From Sphingobium nicotianae (GTDB taxonomy: Bacteria; Pseudomonadota; Alphaproteobacteria; Sphingomonadales; Sphingomonadaceae), in assembly GCF_018603885.1 (NCBI RefSeq), contig NZ_JAHGAW010000014.1:1-64000 (forward strand): a stretch of 64,000 bases of DNA, read 5' to 3'. A model generated the notes under the pieces. The model saw nothing but the letters and a program-made list of their open reading frames with translations, was not told where the DNA came from and made no database searches. Each line of letters begins with the position of its first letter. Positions within the stretch are counted from its first letter, which is position 1. Shown in pieces: positions 1 to 64,000 of the stretch. The translations under genes and the position numbers were made by a program.

Positions 1-1202
1 AGCGCTGCCTTCAGATCCTCGACGAGGTCGGTGCGCTCCCATGAGAAGAAGTCGCCCTCGGGCTTGCGGCCGAAATGGCCGTAGGCGGCGGTCTTCCTGT
101 AGATCGGCTTGTTGAGGCCGAGATGGGTGCGGATGCCGCGCGGGGTGAGGCCGCCCAGCTTCTCGATGCTCTGGATCGCCTGCTCGATCTTGTCGTCGCC
201 CACCGTGCCGGTGCCATGCGTGTCGACATAGAGCGAGAGCGGCTTGGAGACGCCGATCGCATAAGCGAGCTGGATGGTGCAGCGCTTGGCCAGGCCCGCC
301 GCCACGATGTTCTTGGCGAGGTAGCGCGAGATATACGCCGCCGAGCGGTCGACCTTGGTCGGGTCCTTGCCCGAGAAGGCACCGCCGCCATGCGGGGCCG
401 CGCCGCCATAGGTGTCGACGATGATCTTGCGGCCGGTCAGGCCCGCGTCGCCGTCCGGTCCGCCAATCTCGAAGCTGCCGGTCGGGTTGATGTGATAGAC
501 CGTCTCGTCGCCGAGCAGCGCCGCCGGCATCACGTCGGCCACCACCTTCTTCACATAGGCGTGCAGCTGCGCTTCCTTCTCGCCCTCGTCATAGCCCGGC
601 GCATGCTGGGTCGAGACCACGATCGCGGTCGCCGCCACCGGCACCCCGTTCTCGAAGCGCAAGGTCACCTGGCTCTTGGTGTCCGGCTCCAGGAACGGCG
701 CCGCGCCAGAGTGGCGATCCGCCGCCATCTGCTCCAGGATCTTGTGGCTGTAATAGAGGGTCGCCGGCATCAGGTCCGGCGTCTCGTCGCAGGCGAAGCC
801 GAACATGATGCCCTGGTCGCCCGCGCCCTCGTCCTTGTTGCCAGAGGCATCCACGCCCTGGGCGATATGCGCCGACTGCGCGTGCAGATGGTTCTGGAAG
901 CTCAAGGTCCGCCAGTGAAAACCGTCCTGCTCGTAGCCGATCTCCTTGACCGTGTTGCGCACGGTCTTCTCGATCTCCTCCAGCGCCCCGTCGACCCAGC
1001 CGCCATTCTCGTACACGCCCTTGCACCGGATCTCCCCGGCAAGAACCACAAGCTGCGTCGTCGTCAGCGTCTCGCACCCGATCCGCGCCTCAGGATCCTT
1101 CGACAGGAACAAGTCCACAATCGCGTCCGATATCTGATCCGACACCTTGTCCGGATGACCCTCCGACACCGACTCCGACGTGAACAAATAACTACTGCGC
1201 AT
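1..1202 (-). CDS. metK: S-adenosylmethionine synthetase (3' end outside window)
   Basis: Makes S-adenosylmethionine from methionine and ATP in the cytoplasm. The N-terminus carries the MetK signature [18 protein letters not shown] (about residues 12-29). [12 protein letters not shown] (about 120-131) and GGGAFSGKD (about 265-273) also match the family. About 400 codons are present and the frame is still open at base 1, so only a few C-terminal residues should be missing. The ATG at 1202 starts [11 protein letters not shown], the usual MetK beginning. A methyltransferase gene lies 58 bp upstream on the same strand and may be co-transcribed. I saw no SAM or SAH riboswitch consensus in the 58 bp leader. 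Confidence 0.97.
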
Positions 1203-1260
1203 GGGATGCCTCTCTTTTTGATTGGGTGGTTGGCTGTGATGGAAAAATCTTGCGGAGCGC

Positions 1261-2460
1261 CTAGCGTGTCCGCTCGATGATGTAGCTCTCGTCGTTGAAC
1301 CAGAGCTCGCCATTCTTGCGGAGGACGGAGCGGGTGGCGTCGAGATAATTGCTGTTGCTCATCGCCTCGGCGAGGCGCTCGTCGTCGATCTGCGCCACAT
1401 AAGTGGCGGCGTTCCAGGCGGCGAGCAGAGTCGAGGTGCCGATCGACGCGCTCTCGCTATCGATCTCGTCGGGCAAGGTGTGCATCTCGTAACGGAACAG
1501 GGCCTCGCGATTAGGGAGCGGGTCGAAGCGATATTTGGCGGCATCCGCGCCCATGGCATCGCGCGTCGCATCGAGCAGTTCGCGGCGCGAGGTGGTGAAG
1601 GGATCTTCCTCCGGCCAGATCTTCTGGACGATCTCGATGCCCGGATCATTGCCTGCGGAATGGATGCCGAGCAGTCGGCCACCGACGCCGAGCGCCTTGG
1701 CGAGCGGCGCCAGCACGCGCCTGGCCTTGAAGCTGGTCGCGGCGCGCAGGCGGAAAGGCTGGCTCGCGAGAATGAGGTCGTAATTCGCGACCGGCTGGCC
1801 CTGCTTGGGAATGACCTGGTCGAGCAGGAACTTGCAGTCCTCGCGATAGAGGATGACGGTGGTCGGCGTCTCGGGGATCATGCTGCCCGTCTTCTCGCTG
1901 ACCTTGGTCTTCCATTTTTCGGCGAGGAATGGCTGAAGCTCGAGGATCTGCCGCTCGAACTCGGCGGTCGTCGTGCCCTTCAGCGCGACTTCCTTCCAGA
2001 CCATGTTCTTGGCCGCTTCCGGATTGGCCGGGTGCAGCCAGGGCGCGTCGGAATAAGAGATGTTGGTGAAGGCGAATACCATCTCGGGATGTTCGAGGAA
2101 GCGATCCGGCATCTTGTCGAGCGTGAGGCGCACATCCTCGAGGCTGATCTCCTTGCCCGCGATGAAGAAGGGGAAGCGCTCGAACTTGCGGTGCAGGGCG
2201 CGCAGGACGCGGGCCAACACAGTACCATCGCCCATTCCCGCGTCGAAGAAGCGCACTGAAGGGGGCCGTGGCGTGAGCGATTCAATTTCCTTGTGGACAC
2301 GTTCGGACACCACCCACTTCTCCGAGCAGGTGTTCACGAACATCAGATATTTCTGGCGATTGTCGTAGAAGCGGAAGTTCTTCTCCGGCTCGTCCGTCGC
2401 TGCGGCGGCCGGCGGTGGCGCGCTCTTGGCCGGCGCGAGTGTCTGTTCGGTCGAAGCCAT
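1261..2460 (-). CDS. SAM-dependent methyltransferase-like protein of unknown substrate
   Basis: About 399 residues. A low-complexity Ala/Pro-rich N-terminus (about 1-25) is followed by a class I methyltransferase fold with the SAM-binding glycine motif [11 protein letters not shown] (about 71-81). No signal peptide or membrane segment is seen. ATG 2460 is preferred over the in-frame TTG at 2469, because GAGGAG and GAGAGG lie just upstream. It sits immediately upstream of metK on the same strand, so a role tied to SAM supply is reasonable, but the substrate cannot be read from the sequence. I do not recognise a named family. Confidence 0.75.
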
Positions 2461-2766
2461 ACCTCTCAAAACTCCTCATCCTCGGCTCGCCCGGTTCGGC
2501 AGCCCAACTCCATTGGATGCAGGGAAGACATTTTGCGGTCCTGTCGGTAAACCACATTCGGTCCCACCGGCCGCAGGTGGGCGGATGCCCATTGCGGGAA
2601 ATATCTGGTTTTCCTGTGAATAGCGCGCTTTGCGAAGCGTTAGGACGAGGTGACATTTCTCGATTTCCTTCCGGCGACTCGCAAGCGTCGCTATGCGCAT
2701 AATCACCTTTCTTTCGGTGCCTCCCTCGATAGAGTGGCGACACATCCGCAAAGGAGGAGAGGGGAC
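2461..2766. other. Divergent intergenic region between methyltransferase and sugar transporter
   Basis: 306 bp between two divergent genes, so it must hold both promoters. A small hairpin CCCACC/GGTGGG (2563-2568 and 2576-2581, 7-nt loop) lies in the leader of the minus-strand methyltransferase. A strong Shine-Dalgarno AAGGAGG starts at 2751, before the GTG of the transporter. No riboswitch or repeat family was recognised. Confidence 0.5.
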
Positions 2767-4062
2767 GTGGCGCTCAACCCATCCATTTCGAGCAGTTCCG
2801 ACCCCGCCGTGATCGATCCTGCGGGCGCGCATGTCGACGTGCCGGAACTGCGCCTGTTCGTCTTTGGCCTCTTCTTCGTCTTCGGTGGTATCACGAGCCT
2901 GAACGACGTCATCATTCCCAAGCTCAAGGAGCTGTTTACCCTCAATTATTTCCAGGCGATGACGATCCAGTCGGCCTTCTTCGCCGCCTATTTCTTCATC
3001 TCCATTCCCGGCGCGGCGATCGTTCGCAAAGTCGGCTATATGCGGGGCGCCGTGGTCGGGCTGGTCACGATGATGGCGGGCTGTCTGCTGTTCATTCCGG
3101 CCTCGTCGAGCGCGCGCTTCGGCCTGTTTCTCATCGCCCTGTTCGTACTGGCAAGCGGCATCACGATCGTGCAGGTGGTCGCCAATCCGCTGATCTCGCT
3201 GCTTGGCCCGGCACGCTCGGCGTCCAGCCGGCTCACCTTCGCGCAGGCATTCAATTCGCTGGGGACCACGATCTTTCCCTATGTCGGCTCGCTGCTGATC
3301 CTCGGCGGCCTCGCCGCCGTCTCGGCGAGCCAGCTCTCGGGCGCGACACTTGAAGCCTATCGTACGCAGGAGACGCGCGCGGTAGTGCATGCCTATCTCG
3401 GGCTGGCCGTGGCGCTCGGGGTCGTGGCGACGATGGTGTGGCTCTACCGCAACCGCCTTCCCGAGGAGACGCGCGGGCAGGGGTCGATCCTGCGCAGCTT
3501 CGATCTTCTCGGGCGACCGCGCTTCGGCTTCGGCGCGGCCTGCATTTTCCTTTATGTCGGCGCGGAGGTGTCGATCGGTTCGCTGATCGTCGCCTATCTC
3601 ATGCAGTCGCATGTGCTGGGCCTGGCCGAGCAGGCGGCCGGCAAGCTCATCCCGCTCTACTGGGGTGGTGCTCTGGTCGGCCGGTTCATCGGCTCGGGCG
3701 TGCTGCGGCTGGTCAATCCGGGCAAGGTGCTGATGGGCGTGGCGCTGGGCGCGATCTGTCTGCTGGCGCTTTCCGCCGGGAGCAACGGGGCGGTGGCGGG
3801 TTATGGCCTGCTTGCGGTTGGCCTCATGAATGCGATCATGTTCCCGACCATCTTCAGTCTCGCCAGCGAAGGGCTCGGCGTCCGAGCGGCGGAAGGGTCC
3901 GGCGTGATCTGCGTGGCGATCGTGGGCGGCGCCGTGGTGCCGCCGCTGACCGGCTCGCTGGCCGATCTGAGCGGCAGCCTGAGCACTGCGCTGGCGCTGC
4001 CGGCGCTCTGCTATGCGGTGATCTCGCTATACGGGCTGTGGTGCGCGCGGCGGGCGCGGTAG
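2767..4062 (+). CDS. FHS-family sugar:proton symporter (MFS, FucP-like)
   Basis: About 431 residues with roughly twelve hydrophobic segments, an inner-membrane sugar importer of the major facilitator superfamily. The first segment FVFGLFFVFGGITSLND and the following ALFVLASGITIVQVVANPLISLLGP are typical of the fucose/glucose/galactose symporter (FHS) group. The chosen start is GTG 2767, which has AAGGAGG about 10 bp upstream. An in-frame ATG at 2650 would add a basic, non-membrane extension with no ribosome site. The gene stands alone with no sugar catabolic genes nearby, so the substrate (L-fucose, glucose, galactose or another hexose) is open. Confidence 0.88.
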   Translation: MALNPSISSSSDPAVIDPAGAHVDVPELRLFVFGLFFVFGGITSLNDVIIPKLKELFTLNYFQAMTIQSAFFAAYFFISIPGAAIVRKVGYMRGAVVGLVTMMAGCLLFIPASSSARFGLFLIALFVLASGITIVQVVANPLISLLGPARSASSRLTFAQAFNSLGTTIFPYVGSLLILGGLAAVSASQLSGATLEAYRTQETRAVVHAYLGLAVALGVVATMVWLYRNRLPEETRGQGSILRSFDLLGRPRFGFGAACIFLYVGAEVSIGSLIVAYLMQSHVLGLAEQAAGKLIPLYWGGALVGRFIGSGVLRLVNPGKVLMGVALGAICLLALSAGSNGAVAGYGLLAVGLMNAIMFPTIFSLASEGLGVRAAEGSGVICVAIVGGAVVPPLTGSLADLSGSLSTALALPALCYAVISLYGLWCARRAR

Positions 4063-4187
4063 GCTGTCCCATTGTGGCGCAAGGCGGCGGTGGAACAGCG
4101 TGTAAAAGTTTGTAACCATGCGTCCAATCGCATGACGACTCCCTATTTCCGGCCTAGATCGACAGATGAGGGGGCGTGGGAGCGAAG

Positions 4188-4871
4188 ATGCGCATCGCAA
4201 TTGTGGACGACGACGAAAGTTCGATCGAATTCGTGACCCAGGTGCTTGCTCAAGGCGGCCACAAGATCGTTGCCTTCCCACGCAGTCGGGACGTGCCCAA
4301 TGCCTTGCGCCGCGAGACATTCGATTTGCTGATCCTCGACTGGAACATGCCCGACATGTCCGGAATGGACATTGTGGCGTGGGCGCGAGTGAACCTGCCC
4401 ACCTGCCCACCGGTGATCATGCTCACCAGCCGATCGGACAAGGACGATGTCGCCGCGGCGCTCAACGCCGGCGCCGACGATTTCATCGTCAAGCCCGAGT
4501 CGGCCAATGTCATCGCCGCGCGGGTCGAGGCGCTGCTGCGGCGGACGAGCGCACAACCGGTCGACAGCCGCGTCGAGGCCCATGGTCCCTACGTCTTTGA
4601 CCGGCTTGAGGAAACCGTTACACTGAATGGCGAGCAGGTCGTGCTCACCTCCAAGGAGTTCGCGCTTGCCCGGCTGTTCTTCGCCAATCTCCACAAGCCC
4701 TTGTCGCGGCGCTACCTGATGGAGGCGGTCTGGAAGTCCGTTGCCGAGCTTTCGACGCGGACGCTGGACATGCATGTCTCGCGAATCCGCGCCAAGCTGC
4801 AGCTGCGCTCGGACAATGGCTACCGGCTGCAGACCGTGTTCGGATATGGCTATCGACTCGAAAGCTTCTGA
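4188..4871 (+). CDS. OmpR/PhoB-type response regulator
   Basis: 227 residues. The receiver domain (about 1-115) has the acidic pair in VDDDESS, the phospho-acceptor Asp in LLILDWNMPDMSG (about residue 50) and the conserved Lys in FIVKPES. A C-terminal winged-helix domain (about 130-227) ends in DNGYRLQTVFGYGYRLES, the standard OmpR-family wing. It is the first gene of a tight set: the next starts 2 bp after its stop, and a sensor kinase follows. The three are probably one transduction unit. ATG 4188 has a purine-rich GGGAGCG site; a GTG at 4176 is the alternative start. Confidence 0.92.
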   Translation: MRIAIVDDDESSIEFVTQVLAQGGHKIVAFPRSRDVPNALRRETFDLLILDWNMPDMSGMDIVAWARVNLPTCPPVIMLTSRSDKDDVAAALNAGADDFIVKPESANVIAARVEALLRRTSAQPVDSRVEAHGPYVFDRLEETVTLNGEQVVLTSKEFALARLFFANLHKPLSRRYLMEAVWKSVAELSTRTLDMHVSRIRAKLQLRSDNGYRLQTVFGYGYRLESF

Positions 4872-4873
4872 AA

Positions 4874-6211
4874 TTGCGTAGCGCGGCGACCTTGCTGGCT
4901 GCCATTGCCGCGCTGCTCTTCGCGCCGGAAGCCCTGGCTCAGAAGGCGCCGTCGGTTCTCAAGCCGAAGCCGGACATGTTCGCCTATACGATGCAGAAAG
5001 GCGACAATCTCTACACGTTGGCTGGCCGCTATTTCCTGCATCTGTCCGATTATCGTGCGGTGCAGGGGCTCAACCGGATCGCCAATCCGCGCCGCATACC
5101 GGTCGGCAAGGTCATCGGCATTCCGGTCCGGCTGCTGCGTGTGGAGCTGCTCAGCGCCCGACTGGTCGCCGCGCGCGGCGATGTGCGGGCCTGGAACGGC
5201 GCGCGGATATTGCCCGTGAGCACGGGCATGGCCCTGCCGATCGGTACGGCGGTGGAGACCGGCGCCAACGGCTTCCTGACGATCGAGCTCCCCAATGGCT
5301 CGCGCACGACGCTGCCGACACGCAGCCGGATCGTGATCCGGCAGCTCCGCCGTTTCCTGCTCGGCGGCGCGATCGACTACGACCTCGAAGTGGGGGCCGG
5401 CAAGGCGGAGACCGAGGCGACCCCGCTCGGTCCAGGCAAGGGCGACCTGCGCGTGCGGACGCCGCGGGCAGTCTCGGCGGTTCGCGGCACGCGTTTCCGC
5501 GTGGGATATGACGGCGAGCAGACCAGTGCGGAAGTGCTGGAAGGCGTTGTCGGCGTGGGTGCGGGCAACGATCCGAGCGAGGCGGTCGAGGCGGGCTTCG
5601 GCGCGCGGATCGCATCCAACGGCCAGATCAGGGAGGAGGCGCTGCTGCCGCCGGTCGACCTTGTCGATCCCGGCAAGGTGCAGATCGACGACGAGGTCGA
5701 TCTCCAGCTGAATGCCGTCGCGGAGGCGTCGGCCTATCATGTCCAGATCGGCAAGGACGCGGGCTTCGTCGATGTCGTTGCCGATCTGCTGGTCGTCCAG
5801 CCGGACGCGCGTTTTGCCAACATTGCCAACGGCAACTGGTTCGTCCGCGCGACGGCCATCTCGCAATCCGGCCTGGAAGGTCTCTATCAGACCTATTCGA
5901 TGAAGCGGCGGCTGACCGGCCTCAGCGCGTCGGCGGAGGGCTCGTCCGACACCCTGCGCTTCCGCTGGAATGGTGCGGGGGAGGGGTGGCGCGTCTATCG
6001 CTTCCAGATGATGCGCGCGGATCCCGCGACCTTGCCGATCGTCGACGAAGGCGGGCTCGGTAATGAAGGCCTGGAACTGCACCATTTCGAGCCAGGCATT
6101 TATTATTGGCGCGTGGGCGTGCGGCAATTCGCGATGGAGGGATCGCAGGTCGAGATGACCGAGAAGTGGCTGCCCTTCGAGAAGCTGATCGTCGCGCCAC
6201 AGGGCAAATAG
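4874..6211 (+). CDS. Secreted LysM-FecR domain protein
   Basis: 445 residues. The start appears to be TTG 4874, 2 bp after the regulator stop; no other start in this frame gives a signal peptide. The N-terminus (LLAAIAALLFAPEALA, cleavage near residue 22) looks exported. A LysM-like peptidoglycan-binding region follows (about 35-90, YTMQKGDNLYTLAGRYF). Next is a FecR domain (about 110-240, including TPRAVSAVRGTRFRVGYDG). The C-terminal half contains repeated beta-rich, Ig-like segments. It lies between a response regulator and a CHASE2 histidine kinase, so it is probably a periplasmic, wall-associated partner of that kinase. The signal sensed is unknown. Confidence 0.85.
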   Translation: MRSAATLLAAIAALLFAPEALAQKAPSVLKPKPDMFAYTMQKGDNLYTLAGRYFLHLSDYRAVQGLNRIANPRRIPVGKVIGIPVRLLRVELLSARLVAARGDVRAWNGARILPVSTGMALPIGTAVETGANGFLTIELPNGSRTTLPTRSRIVIRQLRRFLLGGAIDYDLEVGAGKAETEATPLGPGKGDLRVRTPRAVSAVRGTRFRVGYDGEQTSAEVLEGVVGVGAGNDPSEAVEAGFGARIASNGQIREEALLPPVDLVDPGKVQIDDEVDLQLNAVAEASAYHVQIGKDAGFVDVVADLLVVQPDARFANIANGNWFVRATAISQSGLEGLYQTYSMKRRLTGLSASAEGSSDTLRFRWNGAGEGWRVYRFQMMRADPATLPIVDEGGLGNEGLELHHFEPGIYYWRVGVRQFAMEGSQVEMTEKWLPFEKLIVAPQGK

Positions 6212-6214
6212 GCA

Positions 6215-8374
6215 TTGCTGTACCGTCGCCTCGCGGTCGAATGGCTGTTGGTGCTGCTGGCTGCCAGCCTATTCGTCGGTTGGGCCGCGCTCGGCGGGTG
6301 GACGCGCGCGCTCGACAACCGGTTCTATGATCTGGCCGCCAGCTGGGCGGCCGGGACACCCGATGACCGCATCCTGATCGTCGAGATCGATGACCGGAGC
6401 CTGCGCGATCTGGGCCGCTGGCCTTGGCCGCGCAATGTCCACGGAGCCCTGCTGGAGCGGCTTGCGGCGGCGCGGCCGCGCGCGATCGGCTATGATGTGT
6501 TGCTGCTCGAGCCATCGGAGGACGATCGTGCCGTCGCGGCAGCGATGCAGCGCGCAGGGCCGGTGCTGCTGCCCGCGCTGGTGTTGCGCGATCGCCGAAC
6601 GGACGAGGTGACGCGGCCGACGCCCGTGCTGGACGGCGCGGCTGCGGGCATCGGTATCGCGGAGGTCATTCAGGACGAGGACGGCGTGGTCCGTACCGCC
6701 GACACGGAAACACCGGTCAACGGCCGCGCGTTTCCTCAGATGACGGCGATGCTGGCCCGCTACGCGCAGCCGGATCTGCAACTGCCGAAAGCCCAGCCTT
6801 TCCTTCTGCCCATGGCGCACGGCAAGGCCTTCCGCCGCGTGTCCTTCTCCAGCGTGGCCAGGGGCGAGGTGCCGGCGGCCTTCATCCGCGACAAGCTCGT
6901 CCTCGTCGGCGCCACGGCGGACGGCATGGGCGACATTTATCCGGTGCCGAGCGGGGCGGGCGGGCTTATGGCGGGAGTGCAGATCCAGGCCAATCTGCTC
7001 AACGCGCTCCTGACCGGCCGGACGATCGGCCAGGTGCCGGCCGCGATACTAGCGCTGTTCTCCTTGCTGCCCGTCTGGCTGCTGCTGGTGGCTTTCCTGC
7101 GCCTGCGGCCGGCGGTGAATCTGCGGCTGTCACTGGTCGCGATCGCCGGGATCATGGCCTTAAGCCTTGCGCTCGTGCCGTTGGCGCACCTCTGGCTGCC
7201 GCCGGGCGCGGCGCTGCTCGGCATCATTCTCGTCCATATGCTCTGGGGCTGGCGGCGGCTGGCGGCGATGAGCCAGTTTTTCGGGCAGCAGGCGGCGGCC
7301 CTGCAGGCGGAGCCCGGCATCGTCGCACGCCCGATGCGGCGTGAGACCATGTCCGATCCGGTCGCGCATGAGGCCCGGCAATTGCAGGAGATTATCGGCC
7401 AGCTGCGCACGCTGCGACAGTTCACCGCCGATGTGGTCGAGCGCCTGCCGGACGCCACATTGGTCATCGACGAGCGCGAAACGATCGTGCTGGCGAATGC
7501 TGGGGCGAACCGGCTGTTCGGCGGGAGCGCGCAGGGGCAGACGCTGGCCGTATTCGTCACCCATCTGTGTACGAGCGCAATCCGCGACGGCAATCGGATC
7601 AGTTGCCCGGGTGGCGAGACCCTGATCATGACGGATGCGCCGTTGGTTGGCGGCGGGCGGATCGTACGCTTCGCCGACATGACCGACCTCCAGCGCGCGA
7701 CCGACGAGCGCGAGGAAGTGCTGCAGTTTCTGACCCATGATCTGCGCTCGCCCCATGCCGCGATCCTTACCTTGCTCGAAACACGCGCGCTTGTGGATGG
7801 CAGGGAAATCGCGCCTTCGCTGGTCGAGCGCATCCGCAGGCATGCGGGCCACGGACTGCGCCTCGCCGACGATTTCGTCCAACTCGCGCGGGCGCGCCGG
7901 CGGCCGATCGAGCCACAGCCGGTCGACCTGTGCGACGTCGCGCGCGAGGCGGTCGATATGGTTTGGCCACGCTCGGTCGAGCGCGCGATCCGCATCGATA
8001 ACGGCTCCGATCAGGGCGAGATTTGGGTGATGGGCGATCACGCGATGCTGCTGCGCGCGACCGTCAATCTGCTCGACAATGCTGTCAAGTTCGCGCCAGA
8101 GGGCGCTCACGTCGACATCGCCGTCGTGGGCTCGGGCGACCGGGCCCGGCTCATCGTGTCCGGCCCGGGTCCGGAGATGCCGCCCGGCAGGGCTGAGCGC
8201 CCCTTCGCGCTTTATGCCGAGGGACGCGATGTCGGCGGCCGCGTCAGCATTGGCTTGGGGCTTGCCTTCGTTCAGGCAACGGCCACCCGCCATGGCGGCA
8301 CCGCGGCCTATCATCACGAGCCCGGCTATGGTGCGACCTTCTCGATCATGTTGCCTCGGGCAGATGAGGATTGA
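6215..8374 (+). CDS. CHASE2-domain sensor histidine kinase
   Basis: 719 residues, TTG start 3 bp after the preceding stop. One N-terminal membrane segment is followed by an extracytoplasmic CHASE2 domain (about 30-270, with ILIVEIDDRSLRDLGRWPWPR). Three closely spaced membrane segments follow (about 275-345), then a PAS-like region (about 410-500). The H-box LTHDLRSPHAAILTL contains the phospho-accepting His (about 509). The ATPase domain has the N-box LLDNAVKFAPEGA and the G2-like GRVSIGLGLAFVQ. The G1 box reads IVSGPGP, with Val at about 648 where an adenine-contacting Asp is expected. It is the likely partner of the regulator at 4188. Confidence 0.9.
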   Translation: MLYRRLAVEWLLVLLAASLFVGWAALGGWTRALDNRFYDLAASWAAGTPDDRILIVEIDDRSLRDLGRWPWPRNVHGALLERLAAARPRAIGYDVLLLEPSEDDRAVAAAMQRAGPVLLPALVLRDRRTDEVTRPTPVLDGAAAGIGIAEVIQDEDGVVRTADTETPVNGRAFPQMTAMLARYAQPDLQLPKAQPFLLPMAHGKAFRRVSFSSVARGEVPAAFIRDKLVLVGATADGMGDIYPVPSGAGGLMAGVQIQANLLNALLTGRTIGQVPAAILALFSLLPVWLLLVAFLRLRPAVNLRLSLVAIAGIMALSLALVPLAHLWLPPGAALLGIILVHMLWGWRRLAAMSQFFGQQAAALQAEPGIVARPMRRETMSDPVAHEARQLQEIIGQLRTLRQFTADVVERLPDATLVIDERETIVLANAGANRLFGGSAQGQTLAVFVTHLCTSAIRDGNRISCPGGETLIMTDAPLVGGGRIVRFADMTDLQRATDEREEVLQFLTHDLRSPHAAILTLLETRALVDGREIAPSLVERIRRHAGHGLRLADDFVQLARARRRPIEPQPVDLCDVAREAVDMVWPRSVERAIRIDNGSDQGEIWVMGDHAMLLRATVNLLDNAVKFAPEGAHVDIAVVGSGDRARLIVSGPGPEMPPGRAERPFALYAEGRDVGGRVSIGLGLAFVQATATRHGGTAAYHHEPGYGATFSIMLPRADED

Positions 8375-8406
8375 ACCCGCGCGCCGGCTGGTTCCACGGC
8401 CCGGCG

Positions 8407-8979
8407 CTAATCCCTGGCGCGCCGCCCGCCGGTCTCGCTCGACGATCCCTTGGTGAGGGCTGTCACGGCCTTATCGGCGAGATTTTCGATGCTCGCATCG
8501 ATCGCGGCTCTGCAATGATGTTCCTCGGCCCAGGCGCGGGTGACAGGCAGATCGCTGGCGGGGCCGTAATAGGTCAGGACGAGGCGGTAGGTGCGCTCCT
8601 TGCAGGATTGCAGGAATCGTTTGCCCTTGGCTGCCGACAACTCAGCGCCCCCGATCACCGCGATGCCCGTCGAGGCAGGGCGGTCGGTGATGCCGATCTC
8701 CAGGCGCGCGGCGGCATCTGGTGCCAAGACGTAGCCATGCTTTCCGAGCGCCGCGATCACCGCATCCTGCGCCCTCGCGGCGATGGCAGGGCCATCGGGA
8801 CCGATGCCGATGATCGTCACGGCCTGCCCAGCGGCGAGCGGTGCGCCGGCAGCGCCTGCGTTCAGATGGACGTGACTGGTGCAGGACGCCGTCATGGTCA
8901 GGATCGATGCGCAGATCAGGCGGGGGACGACGGGACGCAGGATTGCGGGCGATCTGTTCCGGGAAGCTGGTGCGCGCAT
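8407..8979 (-). CDS. Putative lipoprotein of unknown function (DUF4136-like)
   Basis: 190 residues. An N-terminal hydrophobic stretch ends in TMTASC (Cys about residue 33), a plausible lipoprotein cleavage site. The mature part resembles small envelope lipoproteins of the DUF4136 type (GKRFLQSCKERTYRLVLTYYGPAS), but that assignment is tentative. The frame stays open upstream to about 9411. ATG 8979 is chosen because it gives the signal sequence and avoids a long overlap with the next gene. It converges on the CHASE2 kinase. No partner or pathway can be inferred. Confidence 0.7.
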   Translation of the reverse strand: MRAPASRNRSPAILRPVVPRLICASILTMTASCTSHVHLNAGAAGAPLAAGQAVTIIGIGPDGPAIAARAQDAVIAALGKHGYVLAPDAAARLEIGITDRPASTGIAVIGGAELSAAKGKRFLQSCKERTYRLVLTYYGPASDLPVTRAWAEEHHCRAAIDASIENLADKAVTALTKGSSSETGGRRARD

Positions 8980-9026
8980 CGTATCATCCTCATGCCAGAC
9001 CGAGCGGTCCGAGCACAAGCGTAGGA

Positions 9027-9839
9027 TCAGGATGGCGAAGAAGCGTGCCGGGCAATCCGGGCAAGCGCGTCCTTGATTGGCGAACGCAGCCAAATCAGGA
9101 GATCCCGTTCCGACAGCAGTAGCGGCGCCGTCGGCTCGCCGCCGTCCATAACCAGCGCGAAGCGCGCCCGTTCGCCTGGCGCGGCGGCCCAGACGCCGGC
9201 GACGCAGGCGAAGTGGCCAGGCGCCGGAGACATCCACAGGTGCGACCAGACATCGCGATCCCGAACCGGCACCGAATAGCGCGTGAGTGGCACCACACAC
9301 CGGTGTCGGGCCAGCTTGCGGACGGCGCGCGCGCCTTTGACGAGTTCCATGGCGCAGACCGTCGCGTCGACCTTCTGCCCTACCGGGACCGGATTGGCCG
9401 CTTCGCCCCACTGCATCCAGTCGAAGGTAAGGCTCCCGCCCGCACCGTCATAGAGGACGAGCCCGATGCCGCCGGGCAGGACCAGCGCGTCGCACGGAGC
9501 ATCGGGAGGTGGCGCGGTATCGGGAATGAGCTGATCCAGCGGCGCCCGTTCGTAGCTCAGCACCGGTTCGATCCGGCGCGCCTCGCGAAAGAGCGAGGTC
9601 AGAGGCATAGCAGCATCCCGCGGGTTTGGCGCGCCGTTCCCAAACGGCAGGGCCAATTGGGTGGGTCGCGGCGGAAACATGCTGCTGGTGGCATGCTGGC
9701 GTACCTGCCGGGGCTTATCGAGAAAGCGCCTGGCGAGACGATCCGCCAGCGATACGGGGTGCGCTGCCGCGAAATCGGCCTCGACTTCAGCGCCGGCCGA
9801 TAGATCGACGTGCGGTGTGACGACGATCTCGCGCATCAT
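9027..9839 (-). CDS. Degenerate SRAP-like (YedK/HMCES-type) protein
   Basis: About 270 residues. The C-terminal part follows the layout of SRAP proteins, which protect abasic sites in DNA. Its FDWMQWGEA, RHRCVVP, FACVAGVW and APLLLSERDLLIWL align with the E. coli YedK segments VFWGYAP, RAICFADGWFEW, IFMAAIG and RPLVLSPEAAREWM. The catalytic Cys2, the Asn of the INAR segment, the Glu of WFEW and the His before RPLVL all seem to be absent. A proline-rich N-terminal region of about 100 residues replaces the normal start. Two adjacent ATGs at 9839/9836 are possible starts, and an upstream ATG at 9932 cannot be excluded. Confidence 0.6.
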   Translation of the reverse strand: MMREIVVTPHVDLSAGAEVEADFAAAHPVSLADRLARRFLDKPRQVRQHATSSMFPPRPTQLALPFGNGAPNPRDAAMPLTSLFREARRIEPVLSYERAPLDQLIPDTAPPPDAPCDALVLPGGIGLVLYDGAGGSLTFDWMQWGEAANPVPVGQKVDATVCAMELVKGARAVRKLARHRCVVPLTRYSVPVRDRDVWSHLWMSPAPGHFACVAGVWAAAPGERARFALVMDGGEPTAPLLLSERDLLIWLRSPIKDALARIARHASSPS

Positions 9840-10218
9840 CAAAACGCTGATTTGATGGTTTTGTCGGCTTCCTTCGCGACGCCATGTCGGAGCGACGAGC
9901 CTCGATGCGCCAAGCGCGCAAATCCAGAGCATTTCATCATGCGACCCCCGTCATTCCGTTTTCTGGAACGATCTTGTGCCCTCTCGGGTGGTCGTCTCTA
10001 TAGAACGTCTCGGCCGGCAAGCCTTGTAAAATCTGCACCGGCAAAGAAGGCGACGCGAATTGGGCCGCGAGAAGAGTGGCGGGATGGTCGCCGCGCTAAA
10101 CAGGGAGGATCTGGCACCACCGGGCCAGCAGCATCGAAAATAGCCCGATGGTCCCAGATCGCAAGGTGGAATGACCCGGCGGAATAATCGTTCCCGCGCG
10201 AAGCAATTTTCCTTCAGA
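9840..10218. other. Intergenic region, no gene recognised
   Basis: 379 bp between two minus-strand genes. It holds the promoter region of the SRAP-like gene. Short open frames exist on the plus strand but their composition is arginine/serine-rich, as expected of shadow frames. GGAAC occurs near 9971 but has no matching -10 element at 16-17 bp. Confidence 0.4.
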
Positions 10219-10596
10219 TCATTTTACCTCATCCGGCACTTCTGCCTCGGACTCCCGGCGCTTCCAGGCGGAATATCCGATCAACGCAATGGTCGCGCCG
10301 GCTGCCGCCAGCAGGAGGCGGTTGCGTCGGGCGAAATGGCCAGCGACGCGAAGGAGCGGGCCGGCCTGTCGCAGCGCACCGCCCGCACGGTTGCTGGGCT
10401 GGTGACCGCGAAGGGATTGCGCGACGGACTTGGACGTCGACAGCGCCAGAGCGGAAATCGCGTGACCCGCACTTTCGGCGGCAGAGGCGGCTCTGGGAAG
10501 ACCGGTCTCCCTGAGGCTCTGCGCTCTGCTTTTGAGCGCCCCAATAGCGTCGCGCCCGTTGGCATGCTGAGCTGCGCTGAGGCCCGAGAGTTTCAT
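10219..10596 (-). CDS. Small membrane protein of the general stress locus
   Basis: 125 residues. A soluble, Ala/Ser-rich N-terminal two-thirds precedes one membrane segment near the C-terminus (about 95-110, LLLAAAGATIALIGYSAW) and a charged tail. ATG 10596 is chosen because GGAGA lies 6 bp upstream; an in-frame ATG at 10602 overlaps that site. About 40 bp further upstream is an exact GGAAC-N16-CGTT promoter on the minus strand, so it is likely a target of the EcfG sigma factor encoded 3.7 kb away. I recognise no family. It may be an inner-membrane stress protein. Confidence 0.7.
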   Translation of the reverse strand: MKLSGLSAAQHANGRDAIGALKSRAQSLRETGLPRAASAAESAGHAISALALSTSKSVAQSLRGHQPSNRAGGALRQAGPLLRVAGHFARRNRLLLAAAGATIALIGYSAWKRRESEAEVPDEVK

Positions 10597-10634
10597 GCTC
10601 ATTCTCCGTCTGCAGTCATGGATCCCCAGTCGAG

Positions 10635-10661
10635 GGAACGACCGCGCCTGCGGTTGGTTCC
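10635..10661 (-). promoter_or_regulatory. EcfG-type promoter upstream of the small membrane protein
   Basis: On the minus strand GGAAC (10661-10657) is followed after exactly 16 bp by CGTT (10640-10637), the consensus of alphaproteobacterial EcfG promoters. The -10 lies about 40 bp upstream of the ATG at 10596. The element is nearly symmetric: on the plus strand it reads GGAAC-N16-GGTT starting at 10635, with an inner inverted repeat ACCGC/GCGGT. Confidence 0.75.
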
Positions 10662-10712
10662 GCGGACGGCCAGGGCGGGCTGCTGCTGCCAGCTGCATGA
10701 TGGGAGAGGAGT

Positions 10713-10758
10713 TGGCCGGTTCCCGTTTTGGGGGGTGAGGAGGGTCGGGAACCGGCCA
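10713..10758. repeat. 13-bp perfect inverted repeat upstream of phyR
   Basis: TGGCCGGTTCCCG (10713-10725) and CGGGAACCGGCCA (10746-10758) are exact reverse complements separated by 20 bp. A second, shorter GGTTCCCG...CGGGAACC pair follows around 10825-10878. They could form a hairpin in a phyR leader transcript or be a binding site. GGAAC is part of each arm but no proper -10 follows. Confidence 0.7.
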
Positions 10759-10965
10759 GGCCGAACTGACATCTCGGGGGCAGGTGGATGCCAGCTTCGA
10801 TCCCAAAATGCGCCTCGCACGGGTTGGTTCCCGCCCTCGAAAAAAATAAATTTGTTGTCGGCGGGGTCCGGGAACCCATAAAGTCGTCCTGTTCTCGCGG
10901 GACTTTCCCGCCGTTTATCGCGCCCTCAAAACCGGGCGTTTCAAGGCTTAAGGAGGCTCTTCGAC

Positions 10966-11754
10966 ATGGCCCTTTCCGATCTGATCGCCAGGCAGCTTCC
11001 CTATTTGCGCCGCTATGCCCGCATCCTCACCGGCTCGCAGTCGCTGGGTGATGGCTTCGTGCGCGAGCTGCTGGAAGCCGCGCTAGCCGATCCGCAGGTC
11101 CGCGAGCAGGTTTCCACACGCGTTGGTCTGTTCGCGGCCTTCACCAAGATTTACGCGGGCGCCGGTGCTCAACTGGAAGTGTCCGGTGCAGGCACGCCGG
11201 AGGATGCGACCGTGGCGAGCCGGCTCGAACTGGTCACGCCGCGCGCGCGCCAGGCGCTTCTGCTCAGTTCGGTCGAGGATTTTTCGGCGGCCGAGATCGC
11301 CGAGATTCTCGATTGCCCGGAAGCGGATGTGCCCGCGCTTATCGACAGCGCGGTGGAGGAAATTGACGCGGGCAGCCGCTCCGATGTGCTGATCATCGAG
11401 GATGAGCCGCTGATCGCGCTGCAGATCGAGGAGATCGTGACGTCGCTCGGCCATAATGTGGTGGGGACGGCGACGACCCACGCCCAGGCCGTGGCGCTGT
11501 TCGACGCTCATCGGCCGGAGCTCGTGCTGGCGGACATTCAGCTGGCAGACGGCAGCTCGGGCATCGATGCGGTCAACGAGATCCTGGCGAAATTCTCGGT
11601 GCCGGTGATCTTCATCACTGCCTTCCCGGAGCGCCTGCTGACCGGCGAGCGGCCCGAACCGACCTATCTCATCCCCAAGCCGTTCAGCGACGATTTTGTG
11701 CGAGCCACGATCGGCCAGGTGATCTTCTTCGGATCGACTGCTCCGCTCAGGTGA
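10966..11754 (+). CDS. phyR: General stress response regulator PhyR
   Basis: 262 residues. The N-terminal half (about 1-125) is a sigma-factor-like domain with sigma2/sigma4 features, such as LRRYARILTGSQSLGDGFV and ARQALLLSSVEDFSAAEIAEIL. The C-terminal half is a receiver domain, with acceptor Asp in LVLADIQLADGS and Lys in YLIPKPFS. In the known PhyR mechanism, phosphorylation frees the sigma-like domain to bind NepR, which releases EcfG. nepR and ecfG are 2.4 kb downstream, so the whole partner switch is in this locus. The convergent kinase gene overlaps its last 8 bp. AAGGAGG upstream fixes the start at ATG 10966. Confidence 0.96.
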   Translation: MALSDLIARQLPYLRRYARILTGSQSLGDGFVRELLEAALADPQVREQVSTRVGLFAAFTKIYAGAGAQLEVSGAGTPEDATVASRLELVTPRARQALLLSSVEDFSAAEIAEILDCPEADVPALIDSAVEEIDAGSRSDVLIIEDEPLIALQIEEIVTSLGHNVVGTATTHAQAVALFDAHRPELVLADIQLADGSSGIDAVNEILAKFSVPVIFITAFPERLLTGERPEPTYLIPKPFSDDFVRATIGQVIFFGSTAPLR

Positions 11755-13429
11755 GAGGCGACACCACGCCCGTCCGGTCGGCCCGCAGGCGGAACGACTT
11801 GGGCGCTCGCAGCGGGATCGAGAACTGACAACGCAGACCGGTGCTCGGAAACTCGATCGTGATCGGGGTTCCGAGTTCCTGCGCGAGCGCCCGCTCGATG
11901 AGATTGAGACCGAAGCCGCGCTTGGCCGGCTCGCTGGCCGCAGGTCCGCCCCGCTCTTCCCACTGCACCGAGACGGCCTCGCCCACGATATGCCAGTGGA
12001 TGCTGACGTGGCCCTCATTGGTGGACAGGGCGCCATAGCGGATGGCATTGGTCAGCAGCTCATGGAGCGCCAAACCAAGGGACAGCGCGTCGTTGGGCGA
12101 GATGAGCACGTTGGGGCCGTCGATCCGGATCCGGTCCTCGGCATGGTCGTGAGAGCTGAGCTGCGCCTCGACCAATGCTTTGAGATCGGTCGGCCCCCAC
12201 TGCGCGCCGTCGAGCAGCGAATGGCTGGCGGCGAGCGCGCGCACGCGCTCCAACAGATTGTTGGTGAAGCTGTTCAGGTCGGTGGCGTTGCGTCGGGTGA
12301 GTGCGATGATCGAGGTAACGTTGGAAAGCGAGTTCTTCACGCGATGATTGAGTTCGCGTACGAACGCGGCGCGCTCGGTTTCACGATCAGCCTGCGCCGA
12401 GAGCAACGATTGCAAATCCTCGTTCCGCCGCTGGACGAGCAGGATATAGGCCAGCAGCAATAGCGAGAAGGACACGCCGCCGACCAGCACCACGAGCGTC
12501 AGCGGCGAGAGGCCGTGCATAGACCGCTGGGAGAAGCGCAGGATCCAATGCTGACCAAACACGGACAGGTTCTGCTCAATCGGACGGCTGGTTTCTTCAT
12601 CGCCTTGACCGGAGGAAAAGATCAGTTCCCTGCCGCCGTTGGTGGCGTCGAAAATCTCGACACGACCGCTCGATAGCAGATCGGATTTGACGGCCGCGCG
12701 GATAAAGTCCTGCGTTCGGATGGCGCCATAGACAAAGCCCTTGAACCGATGGTCTCCATTAATGGCATTCACCGGAAGATAGACGATCAGCCCCGGCGTG
12801 GTCTTCCGGTTGCGATCGACCACGAGCTGGATCGGATCGGTGGCGGCCATGGCACCGGTCCGGCGCGCGCGGTCCATTGCGTCGCGCCGGCGCGCCTCGC
12901 TGTACATATTGAAGCCGAGCAGTGTGAGATTGCTGGGGGTCCTGGGTTCCAGCATGGTGATGACATGGACCGTCTGATCGCGAGAGGTAGGCTCTGGCGA
13001 GATATGAAAATCGGGATGGCCCTCGCTCGCCATGCGCGCCGTCAGCGCAGGCAGATCGCGGCGGCTGACTGCCTCCGACCAACCTAAAGCGGCGACACCG
13101 CTCAGATCATAATCGAGACGAAGGCGATCGACGAACTGGTGGAAAAATTCCGGCGACACGGTCTGCGCGCTGACGAACAGTGCGCTGGTCGCTTCGAAAT
13201 AGGCACTGTTGGCGGCCGCCTGGCGAGTGATAGCGGCAGCGATCTCCGTGCCCTGCGCGGCCGCGTCGGCGCGATTGGTCCGAGCGGTGGCAAGCTCGAC
13301 CGACCATGCGCTCGCACACACCAGGGTCAACATGAATAGGAATACGCCAATCGGTGTAGCGCGGGGATAGTCGCGAAGCCACCGATCGAAGCGGCTCTTC
13401 GCCCACTCGCCCAATTTCCGCCCCTTCAT
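11747..13429 (-). CDS. CHASE-domain histidine kinase of HWE/HisKA_2 type, PhyP/PhyK-like
   Basis: About 560 residues. An N-terminal membrane segment (IGVFLFMLTLVCASAW) precedes a periplasmic CHASE sensor domain (about 70-270). A second membrane segment (LTLVVLVGGVSFSLLLLAYILL) is followed by a short coiled linker. The HisKA_2 dimerisation box ELNHRVKNSLSNVTSIIAL carries the His, and the ATPase domain includes LHELLTNAIRYGAL and GFGLNLIERAL. This kinase type controls PhyR in alphaproteobacteria, and the gene is convergent with phyR and divergent from dps. Whether it acts mainly as kinase or phosphatase is not visible. ATG 13474 is an alternative start, but it would overlap the dps promoter. 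Confidence 0.88.
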   Translation of the reverse strand: MKGRKLGEWAKSRFDRWLRDYPRATPIGVFLFMLTLVCASAWSVELATARTNRADAAAQGTEIAAAITRQAAANSAYFEATSALFVSAQTVSPEFFHQFVDRLRLDYDLSGVAALGWSEAVSRRDLPALTARMASEGHPDFHISPEPTSRDQTVHVITMLEPRTPSNLTLLGFNMYSEARRRDAMDRARRTGAMAATDPIQLVVDRNRKTTPGLIVYLPVNAINGDHRFKGFVYGAIRTQDFIRAAVKSDLLSSGRVEIFDATNGGRELIFSSGQGDEETSRPIEQNLSVFGQHWILRFSQRSMHGLSPLTLVVLVGGVSFSLLLLAYILLVQRRNEDLQSLLSAQADRETERAAFVRELNHRVKNSLSNVTSIIALTRRNATDLNSFTNNLLERVRALAASHSLLDGAQWGPTDLKALVEAQLSSHDHAEDRIRIDGPNVLISPNDALSLGLALHELLTNAIRYGALSTNEGHVSIHWHIVGEAVSVQWEERGGPAASEPAKRGFGLNLIERALAQELGTPITIEFPSTGLRCQFSIPLRAPKSFRLRADRTGVVSPLT

Positions 13430-13461
13430 CGCCCCCGCCAAGTTTATGCCTCCCAACCGCT

Positions 13462-13486
13462 GGAACTCTTTCATTCCCAGTTCGTT
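13462..13486 (+). promoter_or_regulatory. EcfG-type promoter of dps
   Basis: GGAAC (13462-13466), a 16-bp spacer, then CGTT (13483-13486): an exact EcfG consensus. The -10 ends 36 bp upstream of the dps ATG at 13523. The site is followed by CC, so GGAAC...GTTCC is symmetric. On the minus strand it reads GGAAC-N16-AGTT, facing the histidine kinase gene. Confidence 0.85.
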
Positions 13487-13522
13487 CCAATCCCGTCCAA
13501 CGCTCTATCGGGGAGAAGCCTC

Positions 13523-14026
13523 ATGGCGAATATCGCGCTCCAGTCCAAGCCTGAGGACGTGTCGACCGACACGGGTCTTGCGCGCGCGGACACGGACGCG
13601 GTCGCCGAGGAACTCGCAAATGCGCTCGCTGATAGTTTCTCGTTATATCTAAAGACGCTTGGCGTTCACTGGAATGTCGTTGGCTCGAATTTCTACGGGC
13701 TGCACAAGCTGACTGAAACGCAATATCTGGATCTTGGCACAGCGATTGATGCGCTTGCCGAACGAATCCGCGCGCTCGGTCATATCGCTCCCGCAGCGTT
13801 CGGGGATTATGCGGATCGCAGCGTGGTCGAGAGCAAGGCGACGATCGCGACGGCCGAAGCCATGATCCAGGCGCTGGTGAAGGATAATGAGGCAGTGGCG
13901 CGCCGCCTCCGCAAGGCGGTGGGGCTGGCGGCTGTGGCCGACGATGTCTTCACGGCCGACATGCTCACTGCACGCATCGGCCAGCACGAGCAGAACGTAT
14001 GGATGTTGCGTGCCATTGCCTCGTGA
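13523..14026 (+). CDS. dps: Dps-family ferritin-like DNA protection protein
   Basis: 167 residues, the usual Dps length. The ferroxidase region is HWNVVGSNFYGLHKLTETQYLDLGTAIDALAERIRALG (His, Asp and Glu ligands at expected positions). The C-terminal TARIGQHEQNVWMLRAIAS is also typical. Dps dodecamers oxidise and store iron with hydrogen peroxide and can bind DNA. It lies inside the general stress locus behind an exact EcfG promoter, so induction by PhyR-EcfG is expected. GGGGAGAAG just before ATG 13523 serves as ribosome site. Confidence 0.95.
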   Translation: MANIALQSKPEDVSTDTGLARADTDAVAEELANALADSFSLYLKTLGVHWNVVGSNFYGLHKLTETQYLDLGTAIDALAERIRALGHIAPAAFGDYADRSVVESKATIATAEAMIQALVKDNEAVARRLRKAVGLAAVADDVFTADMLTARIGQHEQNVWMLRAIAS

Positions 14027-14161
14027 TCGCCATGACAAGGGGGCGCATCAAACCGGCCTGGTCGCGCGTGACGCAGGCGTATCAATTGAAGCAGAGGGGC
14101 TTTTCGTCTGACCGTGGAATATCAACTCGACAATCTCGCGCACGAGAGGGCAAGTAGGGGG

Positions 14162-14335
14162 ATGTCCAGCAACCCCAAGTCCCCGGATGGCAAGCAAGCC
14201 GAGCGCAAGGCTCGCGCCAAGCCCGTCTGGGCCGAGGGCCTCAGGCGCATGTATGACGAAGTGGTGGATGAGAAATTGCCCGACGACTTCGTTGACCTCC
14301 TGAAGAAGCTGGATACGAACAGTGACGGCAGCTGA
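14162..14335 (+). CDS. nepR: Anti-sigma factor NepR
   Basis: 57 residues. The core VWAEGLRRMYDEVVDEKLPDDFVDLLKKLD is the two-helix NepR signature that binds either EcfG or phosphorylated PhyR. The N-terminal 20 residues are charged and probably disordered. ATG 14162 follows AGTAGGGGG; an in-frame GTG at 14114 would lengthen the protein without support. The last 14 bp overlap ecfG, so translation is coupled, as is common for this pair. Confidence 0.93.
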   Translation: MSSNPKSPDGKQAERKARAKPVWAEGLRRMYDEVVDEKLPDDFVDLLKKLDTNSDGS

Positions 14336-14909
14336 CACACCCCAAGGCTTCGATTTTCGGGTCGAATTGACACGGGTGCTTCCGCATCTTCGCGCGTTCG
14401 CGCGCGGCTTGTGCGGTCGCCCGGACTATGCCGACGATCTCGTCCAGGAAGCCATGCTCAAGGCGTGGGCGGCGCGGGATTCGTTTCAGCCCGGCACGAG
14501 CATGCGCAGCTGGACGTTCGTCATCCTGCGCAACGTCTATCTCAGCGAAGCGCGGCGCAACCGCTTCCGCGGAGACTATGATCCCGACATGGCCGAGAAA
14601 CTGCTGAGCCAGCCGGCCGGCCAGGAGGATGGCCTCCACATGGGCGATCTGCGCACTGCGATGATGCGGCTATCCCCCGAGCGGCGCGAGGCGCTGTTGC
14701 TCGTCGGCGCGGGCGGGTTCAGCTATGAGGAAGCCGCTGACATTGCCCAATGCGCCGTCGGCACGATGAAGAGTCGCGTCGCCCGCGCGCGCCGCAGTCT
14801 CGAGGACATGCTGACCGGCGACGGAACCAGCGGAATCAAGTTCAAGACGCAGTCGGTCGATCATACCGAGATGCTCGAAGAGCTGGATCGCGTCGCCCAT
14901 CACCGCTGA
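14322..14909 (+). CDS. ecfG: ECF sigma factor EcfG
   Basis: 195 residues, GTG start inside nepR. Region 2 (about 15-85) contains LRAFARGLCGRPDYADDLVQEAMLKAW and SMRSWTFVILRNVYLSEARR. Region 4 (about 105-165) contains LSPERREALLLVGAGGFSYEEAADIAQCAVGTMKSRVARARRSLEDML. It directs RNA polymerase to GGAAC-N16/17-CGTT promoters, two of which lie in this locus (dps and the small membrane protein). NepR holds it inactive until PhyR is phosphorylated. Confidence 0.95.
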   Translation: MTAADTPQGFDFRVELTRVLPHLRAFARGLCGRPDYADDLVQEAMLKAWAARDSFQPGTSMRSWTFVILRNVYLSEARRNRFRGDYDPDMAEKLLSQPAGQEDGLHMGDLRTAMMRLSPERREALLLVGAGGFSYEEAADIAQCAVGTMKSRVARARRSLEDMLTGDGTSGIKFKTQSVDHTEMLEELDRVAHHR

Positions 14910-14996
14910 CTAGCGAGGAACCGCCTCCGGTCCCGCGCATTGTGCGGGAACCGGTGGTGATGCCGGCTTCCCTTAATCGCAGGCAGATCCCCCTCC

Positions 14997-15557
14997 GTGG
15001 CCAGTCTCAGTCAATATCCCAAGCTCGCTTATCCGCACATCCGCCTGAATGGCCCGGTCGATCTCGCCATGTACAACAGCTTCCGTTCGGTCATGAACAA
15101 TCCGCCGGCGGACGAAATCGTGATCGCGCTGACAACGCTTGGCGGCGATCCGGAAGTCGCGCGGGTCATGGGCGAGGATATTCGCCTGTTCGGCGAGCAG
15201 ACCGGGAATAATGCGCTCTTCCTCGGAAAGGTGGCCGTCTATTCCGCCGGGGCGACGTTCATGAGCTATTTTCGCCGGGAGAACCGGTTCCTCACGCACG
15301 GGACGCGCATCCTTATTCACGAGCGGCAATTGCACAAGACGGTCGAGCTCGGCGGACCCTTGCGCGCCTGCGCCGATCAATTGCGCGCGACGCTCAACGA
15401 GATCGAAGAGTCGATCCGCATCGAGGAGGAAGGCTTCGCCAATCTCATTGTCCAGTCCAATATTCCGATCGAGGATGTGCGCCAGAAGGCGCCGCACAAC
15501 TGGTATCTCGATGCCGAGGAAGCGATGCGTTTGGGCCTTGTTCTTGACGTAATCTGA
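14997..15557 (+). CDS. ClpP-like serine protease
   Basis: About 186 residues, GTG start. The fold follows ClpP: LNGPVD near the N-terminus, then ALTTLGGDPEVARVMGEDIR, then the nucleophile region VYSAGATFMSYF (Ser about 83) and the His of RILIHERQLH (about 104). The C-terminal LDAEEAMRLGLVLDVI matches the ClpP ending. The short helix that docks on ClpX/ClpA is not obvious, so it may act as a stand-alone peptidase or be substrate-specific. It follows ecfG by 87 bp. A GGAAC-N16-CATT sequence at 14917-14941 is one base off an EcfG promoter. Confidence 0.75.
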   Translation: MASLSQYPKLAYPHIRLNGPVDLAMYNSFRSVMNNPPADEIVIALTTLGGDPEVARVMGEDIRLFGEQTGNNALFLGKVAVYSAGATFMSYFRRENRFLTHGTRILIHERQLHKTVELGGPLRACADQLRATLNEIEESIRIEEEGFANLIVQSNIPIEDVRQKAPHNWYLDAEEAMRLGLVLDVI

Positions 15558-15611
15558 CGGCGCCGCGCGGCCAGTGGGGAAACCGGCCGGCGGCTGAGGC
15601 GTTGTCCGCCC

Positions 15612-17741
15612 ATGGATCCCAAGGAGTTCACGAGCGACGCGCGCACCGAGGCCGAGCCCCTCTGGGAAGCAGGTGTCGATCCGCGCCGCCGGAATAGACT
15701 GCGCCGCGCGCACCGGCGGTGGCAGCGCCTGCCATTGCCGGTTCGCATCCTTGCCTGGGCGCTGCTCATCCTCTTCACGGCCTGGCTGATCCTCTACATC
15801 ACCAAGGGTCGCTTCCTGAAGCATCCCGCCGAGCGTTTCGCCACATCGCTGTTGTCCCGCGACGTGAAAGTCGAAGGCGATTTCCAGCTCTATTTCGCGC
15901 CCTTCTCGCTCAAATTCTATGCCGAGGGGCTGACTGTCGCCAATCCCGATTGGGCGAAGCAGGATGGTTCTTTCTTCAAGGCGGATGTGATCGACACTCG
16001 CATCTCGACCCGCCGCCTCATTTTCGGCAATCGCACGATCAAGGCGCTCGCGTTGAAAGGCGGAACGGTCGACCTGCGCTGGTCGCGCGAGGGCGATCGC
16101 AACACCTGGACGTTTGGCGACCCCAACAGGAAGGGCAAGCCGCTCGAATTGCCGCGCATCTGGCGCGCGATCATCAGCGGCTCGCAGGTCCATTACGAGG
16201 ACCCGCGCCTGCAGCTTTACACCGACGTCAAGATCGACACGGTGCTCGCGAGCGATCGGGCAATCGACAATGCCATCACTTTCACCGGCACCGGCCGGAT
16301 GCGAGCGTCGCCCTTCACGATGACCGGCAGCCTGCTCACGCCTAACGCGACTGTGGCGGGCGGCGAGAACAAGTTCGCGCTGCACGGCCGGTCGGCAACC
16401 GCCTATCTCGACGTCACGGGCACGCTCGATGCCCCCACGCAGCTGGAAGGCGCCAGGCTGGACATGGCCGTGTATGGCACTAACCTCGCAGATCTGTTCG
16501 ATTTCCTCGGCGTCGCCGTGCCGGACACGCGCTCCTATCGGTTCAAATCAGATGTCACCTATATCGATCAGGCTTGGAAGTTCGCGCGGCTGCGCGGCGT
16601 GTTTGGTGAGAGCGATCTCAACGGCAACATGACGATCACCATGCCCAACGACCGACTGCTGATCGAGGCTGATCTCGCCACGCAGCATCTGCATATGATC
16701 GATATCGCGCCGTTCGTCGGTTATAATGCGCAGCGGATCGAGGCTAAGGGTGCGAATGGCCTGGTCCAGCAGGTGCAGGGCACGCCGCGTATCCTGCCCG
16801 ACGCGCCATTGCGTGTGGAGGCGATCAAGCGCTTCGATGCCAAGGTGCATTACAAGGTACGCGATGTGATGGGGCAGAACTTGCCCATCTCGAACATCGC
16901 GCTGGCACTTGACCTCGATAAGTCGCTGCTCAAGCTCTCGCCTCTGACCTTCGACATGGCCGGCGGTCATGTCTGGTCGGACATCGCCATCAATGCCCGG
17001 CGGATGCCTGTCCACACCGATTACGACATCCGACTCTCGCCGACGCCGATGGGCAAGCTGCTCGGTCGCTGGGGCGTCGAGGAGAGCGGCACCAGCGGCA
17101 CCATCAATGCGCGCGTCAAGATGAGTGGCGAGGGTGACACCGTGCGCAAGTCGCTGGCGACATCGAATGGCCGGATAGCCGTCATCCTGCCCAAGGGCTC
17201 AATGTGGACGCGCAACGTCCAGCTCGCCGAGCTCGACATCGGCGTGTTCATCCAGAAGATGTTCGAGAAGAAGCTGACCGAGCCGGTGCAGATCAATTGC
17301 GGCCTCATCGCCTTCACCGTGCGTGACGGCATCGCGTCGGCCGACCCGATCCTGATCGACACGCAAAAGAATGTCATGTTGGGCCGCGGCGCCTTCAGCT
17401 TCCGCGATGAGCGCCTCGATCTCGCCGTGCGCGCGGACGGCAAGAAGTTCAGTCTCTTCTCCGGCCAGTCGCCCATTGGCGTGAACGGCTTTTTCGCGAA
17501 GCCGGGCATTAATCCCATCTCGCCGGAACTGCTTGCTCGCGCTGGCCTGAGCCTCGGCCTTGGCGTGGCAGCGTCGCCTTTGGCCGCAATCATTGCCTTC
17601 ATCGACGTGGGTGATGCCAAGTCCGCCGCCTGCGGGCCGGTTCTGGCCGGGGCTCAGGCTACCGCGCAGCGCACGACCAAGGGCAAGCCCCGCGACGATG
17701 TCGGCCACGGTACGCCGTCCAAGCGCGAGGATAGGCGCTGA
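15612..17741 (+). CDS. AsmA-family envelope protein
   Basis: 709 residues. A cytoplasmic N-terminus rich in Arg is followed by one membrane anchor (about 45-65, ILAWALLILFTAWLILYI). A long periplasmic beta-rich region of AsmA type follows, with an AsmA-like start (VEGDFQLYFAPFSLKFYAEGLTVANPDWA) and a conserved C-terminal part (SGEGDTVRKSLATSNGRIAVILP). AsmA-like proteins are thought to move or organise lipids between the two membranes. It lies 54 bp behind the ClpP-like gene and could be co-transcribed with it. The basic N-terminal extension before the anchor is longer than in E. coli AsmA. Confidence 0.85.
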   Translation: MDPKEFTSDARTEAEPLWEAGVDPRRRNRLRRAHRRWQRLPLPVRILAWALLILFTAWLILYITKGRFLKHPAERFATSLLSRDVKVEGDFQLYFAPFSLKFYAEGLTVANPDWAKQDGSFFKADVIDTRISTRRLIFGNRTIKALALKGGTVDLRWSREGDRNTWTFGDPNRKGKPLELPRIWRAIISGSQVHYEDPRLQLYTDVKIDTVLASDRAIDNAITFTGTGRMRASPFTMTGSLLTPNATVAGGENKFALHGRSATAYLDVTGTLDAPTQLEGARLDMAVYGTNLADLFDFLGVAVPDTRSYRFKSDVTYIDQAWKFARLRGVFGESDLNGNMTITMPNDRLLIEADLATQHLHMIDIAPFVGYNAQRIEAKGANGLVQQVQGTPRILPDAPLRVEAIKRFDAKVHYKVRDVMGQNLPISNIALALDLDKSLLKLSPLTFDMAGGHVWSDIAINARRMPVHTDYDIRLSPTPMGKLLGRWGVEESGTSGTINARVKMSGEGDTVRKSLATSNGRIAVILPKGSMWTRNVQLAELDIGVFIQKMFEKKLTEPVQINCGLIAFTVRDGIASADPILIDTQKNVMLGRGAFSFRDERLDLAVRADGKKFSLFSGQSPIGVNGFFAKPGINPISPELLARAGLSLGLGVAASPLAAIIAFIDVGDAKSAACGPVLAGAQATAQRTTKGKPRDDVGHGTPSKREDRR

Positions 17742-17759
17742 AATTTTGGAACTGGGCGG

Positions 17760-19340
17760 CTAGCTCACCATGGCCATCAGGTCCGCAATCAGATTGGCTT
17801 CCTCGGCCGGCTTGTCGGTTCGGATTCGCGCGATCCGGGGGAAGCGCATCGCGAGGCCCGATTTGTGGCGCTTGGAGAGATGGATGGAATCGAACGCGAC
17901 TTCCAGCACGAGCGTCTTTTCGACTTCGCGCACCGGGCCGAAGCGGTTGGCCGTGTGCTTGCGGACATATGCGTCGAGCCATTTCAGCTCCTCGTCGGTA
18001 AAGCCGAAATAGGCTTTCCCGACCGGGAGCAGTTCACCGCCCTGATCGGGGGGAGCAGTCCAGCAGCCGAAGGTATAGTCGGAATAATAGGAGGATCGCT
18101 TTCCTGAGCCGCGCTGGGCATACATCAGGACGCAATCGGCCGCGAGCGGCTGACGCTTCCATTTGTACCAAAGGCCGACCTTGCGCCCGCCGGAATAGAT
18201 GCTGTCCCGCCGCTTGAACATCAGGCCCTCATAGGCCTGGGTGCGCGCGTCATCGCGCAGCTGGACGAGTGTTTCCCAATCCGACGCCTCGATGACTTGC
18301 GAAAGGTCGAAGCGATCCGGCGGCAATTGCACGATCGCCCGCTCCAGCCGCGCACGGCGCTGCATCCAGGGGAGGGCGCGCAGATCGTCCCCGTCTTCGA
18401 CCAACAGGTCGTAAAGTCGCACGAACGCCGGAAATTCGTCCAGCATTGCACTGGTGACCTTCTTGCGCCCCAGCCGCTGCTGGAGCGCATTGAAACTCCC
18501 TGCCTCGCCGCCCTGGACGTCGCCGCGCACCAGCAGTTCGCCGTCCATCACCGCGCGAATATTATAGGCGGAGGCGATCTCCGGGAAGGCGCCGCTTATC
18601 TCCTCGCCGCCGCGGCTGAACAGCTTCGTGGAGCTGCCATCGCCAATGAGCTGGATGCGGATGCCGTCCCACTTCCATTCGACCGCAAAGGCCTTGAGAT
18701 CGAGTGAGCCCTCCTCCAGCGGATGCGCGAGCATGAAGGGCTTGAAGGCGAGGGGATCGATAGCCGGCTTCTGTCCCTCGGGTGTCGTGGCCCAGGCGAA
18801 CAGGTCGGCATAGGGTGGCTTTGCACCGTGCCAATGCTCCTCCACTTCGTCCACGTCGAGATTGAACGCCCGAGCGAAAGCGGTGCGTGCGAGGCGACCG
18901 GAGAGGCCGATGCGCAGCGCACCCGTCGCCATCTTGAGCAGCGCGAAACGACCGTCGGCCTCCAACCGGTCGAGCAGACGGGAAAGCTCGGCGATGACCG
19001 TTGAGCGCGACATGCCGGCCATGGTCTCGACTGCCTCGGAAACGGTGGGCGGCGGCTTGTCGCTCGGCTGGCGTGGCCAGATCAGGCTCGCCGTCTCGGC
19101 CGTGTCGCCGACAAAATCGCGCGACAGCGAATAGAGCAGCGGGTCGACGCGGGTCGCGACGACATCGCGGATGGTGGATGCCTTGACGGCCGGGAAGTTC
19201 AATCCGCTGGTCAGGGCGGCCAGTGCCCAGCCGCGATCCGGATCGGGCGTTTCGCGCAGGTAGGCGGCGACGAGCGCGATCTTGTCGTTGCGCGAGCGCG
19301 TGTAGATCAGGCGATCGAGCAGGGCGGCGAAGCGCTCCAT
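17760..19340 (-). CDS. ATP-dependent DNA ligase (bacterial ligase-cluster type)
   Basis: 526 residues. An N-terminal DNA-binding domain (about 1-200) precedes the adenylation domain, with the nucleotidyl-lysine motif EWKWDGIR (about 226-233), GGEEISGAFPEI, AVMDGELLV and LMFKRRDS. A C-terminal OB fold follows, with EVAFDSIHLSKRHKSGLAMRFPRI. It seals nicks using ATP, separate from the essential NAD-dependent LigA. The gene starts 3 bp after the stop of a metallo-beta-lactamase nuclease, the pairing known from ligase-associated DNA repair clusters. The Lhr-type helicase and the phosphoesterase of full clusters are not in the window. Confidence 0.93.
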   Translation of the reverse strand: MERFAALLDRLIYTRSRNDKIALVAAYLRETPDPDRGWALAALTSGLNFPAVKASTIRDVVATRVDPLLYSLSRDFVGDTAETASLIWPRQPSDKPPPTVSEAVETMAGMSRSTVIAELSRLLDRLEADGRFALLKMATGALRIGLSGRLARTAFARAFNLDVDEVEEHWHGAKPPYADLFAWATTPEGQKPAIDPLAFKPFMLAHPLEEGSLDLKAFAVEWKWDGIRIQLIGDGSSTKLFSRGGEEISGAFPEIASAYNIRAVMDGELLVRGDVQGGEAGSFNALQQRLGRKKVTSAMLDEFPAFVRLYDLLVEDGDDLRALPWMQRRARLERAIVQLPPDRFDLSQVIEASDWETLVQLRDDARTQAYEGLMFKRRDSIYSGGRKVGLWYKWKRQPLAADCVLMYAQRGSGKRSSYYSDYTFGCWTAPPDQGGELLPVGKAYFGFTDEELKWLDAYVRKHTANRFGPVREVEKTLVLEVAFDSIHLSKRHKSGLAMRFPRIARIRTDKPAEEANLIADLMAMVS

Positions 19341-19343
19341 GTC

Positions 19344-20351
19344 TCAGTTCTCATCCTCATCGTCATAACCCACCAGATCGAGCGCGCGTGCTCGGATCTG
19401 GTGCAGCCCGCACCAATGCACCAGCGCATCCTCGCGACCATGGGTGATCCAGGTCTCCTGCGGCGCCAGTTCGACGATGGTGCTGGTCAATTCTTCCCAG
19501 TCGGCATGATCCGAGATGACCAAAGGCAGCTCGATCGCGCGCTGTACCCCGCGCTGGCGCACCCGCATCCAGCCGGAAGCGAAGGCCTGAAGCGGATCGG
19601 GCAGGCGCCGGGTCCAGCGATCACCGAGCGCGGAGGGCGGACAGATGACGATCTTGCCCCTGAGGTCGTCGAGTGGCGTGTCTGCGACCAGCGCCAGTGG
19701 CCCGAGCGGAACGCCATGCGCCTCGTAGAGCGCGCACATCTTCTCCATGGCGCCGTGCAGATAGATGGTGTCGGAGAAACCGCGCGCGCGCAGTTCCGCG
19801 ATAATCCGCTGCGCCTTGCCGAGTGCGTAGGCGCCGACCAGCACGCAGCGATCCTGCCGCTCGACCAGCGCGCCAACCAGTTTGTCCAGCTCCAAGGCGA
19901 TCGGCGGATGGACGAAAACGGGCAAGCCGAACGTCGCCTCGGTGATCAATATGTCGCAGGGCGTCGGTTCGAAGGGCGCACAGGTCGGATCCGGGCGGCG
20001 CTTATAGTCGCCCGTGACGATCACGCGCTCGCCGGCCCGTTCCAGCAGGATCTGCGCGGAACCGAGCACATGACCAGCCGGTAGGAAGGTCGCGGTGATG
20101 CCGTCGCCAAGCGACACGGTGTCGCCATAATCGACCGGCCTGGGGCTCGACTGCTCGCCGTAGCGCAGTGCCATGATTGCAAGCGTCGGCGCGGTGGCCA
20201 TGACGTGGCCATGCCCGCCGCGCGCATGATCGGCATGACCATGTGTGACCAGCGCCTTGCCGACCGGGATCGAGGGATCAATCCAGCAGTCGACCTCCGG
20301 CAGATAGATGCCCTGCTTCTCTGCGCGTAGCCAGCCGAGACCGTTACTCAT
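19344..20351 (-). CDS. Ligase-associated DNA exonuclease (metallo-beta-lactamase fold)
   Basis: 335 residues. The metal-binding motif THGHADHARGG (about 34-44) is the HxHxDH signature of the metallo-beta-lactamase/SNM1 fold. GDYKRRPDPTCAPFEP provides the next Asp ligand, and VISDHADWEEL plus WITHGRED complete the beta-CASP part. It matches the exonuclease paired with bacterial ATP-dependent ligases and likely trims DNA ends before sealing. It is translated just ahead of the ligase in a two-gene operon. ATG 20351 begins MSNGLGWLRAEKQGIYLPEVDCWIDPS. Confidence 0.92.
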   Translation of the reverse strand: MSNGLGWLRAEKQGIYLPEVDCWIDPSIPVGKALVTHGHADHARGGHGHVMATAPTLAIMALRYGEQSSPRPVDYGDTVSLGDGITATFLPAGHVLGSAQILLERAGERVIVTGDYKRRPDPTCAPFEPTPCDILITEATFGLPVFVHPPIALELDKLVGALVERQDRCVLVGAYALGKAQRIIAELRARGFSDTIYLHGAMEKMCALYEAHGVPLGPLALVADTPLDDLRGKIVICPPSALGDRWTRRLPDPLQAFASGWMRVRQRGVQRAIELPLVISDHADWEELTSTIVELAPQETWITHGREDALVHWCGLHQIRARALDLVGYDDEDEN

Positions 20352-20499
20352 GACTGCGTTTGCCTTGGGGGCTTGCGATGGCGCATGGTCGGTCCAAGGT
20401 AGGATTGCCGCAGGCCGGTGTCGAGGGCTGGGAACCTCAGCTCATCGCTCGATCATCTTTCCATGGACGCCGCGGCTGGCCGATGGCAAACCGCCTCCA

Positions 20500-20874
20500 A
20501 TGCCACCAAGTTCCATTCCATCGCTGGTCCTCTTGGTCGAGGATCATGCCGTGATCGCGATGAATACGGAGATATTGCTGCTTGATCTCGGCGTTGCGGA
20601 GGTAAAGGTCGCTGCCTCTCTTGCCGGCGCCCTGGCGCTGATCGAGACGACGTCCTTCGATTTCGCCATTCTCGACGTGAATCTGGGGGAAGGCGAAAAC
20701 TGCCTGCCCATCGCTGAGCGCCTGACTAGGGACGGTGTCCGGTTCGCCTTTGCGACCGGCATGGGAGATGAAATGGTTCTTCCAGAGGCTTATGGCGATG
20801 CGATGATACTCAAGAAGCCCTATGGCTTCGAGGACTTGGCACACCTCTTGAGCGATGAACCGAACTCCGAATAA
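20500..20874 (+). CDS. Single-domain receiver protein
   Basis: About 124 residues, only a receiver domain: acidic residues in LLVEDHAVIAMN, acceptor Asp in FDFAILDVNLGEGENC (about 58) and Lys in MILKKPYGF. It has no output domain, so it is probably a phosphate sink or a CheY-like relay. ATG 20500 matches the domain start but has only a weak ribosome site; the frame is open upstream to 20308. No kinase is adjacent. Confidence 0.75.
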   Translation: MPPSSIPSLVLLVEDHAVIAMNTEILLLDLGVAEVKVAASLAGALALIETTSFDFAILDVNLGEGENCLPIAERLTRDGVRFAFATGMGDEMVLPEAYGDAMILKKPYGFEDLAHLLSDEPNSE

Positions 20875-20938
20875 TCCCCCGATCGGAACTAACGTCTGCA
20901 CCAGCTATTCTATGACAACATAGCATAGGAGGCAGATC

Positions 20939-21208
20939 ATGGGTATTATCATTCTTTTGATCGTGGGCGGCGTTATTGGTTGGCTTGCAAGCCTGATCAT
21001 GCGCACGGACGCGCAGCAAGGTATTTTCCTCAATATCGTCGTCGGCATTGTCGGCTCGGTGCTGGCTGGGCTTCTGCTGTCGCCGGTGCTTGGCACCCCG
21101 CCAGTCACCGCCGGTGTCATTTCGCTGAGCACGATCGTGGTGTCGCTGCTCGGTGCAGTGGTCCTACTTGCCGCCGTCAATCTCATTCGTCGGGGCAGTA
21201 TCCGCTAA
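20939..21208 (+). CDS. GlsB/YeaQ/YmgE-family small membrane protein
   Basis: 89 residues with three hydrophobic segments and the family pattern IIILLIVGGVIGWLASLIMR, then GIFLNIVVGIVGSVLAGLLL. These transglycosylase-associated-type proteins are often induced by stress but have no known activity. AGGAGG at 20928-20933 precedes ATG 20939. A GGAAC at 20885 has TATT rather than CGTT 16 bp later, so EcfG control is only possible. Confidence 0.85.
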   Translation: MGIIILLIVGGVIGWLASLIMRTDAQQGIFLNIVVGIVGSVLAGLLLSPVLGTPPVTAGVISLSTIVVSLLGAVVLLAAVNLIRRGSIR

Positions 21209-21233
21209 GGCCTTCTGATGGTCGGGGCGCCGG

Positions 21234-21249
21234 GCCGGCGAGGGCCGGC
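21234..21249 (+). terminator. Possible terminator hairpin
   Basis: GCCGGC-GAGG-GCCGGC followed by GTCCTTTCCC, 26 bp after the GlsB-like gene and before a convergent gene. The T-tract is short, so termination strength is uncertain. Confidence 0.4.
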
Positions 21250-21261
21250 GTCCTTTCCCAT

Positions 21262-23595
21262 TCAGGCAGCGTTGCGGCTCGATCGTCTGGGCGCTGCCGT
21301 CTTGGCCACGGTCGCCGACGTGATCTTATGAGGCAGCTTGCTCACAAATTCGGCGAGCGGCACGGGGCGGCCGACATGATAGCCCTGGATGATGTCGCAT
21401 TCCATGCCGGCCAGAGCGTCCAGCACCTGTTGATCCTCCACGCCCTCCGCAACGACCCGCATGTCGAGCTCATGCGCGAGCTTGATCGTGGAATTGATCA
21501 GCACCGCGTCGGAGCGGCTGGTCAGCACTTGGCGCACAAAACTCTGGTCGATCTTGAGCTCGGACGCTGGCAGGCGCTTGAGATAGGACAGAGTCGACTG
21601 GCCGGTGCCATAATCGTCAATTGAAATGAGGATTCCGAGTGCCCGCAGGCTCTCCAGTTCGGCCATGCCCTGATCATCCGTCATGGTCGCGGACTCGGTG
21701 ATTTCCAGCGTAAGCTTCTCGGCGGGCATGCCATAGGTCTCAAGCAGGTCGCGGAGCGGCGCCTCAAGCTTGTTCTTGCCGAGCATCCGCATCGACAGGT
21801 TGACCGCTACCGAGAGGCCAAGCGGCGCGAAATCGGCAATGGCGCGCTCAAGCACGTAAAGCGTGAGCTTGTCGATGCGACCGGCGTCCTCGATCGCGCG
21901 GACGAAGCGGTCCGGCCGGATGAAGCCGCGGTCGGGATGGATCCAGCGGATCAGCGCCTCGGCACCGGTGATCGCATTGGAGTGGAGATCGAGCTTGGGC
22001 TGATAGGCGACCCAGACGTCGCCACGGCCCAGTGCCTGTTCGAATTCGTTGAGGATCGAGAGTTTCCAGAAGACTTCGTCCTCGTCAGTCTCGTAGCGCT
22101 CCCAGAGGATGCCGCGATTGATCGCGTTGGTCGCGGCCATGACCGCCTTGGGCAGGGCGTCCTCTACCGACAGCGCGGTCTCGTCGCAGAAGCCGGCGTT
22201 CAGGGTGATGTCGACGGTGAGCTGTTCGACCTGCACGCCGGGTGCGAACAGCGCCTCCAGACCCTCGAGGCTGGCCACGACCTCTGGCACGTCTTCCTTG
22301 CTGCGCCACGCGAAGCTGTGATTGTCGATCTGGTAGATGCGCTCATGGCCGGCCGCGAGGATCAGGCGATCGCGGATCTTGTTGAGCAATTTGCCTTGCG
22401 CGGCGAAGCCGAGCAGCGCTGTCGTTTCGACATAATTGCGCAGGCACACGACGACCATGACCCCATCATTGCGCTCATCGAGTTCCATCGCGGCGAGATT
22501 GGGCAGACCTGCCTCTGCGGACTTGGTGATGCGGTCGAGCATTGCCTGGGCCATGGTGAGAAAGGCCTGAGTGAGCAGAGCGGCGGCCGTGGCGAGACTT
22601 GCCGCGCCGATATCGAACCTGATGATCGAGAAATGCTCGACGAGAATTTGCACGGGGGCAAATGTGAACAGGCTCAGCGCCAAGGCGCCATAGCGCCAGC
22701 GTGGCTTGAGCAGCATCGCACCACTCACGAGAAGCAGCGCGGTCAAGATGGCGGGCCAGTCGCCTAACTCGATCGGCCGCCCGGCATGGAGCGTCTCCGC
22801 GGCGGCGGCCTGGACATACATGCCGGCGATCTTCTTGTGCGCAGGTACGCTGATCTGATCGCCCAGGCCGAATGCATCCGGACCGATGAGGACGCTCTTA
22901 CCCCGGAAAAAATCCTTGGGGAACCGTCCTGCGAGCACGTCCGCATAGGAGATCGACGGAAAGCTTCGCGGCCAATAGGCCCAATCGATCAGGACTTTGC
23001 CCGCATCGGCATAGTGCGTGCCCGCGAGCGCCTGCGACATCATCGGCAGCGTCTGACCGAGCACGGGCGCGGTGAGGCTGGTGTGGCGGTGAAACTGGTC
23101 GTCGTCGCTCTGTACCCAGATGCTGACCGGGGTCACATAAGGAAGCAAGGTCGCGTTTGGCAGCGCCTCCTGTTTCTCCTCGCCATTGGCGAGATTGCCG
23201 AGCAGGGCCGCGAAATAGATGTCGGCCTTGGTCTGGGCCAGGGCCTGGGCGAAAAGCTGGTCCTGCCGCGGATCTGCGGACGGCTGGTCGAAGATGATGT
23301 CGACGGCGATGCGACGGGCCCCGGCGCGATCGATCGCTGTGATCAGATCACCGTGACGGCTGCGCGGCCAGGGCCAGATGCCGAGCGACTTGATGCTCGG
23401 TGTGTCGATCAGCACGAGGACGATGTCGCCGCTCGGCGTCTTGGGGAAATGTTCGTAGCCGGCTGCACGGACCCGATTGTCAATATCGCGGCCGGCACCG
23501 GCCAGCGCTACAGCAAGCCCGATCAGGCAAGCCGTGCCAAGCACGAGGCTGCGAGCCGTTTTCGTCAGGCTCGCCAATAGGCGCAATCGAAACAT
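21262..23595 (-). CDS. CHASE2-EAL cyclic-di-GMP phosphodiesterase
   Basis: About 777 residues. An N-terminal membrane segment is followed by a CHASE2 domain (about 30-270, VLVLIDTPSIKSLGIWPWPRSRHGDLI). A cluster of membrane segments (about 275-350) and a degenerate GGDEF-like region (about 370-510, no GGDEF motif) come next. The EAL domain (about 520-770) has EALIRW, VNLSMRMLG, LEITES, SIDDYGTG, LKIDQSF and EGVED. All metal and catalytic positions look intact, so it should hydrolyse c-di-GMP. The GGDEF remnant may bind GTP or be structural. ATG 23595 is preferred to 23646 because it places the membrane segment at the N-terminus. Confidence 0.9.
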   Translation of the reverse strand: MFRLRLLASLTKTARSLVLGTACLIGLAVALAGAGRDIDNRVRAAGYEHFPKTPSGDIVLVLIDTPSIKSLGIWPWPRSRHGDLITAIDRAGARRIAVDIIFDQPSADPRQDQLFAQALAQTKADIYFAALLGNLANGEEKQEALPNATLLPYVTPVSIWVQSDDDQFHRHTSLTAPVLGQTLPMMSQALAGTHYADAGKVLIDWAYWPRSFPSISYADVLAGRFPKDFFRGKSVLIGPDAFGLGDQISVPAHKKIAGMYVQAAAAETLHAGRPIELGDWPAILTALLLVSGAMLLKPRWRYGALALSLFTFAPVQILVEHFSIIRFDIGAASLATAAALLTQAFLTMAQAMLDRITKSAEAGLPNLAAMELDERNDGVMVVVCLRNYVETTALLGFAAQGKLLNKIRDRLILAAGHERIYQIDNHSFAWRSKEDVPEVVASLEGLEALFAPGVQVEQLTVDITLNAGFCDETALSVEDALPKAVMAATNAINRGILWERYETDEDEVFWKLSILNEFEQALGRGDVWVAYQPKLDLHSNAITGAEALIRWIHPDRGFIRPDRFVRAIEDAGRIDKLTLYVLERAIADFAPLGLSVAVNLSMRMLGKNKLEAPLRDLLETYGMPAEKLTLEITESATMTDDQGMAELESLRALGILISIDDYGTGQSTLSYLKRLPASELKIDQSFVRQVLTSRSDAVLINSTIKLAHELDMRVVAEGVEDQQVLDALAGMECDIIQGYHVGRPVPLAEFVSKLPHKITSATVAKTAAPRRSSRNAA

Positions 23596-23789
23596 GGTCC
23601 AAACTCTCGGCGGAACGGACCGCCGCGCTCGGTTTATCGCAGCCAACTATGAAGAAGTTCTTCCCAAAAGGGCGAAAATCCGGGGTCTGGAACAGAAATG
23701 CCTATTATTGTAGGGAGTCGTATCTGGATGCTATCGCACAGAGGATCGTTCGCGGTTGCCGGCTCAATCAACCGGAAACTCCGTGTAGA

Positions 23790-25883
23790 TCAACTCTCTA
23801 CCATCTTGCCTGCCACGAGACGCACGACGCGGTCCGCCGCGGCGATCGTCTCGGGCCGGTGCGCAATGACGATGCGGGTGATGCCGAGCTTTGCGATCGC
23901 GCCGCTCACCAAGGCCTCATGTTCCAGATCGAGATGCGCCGTGCCCTCGTCGAGCAACAGCACCTCGGGACGACGATACAGGGCGCGGGCGAGCAGGATG
24001 CGCTGGCGCTGGCCGCCCGAAAGAGTCGAACCCATGTCGCCAACGAGGGTGTGATGGCGCATCGGCATCGTCTCGACATCATCGAAAATCGCCGCAGCCT
24101 TGAGGCATTCGCGCAGCCAGTCCATGTCAACATCTTCGAAAGAGGCGACATTGTCGGCAATCGAGCCGGCATAGAGCACATCGTCCTGAAGCACGGCGGC
24201 GACATGCTGACGGAAGGCGCGGCGACCATATTGGGGGAGGGGGCGGCCGTCGATCAGCACCTGGCCCTCGATCGGGTCGATGAGGCCGAGAATGATCTTG
24301 GCGAGGGTGGACTTGCCGCTTCCAGACGGTCCGGTGAGCGCGACATGCTCGCCCGGCGTGATGGTGAGATCGATGCCCGCCAGCACCAGCGGCTCCTGCG
24401 GCCCGTAGCTGAAATGGACATTGCGCAGTGCGATCCGTCCTTCGAAGCTGGGTTGCATCAGCGGCTCGGAAAAACCCAGATCCTCCTCGGTGTGGGCGAT
24501 GTCGGCCAGCTGTTCCAGATGCAGGTCGAGCAGGCGCAGCTCCACCGCCTCGTCGAGCAGCGACTGGCCGGCCTGGACGAATTGCTGGCGATAGGCGAGA
24601 TAAGCGAAGAGCGTACCGAGACTGAGCGCCCCGGCCATCGAGGCGCGCATCGCGAGATAGATGACGATCACGAGCTCGACAGCGGGGATCAACGTCTTGG
24701 CCGTCTCGTGCCAGGCCTTGGTCCGCTCATGGAGATAGCGCGCGCCGAGCGCTTCAGTCAGACGGTTCTGCCAATAAGCGTGGCGCATTGCTTCGCGCCC
24801 GGCGAGGCGCAGCGTCACCATGCCGCGCAGTGTCTCGATGAGTGCGCCCTGCTCGCGACCGAGCGCTTTCACATAATCGGCCTCGCGAACCCGCTCGTCG
24901 CGCAGCAGGACCAGGCGCAGCGCAGCATAGACAAGCAGGCCAACCAGCGTGACGGCCGCGAGCGGCGGCGCCGTGACCAGCATCATGGCGAGGGTCAGAA
25001 GCGACAGACAGCCGTCGATCAGCGCCAGCGGCGCGCTCTGGATCAGGAATTTCTGGATTGGAAGGACGGACTGGAAGCGCGTGAGAATGTCGCCGACCTT
25101 GCGCTTCTCGAACCAGGCGATGGGCAGGCGCGTCAGGCGCCGTCCGAGATTGGAGGTGATGCCGAACGAGAGCGCCGCGCCCGAGGAAAGCAGCACAAAC
25201 TTGCGCAGCACACTGGCGCCCGCGCCGATCAGGGCGAGCGCCGCGAAGCCGAGCGCCAGCGTCACCAGCAAACTGTTGTCGAGTGCGGGCAGCGCCTCGT
25301 CCACCGCCGAGCGGAGGTAGAAGGGCGTTGCCAGTACATAGGTCTGCATGACGATGCTGAGGATGATCGTTTGCGCCAGAGCGCGGCGGAAGCCGGTAAT
25401 GCCGCTCCACAGATCGGTGAAACGCAACCGCCTTTTGGCGCGGACGGGCTCGAAGTCGCCGGATGGGCGCAGCTCCAGCGCGACACCGCTGAAATGCTTG
25501 CCCAATTCCTCGAACTCGTACCAGCGCGCCGACCCGGCCGGATCGATGATGTGGGCACGCTCGCCCTCGACCTGCTCCAGCACGACGAAATGGTTGAGGT
25601 CCCAGTGCAGGATCGCGGGCACATGCAGCATGGGCAGGCCCTTGAGGTCCAGCTTCAGCGGCCGCGTCAGCAGATGCATCGCGTCGGCCGTCTGCATGAG
25701 CTGTCGCAGGCTCATGCCGCGCGCGCTGACGCCGAAGCGCTGACGCAGCATGTTGAGATCGACCTCATGGCCGTGCCAGTTCGCGACCATGGCGAGGCTG
25801 GCGAGCCCGCACTCGGCCGCCTCGGTCTGGCGGATCGGCATGATCCGCTTGCGTCCGGTGAAATTGGCCGGGAAGATGTTCAT
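23790..25883 (-). CDS. Peptidase-containing ABC transporter (C39, bacteriocin-type exporter)
   Basis: 697 residues. The N-terminal C39 protease domain (about 1-135) has Gln19, catalytic Cys25 in TEAAECGLASLAMV, His98 in DLNHFVV and Asp114 in HIIDPAGS. The transmembrane domain spans about 160-430. The ATPase has Walker A GPSGSGKST, signature LSGGQRQR and Walker B VLLLDEGTAHLD. Such transporters cut after a double-glycine in a leader and export the peptide through the inner membrane. ATG 25883 overlaps the HlyD stop (ATGA). The GG-leader peptide at 27309-27410 upstream is the obvious cargo. Confidence 0.95.
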   Translation of the reverse strand: MNIFPANFTGRKRIMPIRQTEAAECGLASLAMVANWHGHEVDLNMLRQRFGVSARGMSLRQLMQTADAMHLLTRPLKLDLKGLPMLHVPAILHWDLNHFVVLEQVEGERAHIIDPAGSARWYEFEELGKHFSGVALELRPSGDFEPVRAKRRLRFTDLWSGITGFRRALAQTIILSIVMQTYVLATPFYLRSAVDEALPALDNSLLVTLALGFAALALIGAGASVLRKFVLLSSGAALSFGITSNLGRRLTRLPIAWFEKRKVGDILTRFQSVLPIQKFLIQSAPLALIDGCLSLLTLAMMLVTAPPLAAVTLVGLLVYAALRLVLLRDERVREADYVKALGREQGALIETLRGMVTLRLAGREAMRHAYWQNRLTEALGARYLHERTKAWHETAKTLIPAVELVIVIYLAMRASMAGALSLGTLFAYLAYRQQFVQAGQSLLDEAVELRLLDLHLEQLADIAHTEEDLGFSEPLMQPSFEGRIALRNVHFSYGPQEPLVLAGIDLTITPGEHVALTGPSGSGKSTLAKIILGLIDPIEGQVLIDGRPLPQYGRRAFRQHVAAVLQDDVLYAGSIADNVASFEDVDMDWLRECLKAAAIFDDVETMPMRHHTLVGDMGSTLSGGQRQRILLARALYRRPEVLLLDEGTAHLDLEHEALVSGAIAKLGITRIVIAHRPETIAAADRVVRLVAGKMVES

Positions 25884-27088
25884 CGCTGCGCCACCGCGGC
25901 GAGCGGATCGATCAGCCATTGGAGGAACGAGCGGCGCGCCAGCACGATACGCGCCTGGAGTGCCAGGTCGGACCGCAGCAGCATGCCGCGTTGGCGCTGA
26001 CGTTCGCTCGGCGGATCGAGCCGGGCTGTGACGAGAAAGTAGCTTTCCGCTCCATCCTCCACCGGCGCTGCCCCGACATGATCGACCACGCCATGGAGCA
26101 CGCCGTAATCCGGCACCGGATAAGCGGCGAGGCTGACGCGCACATCCTGCCCCGGGGCGACTTGGGCGATAGTGGAGGTCGGCACTTTGAGCTCGATCTG
26201 CCATTCGGTGATCGCCGGAACGATGCGGCCATATAACTCGCCGCGCGACACGCTCTCGCCTTCACGATAGCGCAATGCCGTGAGCGTGCCCGTCCGGCTG
26301 GCGACAAGGTCGACGGTGCCGGCATTGCCGAGCGTCGCGCCCTCGCGGCGCAGAGCGGCAAGCTGAGCATCGAAGCCGCTCTGCCCCGCGCGCATGTGGC
26401 TGCCGATCTCGCCTAGTTCGATCTGCGCGGTGGACAGGGCATTGCCATGCAAGCTGCGGGTCTGCTGCAACTCGGCCAGACGCTGCCGGCGCGTGATCAG
26501 CAACTCGCGTCGCTGTTGGAGATCGCGGCCCGAGATGAAGCCGCTCTGAGCCACGCTCTCGATGCGCGACAACTCCTGTTCGGATGACTTGATCAGCGCC
26601 TGCTGGGACGCGATCTGCGCGTCGATCGCGCCCAACTGGCGCTGCTCGTCGAGAATGCGCGCGGAGAGCTTGCGCCCATTTTCTTCCACTTCCGATCGCG
26701 CCGAACTGCGTTGCGTGGTGAGCGCGCTCTGCTCCCTGGCAAGCTGACTCTGACGCTGCTCGGCCAGCGACTGGCCACCGGCGAGCTGTGGAAGCATCAG
26801 CCGGGCGATGACCTGACCTTGGCGGACGGTCTCGCCGTCACGCACCAGCACGGCGGAAACGACGCCATCCTCCGGCACGGCAATGCTGGCGACGCCTCCG
26901 GTCGGACGCAGGGTCCCGTTCGCCGTGACCGTGCGGCTATAGGAACCGAGCGTGATGAAGAGAGCTGCCGCCGCGACGAAGCTCAGCAACAGCCAGCCGA
27001 TCGCCTGCCAGCGCAGTGGCGGGACGAGAAAGACCTCGCCGTGGAGGCGATGCTGGTGATCCAGCGCCTGTTGCCTGAAGAGCTGCAT
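25880..27088 (-). CDS. HlyD-family periplasmic adaptor of the peptide exporter
   Basis: 402 residues. A short cytoplasmic N-terminus precedes one membrane anchor (about 30-50, AIGWLLLSFVAAAALFITLG). Next come a lipoyl-like half-motif (VRDGETVRQGQVIARL), a long coiled-coil hairpin (about 105-230) and the second lipoyl half with beta-barrel (YREGESVSRGELYGRIVP, VAPGQDVRVSLAAYPV). It links the ABC exporter to an outer-membrane channel of TolC type, which is not encoded in this window. It is upstream of, and translationally coupled to, the C39 ABC transporter. Confidence 0.93.
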   Translation of the reverse strand: MQLFRQQALDHQHRLHGEVFLVPPLRWQAIGWLLLSFVAAAALFITLGSYSRTVTANGTLRPTGGVASIAVPEDGVVSAVLVRDGETVRQGQVIARLMLPQLAGGQSLAEQRQSQLAREQSALTTQRSSARSEVEENGRKLSARILDEQRQLGAIDAQIASQQALIKSSEQELSRIESVAQSGFISGRDLQQRRELLITRRQRLAELQQTRSLHGNALSTAQIELGEIGSHMRAGQSGFDAQLAALRREGATLGNAGTVDLVASRTGTLTALRYREGESVSRGELYGRIVPAITEWQIELKVPTSTIAQVAPGQDVRVSLAAYPVPDYGVLHGVVDHVGAAPVEDGAESYFLVTARLDPPSERQRQRGMLLRSDLALQARIVLARRSFLQWLIDPLAAVAQR

Positions 27089-27295
27089 ATCTCTCGACCC
27101 TCAAGCCGCTTCTAGGGCGTGAGGTGGGGAAAGGGCCATAGCTATTTTTTGCGAGCGGGGCGGGCTGCCGAACCATGAGCTGGGCGGTGGTCTGCCACGC
27201 CCGCTGGCCCATGCTCATGAAAATCCGGGCGGACAAGGGTCCCAGGAGACCCGCCCGCCCGGCTAAATCTTTCTGCCCCTGAAAATCAGGTCAGT

Positions 27296-27317
27296 CGCGG
27301 CCTAATGACTAGCCGCG
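27296..27317 (-). terminator. Hairpin overlapping the stop codon of the GG-leader peptide gene
   Basis: CGCGGC (27296-27301) and GCCGCG (27312-27317) pair around a 10-nt loop that contains the TAG stop. There is no T-tract. It could act as an attenuator that gives more peptide mRNA than exporter mRNA, or as an mRNA-stabilising end. Confidence 0.4.
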
Positions 27318-27410
27318 GATACCCGTGTCCGACTCGTTGTTGCCGAAACCGCCGGCAACCTGGTCGATTTCCTGCTCGTTGAGCTCTTCGACGAGAACTT
27401 CGTTAACCAT
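27309..27410 (-). CDS. Double-glycine leader peptide precursor (33 residues)
   Basis: A 33-codon gene ending in TAG. The leader MVNEVLVE... continues as ELNEQEIDQVAGG, which fits the GG-leader pattern (hydrophobic at -4, -7 and about -12, acidic between). The core after GG is FGNNESDTGIRG, only 12 residues, hydrophilic, with no Cys. AGGAG lies 7 bp before the ATG at 27410. The HlyD adaptor and the C39-peptidase ABC exporter follow on the same strand, so cleavage after Gly21 and export are likely. The function of the mature peptide (bacteriocin, signal or other) is unknown. The leader match and the context are strong; the product itself is inferred. Confidence 0.85.
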   Translation of the reverse strand: MVNEVLVEELNEQEIDQVAGGFGNNESDTGIRG

Positions 27411-27768
27411 CGACGACTCCTGTTATCTGCCGGATTAAACCCGACTTTTCGTCGTTATCTTATGGTCAACGAATCGTAAACGGAGTTAACCTTTGTGTGC
27501 GGCGAGGCGTTTTCTGGGCTTTTTATGGCTGTTATTAACCATAATATTCAAGCTCATAGGCGGGTCTGCTCGCAGCGGAAATTCACGAGGACTATTCATA
27601 GATGAACCAATTTGAGACAGCGTTGGCGCCCGCTGTGGCAGCTACTCCCCGAGTGTTGTTTGGTCGAGTCGCAGGGCTGTCCGGGGTTGCGGGAGGGCGC
27701 CTTCAAAATAAGGATGAGCCGGGGGCGATGTTTCGCCCCCCCCTCAGCCCAGCTTCCTCCCCGAGCGG
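27411..27768. other. AT-richer intergenic region upstream of the peptide gene
   Basis: 358 bp, visibly more AT-rich than the surroundings. It must hold the peptide promoter; on the minus strand TTGACC (near 27471) could be a -35, but no good -10 is spaced from it. A GC-rich hairpin lies at 27721-27740. A plus-strand 71-codon frame from ATG 27602 has a possible ribosome site but runs through that hairpin and into the neighbouring gene, so it is not called. Confidence 0.5.
27721..27740 (-). terminator. GC-rich hairpin downstream of the secreted protein gene
   Basis: GGGGGCGA-TGTT-TCGCCCCC, an 8-bp perfect stem with a 4-nt loop, about 30 bp past the stop at 27769 on the minus strand. It lacks an immediate T-run (GGCTCATCCTTATTTT follows), so it is a likely but not classical terminator. 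Confidence 0.5.
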
Positions 27769-28728
27769 CTACCGTGCGTTGATAAGGCTTTGTCCTGTCG
27801 GGAAATTGCCTTCATAAGGCTCCCAGTTGGGTAATGGAATCCTGGCATCGGCATAGGTCATCGCCGCATAGACGGAGCTGATCTTCCCGCCGTCGAGATA
27901 GAAGACCTCCATGAAGCAGTTGCGCCGCTTGGGATTGAGCGGCTCGCGCATGAAGACCGCCGAGGCCATCACGACCTGTGCCTCGACATCCACCATCAGA
28001 TAGCGCCGTGCGGCGACATTGACGATGTTGAGGCTCGCGTAGCCCGAGCGGCAATCGGTGTGGCTCTGGAAGTCGGCATCGGCGGGCGGCGCGGGCTTCC
28101 TGTTCCACTCCTGGCCGCCCATGCCATTCTCGAAGCGCATGCAACCATCATTGGCCTGTACGTGGCGGCCAGTCTGGGCGACGATGCCATCGAAATAGCT
28201 GTTCACAGCGGCGATGAGTTGCTCGCGCGTGGCACGCTGGGCGACCGGGACGGTACGCTGCGCGGGCGGGTGCGCGACGAGATTGTCGACGTCGAACGTC
28301 GCCTTCGATCCTTCGCCCATGATGCCGGGATCGGCGGCGCGGGCGATATGCCATTCCGCTTCCGTGACTTGCCCGCCCTGGCCGATCTTGAGGCGCAGCG
28401 AGACGACCGCCATTTTGTCGCTCTCCCTGACCGTACCGAAAAACTCGGCCTGGCTGGTGTCGGCATCATAGTAGCGCCGGTCGATCGGGCCGATGCCGGT
28501 GTTGGATTTCCAGATGCCGTCGCCCTGGTGCAGCAGCACGGCATTCTGGGTTTGGCGGAAGCCGACCCAGAGATTGGCCTTGGCCGGATCATGCGCGACG
28601 ACGGCGTTCAGGAACTGGTCGAGCTTGCCGGCGAGGCATTTGCGGTCGCATTTCCCCTGTGCGGCGGCCGGTGCGGACAGCCCGGCGAGGCCAAGCGCCG
28701 TCATGGCCAGGACGATCTGTCTCTTCAT
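27769..28728 (-). CDS. Secreted protein of unknown function
   Basis: 319 residues. ATG 28728 has GGGAGGGG upstream and gives a clean signal peptide (MKRQIVLAMTALGLAGLSAPAAAQ, cut after residue 24). The mature protein has Cys pairs (GKCDRKCLAG near the start; NDGCM, TDCRSG and RNCFMEV later), suggesting disulfides in the periplasm or outside. The two halves have a SnoaL/NTF2-like feel (LDQFLNAVVAHDPAKANLWVG; LIAAVNSYFDGIV), but this is only an impression. It is divergent from an FAD-linked oxidase gene and shares its control region. Confidence 0.65.
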   Translation of the reverse strand: MKRQIVLAMTALGLAGLSAPAAAQGKCDRKCLAGKLDQFLNAVVAHDPAKANLWVGFRQTQNAVLLHQGDGIWKSNTGIGPIDRRYYDADTSQAEFFGTVRESDKMAVVSLRLKIGQGGQVTEAEWHIARAADPGIMGEGSKATFDVDNLVAHPPAQRTVPVAQRATREQLIAAVNSYFDGIVAQTGRHVQANDGCMRFENGMGGQEWNRKPAPPADADFQSHTDCRSGYASLNIVNVAARRYLMVDVEAQVVMASAVFMREPLNPKRRNCFMEVFYLDGGKISSVYAAMTYADARIPLPNWEPYEGNFPTGQSLINAR

Positions 28729-28844
28729 CTTACCCCTCCCTTGTGATGTCACTGCGCGTTGCGTTCGCGCTCCGCCTGATAGAATGGCGTTTTCATCGGA
28801 TCGGATCGCGCCGTCGTTTCGACGGCGATCGCAACTCGCCCATT

Positions 28845-28860
28845 ATCTCACATGTTAACT
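28845..28860. promoter_or_regulatory. Operator-like site between secreted protein and FAD oxidase genes
   Basis: ATCTCACATGTTAACT lies between two divergent genes. It matches 12 of 16 bases of the perfect palindrome ACTTAACATGTTAAGT found at 62014-62029, with the core ACATGTTAA identical. A shared transcription factor is possible but the regulator is not identified. Confidence 0.4.
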
Positions 28861-28973
28861 ATATTGCGGCCGGCGGGGAATACTTTCTCGGAGCGGCACT
28901 TCGTCTGGCCTTGGCGAGCGCCTTCCCGGCTCGCTATGAGGGCGCTTGAAAATGAATGACGGGACGGGAAGCC

Positions 28974-30401
28974 ATGACAGCGGTGATCGAAGCGACGCAG
29001 GATGCCGGCCGGGGCGCCGCCGTGATCGCGCGCCTGAAGGCCGAACTTGGCGCAGATATCATCAAGGATGCCGCAGAGGCCGATTTCGCGCGCCACGGCC
29101 GCGACATGACCAACGTCATGCCCGAGGGGATCGATCTCCCCGGTATCGCCTATCCGCGCACGACGCAGCAGGTCTCGCGGATCATGGCGATCTGCAACGA
29201 GGAGCGCTATCCGGTTGTGCCGCAGGGTGGGCTCACCAGCCTTGCGGCGGGCGCGCTTGCGGACCGGCCCTGCCTGCTGCTCTCTCTGGAGCGGATGCGC
29301 GGCATCGAGGAGCTGGACGAGGCGGGGCGGACGATGACGGTGCTGGCCGGCACGGTGCTCGAGACGGTGCAGGTGGCGGCGGACGAAGCCGGCTTCCTGT
29401 TCCCGCTCGATCTGGGCGGACGCGGCACGGCGCAGGTCGGCGGCAATGCCTCCACCAATGCCGGCGGCAACCGCGTGCTGCGTTATGGCATGATGCGCGA
29501 CCTGATCCTGGGCTGCGAGGCGGTGCTGGCGGATGGGACGATCGTCAGCTCGCTCAACGTGATGATCAAGAACAATGCCGGCTACGACCTCAAGCATCTG
29601 TTCATTGGTAGCGAGGGGACGCTGGGGGTGATCACCCGGCTGGTGCTGCGCCTGTTCCCCAAGCCGACCACCGCCTGCACGGCGGTCGTCGCGGTCGAGG
29701 ATTATGACGCGACCTTGCAGCTCCTCAAGCAATGCAACGCCGCCTTTGCCAGCACCCTGTCCGCCTTCGAGGTGATGTGGCCGGATTTCTACCAGCTCGG
29801 CACCACGGCAGTGGGCCGCCAGCCGCCGCTGCCGCATGGCTACCCGGTTTATGTGCTGGTCGAGATTCTGGGCACCGATCCCGAGCGCGATGGCGAGCGC
29901 TTCGAGCAAGTGCTGGGCGGGATGGTCGAGTCCGGACTGGTCAAGGATGCCGTCATTGCCCAGTCGGACAAGCAGCGTTCGGAAATCTGGGCGGTGCGCG
30001 ACAGCCCGGGCGAATGGCATCAGGGCTCGCACTGGCCGCAAGTCGCGTTCGACGTCAGCCTGCCGACGCGCAAGATCGGCGATTTCATTCCCTATGTGCG
30101 CGACCTGTTGCTGGCGAAGTGGCCCGACTGCGTGACCATGTTCTTCGGCCATCTCGCCGACTCCAATCTCCATCTCTCGGCACGCGTGCCGCGCGACCCG
30201 ATGCCGGAGAAGGAGATGGAGGAGATCGTCTATGCGGCAGTGGGCGAATGGGGCGGATCGATCACCGCCGAGCATGGCATCGGCAGCGTCAAGCGCGACT
30301 TCCTGCACTTCAGCCGCACGCCCGAGGAAATCGCGCTGATGCGGACGCTCAAGAAGGCGATGGACCCCAACAATATCCTCAATCCGGGGAAAGTGATCTG
30401 A
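28974..30401 (+). CDS. FAD-linked oxidase / 2-hydroxyacid dehydrogenase (GlcD/D2HGDH-like)
   Basis: About 475 residues. An N-terminal PCMH-type FAD-binding domain (about 40-230) has PQGGLTSLAAGA and GTAQVGGNASTNAGGNRVLRYG. A C-terminal FAD-oxidase domain includes the metal-binding HLADSNLHLSARV and ITAEHGIGSVKR. The family oxidises D-2-hydroxyacids (glycolate, D-lactate, D-2-hydroxyglutarate) and passes electrons to a quinone or protein acceptor. The exact substrate is not visible. ATG 28974 has GGGAAG upstream; ATG 28956 would add six residues. Confidence 0.88.
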   Translation: MTAVIEATQDAGRGAAVIARLKAELGADIIKDAAEADFARHGRDMTNVMPEGIDLPGIAYPRTTQQVSRIMAICNEERYPVVPQGGLTSLAAGALADRPCLLLSLERMRGIEELDEAGRTMTVLAGTVLETVQVAADEAGFLFPLDLGGRGTAQVGGNASTNAGGNRVLRYGMMRDLILGCEAVLADGTIVSSLNVMIKNNAGYDLKHLFIGSEGTLGVITRLVLRLFPKPTTACTAVVAVEDYDATLQLLKQCNAAFASTLSAFEVMWPDFYQLGTTAVGRQPPLPHGYPVYVLVEILGTDPERDGERFEQVLGGMVESGLVKDAVIAQSDKQRSEIWAVRDSPGEWHQGSHWPQVAFDVSLPTRKIGDFIPYVRDLLLAKWPDCVTMFFGHLADSNLHLSARVPRDPMPEKEMEEIVYAAVGEWGGSITAEHGIGSVKRDFLHFSRTPEEIALMRTLKKAMDPNNILNPGKVI

Positions 30402-30467
30402 CGATCGCCTGACTCCGGGGAAGCCGCGCCGGTGCCGCGTCAGGGGCGACCACGGTCCGGGCGGGCC

Positions 30468-30485
30468 GAAGTTCACGAAGTTCAC
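30468..30485. repeat. Short direct repeat GAAGTTCAC x2
   Basis: Two adjacent copies of GAAGTTCAC in the 209-bp gap between convergent genes. It looks like a short intergenic repeat; no terminator with T-tract was found in this gap. Confidence 0.5.
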
Positions 30486-30610
30486 GGTGCGAATTAAATT
30501 TTCGCGGTGGCGCCGCTCCTGGATCGGGAGTCTGGATCTCACGCTGGAAAGAGCCGGCGCCGGAACGCTCCGCTTCTCATGCCATGATGCGGTTCGTGTA
30601 GGACAGGGGC

Positions 30611-33600
30611 TTATTCGGCCAGCTCGGGCGACGCGGGCAGGGGCTTGCGGCGCCAGCCTTCCCTGAGCTGCGCGGCGCGCCTCCCGAGCGAGCGGCAGGC
30701 GACATAGAAGACCGGCGTGAAGATGAGGCCGAGCGCCGTCAGGCCGATCATCCCGAAGAACACCGCCGTTCCCAGCGCCTGCCGGATTTCCGATCCCGCG
30801 CCGGTGGCGAAGGCGAGCGGCACGACGCCGGCGATGAAGGCAAGGCTGGTCATCAGGATCGGCCGCAGCCGGATCTGCGCGGCAAGGACGGCCGCTTCCT
30901 TCGGTTGGGCGCCTTTCTCCTCGGACTGGCGGGCGAACTCGACGATCAGGATCGCGTTCTTGGCGGCGAGGCCGATCAGCACGACCATGCCGATCTGGGT
31001 CAGAATATTATTGTCCGCGCCGCGCAGATTGACGCCGAGGATCGCCGCCAGCAGGCAGAGCGGCACGGTCAGGATGATCGCCAGCGGCAGGGTCAGGCTC
31101 TCGTAGAAGGCGGCGAGTGCAATGAAGACGAACACTACCGCGAGCACGAAGCTCAGTTCACCGCTGCCACCCGCGACGCCCTGCTGATAGGCGAGATCCG
31201 TCCATTCGAAGGCGAGGCCCGCGGGCAGCCGCTCGCGCGCGATCCGCTCCATCGCGGCCATGGCCTGACCGGACGAATAGCCGGGCGCGGCGTCGCCCTG
31301 CACGTCGGCCGCCGGATAAAGATTGTGACGCAGCACGCGATAGGGGCCGGTCGCCGGCGTCAGCGTCGCGACCGCGTCGATCGGCACCATCGCGCCGGAG
31401 GCGGAGCGGGTCTTGAGCTGGCCGAGCAATGCCTCGTCCTGCCGATAGGCGGGATCGGCCTGTGCGATGACCTGAAAAGTATGACCGAGAAGGTTGATAT
31501 TATTGACATAAGAGCCAGCCATATAGGTCTGCAGCGTCGCATAGACGTCCTGGCTCTGGACACCGAGCATCTCCGCCTTGTCGCGGTCGACCTCGATCGC
31601 GACGCGGGGGCTGCGCATGTTGAAATTGGCGAAGGCATTGGCGATCGCCGGATCCTCATTGGCGGCCGCCGCCAGATCACGGGTCGCGGCGTCGAGTGCG
31701 CCGTAGCCGAGGCCGCCGCGGTCCTCGATCATCATCCGGAAGCCGCCAGCCGAACCCAGGCCGCGGATCGGTGGCTGCGTCATCACGCGGATGTCGGCGC
31801 CGATCACTTTCGCATAGCGCTTGCGCAGATCGGCGATGATCTCGTCGCCGGTCAGCCCCTTGGCAAGGCGCGTCTCGAACGGTTCGAAAATGGCATACAT
31901 CTGGCCGCTGCTCGCCGAGATGGTGAAGCCGAGCGCATCGACGCCGGAATAGACCGAGGCGGCCGAGATGCCCGGCGTGGACAGCATGATGTCGATGGCC
32001 TGGCGAGTCACGGCATCCGTGCGGGCGAGGCTCGCGCCGGGGGGCATCTGGATGGAGACCATGGCGACGCCCTGGTCCTGCTGCGGCACGAAGCCGCGCG
32101 GCGTGTCGTAGAGCCGCCAGCCGGTGATCAGCAGCAGTCCCGCATAAATCAGGAACATGACGCCGCTCATACGCAGCAGCCGCCGGGTGAGCTGGCCATA
32201 GCCGGCGCTGAACCGGTCGAACGCGCCACTGAAGCGCTCGCCTTGATCGGCGAGCCAGCGCAGCGGCGCCCAGCGCGGCGCGGACGCCGCATCATGGGGC
32301 TTCAGGATCAGCGCGCACAGAGCGGGGGACAGGGTCAGGGAGACGATGAGCGAGATGAGCGTTGCCGCGGTCACGGTGAGCGCGAACTGCTTGTAGAACT
32401 GGCCGGTGAGGCCGCCCATGAAGGCGGTCGGCACGAACACCGCGACGAGCACCAGAGCGATGCCGATCAACGCACCGCCGACCTCGTCCATGGTGAGATG
32501 GGCGGCCTCGCGCGGGTGCATGCCTTCGCGGATATGCCGCTCCACATTCTCGACCACGACGATCGCGTCGTCGACGACGATACCGATCGAGAGAACGAGG
32601 CCGAACAAGGAGAGATTGTTCAGCGAAAAGCCGACCGCCGCCATCACCGCGAACGTGCCGATCAGCGAGATTGGAATGGCGAGCAGCGGAATGATCGCGG
32701 TACGCCAGCGCTGCAGGAAGAGGATGACGACGATCACCACCAGGATGATCGCCTCGACCAGCGTATCCCGCACCTTCTCGATCGACTGGCGCACATATTG
32801 GCTCGGATCGAACACGATCTTGTAGGCGACGCCGGGCGGGAAATTCTTCGAGAGGTCCGCCATGGTCGCATAGACCGCCGAGGCCGTTTCCAGCGCATTG
32901 CCGCCCGAGGCCTGGACCACGCTCAACGGGAAGGCCTCTTTGTGGTTCAGATAGGCGTTGATCGAATAATTCTGCGCGCCCAGCTCGACGCGGGCGATAT
33001 CGCCGATGCGGGTGACGCGGCCCTGCGTATCGCGCTTGACGATCACGTTGGCGAACTGCTCGGGTGTGTTGAGCTTGCTCGTCACTTGCAGGTTGAGCTG
33101 GGTCGCGGCCGGATCGTGCGTGAAGGGCGCGCCGCCAATCGTGCCGGCGGCGAGCTGGATGTTGTTGCCGCGCAGGGCCGCGAGAATCTCCGCCACGGTC
33201 AGGTTGCGCGCGGCCGCCCTGTCCGGGTCGATCCAGATGCGCATCGCATAGTCGCGCGCGGCAAACGTGCCGATGTCACCCACGCCAGGCAGGCGCAGCA
33301 GCCGCTCGCGCACCTGCAGGGAGGCGTAGTTGGCGAGATAATCCCGATCGACCTTGGGCGAGGTCGAGTACATGTGGATGATCATCAGATTGTCGTTCTG
33401 CGCCTTGCGCACGGTGACGCCGAGCGTCTGTACCTCCTGCGGGAGCTGGGGCAGGGCGGTCTGCAGGCGGTTCTGCACCTTGACCTGGGCGAGATCTGGG
33501 TCGGTGCCGATCTTGAAGGTGACGGTGATCGTGACGCGTCCGTCGCCGATCGCGGTGGAGGCGATGTAGAGCGTGTCGTCGACGCCGTTGATCTGCTGCT

Positions 33601-33823
33601 CGAGCGGCGCGGCGACCGTGTCCGCCATCACTTCGGCCGAGGCGCCGGGATAGACGGCGGTGACCGTGACGGAGGGCGGCGCGATGGGCGGATACTGGTC
33701 CACGGCCAGGCGCGGATAGGCGATCAGGCCGATCAGCGTGATGAACACGCAGATGGCGCAGGCAAAGACCGGCCGGGCGATGAAGAAGTGGGAGAAGCCC
33801 ATTCTCCCGGCCGCGATGCTCAT
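30611..33823 (-). CDS. RND efflux pump inner-membrane transporter (AcrB/HAE1 type)
   Basis: 1070 residues, the usual size for the hydrophobe/amphiphile efflux family. It starts MSIAAGRMGFSHFFIARPVFACAICVFI and continues AVDQYPPIAPPSVTVTAVYPGASAE, typical of AcrB-like pumps. Twelve membrane segments and two large periplasmic loops are apparent, and SIGIVVDDAIVVVENVERH carries the proton-relay Asp pair in TM4. It exports drugs or other amphiphiles from the periplasm using the proton gradient. ATG 33823 overlaps the adaptor stop (ATGA). No outer-membrane factor gene follows. Confidence 0.96.
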   Translation of the reverse strand: MSIAAGRMGFSHFFIARPVFACAICVFITLIGLIAYPRLAVDQYPPIAPPSVTVTAVYPGASAEVMADTVAAPLEQQINGVDDTLYIASTAIGDGRVTITVTFKIGTDPDLAQVKVQNRLQTALPQLPQEVQTLGVTVRKAQNDNLMIIHMYSTSPKVDRDYLANYASLQVRERLLRLPGVGDIGTFAARDYAMRIWIDPDRAAARNLTVAEILAALRGNNIQLAAGTIGGAPFTHDPAATQLNLQVTSKLNTPEQFANVIVKRDTQGRVTRIGDIARVELGAQNYSINAYLNHKEAFPLSVVQASGGNALETASAVYATMADLSKNFPPGVAYKIVFDPSQYVRQSIEKVRDTLVEAIILVVIVVILFLQRWRTAIIPLLAIPISLIGTFAVMAAVGFSLNNLSLFGLVLSIGIVVDDAIVVVENVERHIREGMHPREAAHLTMDEVGGALIGIALVLVAVFVPTAFMGGLTGQFYKQFALTVTAATLISLIVSLTLSPALCALILKPHDAASAPRWAPLRWLADQGERFSGAFDRFSAGYGQLTRRLLRMSGVMFLIYAGLLLITGWRLYDTPRGFVPQQDQGVAMVSIQMPPGASLARTDAVTRQAIDIMLSTPGISAASVYSGVDALGFTISASSGQMYAIFEPFETRLAKGLTGDEIIADLRKRYAKVIGADIRVMTQPPIRGLGSAGGFRMMIEDRGGLGYGALDAATRDLAAAANEDPAIANAFANFNMRSPRVAIEVDRDKAEMLGVQSQDVYATLQTYMAGSYVNNINLLGHTFQVIAQADPAYRQDEALLGQLKTRSASGAMVPIDAVATLTPATGPYRVLRHNLYPAADVQGDAAPGYSSGQAMAAMERIARERLPAGLAFEWTDLAYQQGVAGGSGELSFVLAVVFVFIALAAFYESLTLPLAIILTVPLCLLAAILGVNLRGADNNILTQIGMVVLIGLAAKNAILIVEFARQSEEKGAQPKEAAVLAAQIRLRPILMTSLAFIAGVVPLAFATGAGSEIRQALGTAVFFGMIGLTALGLIFTPVFYVACRSLGRRAAQLREGWRRKPLPASPELAE

Positions 33824-34962
33824 GGCGTCTGGCCCAGCGGCGGTGCCGTGCCGCGCGTGACGCCGGCCGGGAAGGCGGCGATCCTGCCGGGCTTGGCATC
33901 GACCTTGAGGCCCTGGCGCGCACGCTGCATGCCGCTGACGATCACTCTGTCGCCCGGCAGCAGGCCCGAGCGGATGACCCGCAGCCCGTCGACCAGATTG
34001 CCGCGGTCGACGATCTTCTGCTCGACCAGATTGTCCTTGCCGACCACATAGACCACCGGCCGCGTCTGATCGATCAGGATGGCCTCGTCCGGCACGAGCA
34101 GGGCCTGATGCGCGGACGACGCCATCCAGCGCATGCGGCCGAACATGCCGGGGGTCAGCAGGCCGGTGGGATTGGGCACCAGCGCCTGACCGCGGATCGT
34201 GCCTGAGCCGCGATCGATGGCATTGTCGAGCGTCTCGAGCGTGCCCGTCCACTTGAACTCGGTCTCGTCCTCCAGGCGGATATGGACCGCGCCCGCGCCG
34301 CCGTTTGCACGGCGATATTTGAGGAAGGCAGCCTCCGGTGCGTCGAACACGAAGCGGATCGGGTTCTGCGTCATGATCGTGGTGAGCAGGCTCTGCTCCG
34401 CGCTGACCAGATTGCCCGGCGCGAGCCGGCGATAGGAGACGCGGCCGGAGACCGGCGCGGTGATGCGCGTGAAGGAGAGATCGAGCGCGGCGGCATCGGC
34501 GGCGGCGCGCGCCTGGGCGAGTTCGGCGGCCGCCTGGCGCTGGTTGGCGAGCCGCGTGTCGGCGACCGATTGACTGATGAAGCCGCTGCCGATGAGGGCC
34601 GTCGCGCGCTTCTGCTCTGCCTCGGCGTTGGCAAGGGCCGCCTCGGCCCGCTGCACGCCCGCGCGCGCCTGCGCCAGCCGGGCAGCAAACGGCCGCTGGT
34701 CGATGACGAACAGGAGCTGGCCGCGCGACACGCTCTGGCCATCGCGGAAATGGACGGACTGGAGCAGGCCGGACACGCGCGGGCGGACGTCAACGGCATC
34801 GACCGCCTCGAAACGACCGGAGTAGTCCTCCCAGTCGGTGATCTGCCGGTTAAGGGGCTGCGCGACGAGCACTTCCGGCGTCGGCGGGGGTGGCGGCGCG
34901 TTGGCGCCGCAGCCGGCCAAGGTGGTGAGAATCAGGGCTGCGATCAGGCGCTCGGGGCGCAT
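33820..34962 (-). CDS. RND efflux periplasmic adaptor lipoprotein
   Basis: About 380 residues. MRPERLIAALILTTLAGC is a lipoprotein signal with lipobox LAGC. Membrane-fusion features follow: VRPRVSGLLQSVHFRDGQSVSRGQLLFVID (lipoyl), an alpha-hairpin (about 85-170) and a beta-barrel including GTIRGQALVPNPTGLLTPGMFGRMR. The frame extends to ATG 35019, where GGGGAG is too close to the start to be ideal, so the N-terminus is uncertain by about 19 residues. It pairs with the overlapping RND transporter. A large palindrome 94 bp upstream of 35019 may be its operator. Confidence 0.92.
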   Translation of the reverse strand: MRPERLIAALILTTLAGCGANAPPPPPTPEVLVAQPLNRQITDWEDYSGRFEAVDAVDVRPRVSGLLQSVHFRDGQSVSRGQLLFVIDQRPFAARLAQARAGVQRAEAALANAEAEQKRATALIGSGFISQSVADTRLANQRQAAAELAQARAAADAAALDLSFTRITAPVSGRVSYRRLAPGNLVSAEQSLLTTIMTQNPIRFVFDAPEAAFLKYRRANGGAGAVHIRLEDETEFKWTGTLETLDNAIDRGSGTIRGQALVPNPTGLLTPGMFGRMRWMASSAHQALLVPDEAILIDQTRPVVYVVGKDNLVEQKIVDRGNLVDGLRVIRSGLLPGDRVIVSGMQRARQGLKVDAKPGRIAAFPAGVTRGTAPPLGQTP

Positions 34963-35112
34963 CGTCACGCGCATCGGGTGAAGCAATCGGGGCGCCGGTT
35001 TGTCATCGCCGTCATTCATCTCCCCTGCACCGCGCTCCGACAGTCTTTCGGAAATTCCGCGACTTCGCTCTTATCTTATCTTTTGGTCATTGCGGAAGCA
35101 CCGCTTTGCGGC

Positions 35113-35141
35113 ACCAGGCGCAATGTTCGATTGCGCATGGT
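35113..35141. promoter_or_regulatory. 29-bp palindrome upstream of the RND efflux operon
   Basis: ACCAGGCGCAAT (35113-35124), 5-nt centre, ATTGCGCATGGT (35130-35141): 12-bp arms with one mismatch. Size and symmetry fit a TetR-type operator for the efflux operon. It could also be a terminator for the egt operon, but there is no T-tract and it is over 110 bp beyond egtD. No repressor gene is adjacent. Confidence 0.5.
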
Positions 35142-35251
35142 TTCAAATTCGACCCACACAGTCCAGTCGTTAGATTGCTATCCGCCACTGCGAGCGAACC
35201 AACTTATTGCATGAGAAGGTCCAGTGGACGCTTGCAATACGGTCCTGAGCC

Positions 35252-36238
35252 TTACGGCGCGGAACGCTGCTCTGTCGCGTCCGCCAGGATGATCAGGAAA
35301 TCCTCCCCCGTGTCCGTCCACAGATGCACCGGTGTCCAACCGCCCGCCTGAAGCAGCAGTCGTGCTTGATTCGGCGTATATTTGTGGCTGTTCTCGGTGT
35401 GAATGGTCTCACCGCGCCGCATCTTCACGTGCTGGTCGGAGACGGAGAAGATCAGATCCTCGAGCGCTTCGAGATGCATCTCGATCCGACTCCAGTCCGC
35501 GTTCCATCGCGCGACATGGCGGAACTTCTCGCGCGGCATGTCGCCGTCCAGCTCGCGGTTGATCCGGTCGATCAGATTGAGGTTGAAGCGCGCCGTCACG
35601 CCTTGCGGATCGTCATAGGCGGCGATCAGTCGCGCGATGTCCTTGGCGCGATCGAACCCGATCAGCAGTTGCGATCCTTCGCCCAGCGTGTCGCGCATGG
35701 TGCGCAGCAGGTCGACGGCAGTGTGGGGCACCATGTTGCCGATCGTCGAGCCGGGGAAAAAGCCCAGCATGTCGAGGTGCCTCACCGACGCGGGCAGCTC
35801 GACCGGCCGCATGAAATTGGCCTCGACCGGGATGATCGGCAGATCGGGAAATTTCTCGGCCAGTTCCTGGCTCGACTGGCGCAGGAAGTCCCCGGAAATG
35901 TCGAGCGGCACATAGGCGGCGGCGTTCAGCTCGCGCAACAGCAGTGGCGTCTTGACGGAACTGCCTGATCCGAACTCGACGACCGAGCGATTGGGGCCGA
36001 TGCGCGTGGCCATCGCGGCGCCGTGGGTCTCCAGCAAGCCAGTCTCGACCCGCGTCGGATAATATTCCTGCAGGCGCGTGATTTCCTCGAAAATCTCCGA
36101 ACCGGCCAGATCATAGAACCAGCGCGCGGGGATCGCCTTCTGCCGCTCGGAGAGGCCACGCAGCACATCTGCGCGGAAAGCGAGATCGACGCCGTCATCA
36201 TCCGTTTCAACAAGCTTGAGATCGGCATGCACACTCAT
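35252..36238 (-). CDS. egtD: L-histidine N-alpha-methyltransferase EgtD
   Basis: 328 residues, the usual EgtD length. Transfers three methyl groups from SAM to histidine to give hercynine. Family motifs: AIPARWFYDLAGSEIFEEITRLQEYYPTR near the N-terminus, SAM-binding VVEFGSGSSVKTPLLL, LGFFPGSTIGN and the C-terminal ENSHKYT. It lies 1 bp after the egtB stop, so the two are one translation unit. MetK (window start) supplies its SAM, but there is no physical link. Confidence 0.95.
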   Translation of the reverse strand: MSVHADLKLVETDDDGVDLAFRADVLRGLSERQKAIPARWFYDLAGSEIFEEITRLQEYYPTRVETGLLETHGAAMATRIGPNRSVVEFGSGSSVKTPLLLRELNAAAYVPLDISGDFLRQSSQELAEKFPDLPIIPVEANFMRPVELPASVRHLDMLGFFPGSTIGNMVPHTAVDLLRTMRDTLGEGSQLLIGFDRAKDIARLIAAYDDPQGVTARFNLNLIDRINRELDGDMPREKFRHVARWNADWSRIEMHLEALEDLIFSVSDQHVKMRRGETIHTENSHKYTPNQARLLLQAGGWTPVHLWTDTGEDFLIILADATEQRSAP

Positions 36239-36239
36239 C

Positions 36240-37511
36240 TCAGAGATCCTTCGCGAGGCGCAGGCCGGTGAACTGCCAGCGCTGATGGGGGTAGAAGAAA
36301 TTGCGGTATGCGGCGCGCATATGCCCGCGCGGCGTGGCGCAGCTGCCGCCCTTGAGCACGAACTGGCCGCTCATGAACTTGCCATTATATTCGCCGACCG
36401 CGCCCGGCGCCGTGCGGAAGCCGGGATAGGGGCGATAGGCCGAGCCCGTCCATTCCCAGACATTGCCGAACAGCGCGGCGAGCCCGTCGGCATGCGGCAC
36501 GAAGCGGGGTTGGACCGGCCCGGCCTGATCGAGCTGGACGCCGCCGGCCGGATCATGATCGCGCGCCGCGGCCTCCCATTCCTGCTCGGTCGGCAGCCGG
36601 GCGTCCGCCCATGTCGCGAAGGCATCGGCTTCGTAGAGGCTGATATGTGTGACGGGAGCCGTGGGATCGATCGGCCGCCAGCCGGAGAGCGTGAATTGCT
36701 CCCAATGGTGGTGATGGCGCCGCCAGTAGAGCGGCGATCCGACGTCTTCCTTCTGCACCCAGGCCCAGCCGTCAGACAGCCAGAGCGAGGCAGTCGCATA
36801 GCCATTGTCGTCGATGAAGTCGCAATAGTCGCCGTTCGTCACCGGCCGGTCGGCCAATGCATAGGGTGTGAGGAAGTGCCGATGCGCGGGCTGCTCGCAA
36901 TCGAAGGCGAAGTCGTCGCCGGCGTGTCCGATCTCGACGAGGCCGGCCGGGCCCGCGTGCCAGCTCATGTCATAGCCGTAATGATTGTCCTGCCCGTTGG
37001 GCGCCACCGGCCAAGCCGCAGGGCTGAGCGGGTTCTGGAAGAAGAGATGCTTGAGATCGGTGAGCAACAGCTCCTGATGCTGCTGCTCGTGATTGAGGCC
37101 GAGCGCGAGCAGGTCGGGGCAGCGCTCGGCGATGAGCGGCATCGCCTCCAGCATCGCCTCGTCGACGCGGCGGCGATAGTCGATCACCTCCGTCAGGCTC
37201 GGGCGCGTCAGCAGGCCACGCGCCGGCCGGGCATGGCGCGCGCCTTCGGCCTCGTAATAGCTGTTGAACAGAAAGGCCCAGCGCTCGTCATGGGCCTGAT
37301 AGCCCGGCACATGATCGCGCAGGATGAAGGTCTCGAAAAACCAGGTGACATGGGCGAGATGCCATTTTGCCGGCGAGGCATCCGGCATCGATTGGGCCGT
37401 TGCATCGGCATCCGAGAGCGGCGCCACCAGATCGAGACTGAGCGAGCGAACAGCGAGATACTGGGCGCGCATTCGTTCCACTGCCGTGTCGTCGGCTAGC
37501 GGCATATTCAT
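36240..37511 (-). CDS. egtB: Ergothioneine biosynthesis protein EgtB (sulfoxide synthase)
   Basis: 423 residues. A non-heme iron enzyme that joins hercynine to a thiol donor (gamma-glutamylcysteine or cysteine) with oxygen. The DinB-like domain has iron ligand His51 in WHLAHVTWFFE and His141/His145 in NHEQQHQE. The C-terminal FGE-sulfatase-like domain contains LPTEQEWEAAARDHD, LFGNVWEWTGSAY and FVLKGGSCATPRGHMRAAYRNF. ATG 37511 has GGGAGGG 8 bp upstream. egtA, egtC and egtE are absent here, so the sulfur donor and the C-S lyase step must come from elsewhere. Confidence 0.95.
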   Translation of the reverse strand: MNMPLADDTAVERMRAQYLAVRSLSLDLVAPLSDADATAQSMPDASPAKWHLAHVTWFFETFILRDHVPGYQAHDERWAFLFNSYYEAEGARHARPARGLLTRPSLTEVIDYRRRVDEAMLEAMPLIAERCPDLLALGLNHEQQHQELLLTDLKHLFFQNPLSPAAWPVAPNGQDNHYGYDMSWHAGPAGLVEIGHAGDDFAFDCEQPAHRHFLTPYALADRPVTNGDYCDFIDDNGYATASLWLSDGWAWVQKEDVGSPLYWRRHHHHWEQFTLSGWRPIDPTAPVTHISLYEADAFATWADARLPTEQEWEAAARDHDPAGGVQLDQAGPVQPRFVPHADGLAALFGNVWEWTGSAYRPYPGFRTAPGAVGEYNGKFMSGQFVLKGGSCATPRGHMRAAYRNFFYPHQRWQFTGLRLAKDL

Positions 37512-37617
37512 CGGGCAAGCCCTCCCTTTTCGTCCAGACTGCACGGGGCAGCGCGAGGTCCAGCCAAGATGGCCCCCACGGGCTCGACTTCCAAGATACG
37601 CACAAGGATGATTATAG

Positions 37618-39177
37618 TTACATCGCGGGCCCTATTTTGGCAGCAAGCCAAGCCGAAGCCTCTCGGGGCGTTCGTTTGTCGTTGTCCCGGTCGACCATCC
37701 AGTTCGCTCCCCGCATCATGCCGATGTCGATCCTGCCGATCAAAGGTTGCAGTGCCGCGACGACCCTTGCCTCCCGAGCGGGGCGGGGCGCCAGCAGCAG
37801 CACCGCGTCGTAATGCGGCAGGGCGCCGCGCGGATCGGACAGCGTGACGAGATCCATGGCCGAGATGCGCCCGTCCGACGAGAAGGCGGTGATGACGTCC
37901 GCCGATCCATCGCCGAGTGCACGATACATGAAGGTGGGGCTGTAAGCGCGGGCCGCACTGAAACTCGGGTGATAATGATTCTCCACGGCCCGCCATTCGG
38001 GCCGGTTGAGAAATTCCAGGTCAGTCGCAAGCCGAAGGCGCGGCGAGGCGCGCGCGAGATCGCCAAGATCACCGATGCCCAGCACCTGCGCCCGCTTCCT
38101 GCTCATCGCGAAGGCATAGGCATTTTCGAAACCGAGCGACCCGAGCAGGCGCACCTTGTCGCGCTGCGCCAGCTCGCGCCCCAGCGTCTCCAGCATGGCC
38201 TTGGCGGGTGGCGTGTCGGTGCGGCTGAGCACGTTGGCCCAGAGGGTCCCGGAATAGTCGACATAGACGTCGATATCGCCCGCCGCGAGCGCGCGATAGG
38301 CGATCGCCGAGCCGAGATTGTCGCGCCGCTCGGTCCGGTAGCCGGCCTTGCGCAGTCGGGTCTCGATCAGGTCGGCGAGAATATATTGCTCCGAGAAGTT
38401 CTTGGCACCGACGATGATCGTGCGGCCCGGAGCCGTGCCCACGCTCCCCGTCCGGTCCGGAATCGGCAGCACCGCCCCGGCGACGATCGTCAGCAAGAGG
38501 GCAATGCCGGCCCCCAGCCGCCCGCGTGAGCGTACGGCGAGGCCGGACTCCATCAACGCCAGCACGAAATCGATCAGCAGGGCGAGCGCAGCCGCCGCGA
38601 TACAGCCGACAAGGACGCGCCGCCAATCCTCCGTCTGCAATCCCGAGAAGATCAGGTCACCGAGGCTCGGCTGGCCGATGGTGGTGGCCAGCGTCGCCGT
38701 GCCGATCGTCCAGACCGCCGCCGTGCGGATGCCGGCGAGGATCACTGGCGCACCGAGGGGCAGCTCGACCAGCAGGAGCCGCTGCGGTCCGGTCATGCCG
38801 AGGCCATCCGCCGCCTCGACGAGCGCCGGATCGATGCCGCGAATGGCCGCGACGCCGTTGCGCACGATCGGCAGGAGTGCATAGACGCCGAGCGCCAGCA
38901 GTGCCGGGAGGAAGCCCAGCGCCGGAATCGGCAGGCCGCTCGCGCGTCCGGCCAGCAGCAGCAGCGGATAGAAGAGCGCAAGGAGGGCGAGGCCGGGAAT
39001 GGTCTGCAACAGGCTGATCAGGCCGAGCATGGGCGCGCCGATGCGGCGGTTGCGCGCCGCAAGGATCGCTGTCGGCAGGCCGACGAGCAGCGCCGCGGCG
39101 ACCGCGCAGCCGCTCAGGAAGAGATGGGCCTGGACCAGCCGCAGCAGATCCGGAAGGGCAATGCCGATGTCAGCCAT
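37618..39177 (-). CDS. ABC transporter permease fused to substrate-binding domain (EgtU/OpuC-like)
   Basis: 519 residues in two parts. The permease (about 1-235) has six or so membrane segments and the EAA-like loop LVEAADGLGMTGPQRLLLVELPLGAP. The fused type II binding protein of the ProX/OpuCC family (about 245-519) starts TIIVGAKNFSEQYILADLIETRL. This architecture is shared by betaine/choline importers and the ergothioneine importer EgtU. Because egtB and egtD follow 106 bp downstream on the same strand, ergothioneine or hercynine is a strong candidate substrate, but this is inference. ATG 39177 overlaps the ATPase gene by 8 bp. Confidence 0.88.
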   Translation of the reverse strand: MADIGIALPDLLRLVQAHLFLSGCAVAAALLVGLPTAILAARNRRIGAPMLGLISLLQTIPGLALLALFYPLLLLAGRASGLPIPALGFLPALLALGVYALLPIVRNGVAAIRGIDPALVEAADGLGMTGPQRLLLVELPLGAPVILAGIRTAAVWTIGTATLATTIGQPSLGDLIFSGLQTEDWRRVLVGCIAAAALALLIDFVLALMESGLAVRSRGRLGAGIALLLTIVAGAVLPIPDRTGSVGTAPGRTIIVGAKNFSEQYILADLIETRLRKAGYRTERRDNLGSAIAYRALAAGDIDVYVDYSGTLWANVLSRTDTPPAKAMLETLGRELAQRDKVRLLGSLGFENAYAFAMSRKRAQVLGIGDLGDLARASPRLRLATDLEFLNRPEWRAVENHYHPSFSAARAYSPTFMYRALGDGSADVITAFSSDGRISAMDLVTLSDPRGALPHYDAVLLLAPRPAREARVVAALQPLIGRIDIGMMRGANWMVDRDNDKRTPREASAWLAAKIGPAM

Positions 39178-39931
39178 CCGATCGCCCCAGCGCATCGAGC
39201 CGGTCGGTCTGATCTCGCACGACATCGATCATCGCCTGGACATTGGCATGGCCGCGATAGGCCAGCAGCTCGCGCGGCGGCAGGTCGGCCAGGATGTGCC
39301 CTTCACCCAGCACGATAATCCGGTCGGCGAGCAACAGTGCCTCGGCCATGTCGTGCGTGACCAGCAGGCTCGTGAGGCCCATGCGCTCGTGCAGTGCCCG
39401 ATAGGCGCGGCCGAGCTCGCTGCGCGTGACGGGATCGAGCGCGCCGAACGGCTCGTCCATCAGCATGAGCGAAGGCTCCGCCGCCAGCGCCCGGGCGAAG
39501 CCGACGCGCTGCGCCTGGCCGCCTGACAATTGCGCCGGGTATCGGTCCGCCAGAACGGGCGGGAGCGCGACCAGCTCCAGCAGCCGTGCAACACGCTCCG
39601 CCCGCCCATCGATGGGCACTCCCTGCAAGCGCGGCACCAGCCAGATATTCTCCGCCACGCTCATATGGGGAAAAAGGCCGATACCCTGAAAGACATAGCC
39701 GGTGCGGCGGCGCAGGGCGGCCAGGGGGAGAGCCGTCACGTCCTCGCCGTCGATCGTGATCGCGCCGCTGTCGATCTCGACCAGCCGGTTGATCGCCTTG
39801 AGCAATGTCGTCTTGCCCGCGCCGGACTGGCCGACGAGCGCCACGAATGCCCCACGCGCGATCGAGAGCGAGATGCCCTCGACCACCGGCCGGCCGGCAT
39901 AATGCTTGGTCACCTGTGAGAAGCTGATCAT
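39170..39931 (-). CDS. ABC transporter ATPase (EgtV/OpuCA-like)
   Basis: 253 residues. Walker A GQSGAGKTTLLKAI, signature LSGGQAQRVGFARAL, Walker B LMLMDEPFGALD and switch VTHDMAEAL are all present. It belongs to the quaternary-amine (betaine/OpuCA) group of importer ATPases but lacks the CBS pair found in OpuCA, like the ATPase of ergothioneine importers. It is the first gene of the proposed ATPase, permease-binding protein, egtB, egtD operon. Confidence 0.9.
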   Translation of the reverse strand: MISFSQVTKHYAGRPVVEGISLSIARGAFVALVGQSGAGKTTLLKAINRLVEIDSGAITIDGEDVTALPLAALRRRTGYVFQGIGLFPHMSVAENIWLVPRLQGVPIDGRAERVARLLELVALPPVLADRYPAQLSGGQAQRVGFARALAAEPSLMLMDEPFGALDPVTRSELGRAYRALHERMGLTSLLVTHDMAEALLLADRIIVLGEGHILADLPPRELLAYRGHANVQAMIDVVRDQTDRLDALGRSDG

Positions 39932-40028
39932 TGAACCACCGCGAATGCCCGGAAACCTGGCAACGATCGATCTGCCCGGGCGCGAGCACGTTTATGGCCG
40001 CGCCGGCGCTTGACGCCAAGCTCCGTCG

Positions 40029-42143
40029 TCATTGCGTGATGACGACCGTGATACTTTCCGGCGGCAGACTGATCGGCGCGAGGCCGGCGGCGCGGCGCGA
40101 GCGGACCGGCGGCAGGTTCCTGGCGGGATGGCTTGCCGGGCCTTGATCCAGCCATTGATATTGCTCCCGGCCATATTGAACGATCGAAACCGCAGCGCGC
40201 AGCGGCACGATCCTGTTGGCACCGGTGCGCAGGAAGACCGGCAGGTCGTAGGGCATATCCGGGCTTCGATTGACGATCAGCAGCGCCAGATGGCCATCGG
40301 GACGGCGCACCGCATAGGCGCGAACCTCGTTGCCGGGGAAGCCCTCGGCCTTCACCCCGACGGCGCGGTGGCGGCCGGAGCCGGGCGCGATCCAGTCCTG
40401 GCTCAGCAACTGCGCGGTACGGAAGATCGCGGTCGGCTGCGCAGCCTGGCCCTGGCCGTCCGCCATGAACGGTGTCATCTCGCCATAGCCCGCGCAGGCC
40501 AGATGCTGGTTGACCGGATTGCCGGGACCATAGCCGAACATGAAAGCCGGATCGCCGCGATCGGTCGCCCATTGGCCGACGATGCTCGCCATCAGGAGGC
40601 CGCCGGTCATCTGCGACATGGCTCGCCCCGAATAGGCCGAGAAGCCATATTCCGAGATGATCCACGGGATGGTCGTCGGCACGCCGTCCGTCGTGAACTG
40701 CGCGATGGCGGCCGCCAGCATCCGGTCCTGATCGATCAGCTTGGCGTGGATCTTCCCGCACATATCGTCGAACGGATAATATTCGAACGAGGCGAAGCCC
40801 AGGTCGGACACCCGGTTACGCTCGCGCAGATACGCCATGAATCGACCGATCCAGCTTGTCGGCCCGGTCGGGCTCATCCAGTTGCCGGTCTGCGCGTTCT
40901 GCAGACTCGGCCCGCCGAAGCTGATCTGCGGCGCGGCCGCCTTTAGGCGATCGACCGCCGCCAGATAGAGCGCGCCATAGTCCGCCGCTTCGCCATACTG
41001 GCCGTCCGGCTCCTCGCCGAGCTCGACCTGGGTGACGGGATAGCCGCGACGCGTCAGATAGCGCAGCTCGGCCGCCATATTCTCCGGCGTGTCGAACAGC
41101 AGCCCCGTGGGCATCAGGACCGGCAGGCCATTGCCGAGGCCGCTGGCGAAAATCCGGTCGATGCCGACCTGTTCGAGATCGACGTCTCGGTCGACGGCGC
41201 GGTGCCAAGGGTCGGTCGAGGAAACATGCGTGAAGGTCTGGCCCAGATGATCGGCGGCGTGGACGACCGCGTCTTGGAAACTGCCGCCCGGCTGGATCGA
41301 TCCGAACGAGACCTCGCGCACCGCGTAGCCGGCCTTGTCGCGCCAGTTGGTCGCGCCGGCGGGCGCGGTGCCGGACCCCTGGCGCATCAGGATGCGCAGG
41401 AATTTCGCCTTGATCGGCGCGTCCGACAGCGAGAGCTGGACCTCGCCGCCACGTCCCGCATCGACATCCCCATGCGGAAAGTCGCGCCACTCGCCCTTTT
41501 CGTTATATTCGGATTCCGCCGTCCAATATTGGACCTTGTAGCGTGTCGCATAGGGCTCGCCCCATGCGATCCTCGCGGTGTCGAGCGGTGTCATGCCCGC
41601 CAGACGGACGACCAGCCATTGCGGATGGTCGCGGCCGTCATGCAACGATACCGGATCGAGATAGGGATTGGACTTCCAGAAACTGGCCGGATCGCCATCG
41701 GTGAGGCGGGAATAGTCCGCATTATTGGCATTATCGACCGTGTCACCGCGCCGGGGCAGCTTGTAACCCCATGACAGGCCGATCGGCTCGCCGAGGCGAT
41801 CGTCCGATGTCCAATAGCCCTGCTGGCGGTCCGGGTCGCTCCAGGTGCCGGCGGGGTTCCAGTGCCAGACCTCGATGCCGAGCTCGGTGCGCAGGCGATA
41901 GGTCAGCGACGGCAGTCCCAGGCTCTTCATCGCCGCGATATTGTGCGGCGTGAACAGACGATCGATGTCGCCGGCCTGAGCCCCGTCGATCGCTGCGCCC
42001 ATCGCCAGCGCTGGCCGGAAGGCGGCTCGCTGCCCCGCGGGCGTCAGGTCGACGATCAGTCTTGGCGCTTCCCGTCGCGCATGCGCGCTCATCGGCTGCG
42101 GCAGCAGGCTCGCTGCGACAAGGGCAAAGGACAGCGTGCGCAC
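40029..42143 (-). CDS. Secreted glycoside hydrolase with discoidin-like module
   Basis: 704 residues, GTG start with GGAGAGA 7 bp upstream. The signal peptide ends near MSAHA (about residue 21). An N-terminal module (about 100-290) contains a region like F5/8-type C (discoidin) carbohydrate-binding folds (ADYSRLTDGDPASFWKSNPYL). The TIM-barrel part has VELGEEPDGQYG (likely acid/base Glu, about 377) and WIISEYGFSAYSG (likely nucleophile Glu, about 495), in clan GH-A order. The exact GH family (GH39/GH79-like) and substrate are not clear. It stands alone and is divergent from the cupin gene. Confidence 0.75.
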   Translation of the reverse strand: MRTLSFALVAASLLPQPMSAHARREAPRLIVDLTPAGQRAAFRPALAMGAAIDGAQAGDIDRLFTPHNIAAMKSLGLPSLTYRLRTELGIEVWHWNPAGTWSDPDRQQGYWTSDDRLGEPIGLSWGYKLPRRGDTVDNANNADYSRLTDGDPASFWKSNPYLDPVSLHDGRDHPQWLVVRLAGMTPLDTARIAWGEPYATRYKVQYWTAESEYNEKGEWRDFPHGDVDAGRGGEVQLSLSDAPIKAKFLRILMRQGSGTAPAGATNWRDKAGYAVREVSFGSIQPGGSFQDAVVHAADHLGQTFTHVSSTDPWHRAVDRDVDLEQVGIDRIFASGLGNGLPVLMPTGLLFDTPENMAAELRYLTRRGYPVTQVELGEEPDGQYGEAADYGALYLAAVDRLKAAAPQISFGGPSLQNAQTGNWMSPTGPTSWIGRFMAYLRERNRVSDLGFASFEYYPFDDMCGKIHAKLIDQDRMLAAAIAQFTTDGVPTTIPWIISEYGFSAYSGRAMSQMTGGLLMASIVGQWATDRGDPAFMFGYGPGNPVNQHLACAGYGEMTPFMADGQGQAAQPTAIFRTAQLLSQDWIAPGSGRHRAVGVKAEGFPGNEVRAYAVRRPDGHLALLIVNRSPDMPYDLPVFLRTGANRIVPLRAAVSIVQYGREQYQWLDQGPASHPARNLPPVRSRRAAGLAPISLPPESITVVITQ

Positions 42144-42324
42144 GTTGATCTCTCTCCATTGGACCGCGAGGCGGAATGCCCGAACTGCGAACGCCCTATA
42201 GGTCGCTGGTCATCGCTCTGTCGCGGGCGATGTGAAACCCGATGGGACTTTCCGCCGATCCCCGCTATGCTCGCCTTGTTCGGAGAGAGGGAGCGCGCAC
42301 CAAGCGCGCCCGGAGAGGAGCAGC

Positions 42325-42861
42325 ATGAACAAGGAAACCGGCATGGAATTCTGGCGCGGACTGAAGCCGATCGAGAAGGTCTTTCAGCCCGATGCCTTGC
42401 CCGAAGTCTATATTTCCAAGGCATCGGACATCGAGGACGAGCGCTACTATGTGCCGATCAGTGACACCGTGTTCACCAAGCCGCTCTGGATCTCGCCCCA
42501 GCGCAACCAGTGGTGCGACATTCTGCTCGCCAAGGGGCCGGGTCTGGTGAACCGCCACTATCATCCGCACGGCGTCTTCGCCTACACCATCTCCGGCAAA
42601 TGGGGCTATCTGGAGCATGACTGGGTCGCGACCGCCGGCGACTTCGTTTACGAGACACCGGGCGAAGGACACACGCTCGTCGCCTATGAGCATGAGGATC
42701 CGATGCGGGTCCATTTCAACGTCACCGGCCCTTTGATCTGGCTCGACGAGAAGGGCGAGTCCGTCGGCTATTTCGACGTCCACAGCTATATCGCGATGTG
42801 CAAGGAGCATTATGAGAAGGTCGGTTTGGGCGCGGATTATATCGAGCGCCTGTATCGATAG
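42325..42861 (+). CDS. Cupin dioxygenase, 2,4'-dihydroxyacetophenone dioxygenase-like
   Basis: 178 residues with a cupin core: GPGLVNRHYHPHGVFAYTISGKWGYLEHDW (metal His pair) and ETPGEGHTLVAYE (third His). It resembles the iron enzyme that splits 2,4'-dihydroxyacetophenone into 4-hydroxybenzoate and formate. GGAGAGGAG lies before ATG 42325. The LigAB-like genes 94 bp downstream and the acetophenone-monooxygenase-like gene at 60 kb support an aromatic ketone role, but the true substrate is not known. Confidence 0.75.
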   Translation: MNKETGMEFWRGLKPIEKVFQPDALPEVYISKASDIEDERYYVPISDTVFTKPLWISPQRNQWCDILLAKGPGLVNRHYHPHGVFAYTISGKWGYLEHDWVATAGDFVYETPGEGHTLVAYEHEDPMRVHFNVTGPLIWLDEKGESVGYFDVHSYIAMCKEHYEKVGLGADYIERLYR

Positions 42862-42885
42862 GGCTTCAGGTGCAAATCCCGTGCT

Positions 42886-42899
42886 TTGATCCAGGTCAA
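42886..42899. promoter_or_regulatory. FNR-type box upstream of ligA
   Basis: TTGATCCAGGTCAA: TTGAT-N4-GTCAA, one base from the perfect FNR palindrome. Its centre is about 62 bp upstream of the ligA ATG, so a class II site at -41.5 would give a short leader of about 20 nt. Confidence 0.7.
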
Positions 42900-42954
42900 T
42901 GCGCGGTGTTCGCGCAACCGGGATGGTCAGGCGAATTCGCAAGGAGTCTCTCCC

Positions 42955-43329
42955 ATGACCATGCCCGCCCTGGTGCCTGCGCGTGAAGCTGCGCGCGTGA
43001 TCCCCGGCACATCATTGTTCGACGGCGAGGCGGCGTCGCGCGGCTATGCCCTCAACGCGATGTGCTACTCGTTCAACGACGCGCAGAACCGCGAGAGCTT
43101 CAAGGCCGATGAGGAGGCCTATTGCAAGCGCTACGGGCTCACCCGGGAGCAGCGCGACGCGGTCGCGTCCCGCAATGTCCTCGCGATGATCGCGGCCGGC
43201 GGCAACATCTATTATCTCGCGAAGCTCGCGGGCATCTTCGGGCTGAATGTCCAGGATGTGGGCGCGCAGCAGACGGGGCTGACGGTGGAGGAGTTCAAGC
43301 GGCGCCTCCTGGCGAAGGCGGAGAACTGA
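42955..43329 (+). CDS. ligA: Extradiol dioxygenase alpha subunit (LigA-like)
   Basis: 124 residues, the small helical subunit of class III (LigAB) extradiol dioxygenases. PGTSLFDGEAASRGYALNAMCYSF and GLTREQRDAVASRNVLAMIAAGGNIYYLAKLAGIFG match LigA of protocatechuate 4,5-dioxygenase. It caps the active site of LigB. AAGGAG lies 9 bp before ATG 42955, and the stop is 1 bp from ligB. The downstream 4,5-cleavage genes (ligC, ligI, ligU, ligJ, ligK) are absent here, so the ring substrate could be protocatechuate, gallate or a related catechol. Confidence 0.88.
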   Translation: MTMPALVPAREAARVIPGTSLFDGEAASRGYALNAMCYSFNDAQNRESFKADEEAYCKRYGLTREQRDAVASRNVLAMIAAGGNIYYLAKLAGIFGLNVQDVGAQQTGLTVEEFKRRLLAKAEN

Positions 43330-43330
43330 C

Positions 43331-44191
43331 ATGGCCCAGATTGTCGGCGGCATCTTCACCAGCCATGTTCCGGCGATCGGCAACGCCATCGCCAAGGGTC
43401 TCCAGGATGATCCCTATTGGAAGCCCTTCTTTGACGGCTTCCACCCGGTCCACCGCTGGCTTGCGGCGGCAAAGCCCGACGTAGCCGTGCTGTTCTACAA
43501 TGATCACGGCCTCAACTTCTTCCTCGACAAGATGCCGACCTTCGCGGTCGGCGCCGCAGCACGCTACGAGAATGCGGATGAAGGTTGGGGCCTGCCCGTC
43601 ATGGCGCCGTTCCCGGGCGCGCAGGCGCTGTCCTGGCATATCATCGAGCATCTCGTCGCCAGCGAGTTCGACATCACCATGTGCCAGGAGATGAAGGTCG
43701 ATCATGCCCTGACCGTGCCGCTCGCTCTGTCATGGCCCGGCGCCGACACCCGCCCGGTCACCATCGTCCCGATCGCGATCAACACGGTGCAGCACCCGCT
43801 GCCGAGCGCGAAGCGGTGCCTGGCGCTGGGTCGTGCCGTGCACGAGGCGCTGCGCTCCTGGAAGAGCGACGAGCGTGTCGTCGTCTTCGGCACCGGCGGA
43901 TTGTCTCATCAGCTCGACGGACAACGTGCCGGCTTCATCAACAAGGACTACGACCATTTCTGTCTGGAAAATCTCGGGCCCGCGCCGGATGCGCTGACGC
44001 GGCACAGCGCGGTCGACATCATCGAGCTCGCCGGCAGCCAGGGCATCGAGATCCTGAACTGGATCGCCGCGCGGGGCGCGCTCGGGGAAAGCGTGAGGGA
44101 GGTCAGCCGCAATTACCATATCCCCATCTCGAATACGGCGGCGGCCACGATGTTGCTCGAAACCGTAACCGCCCTACAGAAAGTCGCCTGA
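43331..44191 (+). CDS. ligB: Extradiol dioxygenase beta subunit (LigB-like)
   Basis: 286 residues, the catalytic subunit of LigAB-type dioxygenases. Iron ligands His12 (TSHVPA), His59 (YNDHG) and Glu240 (SQGIEILNW) and the catalytic His193 (GGLSHQLDG) are present and spaced as in SYK-6 LigB (12, 61, 242, 195). It opens a catechol ring next to the hydroxyls with oxygen. It is about 15 residues shorter at the C-terminus than SYK-6 LigB. It converges with a SafE-like gene 2 bp away. Confidence 0.9.
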   Translation: MAQIVGGIFTSHVPAIGNAIAKGLQDDPYWKPFFDGFHPVHRWLAAAKPDVAVLFYNDHGLNFFLDKMPTFAVGAAARYENADEGWGLPVMAPFPGAQALSWHIIEHLVASEFDITMCQEMKVDHALTVPLALSWPGADTRPVTIVPIAINTVQHPLPSAKRCLALGRAVHEALRSWKSDERVVVFGTGGLSHQLDGQRAGFINKDYDHFCLENLGPAPDALTRHSAVDIIELAGSQGIEILNWIAARGALGESVREVSRNYHIPISNTAAATMLLETVTALQKVA

Positions 44192-44193
44192 GG

Positions 44194-44892
44194 TCAGGAT
44201 CCGAACGCGGTCGCGAGCCGCCCGCACAGCAAGGAGACGGCGGGCCGATCGACCAGGCTGAGCATCGCCAGCGCCGTCATCGCGACGCCGATCCATCGTC
44301 CAGCCGACCGGCCATGCAGCACCGCCTTGAGCCGTTCGAAGCCGAGCTGTGCCGCGATCAGCGCCGGCAAGGTTCCCAGCCCGAACCCGAGCAGCACCAG
44401 CGCGCCGTCGAGCGCGCTTCCGGCGAACATCGCAAACAGCAGTGCGCCATAGATCATGCCGCACGGGAGCAGACCCCATGCCAGGCCGCCGACGATGCGG
44501 CGCACCGGCATCGGCAGCCTGAAGATCGCCCGCACCGGCACGCGCAGAAGCCCGGCGGCATGGCCGAACAGGGCAGGGGCTGGCATCAGGCCCGCCGTCG
44601 AAAGCCCGATCCATCCGAGCGACACCGCTGCCGACCAGCGCAGCAGGAGATGGCCGGTCGAGGGCTCAAACTGACCTATGGCGGCCTGGCCGAGCGCGCC
44701 GGCCAGAGCGCCGAGCGTCATGTAGCTGGTGATCCGGCCGCCATGGAGCAGCAACTGGCCGGGAAGGGTCGCCCTGGCGCCAGGCCCCGGAGCATAGCTG
44801 AGCAGCATGGAGATGCCGCCGCACATGCCGATGCAATGCAGGCTTGACGCAAGGCCGAGGGTCGCGCCCCCGACAAGGCCGATCGCCGACAT
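44194..44892 (-). CDS. SafE/DsbD_2-family membrane protein, cbb3-associated type
   Basis: 232 residues with about six membrane segments. The first carries LHCIGMCGG, and a later WGLLPCGMIYGALLFA has a second conserved Cys; both are typical of PF13386-type proteins found beside cco genes and thought to act in copper or redox handling for cbb3 oxidase assembly. It lies 7 bp downstream of hemN on the same strand, so it is probably co-transcribed with hemN. The transport substrate is not known. Confidence 0.82.
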   Translation of the reverse strand: MSAIGLVGGATLGLASSLHCIGMCGGISMLLSYAPGPGARATLPGQLLLHGGRITSYMTLGALAGALGQAAIGQFEPSTGHLLLRWSAAVSLGWIGLSTAGLMPAPALFGHAAGLLRVPVRAIFRLPMPVRRIVGGLAWGLLPCGMIYGALLFAMFAGSALDGALVLLGFGLGTLPALIAAQLGFERLKAVLHGRSAGRWIGVAMTALAMLSLVDRPAVSLLCGRLATAFGS

Positions 44893-44898
44893 GGGCGC

Positions 44899-46221
44899 TC
44901 AGATCGCTGTGCTGAAGCGCTGCGTCGCTGCGCCGCGATGGCGATCGAAGATCGACGCGATGACGCGGCTATAGGGCCGGCCTTCCGCGGTGACCTGCAA
45001 GCGGCCCTGGATCAGACGCGCCAGACCGCGATGAAGGAACGGCCAGAGCCGCTCGGTCACGCCCGGATCATCCAGAAAGGCATCGACGGTTGCGGCCCGC
45101 TCGCACAACAGCGCCTCGATAATGTGCGACCGGGCCTGCTCGACCGAATCGCGCTCGATGCCGCGCTCGGCGCAAAGCTGTCCGGCACCGGCGCGCATCC
45201 GATAGCGGCCGCTGTTCTTTTCGTTCTGGACGATCAGATCGGGAAATTGGCTGATCGCCGTCGCGCCGAGGCCGATCAGAACCTGCGCGTCGTCTTCGGT
45301 GAAGCCCTGGAAGTTGCGGTGCAGCCGGCCCTCCGCACGGGCGATCGCGATGTCGTCATGCGGCAAGGCGAAGTGATCGAAGCCGATCGGCACATAGCCC
45401 GCGCCGGTGAGGCGGTGATGGCCAAGTTCGGCCATGGCGAAGCGCTCGGCCTGATCCGGCAGATGATCGGCGGCGATGCGCCGCTGTCGCGGCAGGAGAT
45501 GCGGGACATGCGCATAGCCGAACAGGGCGATCCGCTCGGGCCGCAAGGCAAGCGTCTCATCCAGCGTCGCGTCGAGATGACCACGATCCTGGTCCGGCAG
45601 GCCATAGATCAGATCGAAGTTGATGGACGTGACGCCACTGGCGCGCAGTGAGTCGACCGTGTCGGCGATCATCTCGCGCGGTTGAACGCGGCCGATCGCG
45701 GCCTGGATCGCGGGGTCGAAGGTCTGGACGCCGAGGCTGGCCCGGCTCACGCCGCTCGCGCGCAGAGTGGCCGCCCAGGGCGCGGTGTAGGTGCGGGGGT
45801 CCAGCTCGATGGAGAGGATGGGGCGTTCCGCGCCGAATCCTTCAATCAGATCTTGCAGCAGCCGCGTGAATTGTTCGGGCGCGAGCGCATTGGGACTGCC
45901 GCCGCCAAAGGCGATTCGGTCGATCCGTCCCCGGTCCCCGAGGCGGGTCGAGACGGTCCTGATTTCTTCACAGAGCGCGTCCAGATAGCTCGCCAGACGC
46001 TGCTCCCGGTTGGCCCGGCCTGTGTTGCAGCCGCAGTACCAGCAGATCTGCTGGCAAAACGGAATATGCACGTAGAGCGAGACCGATTGCCCCGGCGTCA
46101 CGGCTTCGAGCGCTTCGGCCTGATCGACCGCCGCGATGGCGTCGGTGAATTCCGCAGCCGTGGGGTAGCTCGTGTAGCGGGGCACGGGCCGGGCGAGAAG
46201 ATCGGGATGATAGAACCACAT
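44899..46221 (-). CDS. hemN: Oxygen-independent coproporphyrinogen III oxidase
   Basis: 440 residues. The radical-SAM iron-sulfur motif CQQICWYCGC (CX3CX2C) with the HemN-specific fourth Cys is at about 54-63, after SLYVHIPF. RIAFGGGSPNAL binds SAM. It converts coproporphyrinogen III to protoporphyrinogen IX without oxygen, needed for heme supply at low oxygen. An FNR-like box lies 35 bp upstream. ATG 46221 opens MWFYHPDLLARPVPRYTSYP, the usual HemN start. Confidence 0.96.
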   Translation of the reverse strand: MWFYHPDLLARPVPRYTSYPTAAEFTDAIAAVDQAEALEAVTPGQSVSLYVHIPFCQQICWYCGCNTGRANREQRLASYLDALCEEIRTVSTRLGDRGRIDRIAFGGGSPNALAPEQFTRLLQDLIEGFGAERPILSIELDPRTYTAPWAATLRASGVSRASLGVQTFDPAIQAAIGRVQPREMIADTVDSLRASGVTSINFDLIYGLPDQDRGHLDATLDETLALRPERIALFGYAHVPHLLPRQRRIAADHLPDQAERFAMAELGHHRLTGAGYVPIGFDHFALPHDDIAIARAEGRLHRNFQGFTEDDAQVLIGLGATAISQFPDLIVQNEKNSGRYRMRAGAGQLCAERGIERDSVEQARSHIIEALLCERAATVDAFLDDPGVTERLWPFLHRGLARLIQGRLQVTAEGRPYSRVIASIFDRHRGAATQRFSTAI

Positions 46222-46255
46222 AGCGCGGGACTATCCAGCTTGCGGGGCGTGCGCC

Positions 46256-46269
46256 TTGAGTCAGATCAA
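46256..46269. promoter_or_regulatory. FNR-like box between hemN and ompW
   Basis: TTGAGTCAGATCAA, one mismatch from TTGAT-N4-ATCAA. For ompW (ATG 46355) its centre is 92 bp upstream. For hemN the centre is 41 bp from the ATG, so a class II start would leave almost no leader. It may control one or both. Confidence 0.6.
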
Positions 46270-46354
46270 GCGCCGGATTGCGCCGCGTCAATGCCCGGCG
46301 CGACATGCCGTCCTAGCTGGCCCTCATAGTTCAGGGACAGAAGGAACAAAGATC

Positions 46355-47038
46355 ATGAAAGCGACATTTATTTCGTACGCAGCTGCGCTTGCTCTGGCAT
46401 TCCCGATGGCGGCCCACGCCGGTGCGCCCGACGGCAAGATCCAGGTCAAGCTGCTCGGGACCGCGGTCCTGCCGGATGGCGGTATTTCAACGGTTCGCGC
46501 GACGAGCCTTGCCTTGCCCGCGAAGACCGACACCTCGGCGAACGACAATTATGTACCGACGGTCGCGATCGAATATTTCCTCTCGAACGCTGTCTCGGTC
46601 GAGACGATCTGCTGCACGACGTCGCACCATGTCGATGGCGCCGGTGCGATTGCGGGCGTAACTCACCTCATCGATGATATTTTGATCGTGCCGGCGACGG
46701 TGACGCTCAAATATCATCTGACCGGCCTCGGCCCGGTCAAGCCGTATGTCGGCGCGGGGCCGAGCTATTTCCTGGTGCTGGATTCGAAGATCGGCGCCGG
46801 TGGCAAGGCGGCGCTCGGCGCAACGGATGCGTCGCTCAAGAGCAAGCTCGGCTTCGCGCTCCAGGCCGGCGTCGACATTCCCGTCGGCGGCAACGGATTT
46901 GGCGTTTCACTCGATGCGAAGCGCTATTTCATGCGGCCGCTCGCGCGCTTCAGCAATGCCGCGGGTGCCACGCTTCTCGAAACACGCCACGAGCTGGACC
47001 CCTGGGTCCTGAGTGCTGGCCTGTCCTACCGCTTCTAG
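46355..47038 (+). CDS. ompW: OmpW-family outer membrane protein
   Basis: 227 residues with a signal peptide cut after about residue 22 (AAALALAFPMAAHA). The mature part is an eight-strand beta-barrel, with VKLLGTAVLPDGG at the start, TVTLKYHLTGLGPVKPYVGAGPSYF in the middle and a C-terminal aromatic (LSYRF) for outer-membrane insertion. OmpW proteins are often induced without oxygen. AAGGAA precedes ATG 46355. The pair of adjacent Cys in ETICCTTSHH is unusual for the family. Confidence 0.92.
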   Translation: MKATFISYAAALALAFPMAAHAGAPDGKIQVKLLGTAVLPDGGISTVRATSLALPAKTDTSANDNYVPTVAIEYFLSNAVSVETICCTTSHHVDGAGAIAGVTHLIDDILIVPATVTLKYHLTGLGPVKPYVGAGPSYFLVLDSKIGAGGKAALGATDASLKSKLGFALQAGVDIPVGGNGFGVSLDAKRYFMRPLARFSNAAGATLLETRHELDPWVLSAGLSYRF

Positions 47039-47116
47039 CGGCATATCGATCCGGGAGCGTGGAAGGGTTCGCGCTCCCGAGACGGTTCAGGCCTCGCCGA
47101 CGGGCGATCGCGCCGT

Positions 47117-47130
47117 TTGATCCCGATCAA
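47117..47130. promoter_or_regulatory. Perfect FNR box upstream of the lignostilbene-type dioxygenase
   Basis: TTGATCCCGATCAA, perfectly symmetric. The centre is 63-64 bp upstream of the ATG at 47187, so activation from a site at -41.5 would give a leader of about 22 nt. Confidence 0.85.
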
Positions 47131-47186
47131 AGCCATCGCGCCCGATCGCCATACAGTCCGTCTCTCTGACTTGGAGGAGAGGGCAG

Positions 47187-48641
47187 ATGGCACATTATCC
47201 GACGACGCCGAGTTTCACCGGCACATTGCGCCCGATGCGCCTGGAAGGCGACATTCTCGATCTCGAGGTCGACGGCGAGGTGCCCGCGCAGCTGGCAGGG
47301 ACATTTCACCGGGTGCATCCGGACGCCCAGTTCGCCCCGAAGTTCGAGGACGATCAGTTCTTCAACGGCGATGGCCTCGTAAGCCTCTTCCACTTCCGCA
47401 ACGGCAAGATCGATTTCCGGCAGCGTTATGCCCACACCGACAAATGGCTTGCCGAACGTGAGGCCGGCCGCGCGCTGTTCGGTGCCTATCGCAATCCCCT
47501 GACCGACGATGAGAGCGTCAAGGGCCGCATACGGGGCACCGCCAACACCAATGTCCTGGTCCACGCCGGCAAGCTTTATGCGATGAAGGAGGATAGTCCG
47601 TGCCTGCTGATGGACCCGCTCACGCTCGATACGTTCGGCTACACGGATTTCGGCGGCAAGCTGGAAAGCCAGACCTTCTGCGCCCATCCCAAGATCGATC
47701 CCAAGACGGGCAATCTCTGCGCCTTTTCCTATGGCGCGAAGGGCCTGATGACGCGGGACATGGCCTATATCGAGATCAGCCCGACGGGCGAACTGCTCAA
47801 GGAAATCCCGTTCGAGAATCAATATTATTGCATGATGCATGATTTCGGCGTGACCGAGGATTACGCCGTCTTCACGACCATGCCGCTGCTCAGCTCCTGG
47901 GACCGGCTGGAAAAGCGACTGCCTTTCTTCGGCTTCGACACCTCGCTGCCCTGCTACATGGGCGTGCTGCCGCGCAACGGCGACGCCCGGGACCTGCGCT
48001 GGTTCAAGACCGACAATTGCTTCGTCGGCCATGTCATGAATGCCTTCAACGATGGCACGAAAGTGCACATCGACATGCCGATATCCAGCAACAACAGCTT
48101 CCCCTTCTTCCCGGACATCCACGGCGCGCCGTTCGATCCGGTCGCGGGCAGGGGCTATCTGACGCGCTGGACGGTCGACATGGCTTCGAACGGCGAGGGC
48201 TTCGACAAGATCGAGCAGTTGGTTGACGTGCCCGACGAGTTCCCCCGCATCGACGATCGCTATGCGACGCAGGCCTATCGGCATGGCTGGATGCTGATTC
48301 TCGACACCGACAAGCCTTACGAAGGGCCGGGCGGCGCCTTCTACGCGCTGACCAACACACTTGGCCACGTCGATCTGGCGAGCGGCAAGCGCAAGAGCTG
48401 GTGGGCCGGGCCGCAATGCGCGATCCAGGAACCCTGCTTTATCCCGCGCAGCGCCGACGCGCCGGAAGGAGACGGCTATGTGGTCGCGCTCGTCGACAAT
48501 CACGTCACCAATTATTCTGACCTCGCGATCTTCGATGCGCAGCGCGTCGAGGAGGGGCCGATCGCGCGCGCGAAGCTGCCGGTCCGGTTGCGCCAAGGTC
48601 TGCATGGCAACTGGGCCGACGCCCGCCAGCTCGCCGCCTGA
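47187..48641 (+). CDS. Lignostilbene-type carotenoid oxygenase family dioxygenase
   Basis: 484 residues, a seven-blade propeller non-heme iron enzyme. The four iron His are at 167 (FCAHPK), 218 (MMHDFG), 282 (GHVMNAF) and about 474 (GLHGNW). Phe59, Tyr101 and Lys134 match the residues that hold the phenol of hydroxystilbenes in LsdA/NOV1, so it should split the central double bond of lignostilbenes or resveratrol-like compounds to two aldehydes. GGAGGAGAGGG precedes ATG 47187. It sits alone behind a perfect FNR box, although it needs oxygen. Confidence 0.9.
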
Positions 48642-48675
48642 TGGGGCGGACGGCGCGATGTGAAAAAAGCTGCGT

Positions 48676-48689
48676 TTGATCCCTATCAA
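48676..48689. promoter_or_regulatory. FNR box upstream of the hemerythrin-like gene
   Basis: TTGATCCCTATCAA, both half-sites perfect. The centre is about 61 bp before ATG 48744, the same geometry as at the dioxygenase gene. Confidence 0.85.
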
Positions 48690-48743
48690 AGCATGACGAG
48701 CGCGGAGCGGTCATGACAGGCTTGTGTTGATATGGAGGCCAAG

Positions 48744-49208
48744 ATGAAGCGTTGCGCGAAGCGTCATCCGCTCGATACGGTGCCTCCGACCCTGGAGACG
48801 CTCCGCGAGGATCACATCATCCAGCGGGTGCTGTGCCATGATCTCGAGATGCTTGCCGACGGCCTGCCGGCATTGCCGCCGCTGACGGCGATCCGCCGGC
48901 TATGCGACCGGATCGATCGGGTGGTTACCACGCACTTCCGGCGTGCCGAGGCGATCCTGGGGAACCTGCCGGCCGAGCAGCGGCCCGGTTTCTGTTCGCT
49001 GACGGAACTGCGGCACATGCATCAGATGGACGAGGTTCATGCCGAGGATCTCATCGCGGCCCTGTGGCACTATGCGCGACAGGGGGACGAAAGCGAGGTG
49101 GGGCAACTCGCTTATATGTTGCGCTGTTTCTTCGATGGATGCCGGCGCGCCATTGCCCTCAAGGAAAGCTGGATCGCCAAGGCAGGACGTGACCTTGGCT
49201 ACGACTGA
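48744..49208 (+). CDS. Hemerythrin-like protein
   Basis: 154 residues, all-helical, with His/Glu pattern of a di-iron four-helix bundle: REDHIIQRVLCHDLEML (about 24-40), VVTTHFRRAEAIL (about 61-73), ELRHMHQMDEVHAEDLI (about 89-105). It probably binds oxygen, nitric oxide or iron, or senses them, in the cytoplasm. GGAGG lies 5 bp before ATG 48744; the upstream ATG 48732 overlaps that site. It has a perfect FNR box and its 3' end overlaps fnr by 10 bp in convergent orientation. Confidence 0.8.
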   Translation: MKRCAKRHPLDTVPPTLETLREDHIIQRVLCHDLEMLADGLPALPPLTAIRRLCDRIDRVVTTHFRRAEAILGNLPAEQRPGFCSLTELRHMHQMDEVHAEDLIAALWHYARQGDESEVGQLAYMLRCFFDGCRRAIALKESWIAKAGRDLGYD

Positions 49209-49945
49209 TCGAGGATCTGCTCGAGCTCGAGCGAATCCAGGATCCGGCAGTCCCGGTCGCCATTGACGAAGGCGATGATGTTCGCCGCGCGCAAGCGCGT
49301 GAGCTGCCGGCTGACCGTCTCGATCGTCAGTCCGAGATAATCGGCCATCTCGCCCCGGCTTACCGGGATCGACACCTGGCTCTCGCCAGCCGCGCGGGAC
49401 CGCTCGTAAAGCTCCAGGATGAAGCCCGCGACGCGCTCCTGCGCACTCTTGCGGCCGAGCGAAAGCATGCGGTTCCGTGCGTCGTTGAGCGATGCCATGG
49501 TGCGCTTGAGCAGCATCCGCTCGAGCCGGGGGAACTGGTCGAGAATCCCCTCGAAGGCACGCCGGGAATAACAACAGAGATCGGTTTCGACGACGGCCGT
49601 CACGGTCATTGACATCTCGTCTTCGAAAAGCTGTCCGACAAAGTCGCCCGGGAAGAGGAGGCCGACGATCTGCTCGCGCCCGTCCGCCATCGTGCTGGTC
49701 ACCTTGAGGGCGCCGTGCACGACATTCGCGCACAGATTGCTCTCGTCGCCGGCCCAGCTCAGGATCTGGCCGGCGGGGATGACGCGCCGCCGGCCCACAT
49801 TGCTGAGCGCCGTCAGATCTTCGTCCGTCATGCTCGCGCAGAGCGCAGTGGTCCGCACGGCACAGCTCTTGCACCGCGTCGCGGTCGTTTCGGAGCCGGC
49901 TCCATCCGGAACCCGGGCGGCGCTCAACACGGCAACTTGGGACAT
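49199..49945 (-). CDS. fnr: FNR-type oxygen-sensing regulator (FnrL-like)
   Basis: 248 residues of the Crp/Fnr family. Cys25, Cys28 and Cys36 (CKSCAVRTTALC) plus a later Cys at 124 or 125 (TDLCCYS) are the likely 4Fe-4S ligands. A cyclic-nucleotide-like beta-roll follows, then a dimer helix and the recognition helix LTIETVSRQLTRLR, which has the E..SR pattern that reads TTGAT half-sites. It should activate genes when oxygen is low. ATG 49945 has GGAGAAG upstream. It is divergent from ccoN. Confidence 0.95.
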   Translation of the reverse strand: MSQVAVLSAARVPDGAGSETTATRCKSCAVRTTALCASMTDEDLTALSNVGRRRVIPAGQILSWAGDESNLCANVVHGALKVTSTMADGREQIVGLLFPGDFVGQLFEDEMSMTVTAVVETDLCCYSRRAFEGILDQFPRLERMLLKRTMASLNDARNRMLSLGRKSAQERVAGFILELYERSRAAGESQVSIPVSRGEMADYLGLTIETVSRQLTRLRAANIIAFVNGDRDCRILDSLELEQILDQS

Positions 49946-50141
49946 CGTCTTCTCCACGTCGAATTGTGCCTCGCTCTCTGCGCTTTTCCATCAGTTGCCG
50001 GAATAAGGGATAATACGCGGTGCCGCTGTGAGGCGGTCGTGCGGCCCGGCTCGTTTCTGGCTGAATTCCGCCAGTTTGACTCGTTGAATTGATCCGGGCT
50101 CGCCGCGGGCAGAGAGCGATTTTGGCCGGCGATGCCCACGC

Positions 50142-50155
50142 TTGACCCAAGTCAA
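50142..50155. promoter_or_regulatory. FNR-type box between fnr and ccoN
   Basis: TTGACCCAAGTCAA, a symmetric variant (TTGAC-N4-GTCAA). The centre is about 72 bp before the ccoN ATG, giving a leader of about 30 nt if used as a class II site. It is about 200 bp from fnr. Confidence 0.75.
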
Positions 50156-50219
50156 TGAGGCCAGCGACCCCGGCCACTAGACCTCCAGCGAATCAAAATT
50201 TGCAGCCGAGGGGTTGACC

Positions 50220-51884
50220 ATGATCCAATTGACGATGCGCGCCGGCATCTACCTGGCAGTCGCCGCGCTGGCATTCTTGGCCGCGGGGCTTGCCGTCGAC
50301 TTCGGCTTTTCCGTGCACATGGCGATCGTCTGCATCGCCGCTTTGATCGCCTGCTGGGTGACGATCAGCGGTGCCGACTATGGCGCGATCGCGCGCGGCA
50401 TCCTGCGCACGCCCGATGCCGGACGCTATGATGACGATCCCATCCGCTGGGGCGTCATCGCCACCGTGTTCTGGGGAATGGCCGGCTTCCTCGCGGGCCT
50501 GTTCATCGCCCTCCAGCTTGCCTTCCCCGTTCTCAACCTCGGCATCGAATATACGACATTCGGTCGGTTGCGGCCGCTGCACACGTCCGCCGTCATCTTC
50601 GCCTTTGGCGGCAATGCCCTGATCGCGACGAGCTTCTACGTGGTGCAGCGGACCTGCCGCGCCCGCCTGGCGTTTCCCGGCCTCGCGCGCTTCGTCTTCT
50701 GGGGTTATCAGCTCTTCATCGTGCTCGCCGCCACCGGCTATATGCTGGGAATCACCGAAGCCCGCGAATATGCCGAGCCGGAATGGTATGTCGATCTCTG
50801 GCTGACCATCGTCTGGGTCGCCTATGCCGCGGTGTTCATCGGTACGATCCTCAAGCGCAGCGAGCCGCACATCTATGTGGCGAACTGGTTCTACCTGAGC
50901 TTCATCATCACCATCGCGATGCTGCATATCGTCAACAATCTGGCGGTGCCGGTGAGCTGGGTGGGATCGAAGAGCTATTCGGCCTTCGCGGGCGTGCAGG
51001 ATGCACTGACCCAATGGTGGTACGGCCACAACGCGGTCGGCTTCTTCCTGACCGCCGGCTTTCTGGCCATGATGTATTATTTCGTGCCCAAGCAGGCCGA
51101 GCGGCCGGTCTATTCCTACCGCCTGTCGATCATCCACTTCTGGTCGCTGATCTTCCTCTACATCTGGGCGGGGCCGCACCATCTCCTGTTCACCGCCTTG
51201 CCCGACTGGGCGCAGACGCTGGGCATGGTCTTCTCGATCATGCTGTGGATGCCGAGCTGGGGCGGGATGATCAACGGCCTGATGACGCTGAACGGCGCCT
51301 GGGACAAGGTTCGCACCGATCCGATCATCCGCATGATGGTCATGGCGCTCGCCTTCTACGGCATGAGCACGTTCGAAGGCCCGATGCTCTCGGTGAAGAG
51401 CGTCAACAGCCTCTCGCACTATACCGACTGGACGATCGGCCATGTTCATTCCGGCGCACTCGGCTGGAACGGCATGATCACCTTCGCTGCCATTTATTAT
51501 CTGACCCCGCGCCTCTGGGCACGCCAGCGCCTCTATTCGCTGCGCATGGTGAACTGGCACTTCTGGCTCGCGACGGTCGGCATCGTCTTTTACGCGTCCG
51601 CGATGTGGGTCGCCGGCATCATGCAGGGCCTGATGTGGCGCGAATATGGGGCAGACGGCTATCTGGTCTATGCCTTCTCGGACACCGTGAAGGCCATGCA
51701 CCCGCTCTATCTGATCCGGGCCTTCGGTGGATTGCTCTACCTGTCCGGTGCGGTGATCATGACGATCAACGTCTGGCGCACGATCCTGGGTCATCTGCGC
51801 GACGAAGCCCCGATGCGCGAAACGCGGCCCGATCCCGAACGGGATCATCCCGCCACGCCCTTTCACGCCCTCCCCGCCGAATAA
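50220..51884 (+). CDS. ccoN: cbb3-type cytochrome c oxidase subunit I
   Basis: 554 residues with about fourteen membrane segments. Heme and copper ligands are visible in [63 protein letters not shown] and [17 protein letters not shown]. This is the catalytic subunit of the high-affinity terminal oxidase used at low oxygen. ATG 50220 follows GAGGGG. First gene of ccoNOQP, behind an FNR-type box and divergent from fnr. Confidence 0.97.
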
Positions 51885-51896
51885 GGACGGAAAGCC

Positions 51897-52631
51897 ATGA
51901 CTACGCTTACCGAGAAGCACAAGAAACTCGAGCGCAACATCACGTTGCTTGCCGTCGCCGCCTTCGCGGTCGTCGCGATCGGCGGGCTTGTGGAGGTGGC
52001 CCCGCTCTTCTGGATCGACAACACGATCGAGAAGGTGGAGGGCATGCGCCCCTACACGCCGCTCGAGCTGGCCGGGCGCAACATCTACATCCGCGAGGGC
52101 TGCTACAACTGTCACAGCCAGATGATCCGGCCGTTCCGTGACGAAGTCGAGCGCTACGGGCATTACAGCCTCGCGGCCGAGAGCATGTATGATCACCCCT
52201 TCCAGTGGGGATCGAAGCGCACCGGCCCCGATCTTGCCCGTGTCGGCAAGCGGTACTCGGATGCCTGGCATGTCCAGCATCTCACCGATCCGCGCAGCGT
52301 CGTACCCGAATCCATCATGCCGCCTTATGCCTTCCTCGCCGATCGCGACCTGAAGCCGGGCGACATGAGCGCCCATCTCAAGGCGCTCAAGGATGTCGGC
52401 GTGCCCTATACCGACAAGGATCTCGCACAGGCCAACGCGGACCTCGTCGCCCAGGCCGATCCCGAGGCGGACACGAAGGATCTGCTGAGCCGCTATCCCA
52501 AGGCGCAGGCGCGCGATTTCGACGGAAATCCCTCGCGCCTCACCGAGATGGACGCCCTCGTCGCCTATCTGCAGATGCTCGGCACCCTGGTCGATCTCGA
52601 CAGTGCCGCGCCGCAGGAGGTCGAGCGATGA
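51897..52631 (+). CDS. ccoO: cbb3 oxidase monoheme subunit II
   Basis: 244 residues. One N-terminal membrane anchor ([20 protein letters not shown]), then a c-type heme motif CYNCH (about 69-73) in [17 protein letters not shown], with axial Met in [11 protein letters not shown]. It brings electrons to ccoN from the periplasm. ATG 51897 is 12 bp after the ccoN stop, and ccoQ overlaps its end by 4 bp. Confidence 0.96.
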
Positions 52632-52816
52632 TCTACAATGATCTGCGCACGTTCGCCGACAGCTATGCGCTGGCCGCGATGTTGCTCGCTTATTTCGTGC
52701 TCGTCTTCTGGGCATTTCGCCCCGGCTCCAAGCGACGGAACGAGCAAGCCGCCACCATGATCTTCGCCGACGAGAGCGAAGGGACAGCCGAAACCGGGGA
52801 CAAGAACCATGGCTGA
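52628..52816 (+). CDS. ccoQ: cbb3 oxidase small subunit CcoQ
   Basis: 62 residues with one membrane segment ([25 protein letters not shown]) and an acidic tail. It helps stabilise the CcoNO-CcoP complex. Starts with an ATGA overlap on ccoO and overlaps ccoP by 8 bp. Confidence 0.9.
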
Positions 52817-53726
52817 GCAAAAACGCATCGATCATCCGACCGGGACCGAAACGGTCGGCCATGAGTGGGACGGCATAGAGGAGCTGAACACGCCGCTGCC
52901 GCGCTGGTGGCTGCTCACCTTCTACGCCTCGATTGTCTTCGCGATCGGCTATGTCGTCATGTATCCGGCGATCCCGTTCCTGCACGGCAACAGCAAAGGC
53001 CTGTCGAACTGGTCGAGCCGGCGCGAACTCGCCAAAACGATGGGTACGGAGGCGACACGCAAGGCGCCGATCCTCTCCGCCATTGCGGCGACTCCGATCG
53101 AGAATCTGCCAGGCAAGCCAACGCTGATGAATGTCGCGATCCAGGGCGGCGGCGCGGCCTTCAAGGTGCATTGCGTGCAATGCCATGGGTCGGGTGCCGC
53201 CGGATCGAAGGGTTATCCCAACCTCAACGATGATGACTGGCTGTGGGGCGGCGACCTCAAATCCATCGTCTATACCATCACCTATGGCGCTCGAAATCCC
53301 GAGGTCGCGGAAACGCGCACCAGCCTGATGCCGGCCTTCGGGCACGACGGCATCCTGACGCCGGCGCAAGTCCAGGACGCCGTGTCCTTCGTCCGCGTGC
53401 TCAGCCGACAGGAGAAGTCGAGCTCGTCGTCAAGACGCGGCAGCGCGCTGTTCGAGGCTAATTGCGCCGTTTGCCACGGTCCTCAGGGCAAGGGCAATCG
53501 CACCGTCGGCGCGCCCAATCTGGCGGACGGCATCTGGCTCTATGGCGGGGACCGCGAGACCCTGACCCAGACGCTGACCGACAGTCGCCGGGGCGTCATG
53601 CCGGCATGGGGGCACCGTCTCGATCCTGTGACCATCAAGATGCTGGCGGCCTATGTCCATTCGCTGGGCGGCGGCGAGGCAAATCCGCAACCGCAGCTTG
53701 TCGCGACGGCACAGGCGACGAATTAG
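52809..53726 (+). CDS. ccoP: cbb3 oxidase diheme subunit III
   Basis: 305 residues. N-terminal HEWDGIEELNTPLPRWWLLTFYASIVFAIGYVVMYPAIP is the CcoP membrane hallmark. Two c-type heme sites follow, VHCVQCHG (about 120-127) and ANCAVCHG (about 217-224), with axial Met in SLMPAFG and GVMPAWG. It feeds electrons from soluble cytochromes to ccoO. Last gene of the structural operon, with a 127-bp gap before ccoG. Confidence 0.96.
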   Translation: MAEQKRIDHPTGTETVGHEWDGIEELNTPLPRWWLLTFYASIVFAIGYVVMYPAIPFLHGNSKGLSNWSSRRELAKTMGTEATRKAPILSAIAATPIENLPGKPTLMNVAIQGGGAAFKVHCVQCHGSGAAGSKGYPNLNDDDWLWGGDLKSIVYTITYGARNPEVAETRTSLMPAFGHDGILTPAQVQDAVSFVRVLSRQEKSSSSSRRGSALFEANCAVCHGPQGKGNRTVGAPNLADGIWLYGGDRETLTQTLTDSRRGVMPAWGHRLDPVTIKMLAAYVHSLGGGEANPQPQLVATAQATN

Positions 53727-53853
53727 CACGGCTTGATCTGGCGCAATGCATGCTCCGTCAGGCCGTCGTAAATCACCATTGATGAGGGTGCTCGCGGTCC
53801 CCCGTTTGCCGCGGGTGCCCTCGTCACCGTAAAACAGCTTAACAGGCGCCGAC

Positions 53854-55314
53854 ATGTCAAGCGTGAACGATCTCACCAACGGGCCGACGAGCCTCTACGA
53901 AAAGCGCAAGTCCGTTTTCCCCAAGCAGGTCGATGGGCCATTTCGCCGTTTCAAATGGCTGGTGATGGCCGTCACCCTGACCATCTACTGGGTTACGCCA
54001 TGGCTGCGCTGGGACCGCGGCGCATATGCTCCGAACCAGGCCGTGCTGGTCGATCTCGCCAATCGCCGCTTCTACATGTTCGACATCGAGATTTGGCCGC
54101 ACGAATTTTATTATGTTGCGGGCCTGCTGATCATGGCGGGCATCGGCCTCTTCCTGGTCACCTCGGCAGTCGGCCGCGCCTGGTGCGGCTATGCCTGCCC
54201 GCAGACCGTCTGGACCGATCTGTTCCAGCATGTCGAGCGCTTCCTGGACGGAGACCGCAACGCCCAGATCCGTCTCGATCGCGCGCCCTGGACCTTGACG
54301 AAGCTCTGGAAGCGCCTGCGCAAATGGTCGGTCTGGCTGCTCATCGCCTTTCTGACCGGCGGTGCCTGGATCAACTATTTCGCTGACGCGCCAACGCTCC
54401 AGCGCGCCTTCTGGCATGGTACGGCGCCGACGGTCGCCTATGGCACCGTGCTGGTGCTCACCATGACCACCTTCCTGCTGGGCGGTTTCATGCGGGAACA
54501 GGTGTGCATCTATATGTGCCCCTGGCCTCGCATCCAGACCGCCATGACGGATGAAAAGTCGCTGATCGTCACCTATCGCCACTGGCGCGGCGAACCGCGC
54601 AGTCATGGTCTCAAGAAGGCCAGCGAAGAGCATATCCAGACCGGCGACTGCATCGACTGTCTCCAGTGCGTTCAAGTTTGCCCGACCGGCATCGACATTC
54701 GCGAAGGCCCCCAGATCGGCTGCATCACTTGCGCGCTGTGCATCGATGCGTGCGACAAGGTGATGGGGCAGATCGGCCGGCCGCGCGGCCTGATCGACTA
54801 TGCGACCGAGCTGGACTGCGAGCGCGAGATGCGCGGGGAGGCATCGGTGTCCGCGCTGAAGCGCCTGCTGCGGCCGCGCACGTTGATCTACCTTGCGCTC
54901 TGGGCGGCCATCGGGATAGCGATGCTGTTCGCGCTGGGTACACGCACGCGCGTCGACATCGCCGCGGCGGCGGATCGCAATCCTCAATATGTCCGCCTGT
55001 CGGATGGGTCGATCCGCAACGCCTATCTGGTGCGCGTGCGCAACATGCAGAACCGGCCCCGCACGATGATCGTCGGCCTGCGTGGGCTGCCCGACGGCGT
55101 CATGTGGAGCGAAGGGCAGAGCAGAGCGCAGGCGAGCCGGACGCTGCGGGTCGATGTTCCCGCCGACCAGGTGCTCAAGCAGCGTCTCTATATCGTGGCA
55201 GGTGCCTTTGGGCCGGCAAGGCAGGATTTCGTCTTCACCGTCCAGGCGGCGGGCGACGACAAGGAGACGGCCGAGGATGACGAGAGCTTCGTCCGGCCGG
55301 AGGAGGGACAATGA
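53854..55314 (+). CDS. ccoG: cbb3 assembly iron-sulfur protein CcoG (RdxA)
   Basis: 486 residues with about five membrane segments. The FixG-type ferredoxin region has GDCIDCLQCVQVCPTGIDIREGPQIGCITCALCIDACDKV, two 4Fe-4S sites; membrane-linked Cys lie in WCGYACPQTVW and VCIYMCPWPR. The C-terminal FixG Ig-like domain (about 370-470) is periplasmic. CcoG reduces Cu(II) for oxidase assembly. A half FNR site, TTGAT-N4-CGCAA at 53733, precedes it, and ccoH overlaps its stop. Confidence 0.95.
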   Translation: MSSVNDLTNGPTSLYEKRKSVFPKQVDGPFRRFKWLVMAVTLTIYWVTPWLRWDRGAYAPNQAVLVDLANRRFYMFDIEIWPHEFYYVAGLLIMAGIGLFLVTSAVGRAWCGYACPQTVWTDLFQHVERFLDGDRNAQIRLDRAPWTLTKLWKRLRKWSVWLLIAFLTGGAWINYFADAPTLQRAFWHGTAPTVAYGTVLVLTMTTFLLGGFMREQVCIYMCPWPRIQTAMTDEKSLIVTYRHWRGEPRSHGLKKASEEHIQTGDCIDCLQCVQVCPTGIDIREGPQIGCITCALCIDACDKVMGQIGRPRGLIDYATELDCEREMRGEASVSALKRLLRPRTLIYLALWAAIGIAMLFALGTRTRVDIAAAADRNPQYVRLSDGSIRNAYLVRVRNMQNRPRTMIVGLRGLPDGVMWSEGQSRAQASRTLRVDVPADQVLKQRLYIVAGAFGPARQDFVFTVQAAGDDKETAEDDESFVRPEEGQ

Positions 55315-55766
55315 CCGGGACGTTCACGGGGCGCCACATCACGCTCATTCTCGTTGCGTTTTTCGGGGTCGTGATGGCCGTCAATTTCACCATGGCCTAT
55401 TTCGCGAGCGCGACGTTTGGCGGCACGGTGGTCGACAACAGCTATGTCGCCAGCCAGCAGTTCAACGGATGGCTCGAGAAGGCACGCGCGGAAAAGGCGC
55501 TGGGCTGGTCGCTCGATACGGTGCGGACGCCCGATCATCATGTGATTGTCTCGATCGCGCAGGGCGCTGCGCCGCTCCCCTTCGCGACCGTCACGGCCCT
55601 GGCGCGCCATCCGCTCGGCCGCCTGCCGGAGCGGACTCTGGCCTTCCGCGCTTTGGGCGGCGGCCGCTACGAGAGCCTCGACGCGCTGCCCGCGGGCCGC
55701 TGGATCCTCCATCTGCGCGCGGTGCAGGGCAGGTGGCAGATCAACCGGATCGTCGACCTCCAATGA
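55311..55766 (+). CDS. ccoH: cbb3 assembly protein CcoH (FixH)
   Basis: 151 residues, FixH family. One N-terminal membrane segment (HITLILVAFFGVVMAVNFTMAYFA) is followed by GGTVVDNSYVASQQFNGWLEKARA, the FixH signature, and a periplasmic domain. It is needed for stable assembly of cbb3 oxidase. It overlaps ccoG by 4 bp and ccoI by 4 bp, all in one coupled operon. Confidence 0.93.
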   Translation: MTGTFTGRHITLILVAFFGVVMAVNFTMAYFASATFGGTVVDNSYVASQQFNGWLEKARAEKALGWSLDTVRTPDHHVIVSIAQGAAPLPFATVTALARHPLGRLPERTLAFRALGGGRYESLDALPAGRWILHLRAVQGRWQINRIVDLQ

Positions 55767-57907
55767 ACGCGCGCGCGCCAGCGGTCGAGCCGGCCGGGCA
55801 TCCGCGCGAAAGCCGCTTCGCGGTGCCGGACATGCATTGCGCCGGCTGCATCGCCAAGATCGAGCGGCTGCTGCCGCTGCAACCGGGGATCTTCTGGGGC
55901 CGGGTCAATTTTTCCGGCAAGACGGTGACGGTGAGCCACGCCGACACGCTCGCCGAACCCGACCTGATCCGCGCCTTCGAGGCGATCGGGTTCGAAGCGC
56001 AACCGCTCCAGAATGCCGCTTCTCTGGAGCGCAGCGTCGCGCTCAAGCGGCTGATCCGCGCGCTGGCCGTCGCCGGCTTCGCGGCCATGAACGTCATGCT
56101 GCTGTCCGTGTCGGTCTGGTCGGGCGCGGACGGGAACTCGCGCAATCTCTTCCACTGGATCTCGGCGCTGATCGCTATCCCCGCGGTCGCCTTTTCCGGG
56201 CGCCCTTTCTTCTCATCGGCGTTCCGCGCGCTGAAGGCCGGCACGACGAACATGGACGTGCCGATCTCCATCGGCGTCTCGCTCGCGACCGGCATGAGCC
56301 TCTACGAGACGATCATCGGCGGCGAGCATGCCTGGTTCGACGGCGCGCTCATGCTCCTGACCTTTCTCCTCGCCGGGCGCGTGCTCGACGAGATGATGCG
56401 CGGACGGGCGGCGAGCGGCGCCGAGGCGCTGGTCCGGCGGACGGCACCCGGCGCGATGCGCCTTGGCGAGAAGGGCGAAAGCCAGTGGATCGCGGCGGAT
56501 GCCCTCGTGGTTGGCGACCGGCTGCTCGTCGCCGCCGGTGAGCGGCTGGCGACGGATGCGATCATCGAGCAGGGGACGAGCCGGTTCGATCTGTCGCTCC
56601 TGACCGGCGAGAGCGCGCCGGTCAGTGCCGGCCCCGGCGATCGCGTCACCGCCGGCACGCTCAATCTCGATGCGCCCGTGACCCTGCGCGTGACGGCTGT
56701 GGGCGAGGACCGGGCGATCGCGGCGATCGCGCGTCTCATGGAGAGCGCGGCGCAGGTGCGCTCGCGCTATGTGCGCCTGGCCGATCGGGCGTCGCGGCTC
56801 TACGCGCCCGCCGTGCATCTGCTCGCGGCGCTGAGCTTTGCCGCCTGGATGATGGCCGGGGCCGGCTGGCATCAATCGCTGCTCATCGCGATTGCGGTGC
56901 TGATCATCACATGCCCCTGCGCGCTCGGCCTCGCGGTGCCGGTCGCCCAGGTCGTCGTCTGCGGCTCGATGATGCGCGAGGGCCTGCTGGTGAAGGACGG
57001 CAGCGCGCTCGAGCGCCTGGCCCAGGCGGATGAAGTGCTGCTCGACAAGACGGGGACGCTGACCCTCGGCCGGCCGCAGCCGGAAGGGCTCGATGCCATA
57101 CCAGAGGACAAGCGTCCGATCGCGCGCGCGCTCGCGATGGCGAGCCGCCATCCGCTCGCCATCGCCATCCGGCAGGGGCTGGGCGGCGCCGATGTCGGCC
57201 CTGCGCAGCTGAGCGATATCATCGAGAAAGCGGGCGAGGGCGTGGAAGCCAGGATCGATGGCACTCTGGTGGCGATGCGTCGCCCGCGCCCCGGCGAAGT
57301 TGGGAGCGATGAAGACGATCGCACGTCCGTCGCTCTCGATCTGGGCTGCGAGCATCCCTTCATCATTCGCTTCGCGGACGGCCTGCGCCCGGATGCTTCC
57401 GCCGCACTGAGGCAACTCGCCGCCCTCGGCCTGCCGGCGCGGATCATGTCCGGCGACAGGGCAGGGGCCGTCGCGCTGGTTGGCGATGCGCTCGGCATTG
57501 CCTGGCAGGGCGAGATGCAACCGGCGGAAAAGATGGCATTGCTGGAGTCGGAGATCGCGGTGGGGCATCGTCCGCTGATGGTCGGCGATGGCCTCAATGA
57601 CGGGCCGGCGCTCGCGGCCGCCCATGTCTCGATGGCGCCCGCCTCGGCCAGCGACGTCGGCCAGCAGGCGGCCGATATCGTGTTCCTGGGCGACAGCTTG
57701 CTCTGCCTGCCGAAGGCAGTGCGCGCGGCGCGCGCGACGATGCGGATCGTGCGCGAGAATTTCGCGCTGGCCATTGGCTACAATATCCTGGCCGTTCCGC
57801 TTGCCATGACCGGTCACGTGACCCCCCTCGTCGCGGCGCTGGCCATGTCGACCAGTTCGCTGATCGTGATCGCCAATTCGCTGCGCTTGCGCTGGGCCGT
57901 CAAATGA
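55763..57907 (+). CDS. ccoI: Copper-transporting P1B-ATPase CcoI (FixI)
   Basis: 714 residues. An N-terminal heavy-metal-associated domain has MHCAGC (24-29). Eight membrane segments include the copper motif ITCPCALGLAVP. Phosphorylation site DKTGTLT, HP motif in ASRHPLAIAI and the hinge GDGLNDGPALAAAHV follow. It delivers copper to the cbb3 oxidase rather than for resistance, as judged by its cco neighbours. ATG 55763 overlaps the ccoH stop. Confidence 0.96.
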   Translation: MNARAPAVEPAGHPRESRFAVPDMHCAGCIAKIERLLPLQPGIFWGRVNFSGKTVTVSHADTLAEPDLIRAFEAIGFEAQPLQNAASLERSVALKRLIRALAVAGFAAMNVMLLSVSVWSGADGNSRNLFHWISALIAIPAVAFSGRPFFSSAFRALKAGTTNMDVPISIGVSLATGMSLYETIIGGEHAWFDGALMLLTFLLAGRVLDEMMRGRAASGAEALVRRTAPGAMRLGEKGESQWIAADALVVGDRLLVAAGERLATDAIIEQGTSRFDLSLLTGESAPVSAGPGDRVTAGTLNLDAPVTLRVTAVGEDRAIAAIARLMESAAQVRSRYVRLADRASRLYAPAVHLLAALSFAAWMMAGAGWHQSLLIAIAVLIITCPCALGLAVPVAQVVVCGSMMREGLLVKDGSALERLAQADEVLLDKTGTLTLGRPQPEGLDAIPEDKRPIARALAMASRHPLAIAIRQGLGGADVGPAQLSDIIEKAGEGVEARIDGTLVAMRRPRPGEVGSDEDDRTSVALDLGCEHPFIIRFADGLRPDASAALRQLAALGLPARIMSGDRAGAVALVGDALGIAWQGEMQPAEKMALLESEIAVGHRPLMVGDGLNDGPALAAAHVSMAPASASDVGQQAADIVFLGDSLLCLPKAVRAARATMRIVRENFALAIGYNILAVPLAMTGHVTPLVAALAMSTSSLIVIANSLRLRWAVK

Positions 57908-58077
57908 ACGGCCTGCTCATCCTCATCCCCGTGGCTCTCGCGCTCGGCCTTGGCGGCCTGGTCGCCTTTCTATGGTCGCTGCGCGCCGGTCAGTTCGATG
58001 ATCCGGACGGCGCGGCCATGCGCATCCTTATCGACGACCCGAACGACGACCGGCCGACGCCCATCAAGGATCGATAG
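57904..58077 (+). CDS. ccoS: cbb3 assembly protein CcoS
   Basis: 57 residues. One membrane segment (LLILIPVALALGLGGLVAFLWSL) followed by RAGQFDDPDGAAMRILIDD, the standard CcoS tail. Needed to insert heme and copper into CcoN. Starts with an ATGA overlap on ccoI and ends the oxidase operon before a strong hairpin. Confidence 0.93.
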   Translation: MNGLLILIPVALALGLGGLVAFLWSLRAGQFDDPDGAAMRILIDDPNDDRPTPIKDR

Positions 58078-58092
58078 TCCTCGGATACGCAA

Positions 58093-58122
58093 AAGGGGCC
58101 GGCCTTGGACGGCCGGCCCCTT
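58093..58122. terminator. Strong bidirectional terminator hairpin
   Basis: A 12-bp perfect stem AAGGGGCCGGCC / GGCCGGCCCCTT with a 6-nt loop, between convergent ccoS and the Rieske beta gene. The T-tract (CCCCTTTT) follows on the minus strand, so termination is strongest for the Rieske operon. Confidence 0.85.
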
Positions 58123-58150
58123 CGCAATGGCGTGACGGAAATCTCCGTCG

Positions 58151-58669
58151 TCAGATCGCGTTCACGTCCAGAACGGTCGGCACCAGATCGTTCGCGAGGC
58201 GGATGATCTTGCTGGCGATGCGCCATTCGCCGTCCACCTGCCGCAGTCCGTGACGGTAGCGGCCGAAATGATAGGAAAGGCGATCGCTGCGCGGATCATA
58301 GGCGTGAGTCACGAAGCTGGAGAAGACGACATGCTCGTCGCCGTCCATGCCGCCCAGCTCGACATTGCTGAGGATGTGCGCCACGCGCGGCAGGGTGCGC
58401 GAGACCGGCGAGAGGCCGGAGGTCAGGCGCGTGACCCGGTCGCGCAGATTGGACCGTCCGCGATAATAGATGAGCGACAGCTCCCGGTCGGGATCTTCCG
58501 TCTGGCTGTTGTCGTCGCGCCAGGCCGGCATCCAGTAGAGCGCGTCCTCGGTATAGAGGTCGAGCCAGCCCGCGAAGTCCTGCTCGTCGAGCAGCCGGGC
58601 TTCGCGCGTGATCAGCGCCTGCGCGTCCGCCAGCGTCAGCCGCGCGCGCTCAAGGGTCAAGTCGTTCAT
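58151..58669 (-). CDS. Aromatic-ring-hydroxylating dioxygenase beta subunit
   Basis: 172 residues of the SnoaL/NTF2-like small subunit fold, with LLDEQDFAGWLDLYTEDALYWMPA, DRELSLIYYRGRSNLRDRVTRL and WRIASKIIRLANDLVP. It has no metal site and supports the alpha subunit structurally. ATG 58669 overlaps the alpha stop (ATGA). No ferredoxin or reductase gene is beside it, so electron donors must come from elsewhere. Confidence 0.93.
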   Translation of the reverse strand: MNDLTLERARLTLADAQALITREARLLDEQDFAGWLDLYTEDALYWMPAWRDDNSQTEDPDRELSLIYYRGRSNLRDRVTRLTSGLSPVSRTLPRVAHILSNVELGGMDGDEHVVFSSFVTHAYDPRSDRLSYHFGRYRHGLRQVDGEWRIASKIIRLANDLVPTVLDVNAI

Positions 58670-60009
58670 GCCAGCACCTCGCTCATCCGATCCAACCATG
58701 CGTGATAATAGCCCTGGAACAATGTCTCGTCGGCCAGTTGCGACGGGCCGGCGACGCTGCTGACCGGTTCCATCCCGAGCCGGTCGGACAGGTCATTGCC
58801 GCCCTTGCGGGTGGCGGCGAGGCCGCGGGCATGGCCTTGCAGCCAGGGGCCGTCCTGACCCGTCATGCCGGTCTGGCATTCCTCGTACACGGCGTTGTCA
58901 TCAGCGATCGCCATGCCGGTGGGATTGAAGAAATCCTCATACTGGCGGATGCGCAGCCGTCGCGCCTCGGCGCTTTCGCCCTTGGGGACAAGGCACCATG
59001 TCTCCATCTCGGTCAGATTATGCGCGATCGGCCGGATGACGCGCAGCTGGGTGGAAGCGTTCACCGCCACCTGCGCGTTCGGGAACAGGCTGAGGTTGCG
59101 CATGTTGAACATCCAGGCGGTGCGGTCCGCGCCGAACTTTTCCAACAATGCGGTGTGGGACGAGTAGAGCGCCTGACTGGGGTTCGGCTCCATGCGCCCC
59201 CAGGTCACGACATGCCCGTGCTCGAAGATGTAGGAGCCGCCGACGATCCCCTCGTCGCCGCCTTTCCAGAAGTCGGCGCCGGCCAGGCTGGACTTGACCG
59301 CCGCGCCATTCTCGCCCGCCGCACGGCGCTCCAGCACCTTGATCAGGCTCGGATGGGTCGAGGTGAAATGATACTGGTCCGAGCAATTCTCGAGTTGCAT
59401 CTTCCAGTTGGCAGCGAAGGTGAAGCGGACGCGGCCCGGAACGAGTTCGAGGCCCTCGTCGCTCTGGTCGGCCACCAGATCGAGCATGTGGCGCGCCTCG
59501 CCGAGATGATCGTCGAGCGAGGGGACGTCGGCGCTCAGGCTGCCGAACAGGAAGCCGCGATACTCGCCGAACCTCGCGATCGGGGCGAGGTCGTGATCCT
59601 CCTCGGTGAAGCCCTGGCCATAGGCGCCGGCGTTGTGCCACTTCACATTCTTGCAGGCGCCCGAGCTGTCGAAGGTCCAGCTATGATAAGGACAAGCGAA
59701 CAGCCGCGCATTGCCCGAGGGCTGCGTGGCGATCCGCGCGCCCTTGTGCGGGCAGCTGTTGACGAAACAGCGCAGGACGCCGTCCTTGCCGCGCGCGACG
59801 ATCACCGGGATGCGCCCGATGCGCGTCGTGAAATAGTCGTGCAGGTCGGCGGCCTGGCTGGCCATGCCGAGGAAGACCCAGCCGCTCTCGAAGACATGCT
59901 TCATTTCGAGATCGAACAGCTCGGGATCGGAGAAGAGAGCGCGGTTGACCCGGAACACTCCCTCCGCGGGACGGTCATCGACCAGGTCGACAAGACGATA
60001 AGGCTTCAT
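58666..60009 (-). CDS. Aromatic-ring-hydroxylating dioxygenase alpha subunit (Rieske)
   Basis: 447 residues. Rieske 2Fe-2S ligands Cys86/His88 (SCPHKG) and Cys106/His109 (CPYHSW). The catalytic iron site has His214 and His219 in NCSDQYHFTSTH, with the bridging Asp211. It adds two hydroxyls to an aromatic ring, or removes a methyl group or acid, depending on the member. The substrate is not visible. The gene is 22 bp downstream of the Baeyer-Villiger enzyme and co-directional, so one operon is likely. Confidence 0.94.
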   Translation of the reverse strand: MKPYRLVDLVDDRPAEGVFRVNRALFSDPELFDLEMKHVFESGWVFLGMASQAADLHDYFTTRIGRIPVIVARGKDGVLRCFVNSCPHKGARIATQPSGNARLFACPYHSWTFDSSGACKNVKWHNAGAYGQGFTEEDHDLAPIARFGEYRGFLFGSLSADVPSLDDHLGEARHMLDLVADQSDEGLELVPGRVRFTFAANWKMQLENCSDQYHFTSTHPSLIKVLERRAAGENGAAVKSSLAGADFWKGGDEGIVGGSYIFEHGHVVTWGRMEPNPSQALYSSHTALLEKFGADRTAWMFNMRNLSLFPNAQVAVNASTQLRVIRPIAHNLTEMETWCLVPKGESAEARRLRIRQYEDFFNPTGMAIADDNAVYEECQTGMTGQDGPWLQGHARGLAATRKGGNDLSDRLGMEPVSSVAGPSQLADETLFQGYYHAWLDRMSEVLA

Positions 60010-60031
60010 GTCAAAGCTCCAATTTCTGGGG

Positions 60032-61972
60032 TCAGCGAACGTCCATGTCGCCGAAATCAGGGCGCAGCAGATGCTCCCGGATCTCGTAGCCGGTGAACGG
60101 GGTCTGCGAGACGGAGCGGCCGAAGCGGCTCCACCAGTAGCTGTGCGAGCGCGGGTCGGCCCAGACCTTGCGCGCGTTGCCCTCATCGACGATCCGGTTG
60201 TAGCGCCAATAGGCGTCTTCCTTGACCTCGATCGCCTTCTTGCCCTCGAGGATCAGCTTTTCCATGCACTGCATCAGATACAGCGTGGTCATTTCCTCAT
60301 ATTGCGGCACGCCGATGCCGCCATTGGTGTTCGGCCCATAGAGCGTCCACAGATTGGGGAATCCGGGGATCATGCAGCCGAGATAGGCGCGGGCGCCGTC
60401 CTGCGCCCACAGCTTGTCCAGCGTCATGCCGTCCTTGCCCGTGACCTCCATCGGCCAGAGGAAGTCATGGGCGCGGAAGCCGGTGGCGAAGATGATCACG
60501 TCGACATCGTGCTGGCTGCCGTCCGCCGCGACGAGGCCATTGCGGTTGGCGCTCCTGATCCCCTGCGGGACGAGCGTGACATTCTCCTCCTGGATGGCGT
60601 CGAGCACGCTGTAGGTGGGGTCGCAGACGACCGGCCGCGCCGACCACATCGGATGCGGCGGGGTCATCGCCGCGAGCAGGTCGGGGTCGCTGATCTTGCT
60701 CTTGAGGAACTCGATCGCCCGCTCGCGCGCCGCCTTCCCGGCTTCGCTGACCGAATAGGGATCGTCGAAGCCCGGTTCGATGTCGAACTGCTTCACGAAG
60801 TCCGGGCCCGATCCGTAGATGGTTTTGAAGCGCAGAAAATTGGCATGATAGGGCAGGTTGCGGTCCAGCCACATGAGCTGCCTGGGCGATTCCGAGAGAT
60901 AGCCGGGGATCGGGATCAGCCACTGGGCGGTGCGCTGAAAGACGGTGAGCTCGATGCCTTCGACCTGCGCGAGCACCGGGATCATCTGATAGCCGGTGCA
61001 GCCCGTGCCGATCACTGCGACCCGCTTGCCGCGCAGGTCGATGCCGTCCGGCCAGCGCGCAGTGTGCCAGGATTGGCCCTCGAACTGGTCCATGCCCGCA
61101 ATGTCCGGGATGCTCGGGCGGCTGAGGAAACCGACGCCGCTGATCACCGCGTTCGAGCGGATCGTCCGCTCGCCATCGGGGCCGACGACGCGGATGTCCC
61201 ACAGGCCGGCTGCCTCGTCCCAGGTCAGCGAGCGCACCTCGGTGTTGAAGCTGATGTCCTTGCGCAGGTCGAAATCGTCGGCCGTGCGCTCGAACACGGC
61301 CTGGCATTCCTTGTTCGTGCCGAACTGGCGGGGATAGGGGTAATTGACCGCCGTCAGGTTCGTATAACCGCGGCTGGGCGTGTCGACGCGGGCGCCCGGA
61401 TAATGATTTTCGTACCAGGTGCCGCCGACCTCGTCATTCTTCTCGATGATCTGATAGTTGATGCCGGCGCGGCCGAGCTGGATCGCGGCGTTGAGGCCGC
61501 CCATGCCGGAGCCGATGATCGTCACCGAGAAATTGTCGAGCCGTTCCGGATCGGGCTCGGCCTGCCATTTGAGCGATCGCACCAGTGGATCGAGCGCGGT
61601 CTCCTCGACCATCAGGTCGCGCGCGGCATCCATGATCCGCTCGCCGACGACGAGGTCCAGGCTTTCCACCACCCGCGCCCGGTCATAGTCGATCTCGCCA
61701 GCGCCGGCGTCGCGATAGGCCTTGAGGAAGTCGACGGCCTTGCGCCGCAGCATGGCGATGACCTCGTCGCTGGCGGGGGCTACCGTCTCCACCCTGCCGA
61801 CGCGGAACTTGCGCAGCTCCATGGTCTTGAGCTCGGTGTCGCCAGTCAGCAGATAGAGCAGGCCGCGCAGCGCCATCGGATCGGCATAGCCGACCGCATC
61901 CTCGATCATCTCGTCGCTCGCGCTGAGCAATTCGGGCCGTACCGGCCGCACGGTCGCTTCCATCACTGACAT
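60032..61972 (-). CDS. Baeyer-Villiger-type FAD monooxygenase with N-terminal extension (HAPMO-like)
   Basis: 646 residues. An N-terminal helical extension of about 145 residues precedes the FAD Rossmann motif GSGMGG (154-159). The Baeyer-Villiger fingerprint FEGQSWHTARWP is at 297-308 and the NADPH motif GTGCTG near 325. Length and extension match 4-hydroxyacetophenone monooxygenase (about 640 residues), which turns aryl ketones into esters. AGGAGG lies 9 bp before ATG 61972. First gene of the Rieske operon, controlled by a palindrome and an FNR box. Confidence 0.9.
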   Translation of the reverse strand: MSVMEATVRPVRPELLSASDEMIEDAVGYADPMALRGLLYLLTGDTELKTMELRKFRVGRVETVAPASDEVIAMLRRKAVDFLKAYRDAGAGEIDYDRARVVESLDLVVGERIMDAARDLMVEETALDPLVRSLKWQAEPDPERLDNFSVTIIGSGMGGLNAAIQLGRAGINYQIIEKNDEVGGTWYENHYPGARVDTPSRGYTNLTAVNYPYPRQFGTNKECQAVFERTADDFDLRKDISFNTEVRSLTWDEAAGLWDIRVVGPDGERTIRSNAVISGVGFLSRPSIPDIAGMDQFEGQSWHTARWPDGIDLRGKRVAVIGTGCTGYQMIPVLAQVEGIELTVFQRTAQWLIPIPGYLSESPRQLMWLDRNLPYHANFLRFKTIYGSGPDFVKQFDIEPGFDDPYSVSEAGKAARERAIEFLKSKISDPDLLAAMTPPHPMWSARPVVCDPTYSVLDAIQEENVTLVPQGIRSANRNGLVAADGSQHDVDVIIFATGFRAHDFLWPMEVTGKDGMTLDKLWAQDGARAYLGCMIPGFPNLWTLYGPNTNGGIGVPQYEEMTTLYLMQCMEKLILEGKKAIEVKEDAYWRYNRIVDEGNARKVWADPRSHSYWWSRFGRSVSQTPFTGYEIREHLLRPDFGDMDVR

Positions 61973-62013
61973 GCCTTGCATCCTCCTCATCACGCGCCGC
62001 TGCTCTGAAATCT

Positions 62014-62029
62014 ACTTAACATGTTAAGT
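62014..62029. promoter_or_regulatory. Perfect 16-bp palindromic operator
   Basis: ACTTAACATGTTAAGT, fully symmetric, 42 bp upstream of the monooxygenase ATG. If the FNR box drives a start near 62054, this site lies in the early transcribed region, where a repressor (TetR, MarR or IclR type) would block elongation. A 12/16 relative occurs at 28845-28860. Confidence 0.8.
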
Positions 62030-62088
62030 TGTGCCGCGCGGCATCGGCCACATAAGGAGCGTTGTTGTGCAGTCGTCAGCGCCCGTCC

Positions 62089-62102
62089 TTGATCTGGATC
62101 AA
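62089..62102. promoter_or_regulatory. Perfect FNR box upstream of the monooxygenase operon
   Basis: TTGATCTGGATCAA, both half-sites perfect. On the minus strand a class II start would fall near 62054 and give an 80-nt leader to the ATG at 61972. A plus-strand target could not be identified. Confidence 0.85.
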
Positions 62103-62336
62103 GCGCGCGCAATTGGCCTGTCTTGTTGGGCGAGCGTCCGCGGTGCTCTCCGTCAGGGCGGTGGAACGTCCTGTTTCAGCGGCAGGTTCGGGGAAGGGCT
62201 TCCCTACAGGTGACTTCAGCCGACCTTGCGTATCGCGTCGGTTGCCTGATCGGCACGACCCCGAGCCTCTGCACGGGGGTGTCTAAATGGCGATCACGCG
62301 GATGACCCTAACCGGTGGTCGCCGATTTGTGTTTGG

Positions 62337-62903
62337 TCATCGCGCCACTCGGGGTCGCAACGCGAACCCGACGGACATCAGCATCACGCCCTGCATCAGC
62401 AGGTCGATCGCCAGGAACATGCCCAACACCCAGAAGCTGTTCGCCGGCCAGCCGAACAGGATGATAGCGGCGACGCTGAGGCTGATCAGACCGGACAGGA
62501 GAAGCCATCCCCAGCCATTGCCGCGCCATCCGATGGAAACGACGCTGCGGACAAGGCCCGATGCGCCAAGCGCATAGCCCAGCAACAGGGTCAGCAGGCT
62601 GGCCGCGAACGCTGGATTGTAGAGCACGGCAACCGAGGCCGAGAGATAGAGGAGGCCCGATAGGGTCCACAACGCGACCCAGGTCCAGCGTCGGACCCCG
62701 ACGGCATGGACGAGCTGCAGGATGCCGCCTGCGAACATCATCGAGCCGGCAATATAGGTGGCCGCCATGGTTGCCAGGAAGAGATTGGCCGATGCGATGA
62801 AACCGAGGGCGGCGAGCGCCGCGCCAATGCCGACGAACCATCCCCACAGTTTCGCTTCGGCGGGCGGTAATTGCGTGTCCCCCCATATCGTCTGTGTCGT
62901 CAT
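62337..62903 (-). CDS. HdeD-family membrane protein
   Basis: 188 residues with six hydrophobic segments and the DUF308/HdeD pattern (ATYIAGSMMFAGGILQLVHAVGVRRW, LYLSASVAVLYNPAFAASLLTLLLGYALGASGLVR). HdeD of E. coli helps survival at low pH and high density; the molecular role is unknown. ATG 62903 begins MTTQTIWGDTQ. It is divergent from the alcohol dehydrogenase. A common stress or low-oxygen role with its neighbours is possible but not shown. Confidence 0.85.
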   Translation of the reverse strand: MTTQTIWGDTQLPPAEAKLWGWFVGIGAALAALGFIASANLFLATMAATYIAGSMMFAGGILQLVHAVGVRRWTWVALWTLSGLLYLSASVAVLYNPAFAASLLTLLLGYALGASGLVRSVVSIGWRGNGWGWLLLSGLISLSVAAIILFGWPANSFWVLGMFLAIDLLMQGVMLMSVGFALRPRVAR

Positions 62904-63061
62904 GACTGCGTCCTTTGAATCAGCTCGATCAGATGCACGACGATTAAATCCGACGCGTCATCGCCGCATTCCGGGAATCTACTGATTTGTCGCGGCCTTC
63001 TTCACCGTCATCAGGACAGGCAATGGCCGCTGCCGGCGGCCTCGGCATTCGGAGACACGAC

Positions 63062-64000
63062 ATGAAAGCATTGGTCTATCACGGTCCTGGCCAGAAGAGC
63101 CTCGACGACTGTCCCAAGCCGGAGATCATCGACATTGGCAATGCGATCGTCCGCATAACCCATACGACCATTTGCGGGACGGACCTGCACATCCTCAAGG
63201 GTGACGTGCCGACATGCACGCCGGGGCGAATTCTGGGGCACGAAGGCGTCGGTATCGTCGAGACGGTGGGCAGCGGCGTTGCCAGTTTTCGCCCTGGCGA
63301 TCATGTGCTGATCTCCTGCATCACCGCCTGCGGGCGCTGCGACTATTGCCGGCGCGGCATGTACTCGCATTGCACCACCGGCGGCTGGATCCTCGGCAAC
63401 ATGATCGATGGGACGCAGGCTGAATATGTGCGGATTCCCCATGCCGATACCAGCCTCTATCCTATCCCGTCGGGTGCGGACGAAGAGGCTCTGGTCATGC
63501 TCAGCGACATTCTGCCCACCGGCTTCGAGTGCGGCGTCCTGAACGGCAAGGTGCAGCCCGGTGCCAGTGTCGCAATCGTGGGATCGGGGCCGATCGGCTT
63601 GGCCGCGCTCCTCACTGCGCAATTCTATTCGCCCGCCGAGATCATCATGATCGACCTGGACCACAATCGGCTGGCGATCGCGCAACGCTTCGGCGCGACG
63701 CATATCGTCAACAGCGCGACGGAAGATGCGGTCGCGGCCGTGCAGGCGGTCACCGCCGAGCGCGGCGCTGACACGGTGATCGAGGCGGTGGGCGTGCCGG
63801 CCAGCTTCGAACTTTGCCAGGATCTTGTCGCGCCGGGCGGCGTCATCGCGAACATCGGCGTGCATGGTCACAAGGCCGATCTCCATCTCGAGAAGCTCTG
63901 GTCCCACAATATCGCGATCACCACGCGGCTGGTCGATACCGTGACCACGCCCATGCTGATGAAAACCGTGATGGCGAAGAAGCTCGATCCGGAAAGCCTC
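63062..64000 (+). CDS. Zinc-dependent alcohol dehydrogenase (3' end outside window)
   Basis: 313 codons present. Medium-chain dehydrogenase fold: catalytic zinc Cys in TTICGTDLHILKG (about 38) with GHEGVG, structural zinc Cys in CGRCDYCRRGMYSHC (about 93-107), and a cofactor motif in VAIVGSGPIGLAALL (about 172-186). The Asp in MIDLDHNR suggests NAD rather than NADP. It oxidises alcohols or reduces aldehydes. CGGAGA lies upstream of ATG 63062. The reading frame continues past base 64000, so only the C-terminal part is missing. Confidence 0.93.
   Translation, partial: MKALVYHGPGQKSLDDCPKPEIIDIGNAIVRITHTTICGTDLHILKGDVPTCTPGRILGHEGVGIVETVGSGVASFRPGDHVLISCITACGRCDYCRRGMYSHCTTGGWILGNMIDGTQAEYVRIPHADTSLYPIPSGADEEALVMLSDILPTGFECGVLNGKVQPGASVAIVGSGPIGLAALLTAQFYSPAEIIMIDLDHNRLAIAQRFGATHIVNSATEDAVAAVQAVTAERGADTVIEAVGVPASFELCQDLVAPGGVIANIGVHGHKADLHLEKLWSHNIAITTRLVDTVTTPMLMKTVMAKKLDPESL

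Follow-up and report, generated by a model that had tools for sequence, protein, structure and literature searches.

Peptide signals of the double-glycine (GG) type are well known in Gram-positive bacteria, while the GG precursors of Gram-negative bacteria have mostly been read as bacteriocins. In Sphingobium nicotianae, a gene of 33 codons with a tiny, hydrophilic predicted core precedes a HlyD-type adaptor, a C39 peptidase exporter and a putative c-di-GMP phosphodiesterase. What does such a peptide do, and where does it act? The locus was analysed in a window of 64,000 nucleotides, the whole stretch of DNA under study. The interpretation proposed here, held at slightly less than even confidence, is that a dedicated exporter delivers a small regulatory peptide at the producer's envelope, with the neighbouring CHASE2-EAL protein as candidate receptor. 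The peptide itself is probably regulatory rather than antibacterial.

A conserved double-glycine precursor

The 33-residue precursor is encoded by an ATG-initiated frame in the ORF list of the window, at the same position and with exactly the same sequence as given in an earlier note on this DNA. The gene and the signals around it are:

27309..27410, minus strand: double-glycine precursor, 33 codons (ORF; orthologues in 9 genomes; pN/pS)
27348-27410, minus strand: leader codons
27312-27347, minus strand: predicted core FGNNESDTGIRG
27309-27311, minus strand: stop codon
27408..27421, minus strand: Shine-Dalgarno and start AGGAGTCGTCGATG (AGGAGTCGTCG-ATG), 14 nt, identical in 9/9 aligned loci
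27429..27445, minus strand: stem-loop GTCGG-N7-CCGGC just 5' of the Shine-Dalgarno (alignment, RNAalifold)
27464..27490, minus strand: conserved promoter-region block GTTAAC-N4-TTTACG-N5-TTGACC (locus alignment)
27225..27262, minus strand: 11-pair hairpin followed by ATTTTC, between the peptide gene and hlyD (locus comparison)

The leader carries L-12, E-8, I-7, V-4, G-2 and G-1, which we take to be the GG leader pattern. Orthologues of the genus share the core consensus xPNxESNTGIRG, and the predicted core in Sphingobium sp. SYK-6 is VPNDESNTGVRGYN. The tiny, hydrophilic, Cys-free core described earlier is borne out: all eight cores measure 12-16 residues, with GRAVY values of -1.03 to -1.88 and no conserved charge, and tyrosine occurs in only two of nine. 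The core is kept across species and is not diversified. In eight sequences pN/pS is 0.27 for the leader (bootstrap 0.13-0.48) and 0.52 for the core (bootstrap 0.29-0.76); by these ratios the core is under purifying selection. The precursor gene is real because leader, core and the 14-nt Shine-Dalgarno/start are all conserved, the last being the sole exact match to AGGAGTCGTCGATG in the window.

The stem-loop keeps five pairs in 9/9 loci, with a loop of variable length. RNAalifold assigns it 7 pairs; of these, the two on the loop side have changed on both sides in 3 and 2 sequences, with 2 sequences breaking each. The promoter-region block resembles the CtrA box, TTWA-N7-TTAACC; allowing one mismatch, it is the only place in the 64 kb that matches, against 0.14 expected. 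The hairpin before hlyD is terminator- or processing-like and was seen in 8/9 loci, L028 being the exception; a simple terminator scan did not flag it. Rfam gave no match at E up to 1 within 23000-29000, and a simple scan of 23500-28800 gave no sigma-70-like promoter. EcfG-type -35/-10 elements were absent at the peptide gene and matched twice elsewhere in the window (1.25 expected).

One copy of the gene was found in its own genome. A scan there for a second GG precursor, made with one degenerate pattern and hence for this leader type alone, yielded 5 places, whereas the same pattern reversed, as a control, gave 6. Apart from the peptide gene itself, three of the places fall within ORFs of 107-406 aa, and at the fourth there is no ORF of at least 20 aa.

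Distribution and gene order

Of the 94 genomes of the genus, 9 have clear orthologues, among them that of SYK-6, where the locus is in its full form. Among 150 relatives, the 33-residue query matched 7 other genomes at E values of 3.6e-10 to 3.1e-6; the other 5 of 13 matching genomes (best E 0.06-0.94) were dropped as leader-like or chance matches. An order-wide search matched 10 of 396 genomes, 6 of them with the same-genus orthologues. Matches in 4 other genera were dropped as leader-like, their cores being different or showing no recognisable small-ORF core. A search of plasmid records (E up to 1) gave no match to the peptide. The conserved leader, whose absence from relatives with the same exporter would have refuted the earlier note, is present in sphingomonads, and the core is kept with it.

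The order peptide-HlyD-C39-EAL is the same in all eight loci that could be read through (window, L023, L024, L025, L026, L027, L028 and L110); the ninth genome, G034, stands outside this count, its contigs breaking inside the locus. Genes beyond the block vary. A glcD-like neighbour, at E up to 1e-150, is present in 6 of the 94 genomes of the genus, and of the loci compared, the window and L027 alone have a ligase/exonuclease pair beside the EAL gene.

An unrelated CHASE-HWE kinase, part of the general stress response locus, has matches (E up to 1e-60) in the same 9/94 genomes. Its distance in the window is about 8 kb to the EAL gene and 14 kb to the peptide; some relatives, L024 for one, have it nearer to the EAL gene (about 2 kb). 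Peptide, exporter, EAL protein and kinase share an identical distribution, and this co-occurrence is not independent evidence because a single clade explains it. In the stretches fetched around exporters from outside the clade (24 loci), nothing related to this EAL protein was found with a cut-off of E 1e-8, and the stretches fetched around more distant CHASE2-EAL proteins (6 loci) contain no C39 exporter.

The exporter and its adaptor

Two genes follow the precursor on the same strand:

25880..27088, minus strand: HlyD-type adaptor, 402 aa, full length in the window (PF13437, 1e-13)
23790..25883, minus strand: peptidase-containing ABC exporter (C39-TMD-NBD), 697 aa (Pfam, structure alignment)

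The exporter gene runs from 25883, where its start overlaps the stop codon of HlyD (ATGA), to 23790. The protein contains PF03412 (1.2e-31), PF00664 and PF00005, and aligns with the PCAT1-type structure 4ry2 over residues 11-697 and with ComA 8hf4 over 19-696. Within its 697 residues, Q19, C25, H98 and D114 are consistent with the C39 catalytic set. Domains and residues agree with the HlyD adaptor and C39 exporter reported earlier, and the pairing of peptide and dedicated exporter gains support from a conserved, linked precursor in nine genomes. Processing and export of the precursor by this exporter is very probable. Peptide gene, HlyD and exporter would together make up a dedicated export system of the peptidase-containing ABC type, in which the C39 domain would cut after Gly21 and the exporter would carry a hydrophilic, xPNxESNTGIRG-like peptide of 12-16 residues over the inner membrane.

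The adaptor is full length, with lipoyl and hairpin parts, in the window and in 4 of 7 other readable loci. The remaining three of the eight encode a mini-HlyD (L023, 190 aa; L025, 185 aa; L028, 163 aa) that keeps the N-terminus, the TM anchor and part of the barrel; the hairpin duct is gone, as is the lipoyl domain by Pfam scan. Two of these three loci come from MAGs. The mini-HlyDs grouped together in 34% of bootstrap trees, and one or two losses would fit their distribution. Membrane-fusion proteins, BesA best (E 1e-4, TM-score 0.45), match the fold predicted for the mini-HlyD at a mean pLDDT of 69.9. Between L023 and L025 the mini gene has a near-saturated pS of 0.74 and a pN of 0.34 with its frame still open; pN/pS for the same pair is 0.16 for the exporter, 0.14 for the EAL protein and 0.30 for the peptide, and mini-HlyD values run from 0.46 to 0.71. 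No close second copy of HlyD was found in the three mini-HlyD genomes. Two of them, G041 (31% identity, residues 37-397) and G087 (30%, residues 32-341), each contain a single distant HlyD-like frame elsewhere, a possible replacement adaptor; at E up to 1e-5 there is none in the three full-length-adaptor genomes searched alongside, G062, G028 and G079, nor in G057.

The CHASE2-EAL neighbour

The interval first described takes in precursor, HlyD and exporter but stops at 23790, and so misses the gene that comes next after the exporter in all eight read-through loci:

21262..23595, minus strand: CHASE2 sensor - degenerate GGDEF - EAL c-di-GMP phosphodiesterase, 777 aa counted from the start common to relatives (Pfam; adjacent in relatives)
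23651..23663, minus strand: 13-nt palindrome GAAGAACTTCTTC in the exporter-EAL gap (locus alignment)

The protein matches PF00563 (5.2e-64) and the CHASE2 family PF05226 (1.3e-35), a sensor domain of the extracytoplasmic type predicted to face the periplasm. Its EAL, N, E, DD, K, E and Q motifs, presumably the catalytic ones, are invariant in 8/8 sequences, and the GGDEF domain is degenerate; by these motifs it is classed as a c-di-GMP phosphodiesterase. The gap behind the exporter spans 126-262 nt and holds a conserved promoter-like stretch and the palindrome, and for this reason the EAL gene need not be co-transcribed with the exporter. Four of the 7 loci aligned have the palindrome in its exact form (GAAGAANTTCTTC), and the remaining three differ from it at one or two positions. 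It is the sole window match at up to one mismatch (0.04 expected) and is possibly an operator of the EAL gene.

Divergence of the core correlates with that of CHASE2 (rho 0.70) just a little better than with that of the exporter (0.60) or the EAL half (0.50), over 21 non-independent pairs from 7 sequences. An AlphaFold model of the CHASE2-EAL protein (6 sequences) was set aside at a mean pLDDT of 44.4. According to PMC13001267, S. meliloti CHASE2 cyclases answer a protein signal via an outer-membrane protein. The CHASE2-EAL protein is the first candidate for the receptor of the peptide, an assignment made tentatively.

A proposed envelope signal and its alternatives

The peptide would act at or inside the producer's own envelope. 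In species with a full HlyD it could still exit via a TolC-type channel. At the mini-HlyD loci it may end in the periplasm, because the adaptor parts for the outer-membrane channel are lost in three of eight loci, and this loss of the duct hints at an envelope-internal signal rather than an antibiotic. The CHASE2-EAL protein would sense the peptide at its periplasmic face and tie it to the c-di-GMP level. A periplasm-confined self-sensing circuit, with GG peptide, duct-less adaptor and a CHASE2-EAL reader setting c-di-GMP, is unlikely, its chances lowered because the distant HlyD in G041 and G087 may replace the adaptor. If true, it would represent envelope-internal peptide signalling derived from a bacteriocin-type exporter, and CHASE2 domains would gain a defined ligand.

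A signal secreted between cells for quorum sensing or biofilm formation, leaving through HlyD and a TolC-type channel and sensed by a receptor encoded elsewhere or by the CHASE-HWE kinase, has an appreciable minority chance. It accords with the five full-length adaptors, with the kinase's presence in the same genomes, and with the Synechococcus biofilm that C39-exported GG small proteins enable according to PMC4997328. Yet the three loci without the duct keep all else, and the kinase, 14 kb away in the window, may merely mark the clade. Of the earlier preference for a secreted signal over a pore-former, the signal is the favoured part, but secretion is doubtful as a general property, with the duct lost in 3/8 loci. 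A bacteriocin akin to class II microcins, its active peptide very small and its immunity encoded elsewhere, is quite improbable. The exporter architecture is the same, exporters 37-47% identical within the order sit with GG precursors, several of them hydrophobic and bacteriocin-like, and PMC10233263 mentions GG bacteriocins of Bacteroides that lack immunity. However, none of the eight cores has an amphipathic or hydrophobic stretch of at least about 20 residues, the Cys-free core is conserved across species and shows no conserved charge, a single gene copy was found in the own genome, and loss of the duct is hard to reconcile with a weapon. As the earlier note had said, no immunity or modification gene is recognisable beside the precursor in the ORFs, Pfam and NCBIfam matches of its neighbours: one flank holds only HlyD, exporter and EAL protein, the other a 327-aa protein with no Pfam match and, by tblastn at E up to 1e-3, no counterpart in the 8 loci fetched. 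A small immunity ORF may conceivably have escaped recognition there.

A RiPP precursor whose modifying enzyme is encoded elsewhere is highly improbable. The window peptide does weakly match two lanthipeptide models, PF04604 (19 bits, E 0.0013; curated cut-off 21.7) and NF000539 (E 0.01), and reaches 18 bits against NF038167 (cut-off 32); NF038167 is matched by 8/8 members at E up to 1 (best 1.6e-5), and some members match TIGR03893 and TIGR04497, a model of ATP-grasp targets, with E values of 0.03-0.07. But the bit scores obtained are all below curated cut-offs, the matches are confined to the leader and first few core residues, the 7 relatives all fall below the PF04604 cut-off, and by these scores no curated bacteriocin, lanthipeptide or CTB family of Pfam or NCBIfam is matched above its own. 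With a core free of Cys and no modification gene adjacent, the earlier idea of a precursor needing modification finds little support. The mini adaptors could also mark decay, and their fast evolution and the hairpin missing from L028 are in keeping with this; that the whole export system is decaying, the adaptor on its way out and the other genes relics, is nevertheless very unlikely, given that peptide, exporter and EAL protein are constrained with open frames in the same genomes and that the mini gene has stayed open over 163-190 codons despite near-saturated synonymous divergence.

Comparison with known systems

No paper on this Sphingobium peptide was among the matches listed in open-licence PubMed Central; nothing there joined double-glycine, C39 and Sphingobium, nor CHASE2, EAL domain, peptide and c-di-GMP. 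Because the tiny, conserved core is unlike a bacteriocin and fixed next to a c-di-GMP enzyme, and because some natural species have no outward duct, the role of C39 exporters apart from bacteriocins becomes testable in a laboratory strain such as SYK-6.

Like the PCATs (PCAT1, ComA, CvaB, HetC), the locus combines a C39-TMD-NBD exporter, the catalytic set and an adjoining GG precursor; it differs in an adaptor reduced to anchor and barrel part in three species and in a substrate core of only 12-16 residues. Class II microcins of the colicin V type (CvaA/CvaB/TolC) share the GG leader, C39 exporter and HlyD-type adaptor, whereas here a recognisable immunity gene is absent, the core is tiny, hydrophilic and conserved, and no antibacterial trait is known. 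The closest fold to the predicted mini-HlyD, BesA of Borrelia, is a membrane fusion protein that we take to be without a hairpin; the mini-HlyD also lacks the lipoyl domain by Pfam, and the TM-score is 0.45 only.

Among peptides that do not kill, streptococcal ComC/CSP and GSP are short GG peptides, cut and exported by a C39 exporter, that work as signals; their receptors are Gram-positive, whereas the nearest sensor here is the CHASE2-EAL phosphodiesterase. RaxX of Xanthomonas also has a GG-type leader. RaxX-RaxSTAB likewise joins a peptide of a Gram-negative bacterium to a pair of A/B exporter proteins and serves a purpose other than that of a bacteriocin, but the precursor has 60 residues and a sulfated tyrosine, whereas here no sulfotransferase is adjacent and few cores contain tyrosine. 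For EbfG1-4 of Synechococcus elongatus we know of no CHASE2-EAL neighbour. According to PMC4997328, their efficient secretion requires the C39 peptidase, and they are four extracellular proteins against the one peptide of Sphingobium. The likeness drawn here is that of GG products in a Gram-negative-type cell that serve biofilm formation rather than killing (PMC4997328).

A conserved peptide, exporter and phosphodiesterase block

The 33-residue double-glycine (GG) precursor of the Sphingobium nicotianae window belongs to a block in which peptide, HlyD adaptor, C39 exporter and CHASE2/EAL protein follow in the same order in all eight loci that could be read end to end; the G034 locus, broken across contigs, lies outside these eight.

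27309-27410, minus strand: peptide ORF, MVNEVLVEELNEQEIDQVAGG leader followed by the FGNNESDTGIRG core
25880-27088, minus strand: HlyD, downstream of the peptide gene
start 25883, end 23790, minus strand: C39 exporter of 697 residues, downstream of HlyD
23651-23663, minus strand: palindrome GAAGAACTTCTTC, 5' of the CHASE2-EAL gene, exact in four of seven aligned loci
21262-23595, minus strand: CHASE2-EAL protein
11747-13474: histidine kinase of CHASE-HWE type, within the general stress response locus (PhyR/EcfG)

The exporter start overlaps the HlyD stop, so the end at 23790 proposed in an earlier note is correct. Pfam recognizes C39, TMD and NBD domains in this protein; in NCBIfam it scores best against the NHLM, HlyB, LssB and bacteriocin exporter models, and among the 25 matches listed it falls far under the curated cut-off in each.

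Among 150 relatives (29 genera), the peptide matched 13 at E up to 1, of which eight, including its own genome, are clear (E 1.8e-16 to 3.1e-6); the five weak matches (best E 0.06-0.94) were dropped. The exporter matched 28 of the 150 at E up to 1e-100, eight at ≥77% identity and the rest at ≤47%, its carriers including Sphingobium xanthum NL9, Sphingobium sp. SYK-6, the MAG Sphingobium sp. 66-54 and three more MAGs. The EAL protein matched 13, eight at ≥70% identity and the others at ≤34%. Peptide, exporter and EAL protein all occur in the same eight genomes. A profile built from the eight peptides matched 9/94 genus genomes, and the CHASE-HWE kinase, a second candidate sensor, was found in the identical set of nine (E up to 1e-60). 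Given this shared distribution the carriers probably form one clade, and co-occurrence alone is no proof of a functional link. Further afield, a sample of 396 genomes from the order gave ten peptide matches at E up to 0.01, six being same-genus orthologues and four, from other genera, leader-like (E 2.9e-5 to 0.003); in 385 sampled from the class the peptide was matched in its own genome only.

The precursor and its control region

Precursors are 31-38 residues long with cores of 12-16. Residues E9, L10, E12, E14, V18, A19, G20 and G21 of the leader and E26, R32 and G33 of the core are invariant in eight aligned peptides. Pooled pairwise pN/pS, drawn from few codons and related sequences, is 0.27 for the leader and 0.52 for the core (bootstrap 0.29-0.76; eight sequences), or 0.165 and 0.385 after multiple-hit correction (nine sequences). 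None of eight members scanned reached a Pfam cut-off, and the window peptide lies below every NCBIfam cut-off.

All nine loci share AGGAGTCGTCG-ATG upstream of the peptide, with a short stem-loop just 5' of it (five pairs constant, two on the loop side changing and in part broken, loop varying), as well as a somewhat variable block GTTAAC..GGTTTACG..TTAACC. The last part of this block, which resembles a CtrA box, carries one mismatch in the window and is the sole match with at most one mismatch in 64 kb (0.14 expected by chance). In eight of nine loci a hairpin of 11 pairs, with a run of three to five T behind it, lies in the peptide-hlyD gap, some rows having non-standard pairs in two columns; the hairpin is absent from this gap in L028. 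The hairpin would permit a surplus of peptide over exporter.

Upstream, at 27769-28752, lies a 327-residue protein that, judged by eye, appears to have a signal peptide; it has no Pfam match, and tblastn gave none when the loci of seven relatives and an outgroup were searched with it.

The CHASE2-EAL neighbour

The EAL protein combines CHASE2 (PF05226) and EAL (PF00563). In all eight sequences the EAL motifs are invariant, and GGDEF is degenerate. Across seven sequences the cytoplasmic half (87% mean identity, pN/pS 0.15) is far more constrained than the sensor half (63%, 0.40). The exporter-EAL gap of 126-262 nt has its own conserved stretch and the palindrome GAAGAACTTCTTC, a possible regulator site with no second match in the window; thus the EAL gene may be a separate transcription unit.

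Reduction of the adaptor

Three loci carry a shortened HlyD between peptide and exporter, of 190 (L023, genome G041), 185 (L025, on a single 3.5 Mb contig of G087) and 163 residues (L028, G057), versus 402 in the window. These minis retain HlyD residues 1 to 59-76 (62-66% identical to the window) and a C-terminal part aligning to residues ~295-402; nearly everything between is missing. Biotin_lipoyl models match all three full-length adaptors scanned (window, L110 and, under cut-offs, L027) and none of the three minis. The second half of HlyD_3 is matched by the L025 mini (over cut-off) and the L023 mini (slightly under), and the L028 mini matches no model at all. AlphaFold models the L023 mini (also L021) as a TM helix plus a compact beta domain (mean pLDDT 69.9), for which Foldseek returned membrane-fusion proteins, the top one being BesA (E 1e-4, TM-score 0.45).

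None of the three mini genomes was found to contain the block HlyD in another close copy. A single distant HlyD-like frame occurs in G041 (31% over residues 37-397, E 4e-11) and likewise in G087 (30% over residues 32-341, E 7e-8), so a replacement adaptor is possible in these two. At E up to 1e-5, G057 has its own mini only, and G062, G028 and G079 their own full-length HlyD only. The reduction is most likely derived, since 18 of 24 stretches fetched around exporters outside the clade have a HlyD match, near whole length in 17 of the 18; one loss or two may account for it. Between L023 and L025, the mini has a pN/pS of 0.46, its pS of 0.74 being close to saturation; the ratio is 0.16 for the exporter, 0.14 for EAL and 0.30 for the peptide.

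Proposed role

The GG precursor would be processed and exported, and its core would then act as a regulatory peptide on the producer's envelope, with the CHASE2-EAL protein as the nearest periplasm-facing candidate sensor; all steps beyond export we infer. Such a role fits better than that of a weapon because the hydrophilic core is conserved across species, no immunity gene is recognized, the gene is single-copy and the outer-membrane duct is dispensable. The literature offers parallels: CHASE2 proteins of Sinorhizobium meliloti answer a protein signal via the outer-membrane protein NsrA (PMC13001267), GG/C39-type systems have non-bacteriocin roles in Gram-negative-type cells with EbfG1-4 (PMC4997328) and HetC, its substrate unknown (PMC10986499), and the bacteriocin-like Naps, described as lacking detectable antimicrobial activity, serve autolysis (PMC11798529).

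Comparison with other GG/C39 systems

Several other arrangements were seen. In G438, of the same family, some ten small GG precursors with leaders like LNEQELDQVTGG form an array at L119:14246-18722, adjoining (labels by eye) a C39 protein, one more large ABC-like frame, and HlyD-like and TolC-like proteins; some cores have HELTHVGQQG-like stretches, and others have AEPNVGIRKSKG or AQPNSGVRAKR, with a faint resemblance to the TGIRG core. At three exporter loci (L069, L070, L072; genomes G033, G037, G021) the fetched stretch gave no match to HlyD, and ~2.4 kb 5' of the C39 exporter lies a GG precursor that is hydrophilic and contains Cys. L029:9590-10439 (G136) has two adjacent GG precursors with a common leader stretch SEVELDQIAGG and Gly/Ser/Asp-rich cores, a C39/HlyD pair alongside.

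By the features tested, the block belongs to the GG export systems of peptidase-containing ABC transporters; it departs from class II microcins in two testable defining features, the immunity gene and the core type. Across the genus and order, exporters related at 37-47% identity are accompanied by diverse GG precursors, several hydrophobic, and such variety is ordinary background. What is distinctive for the block is its tiny conserved core, the constant presence of CHASE2-EAL beside it and a duct that some loci have naturally lost.
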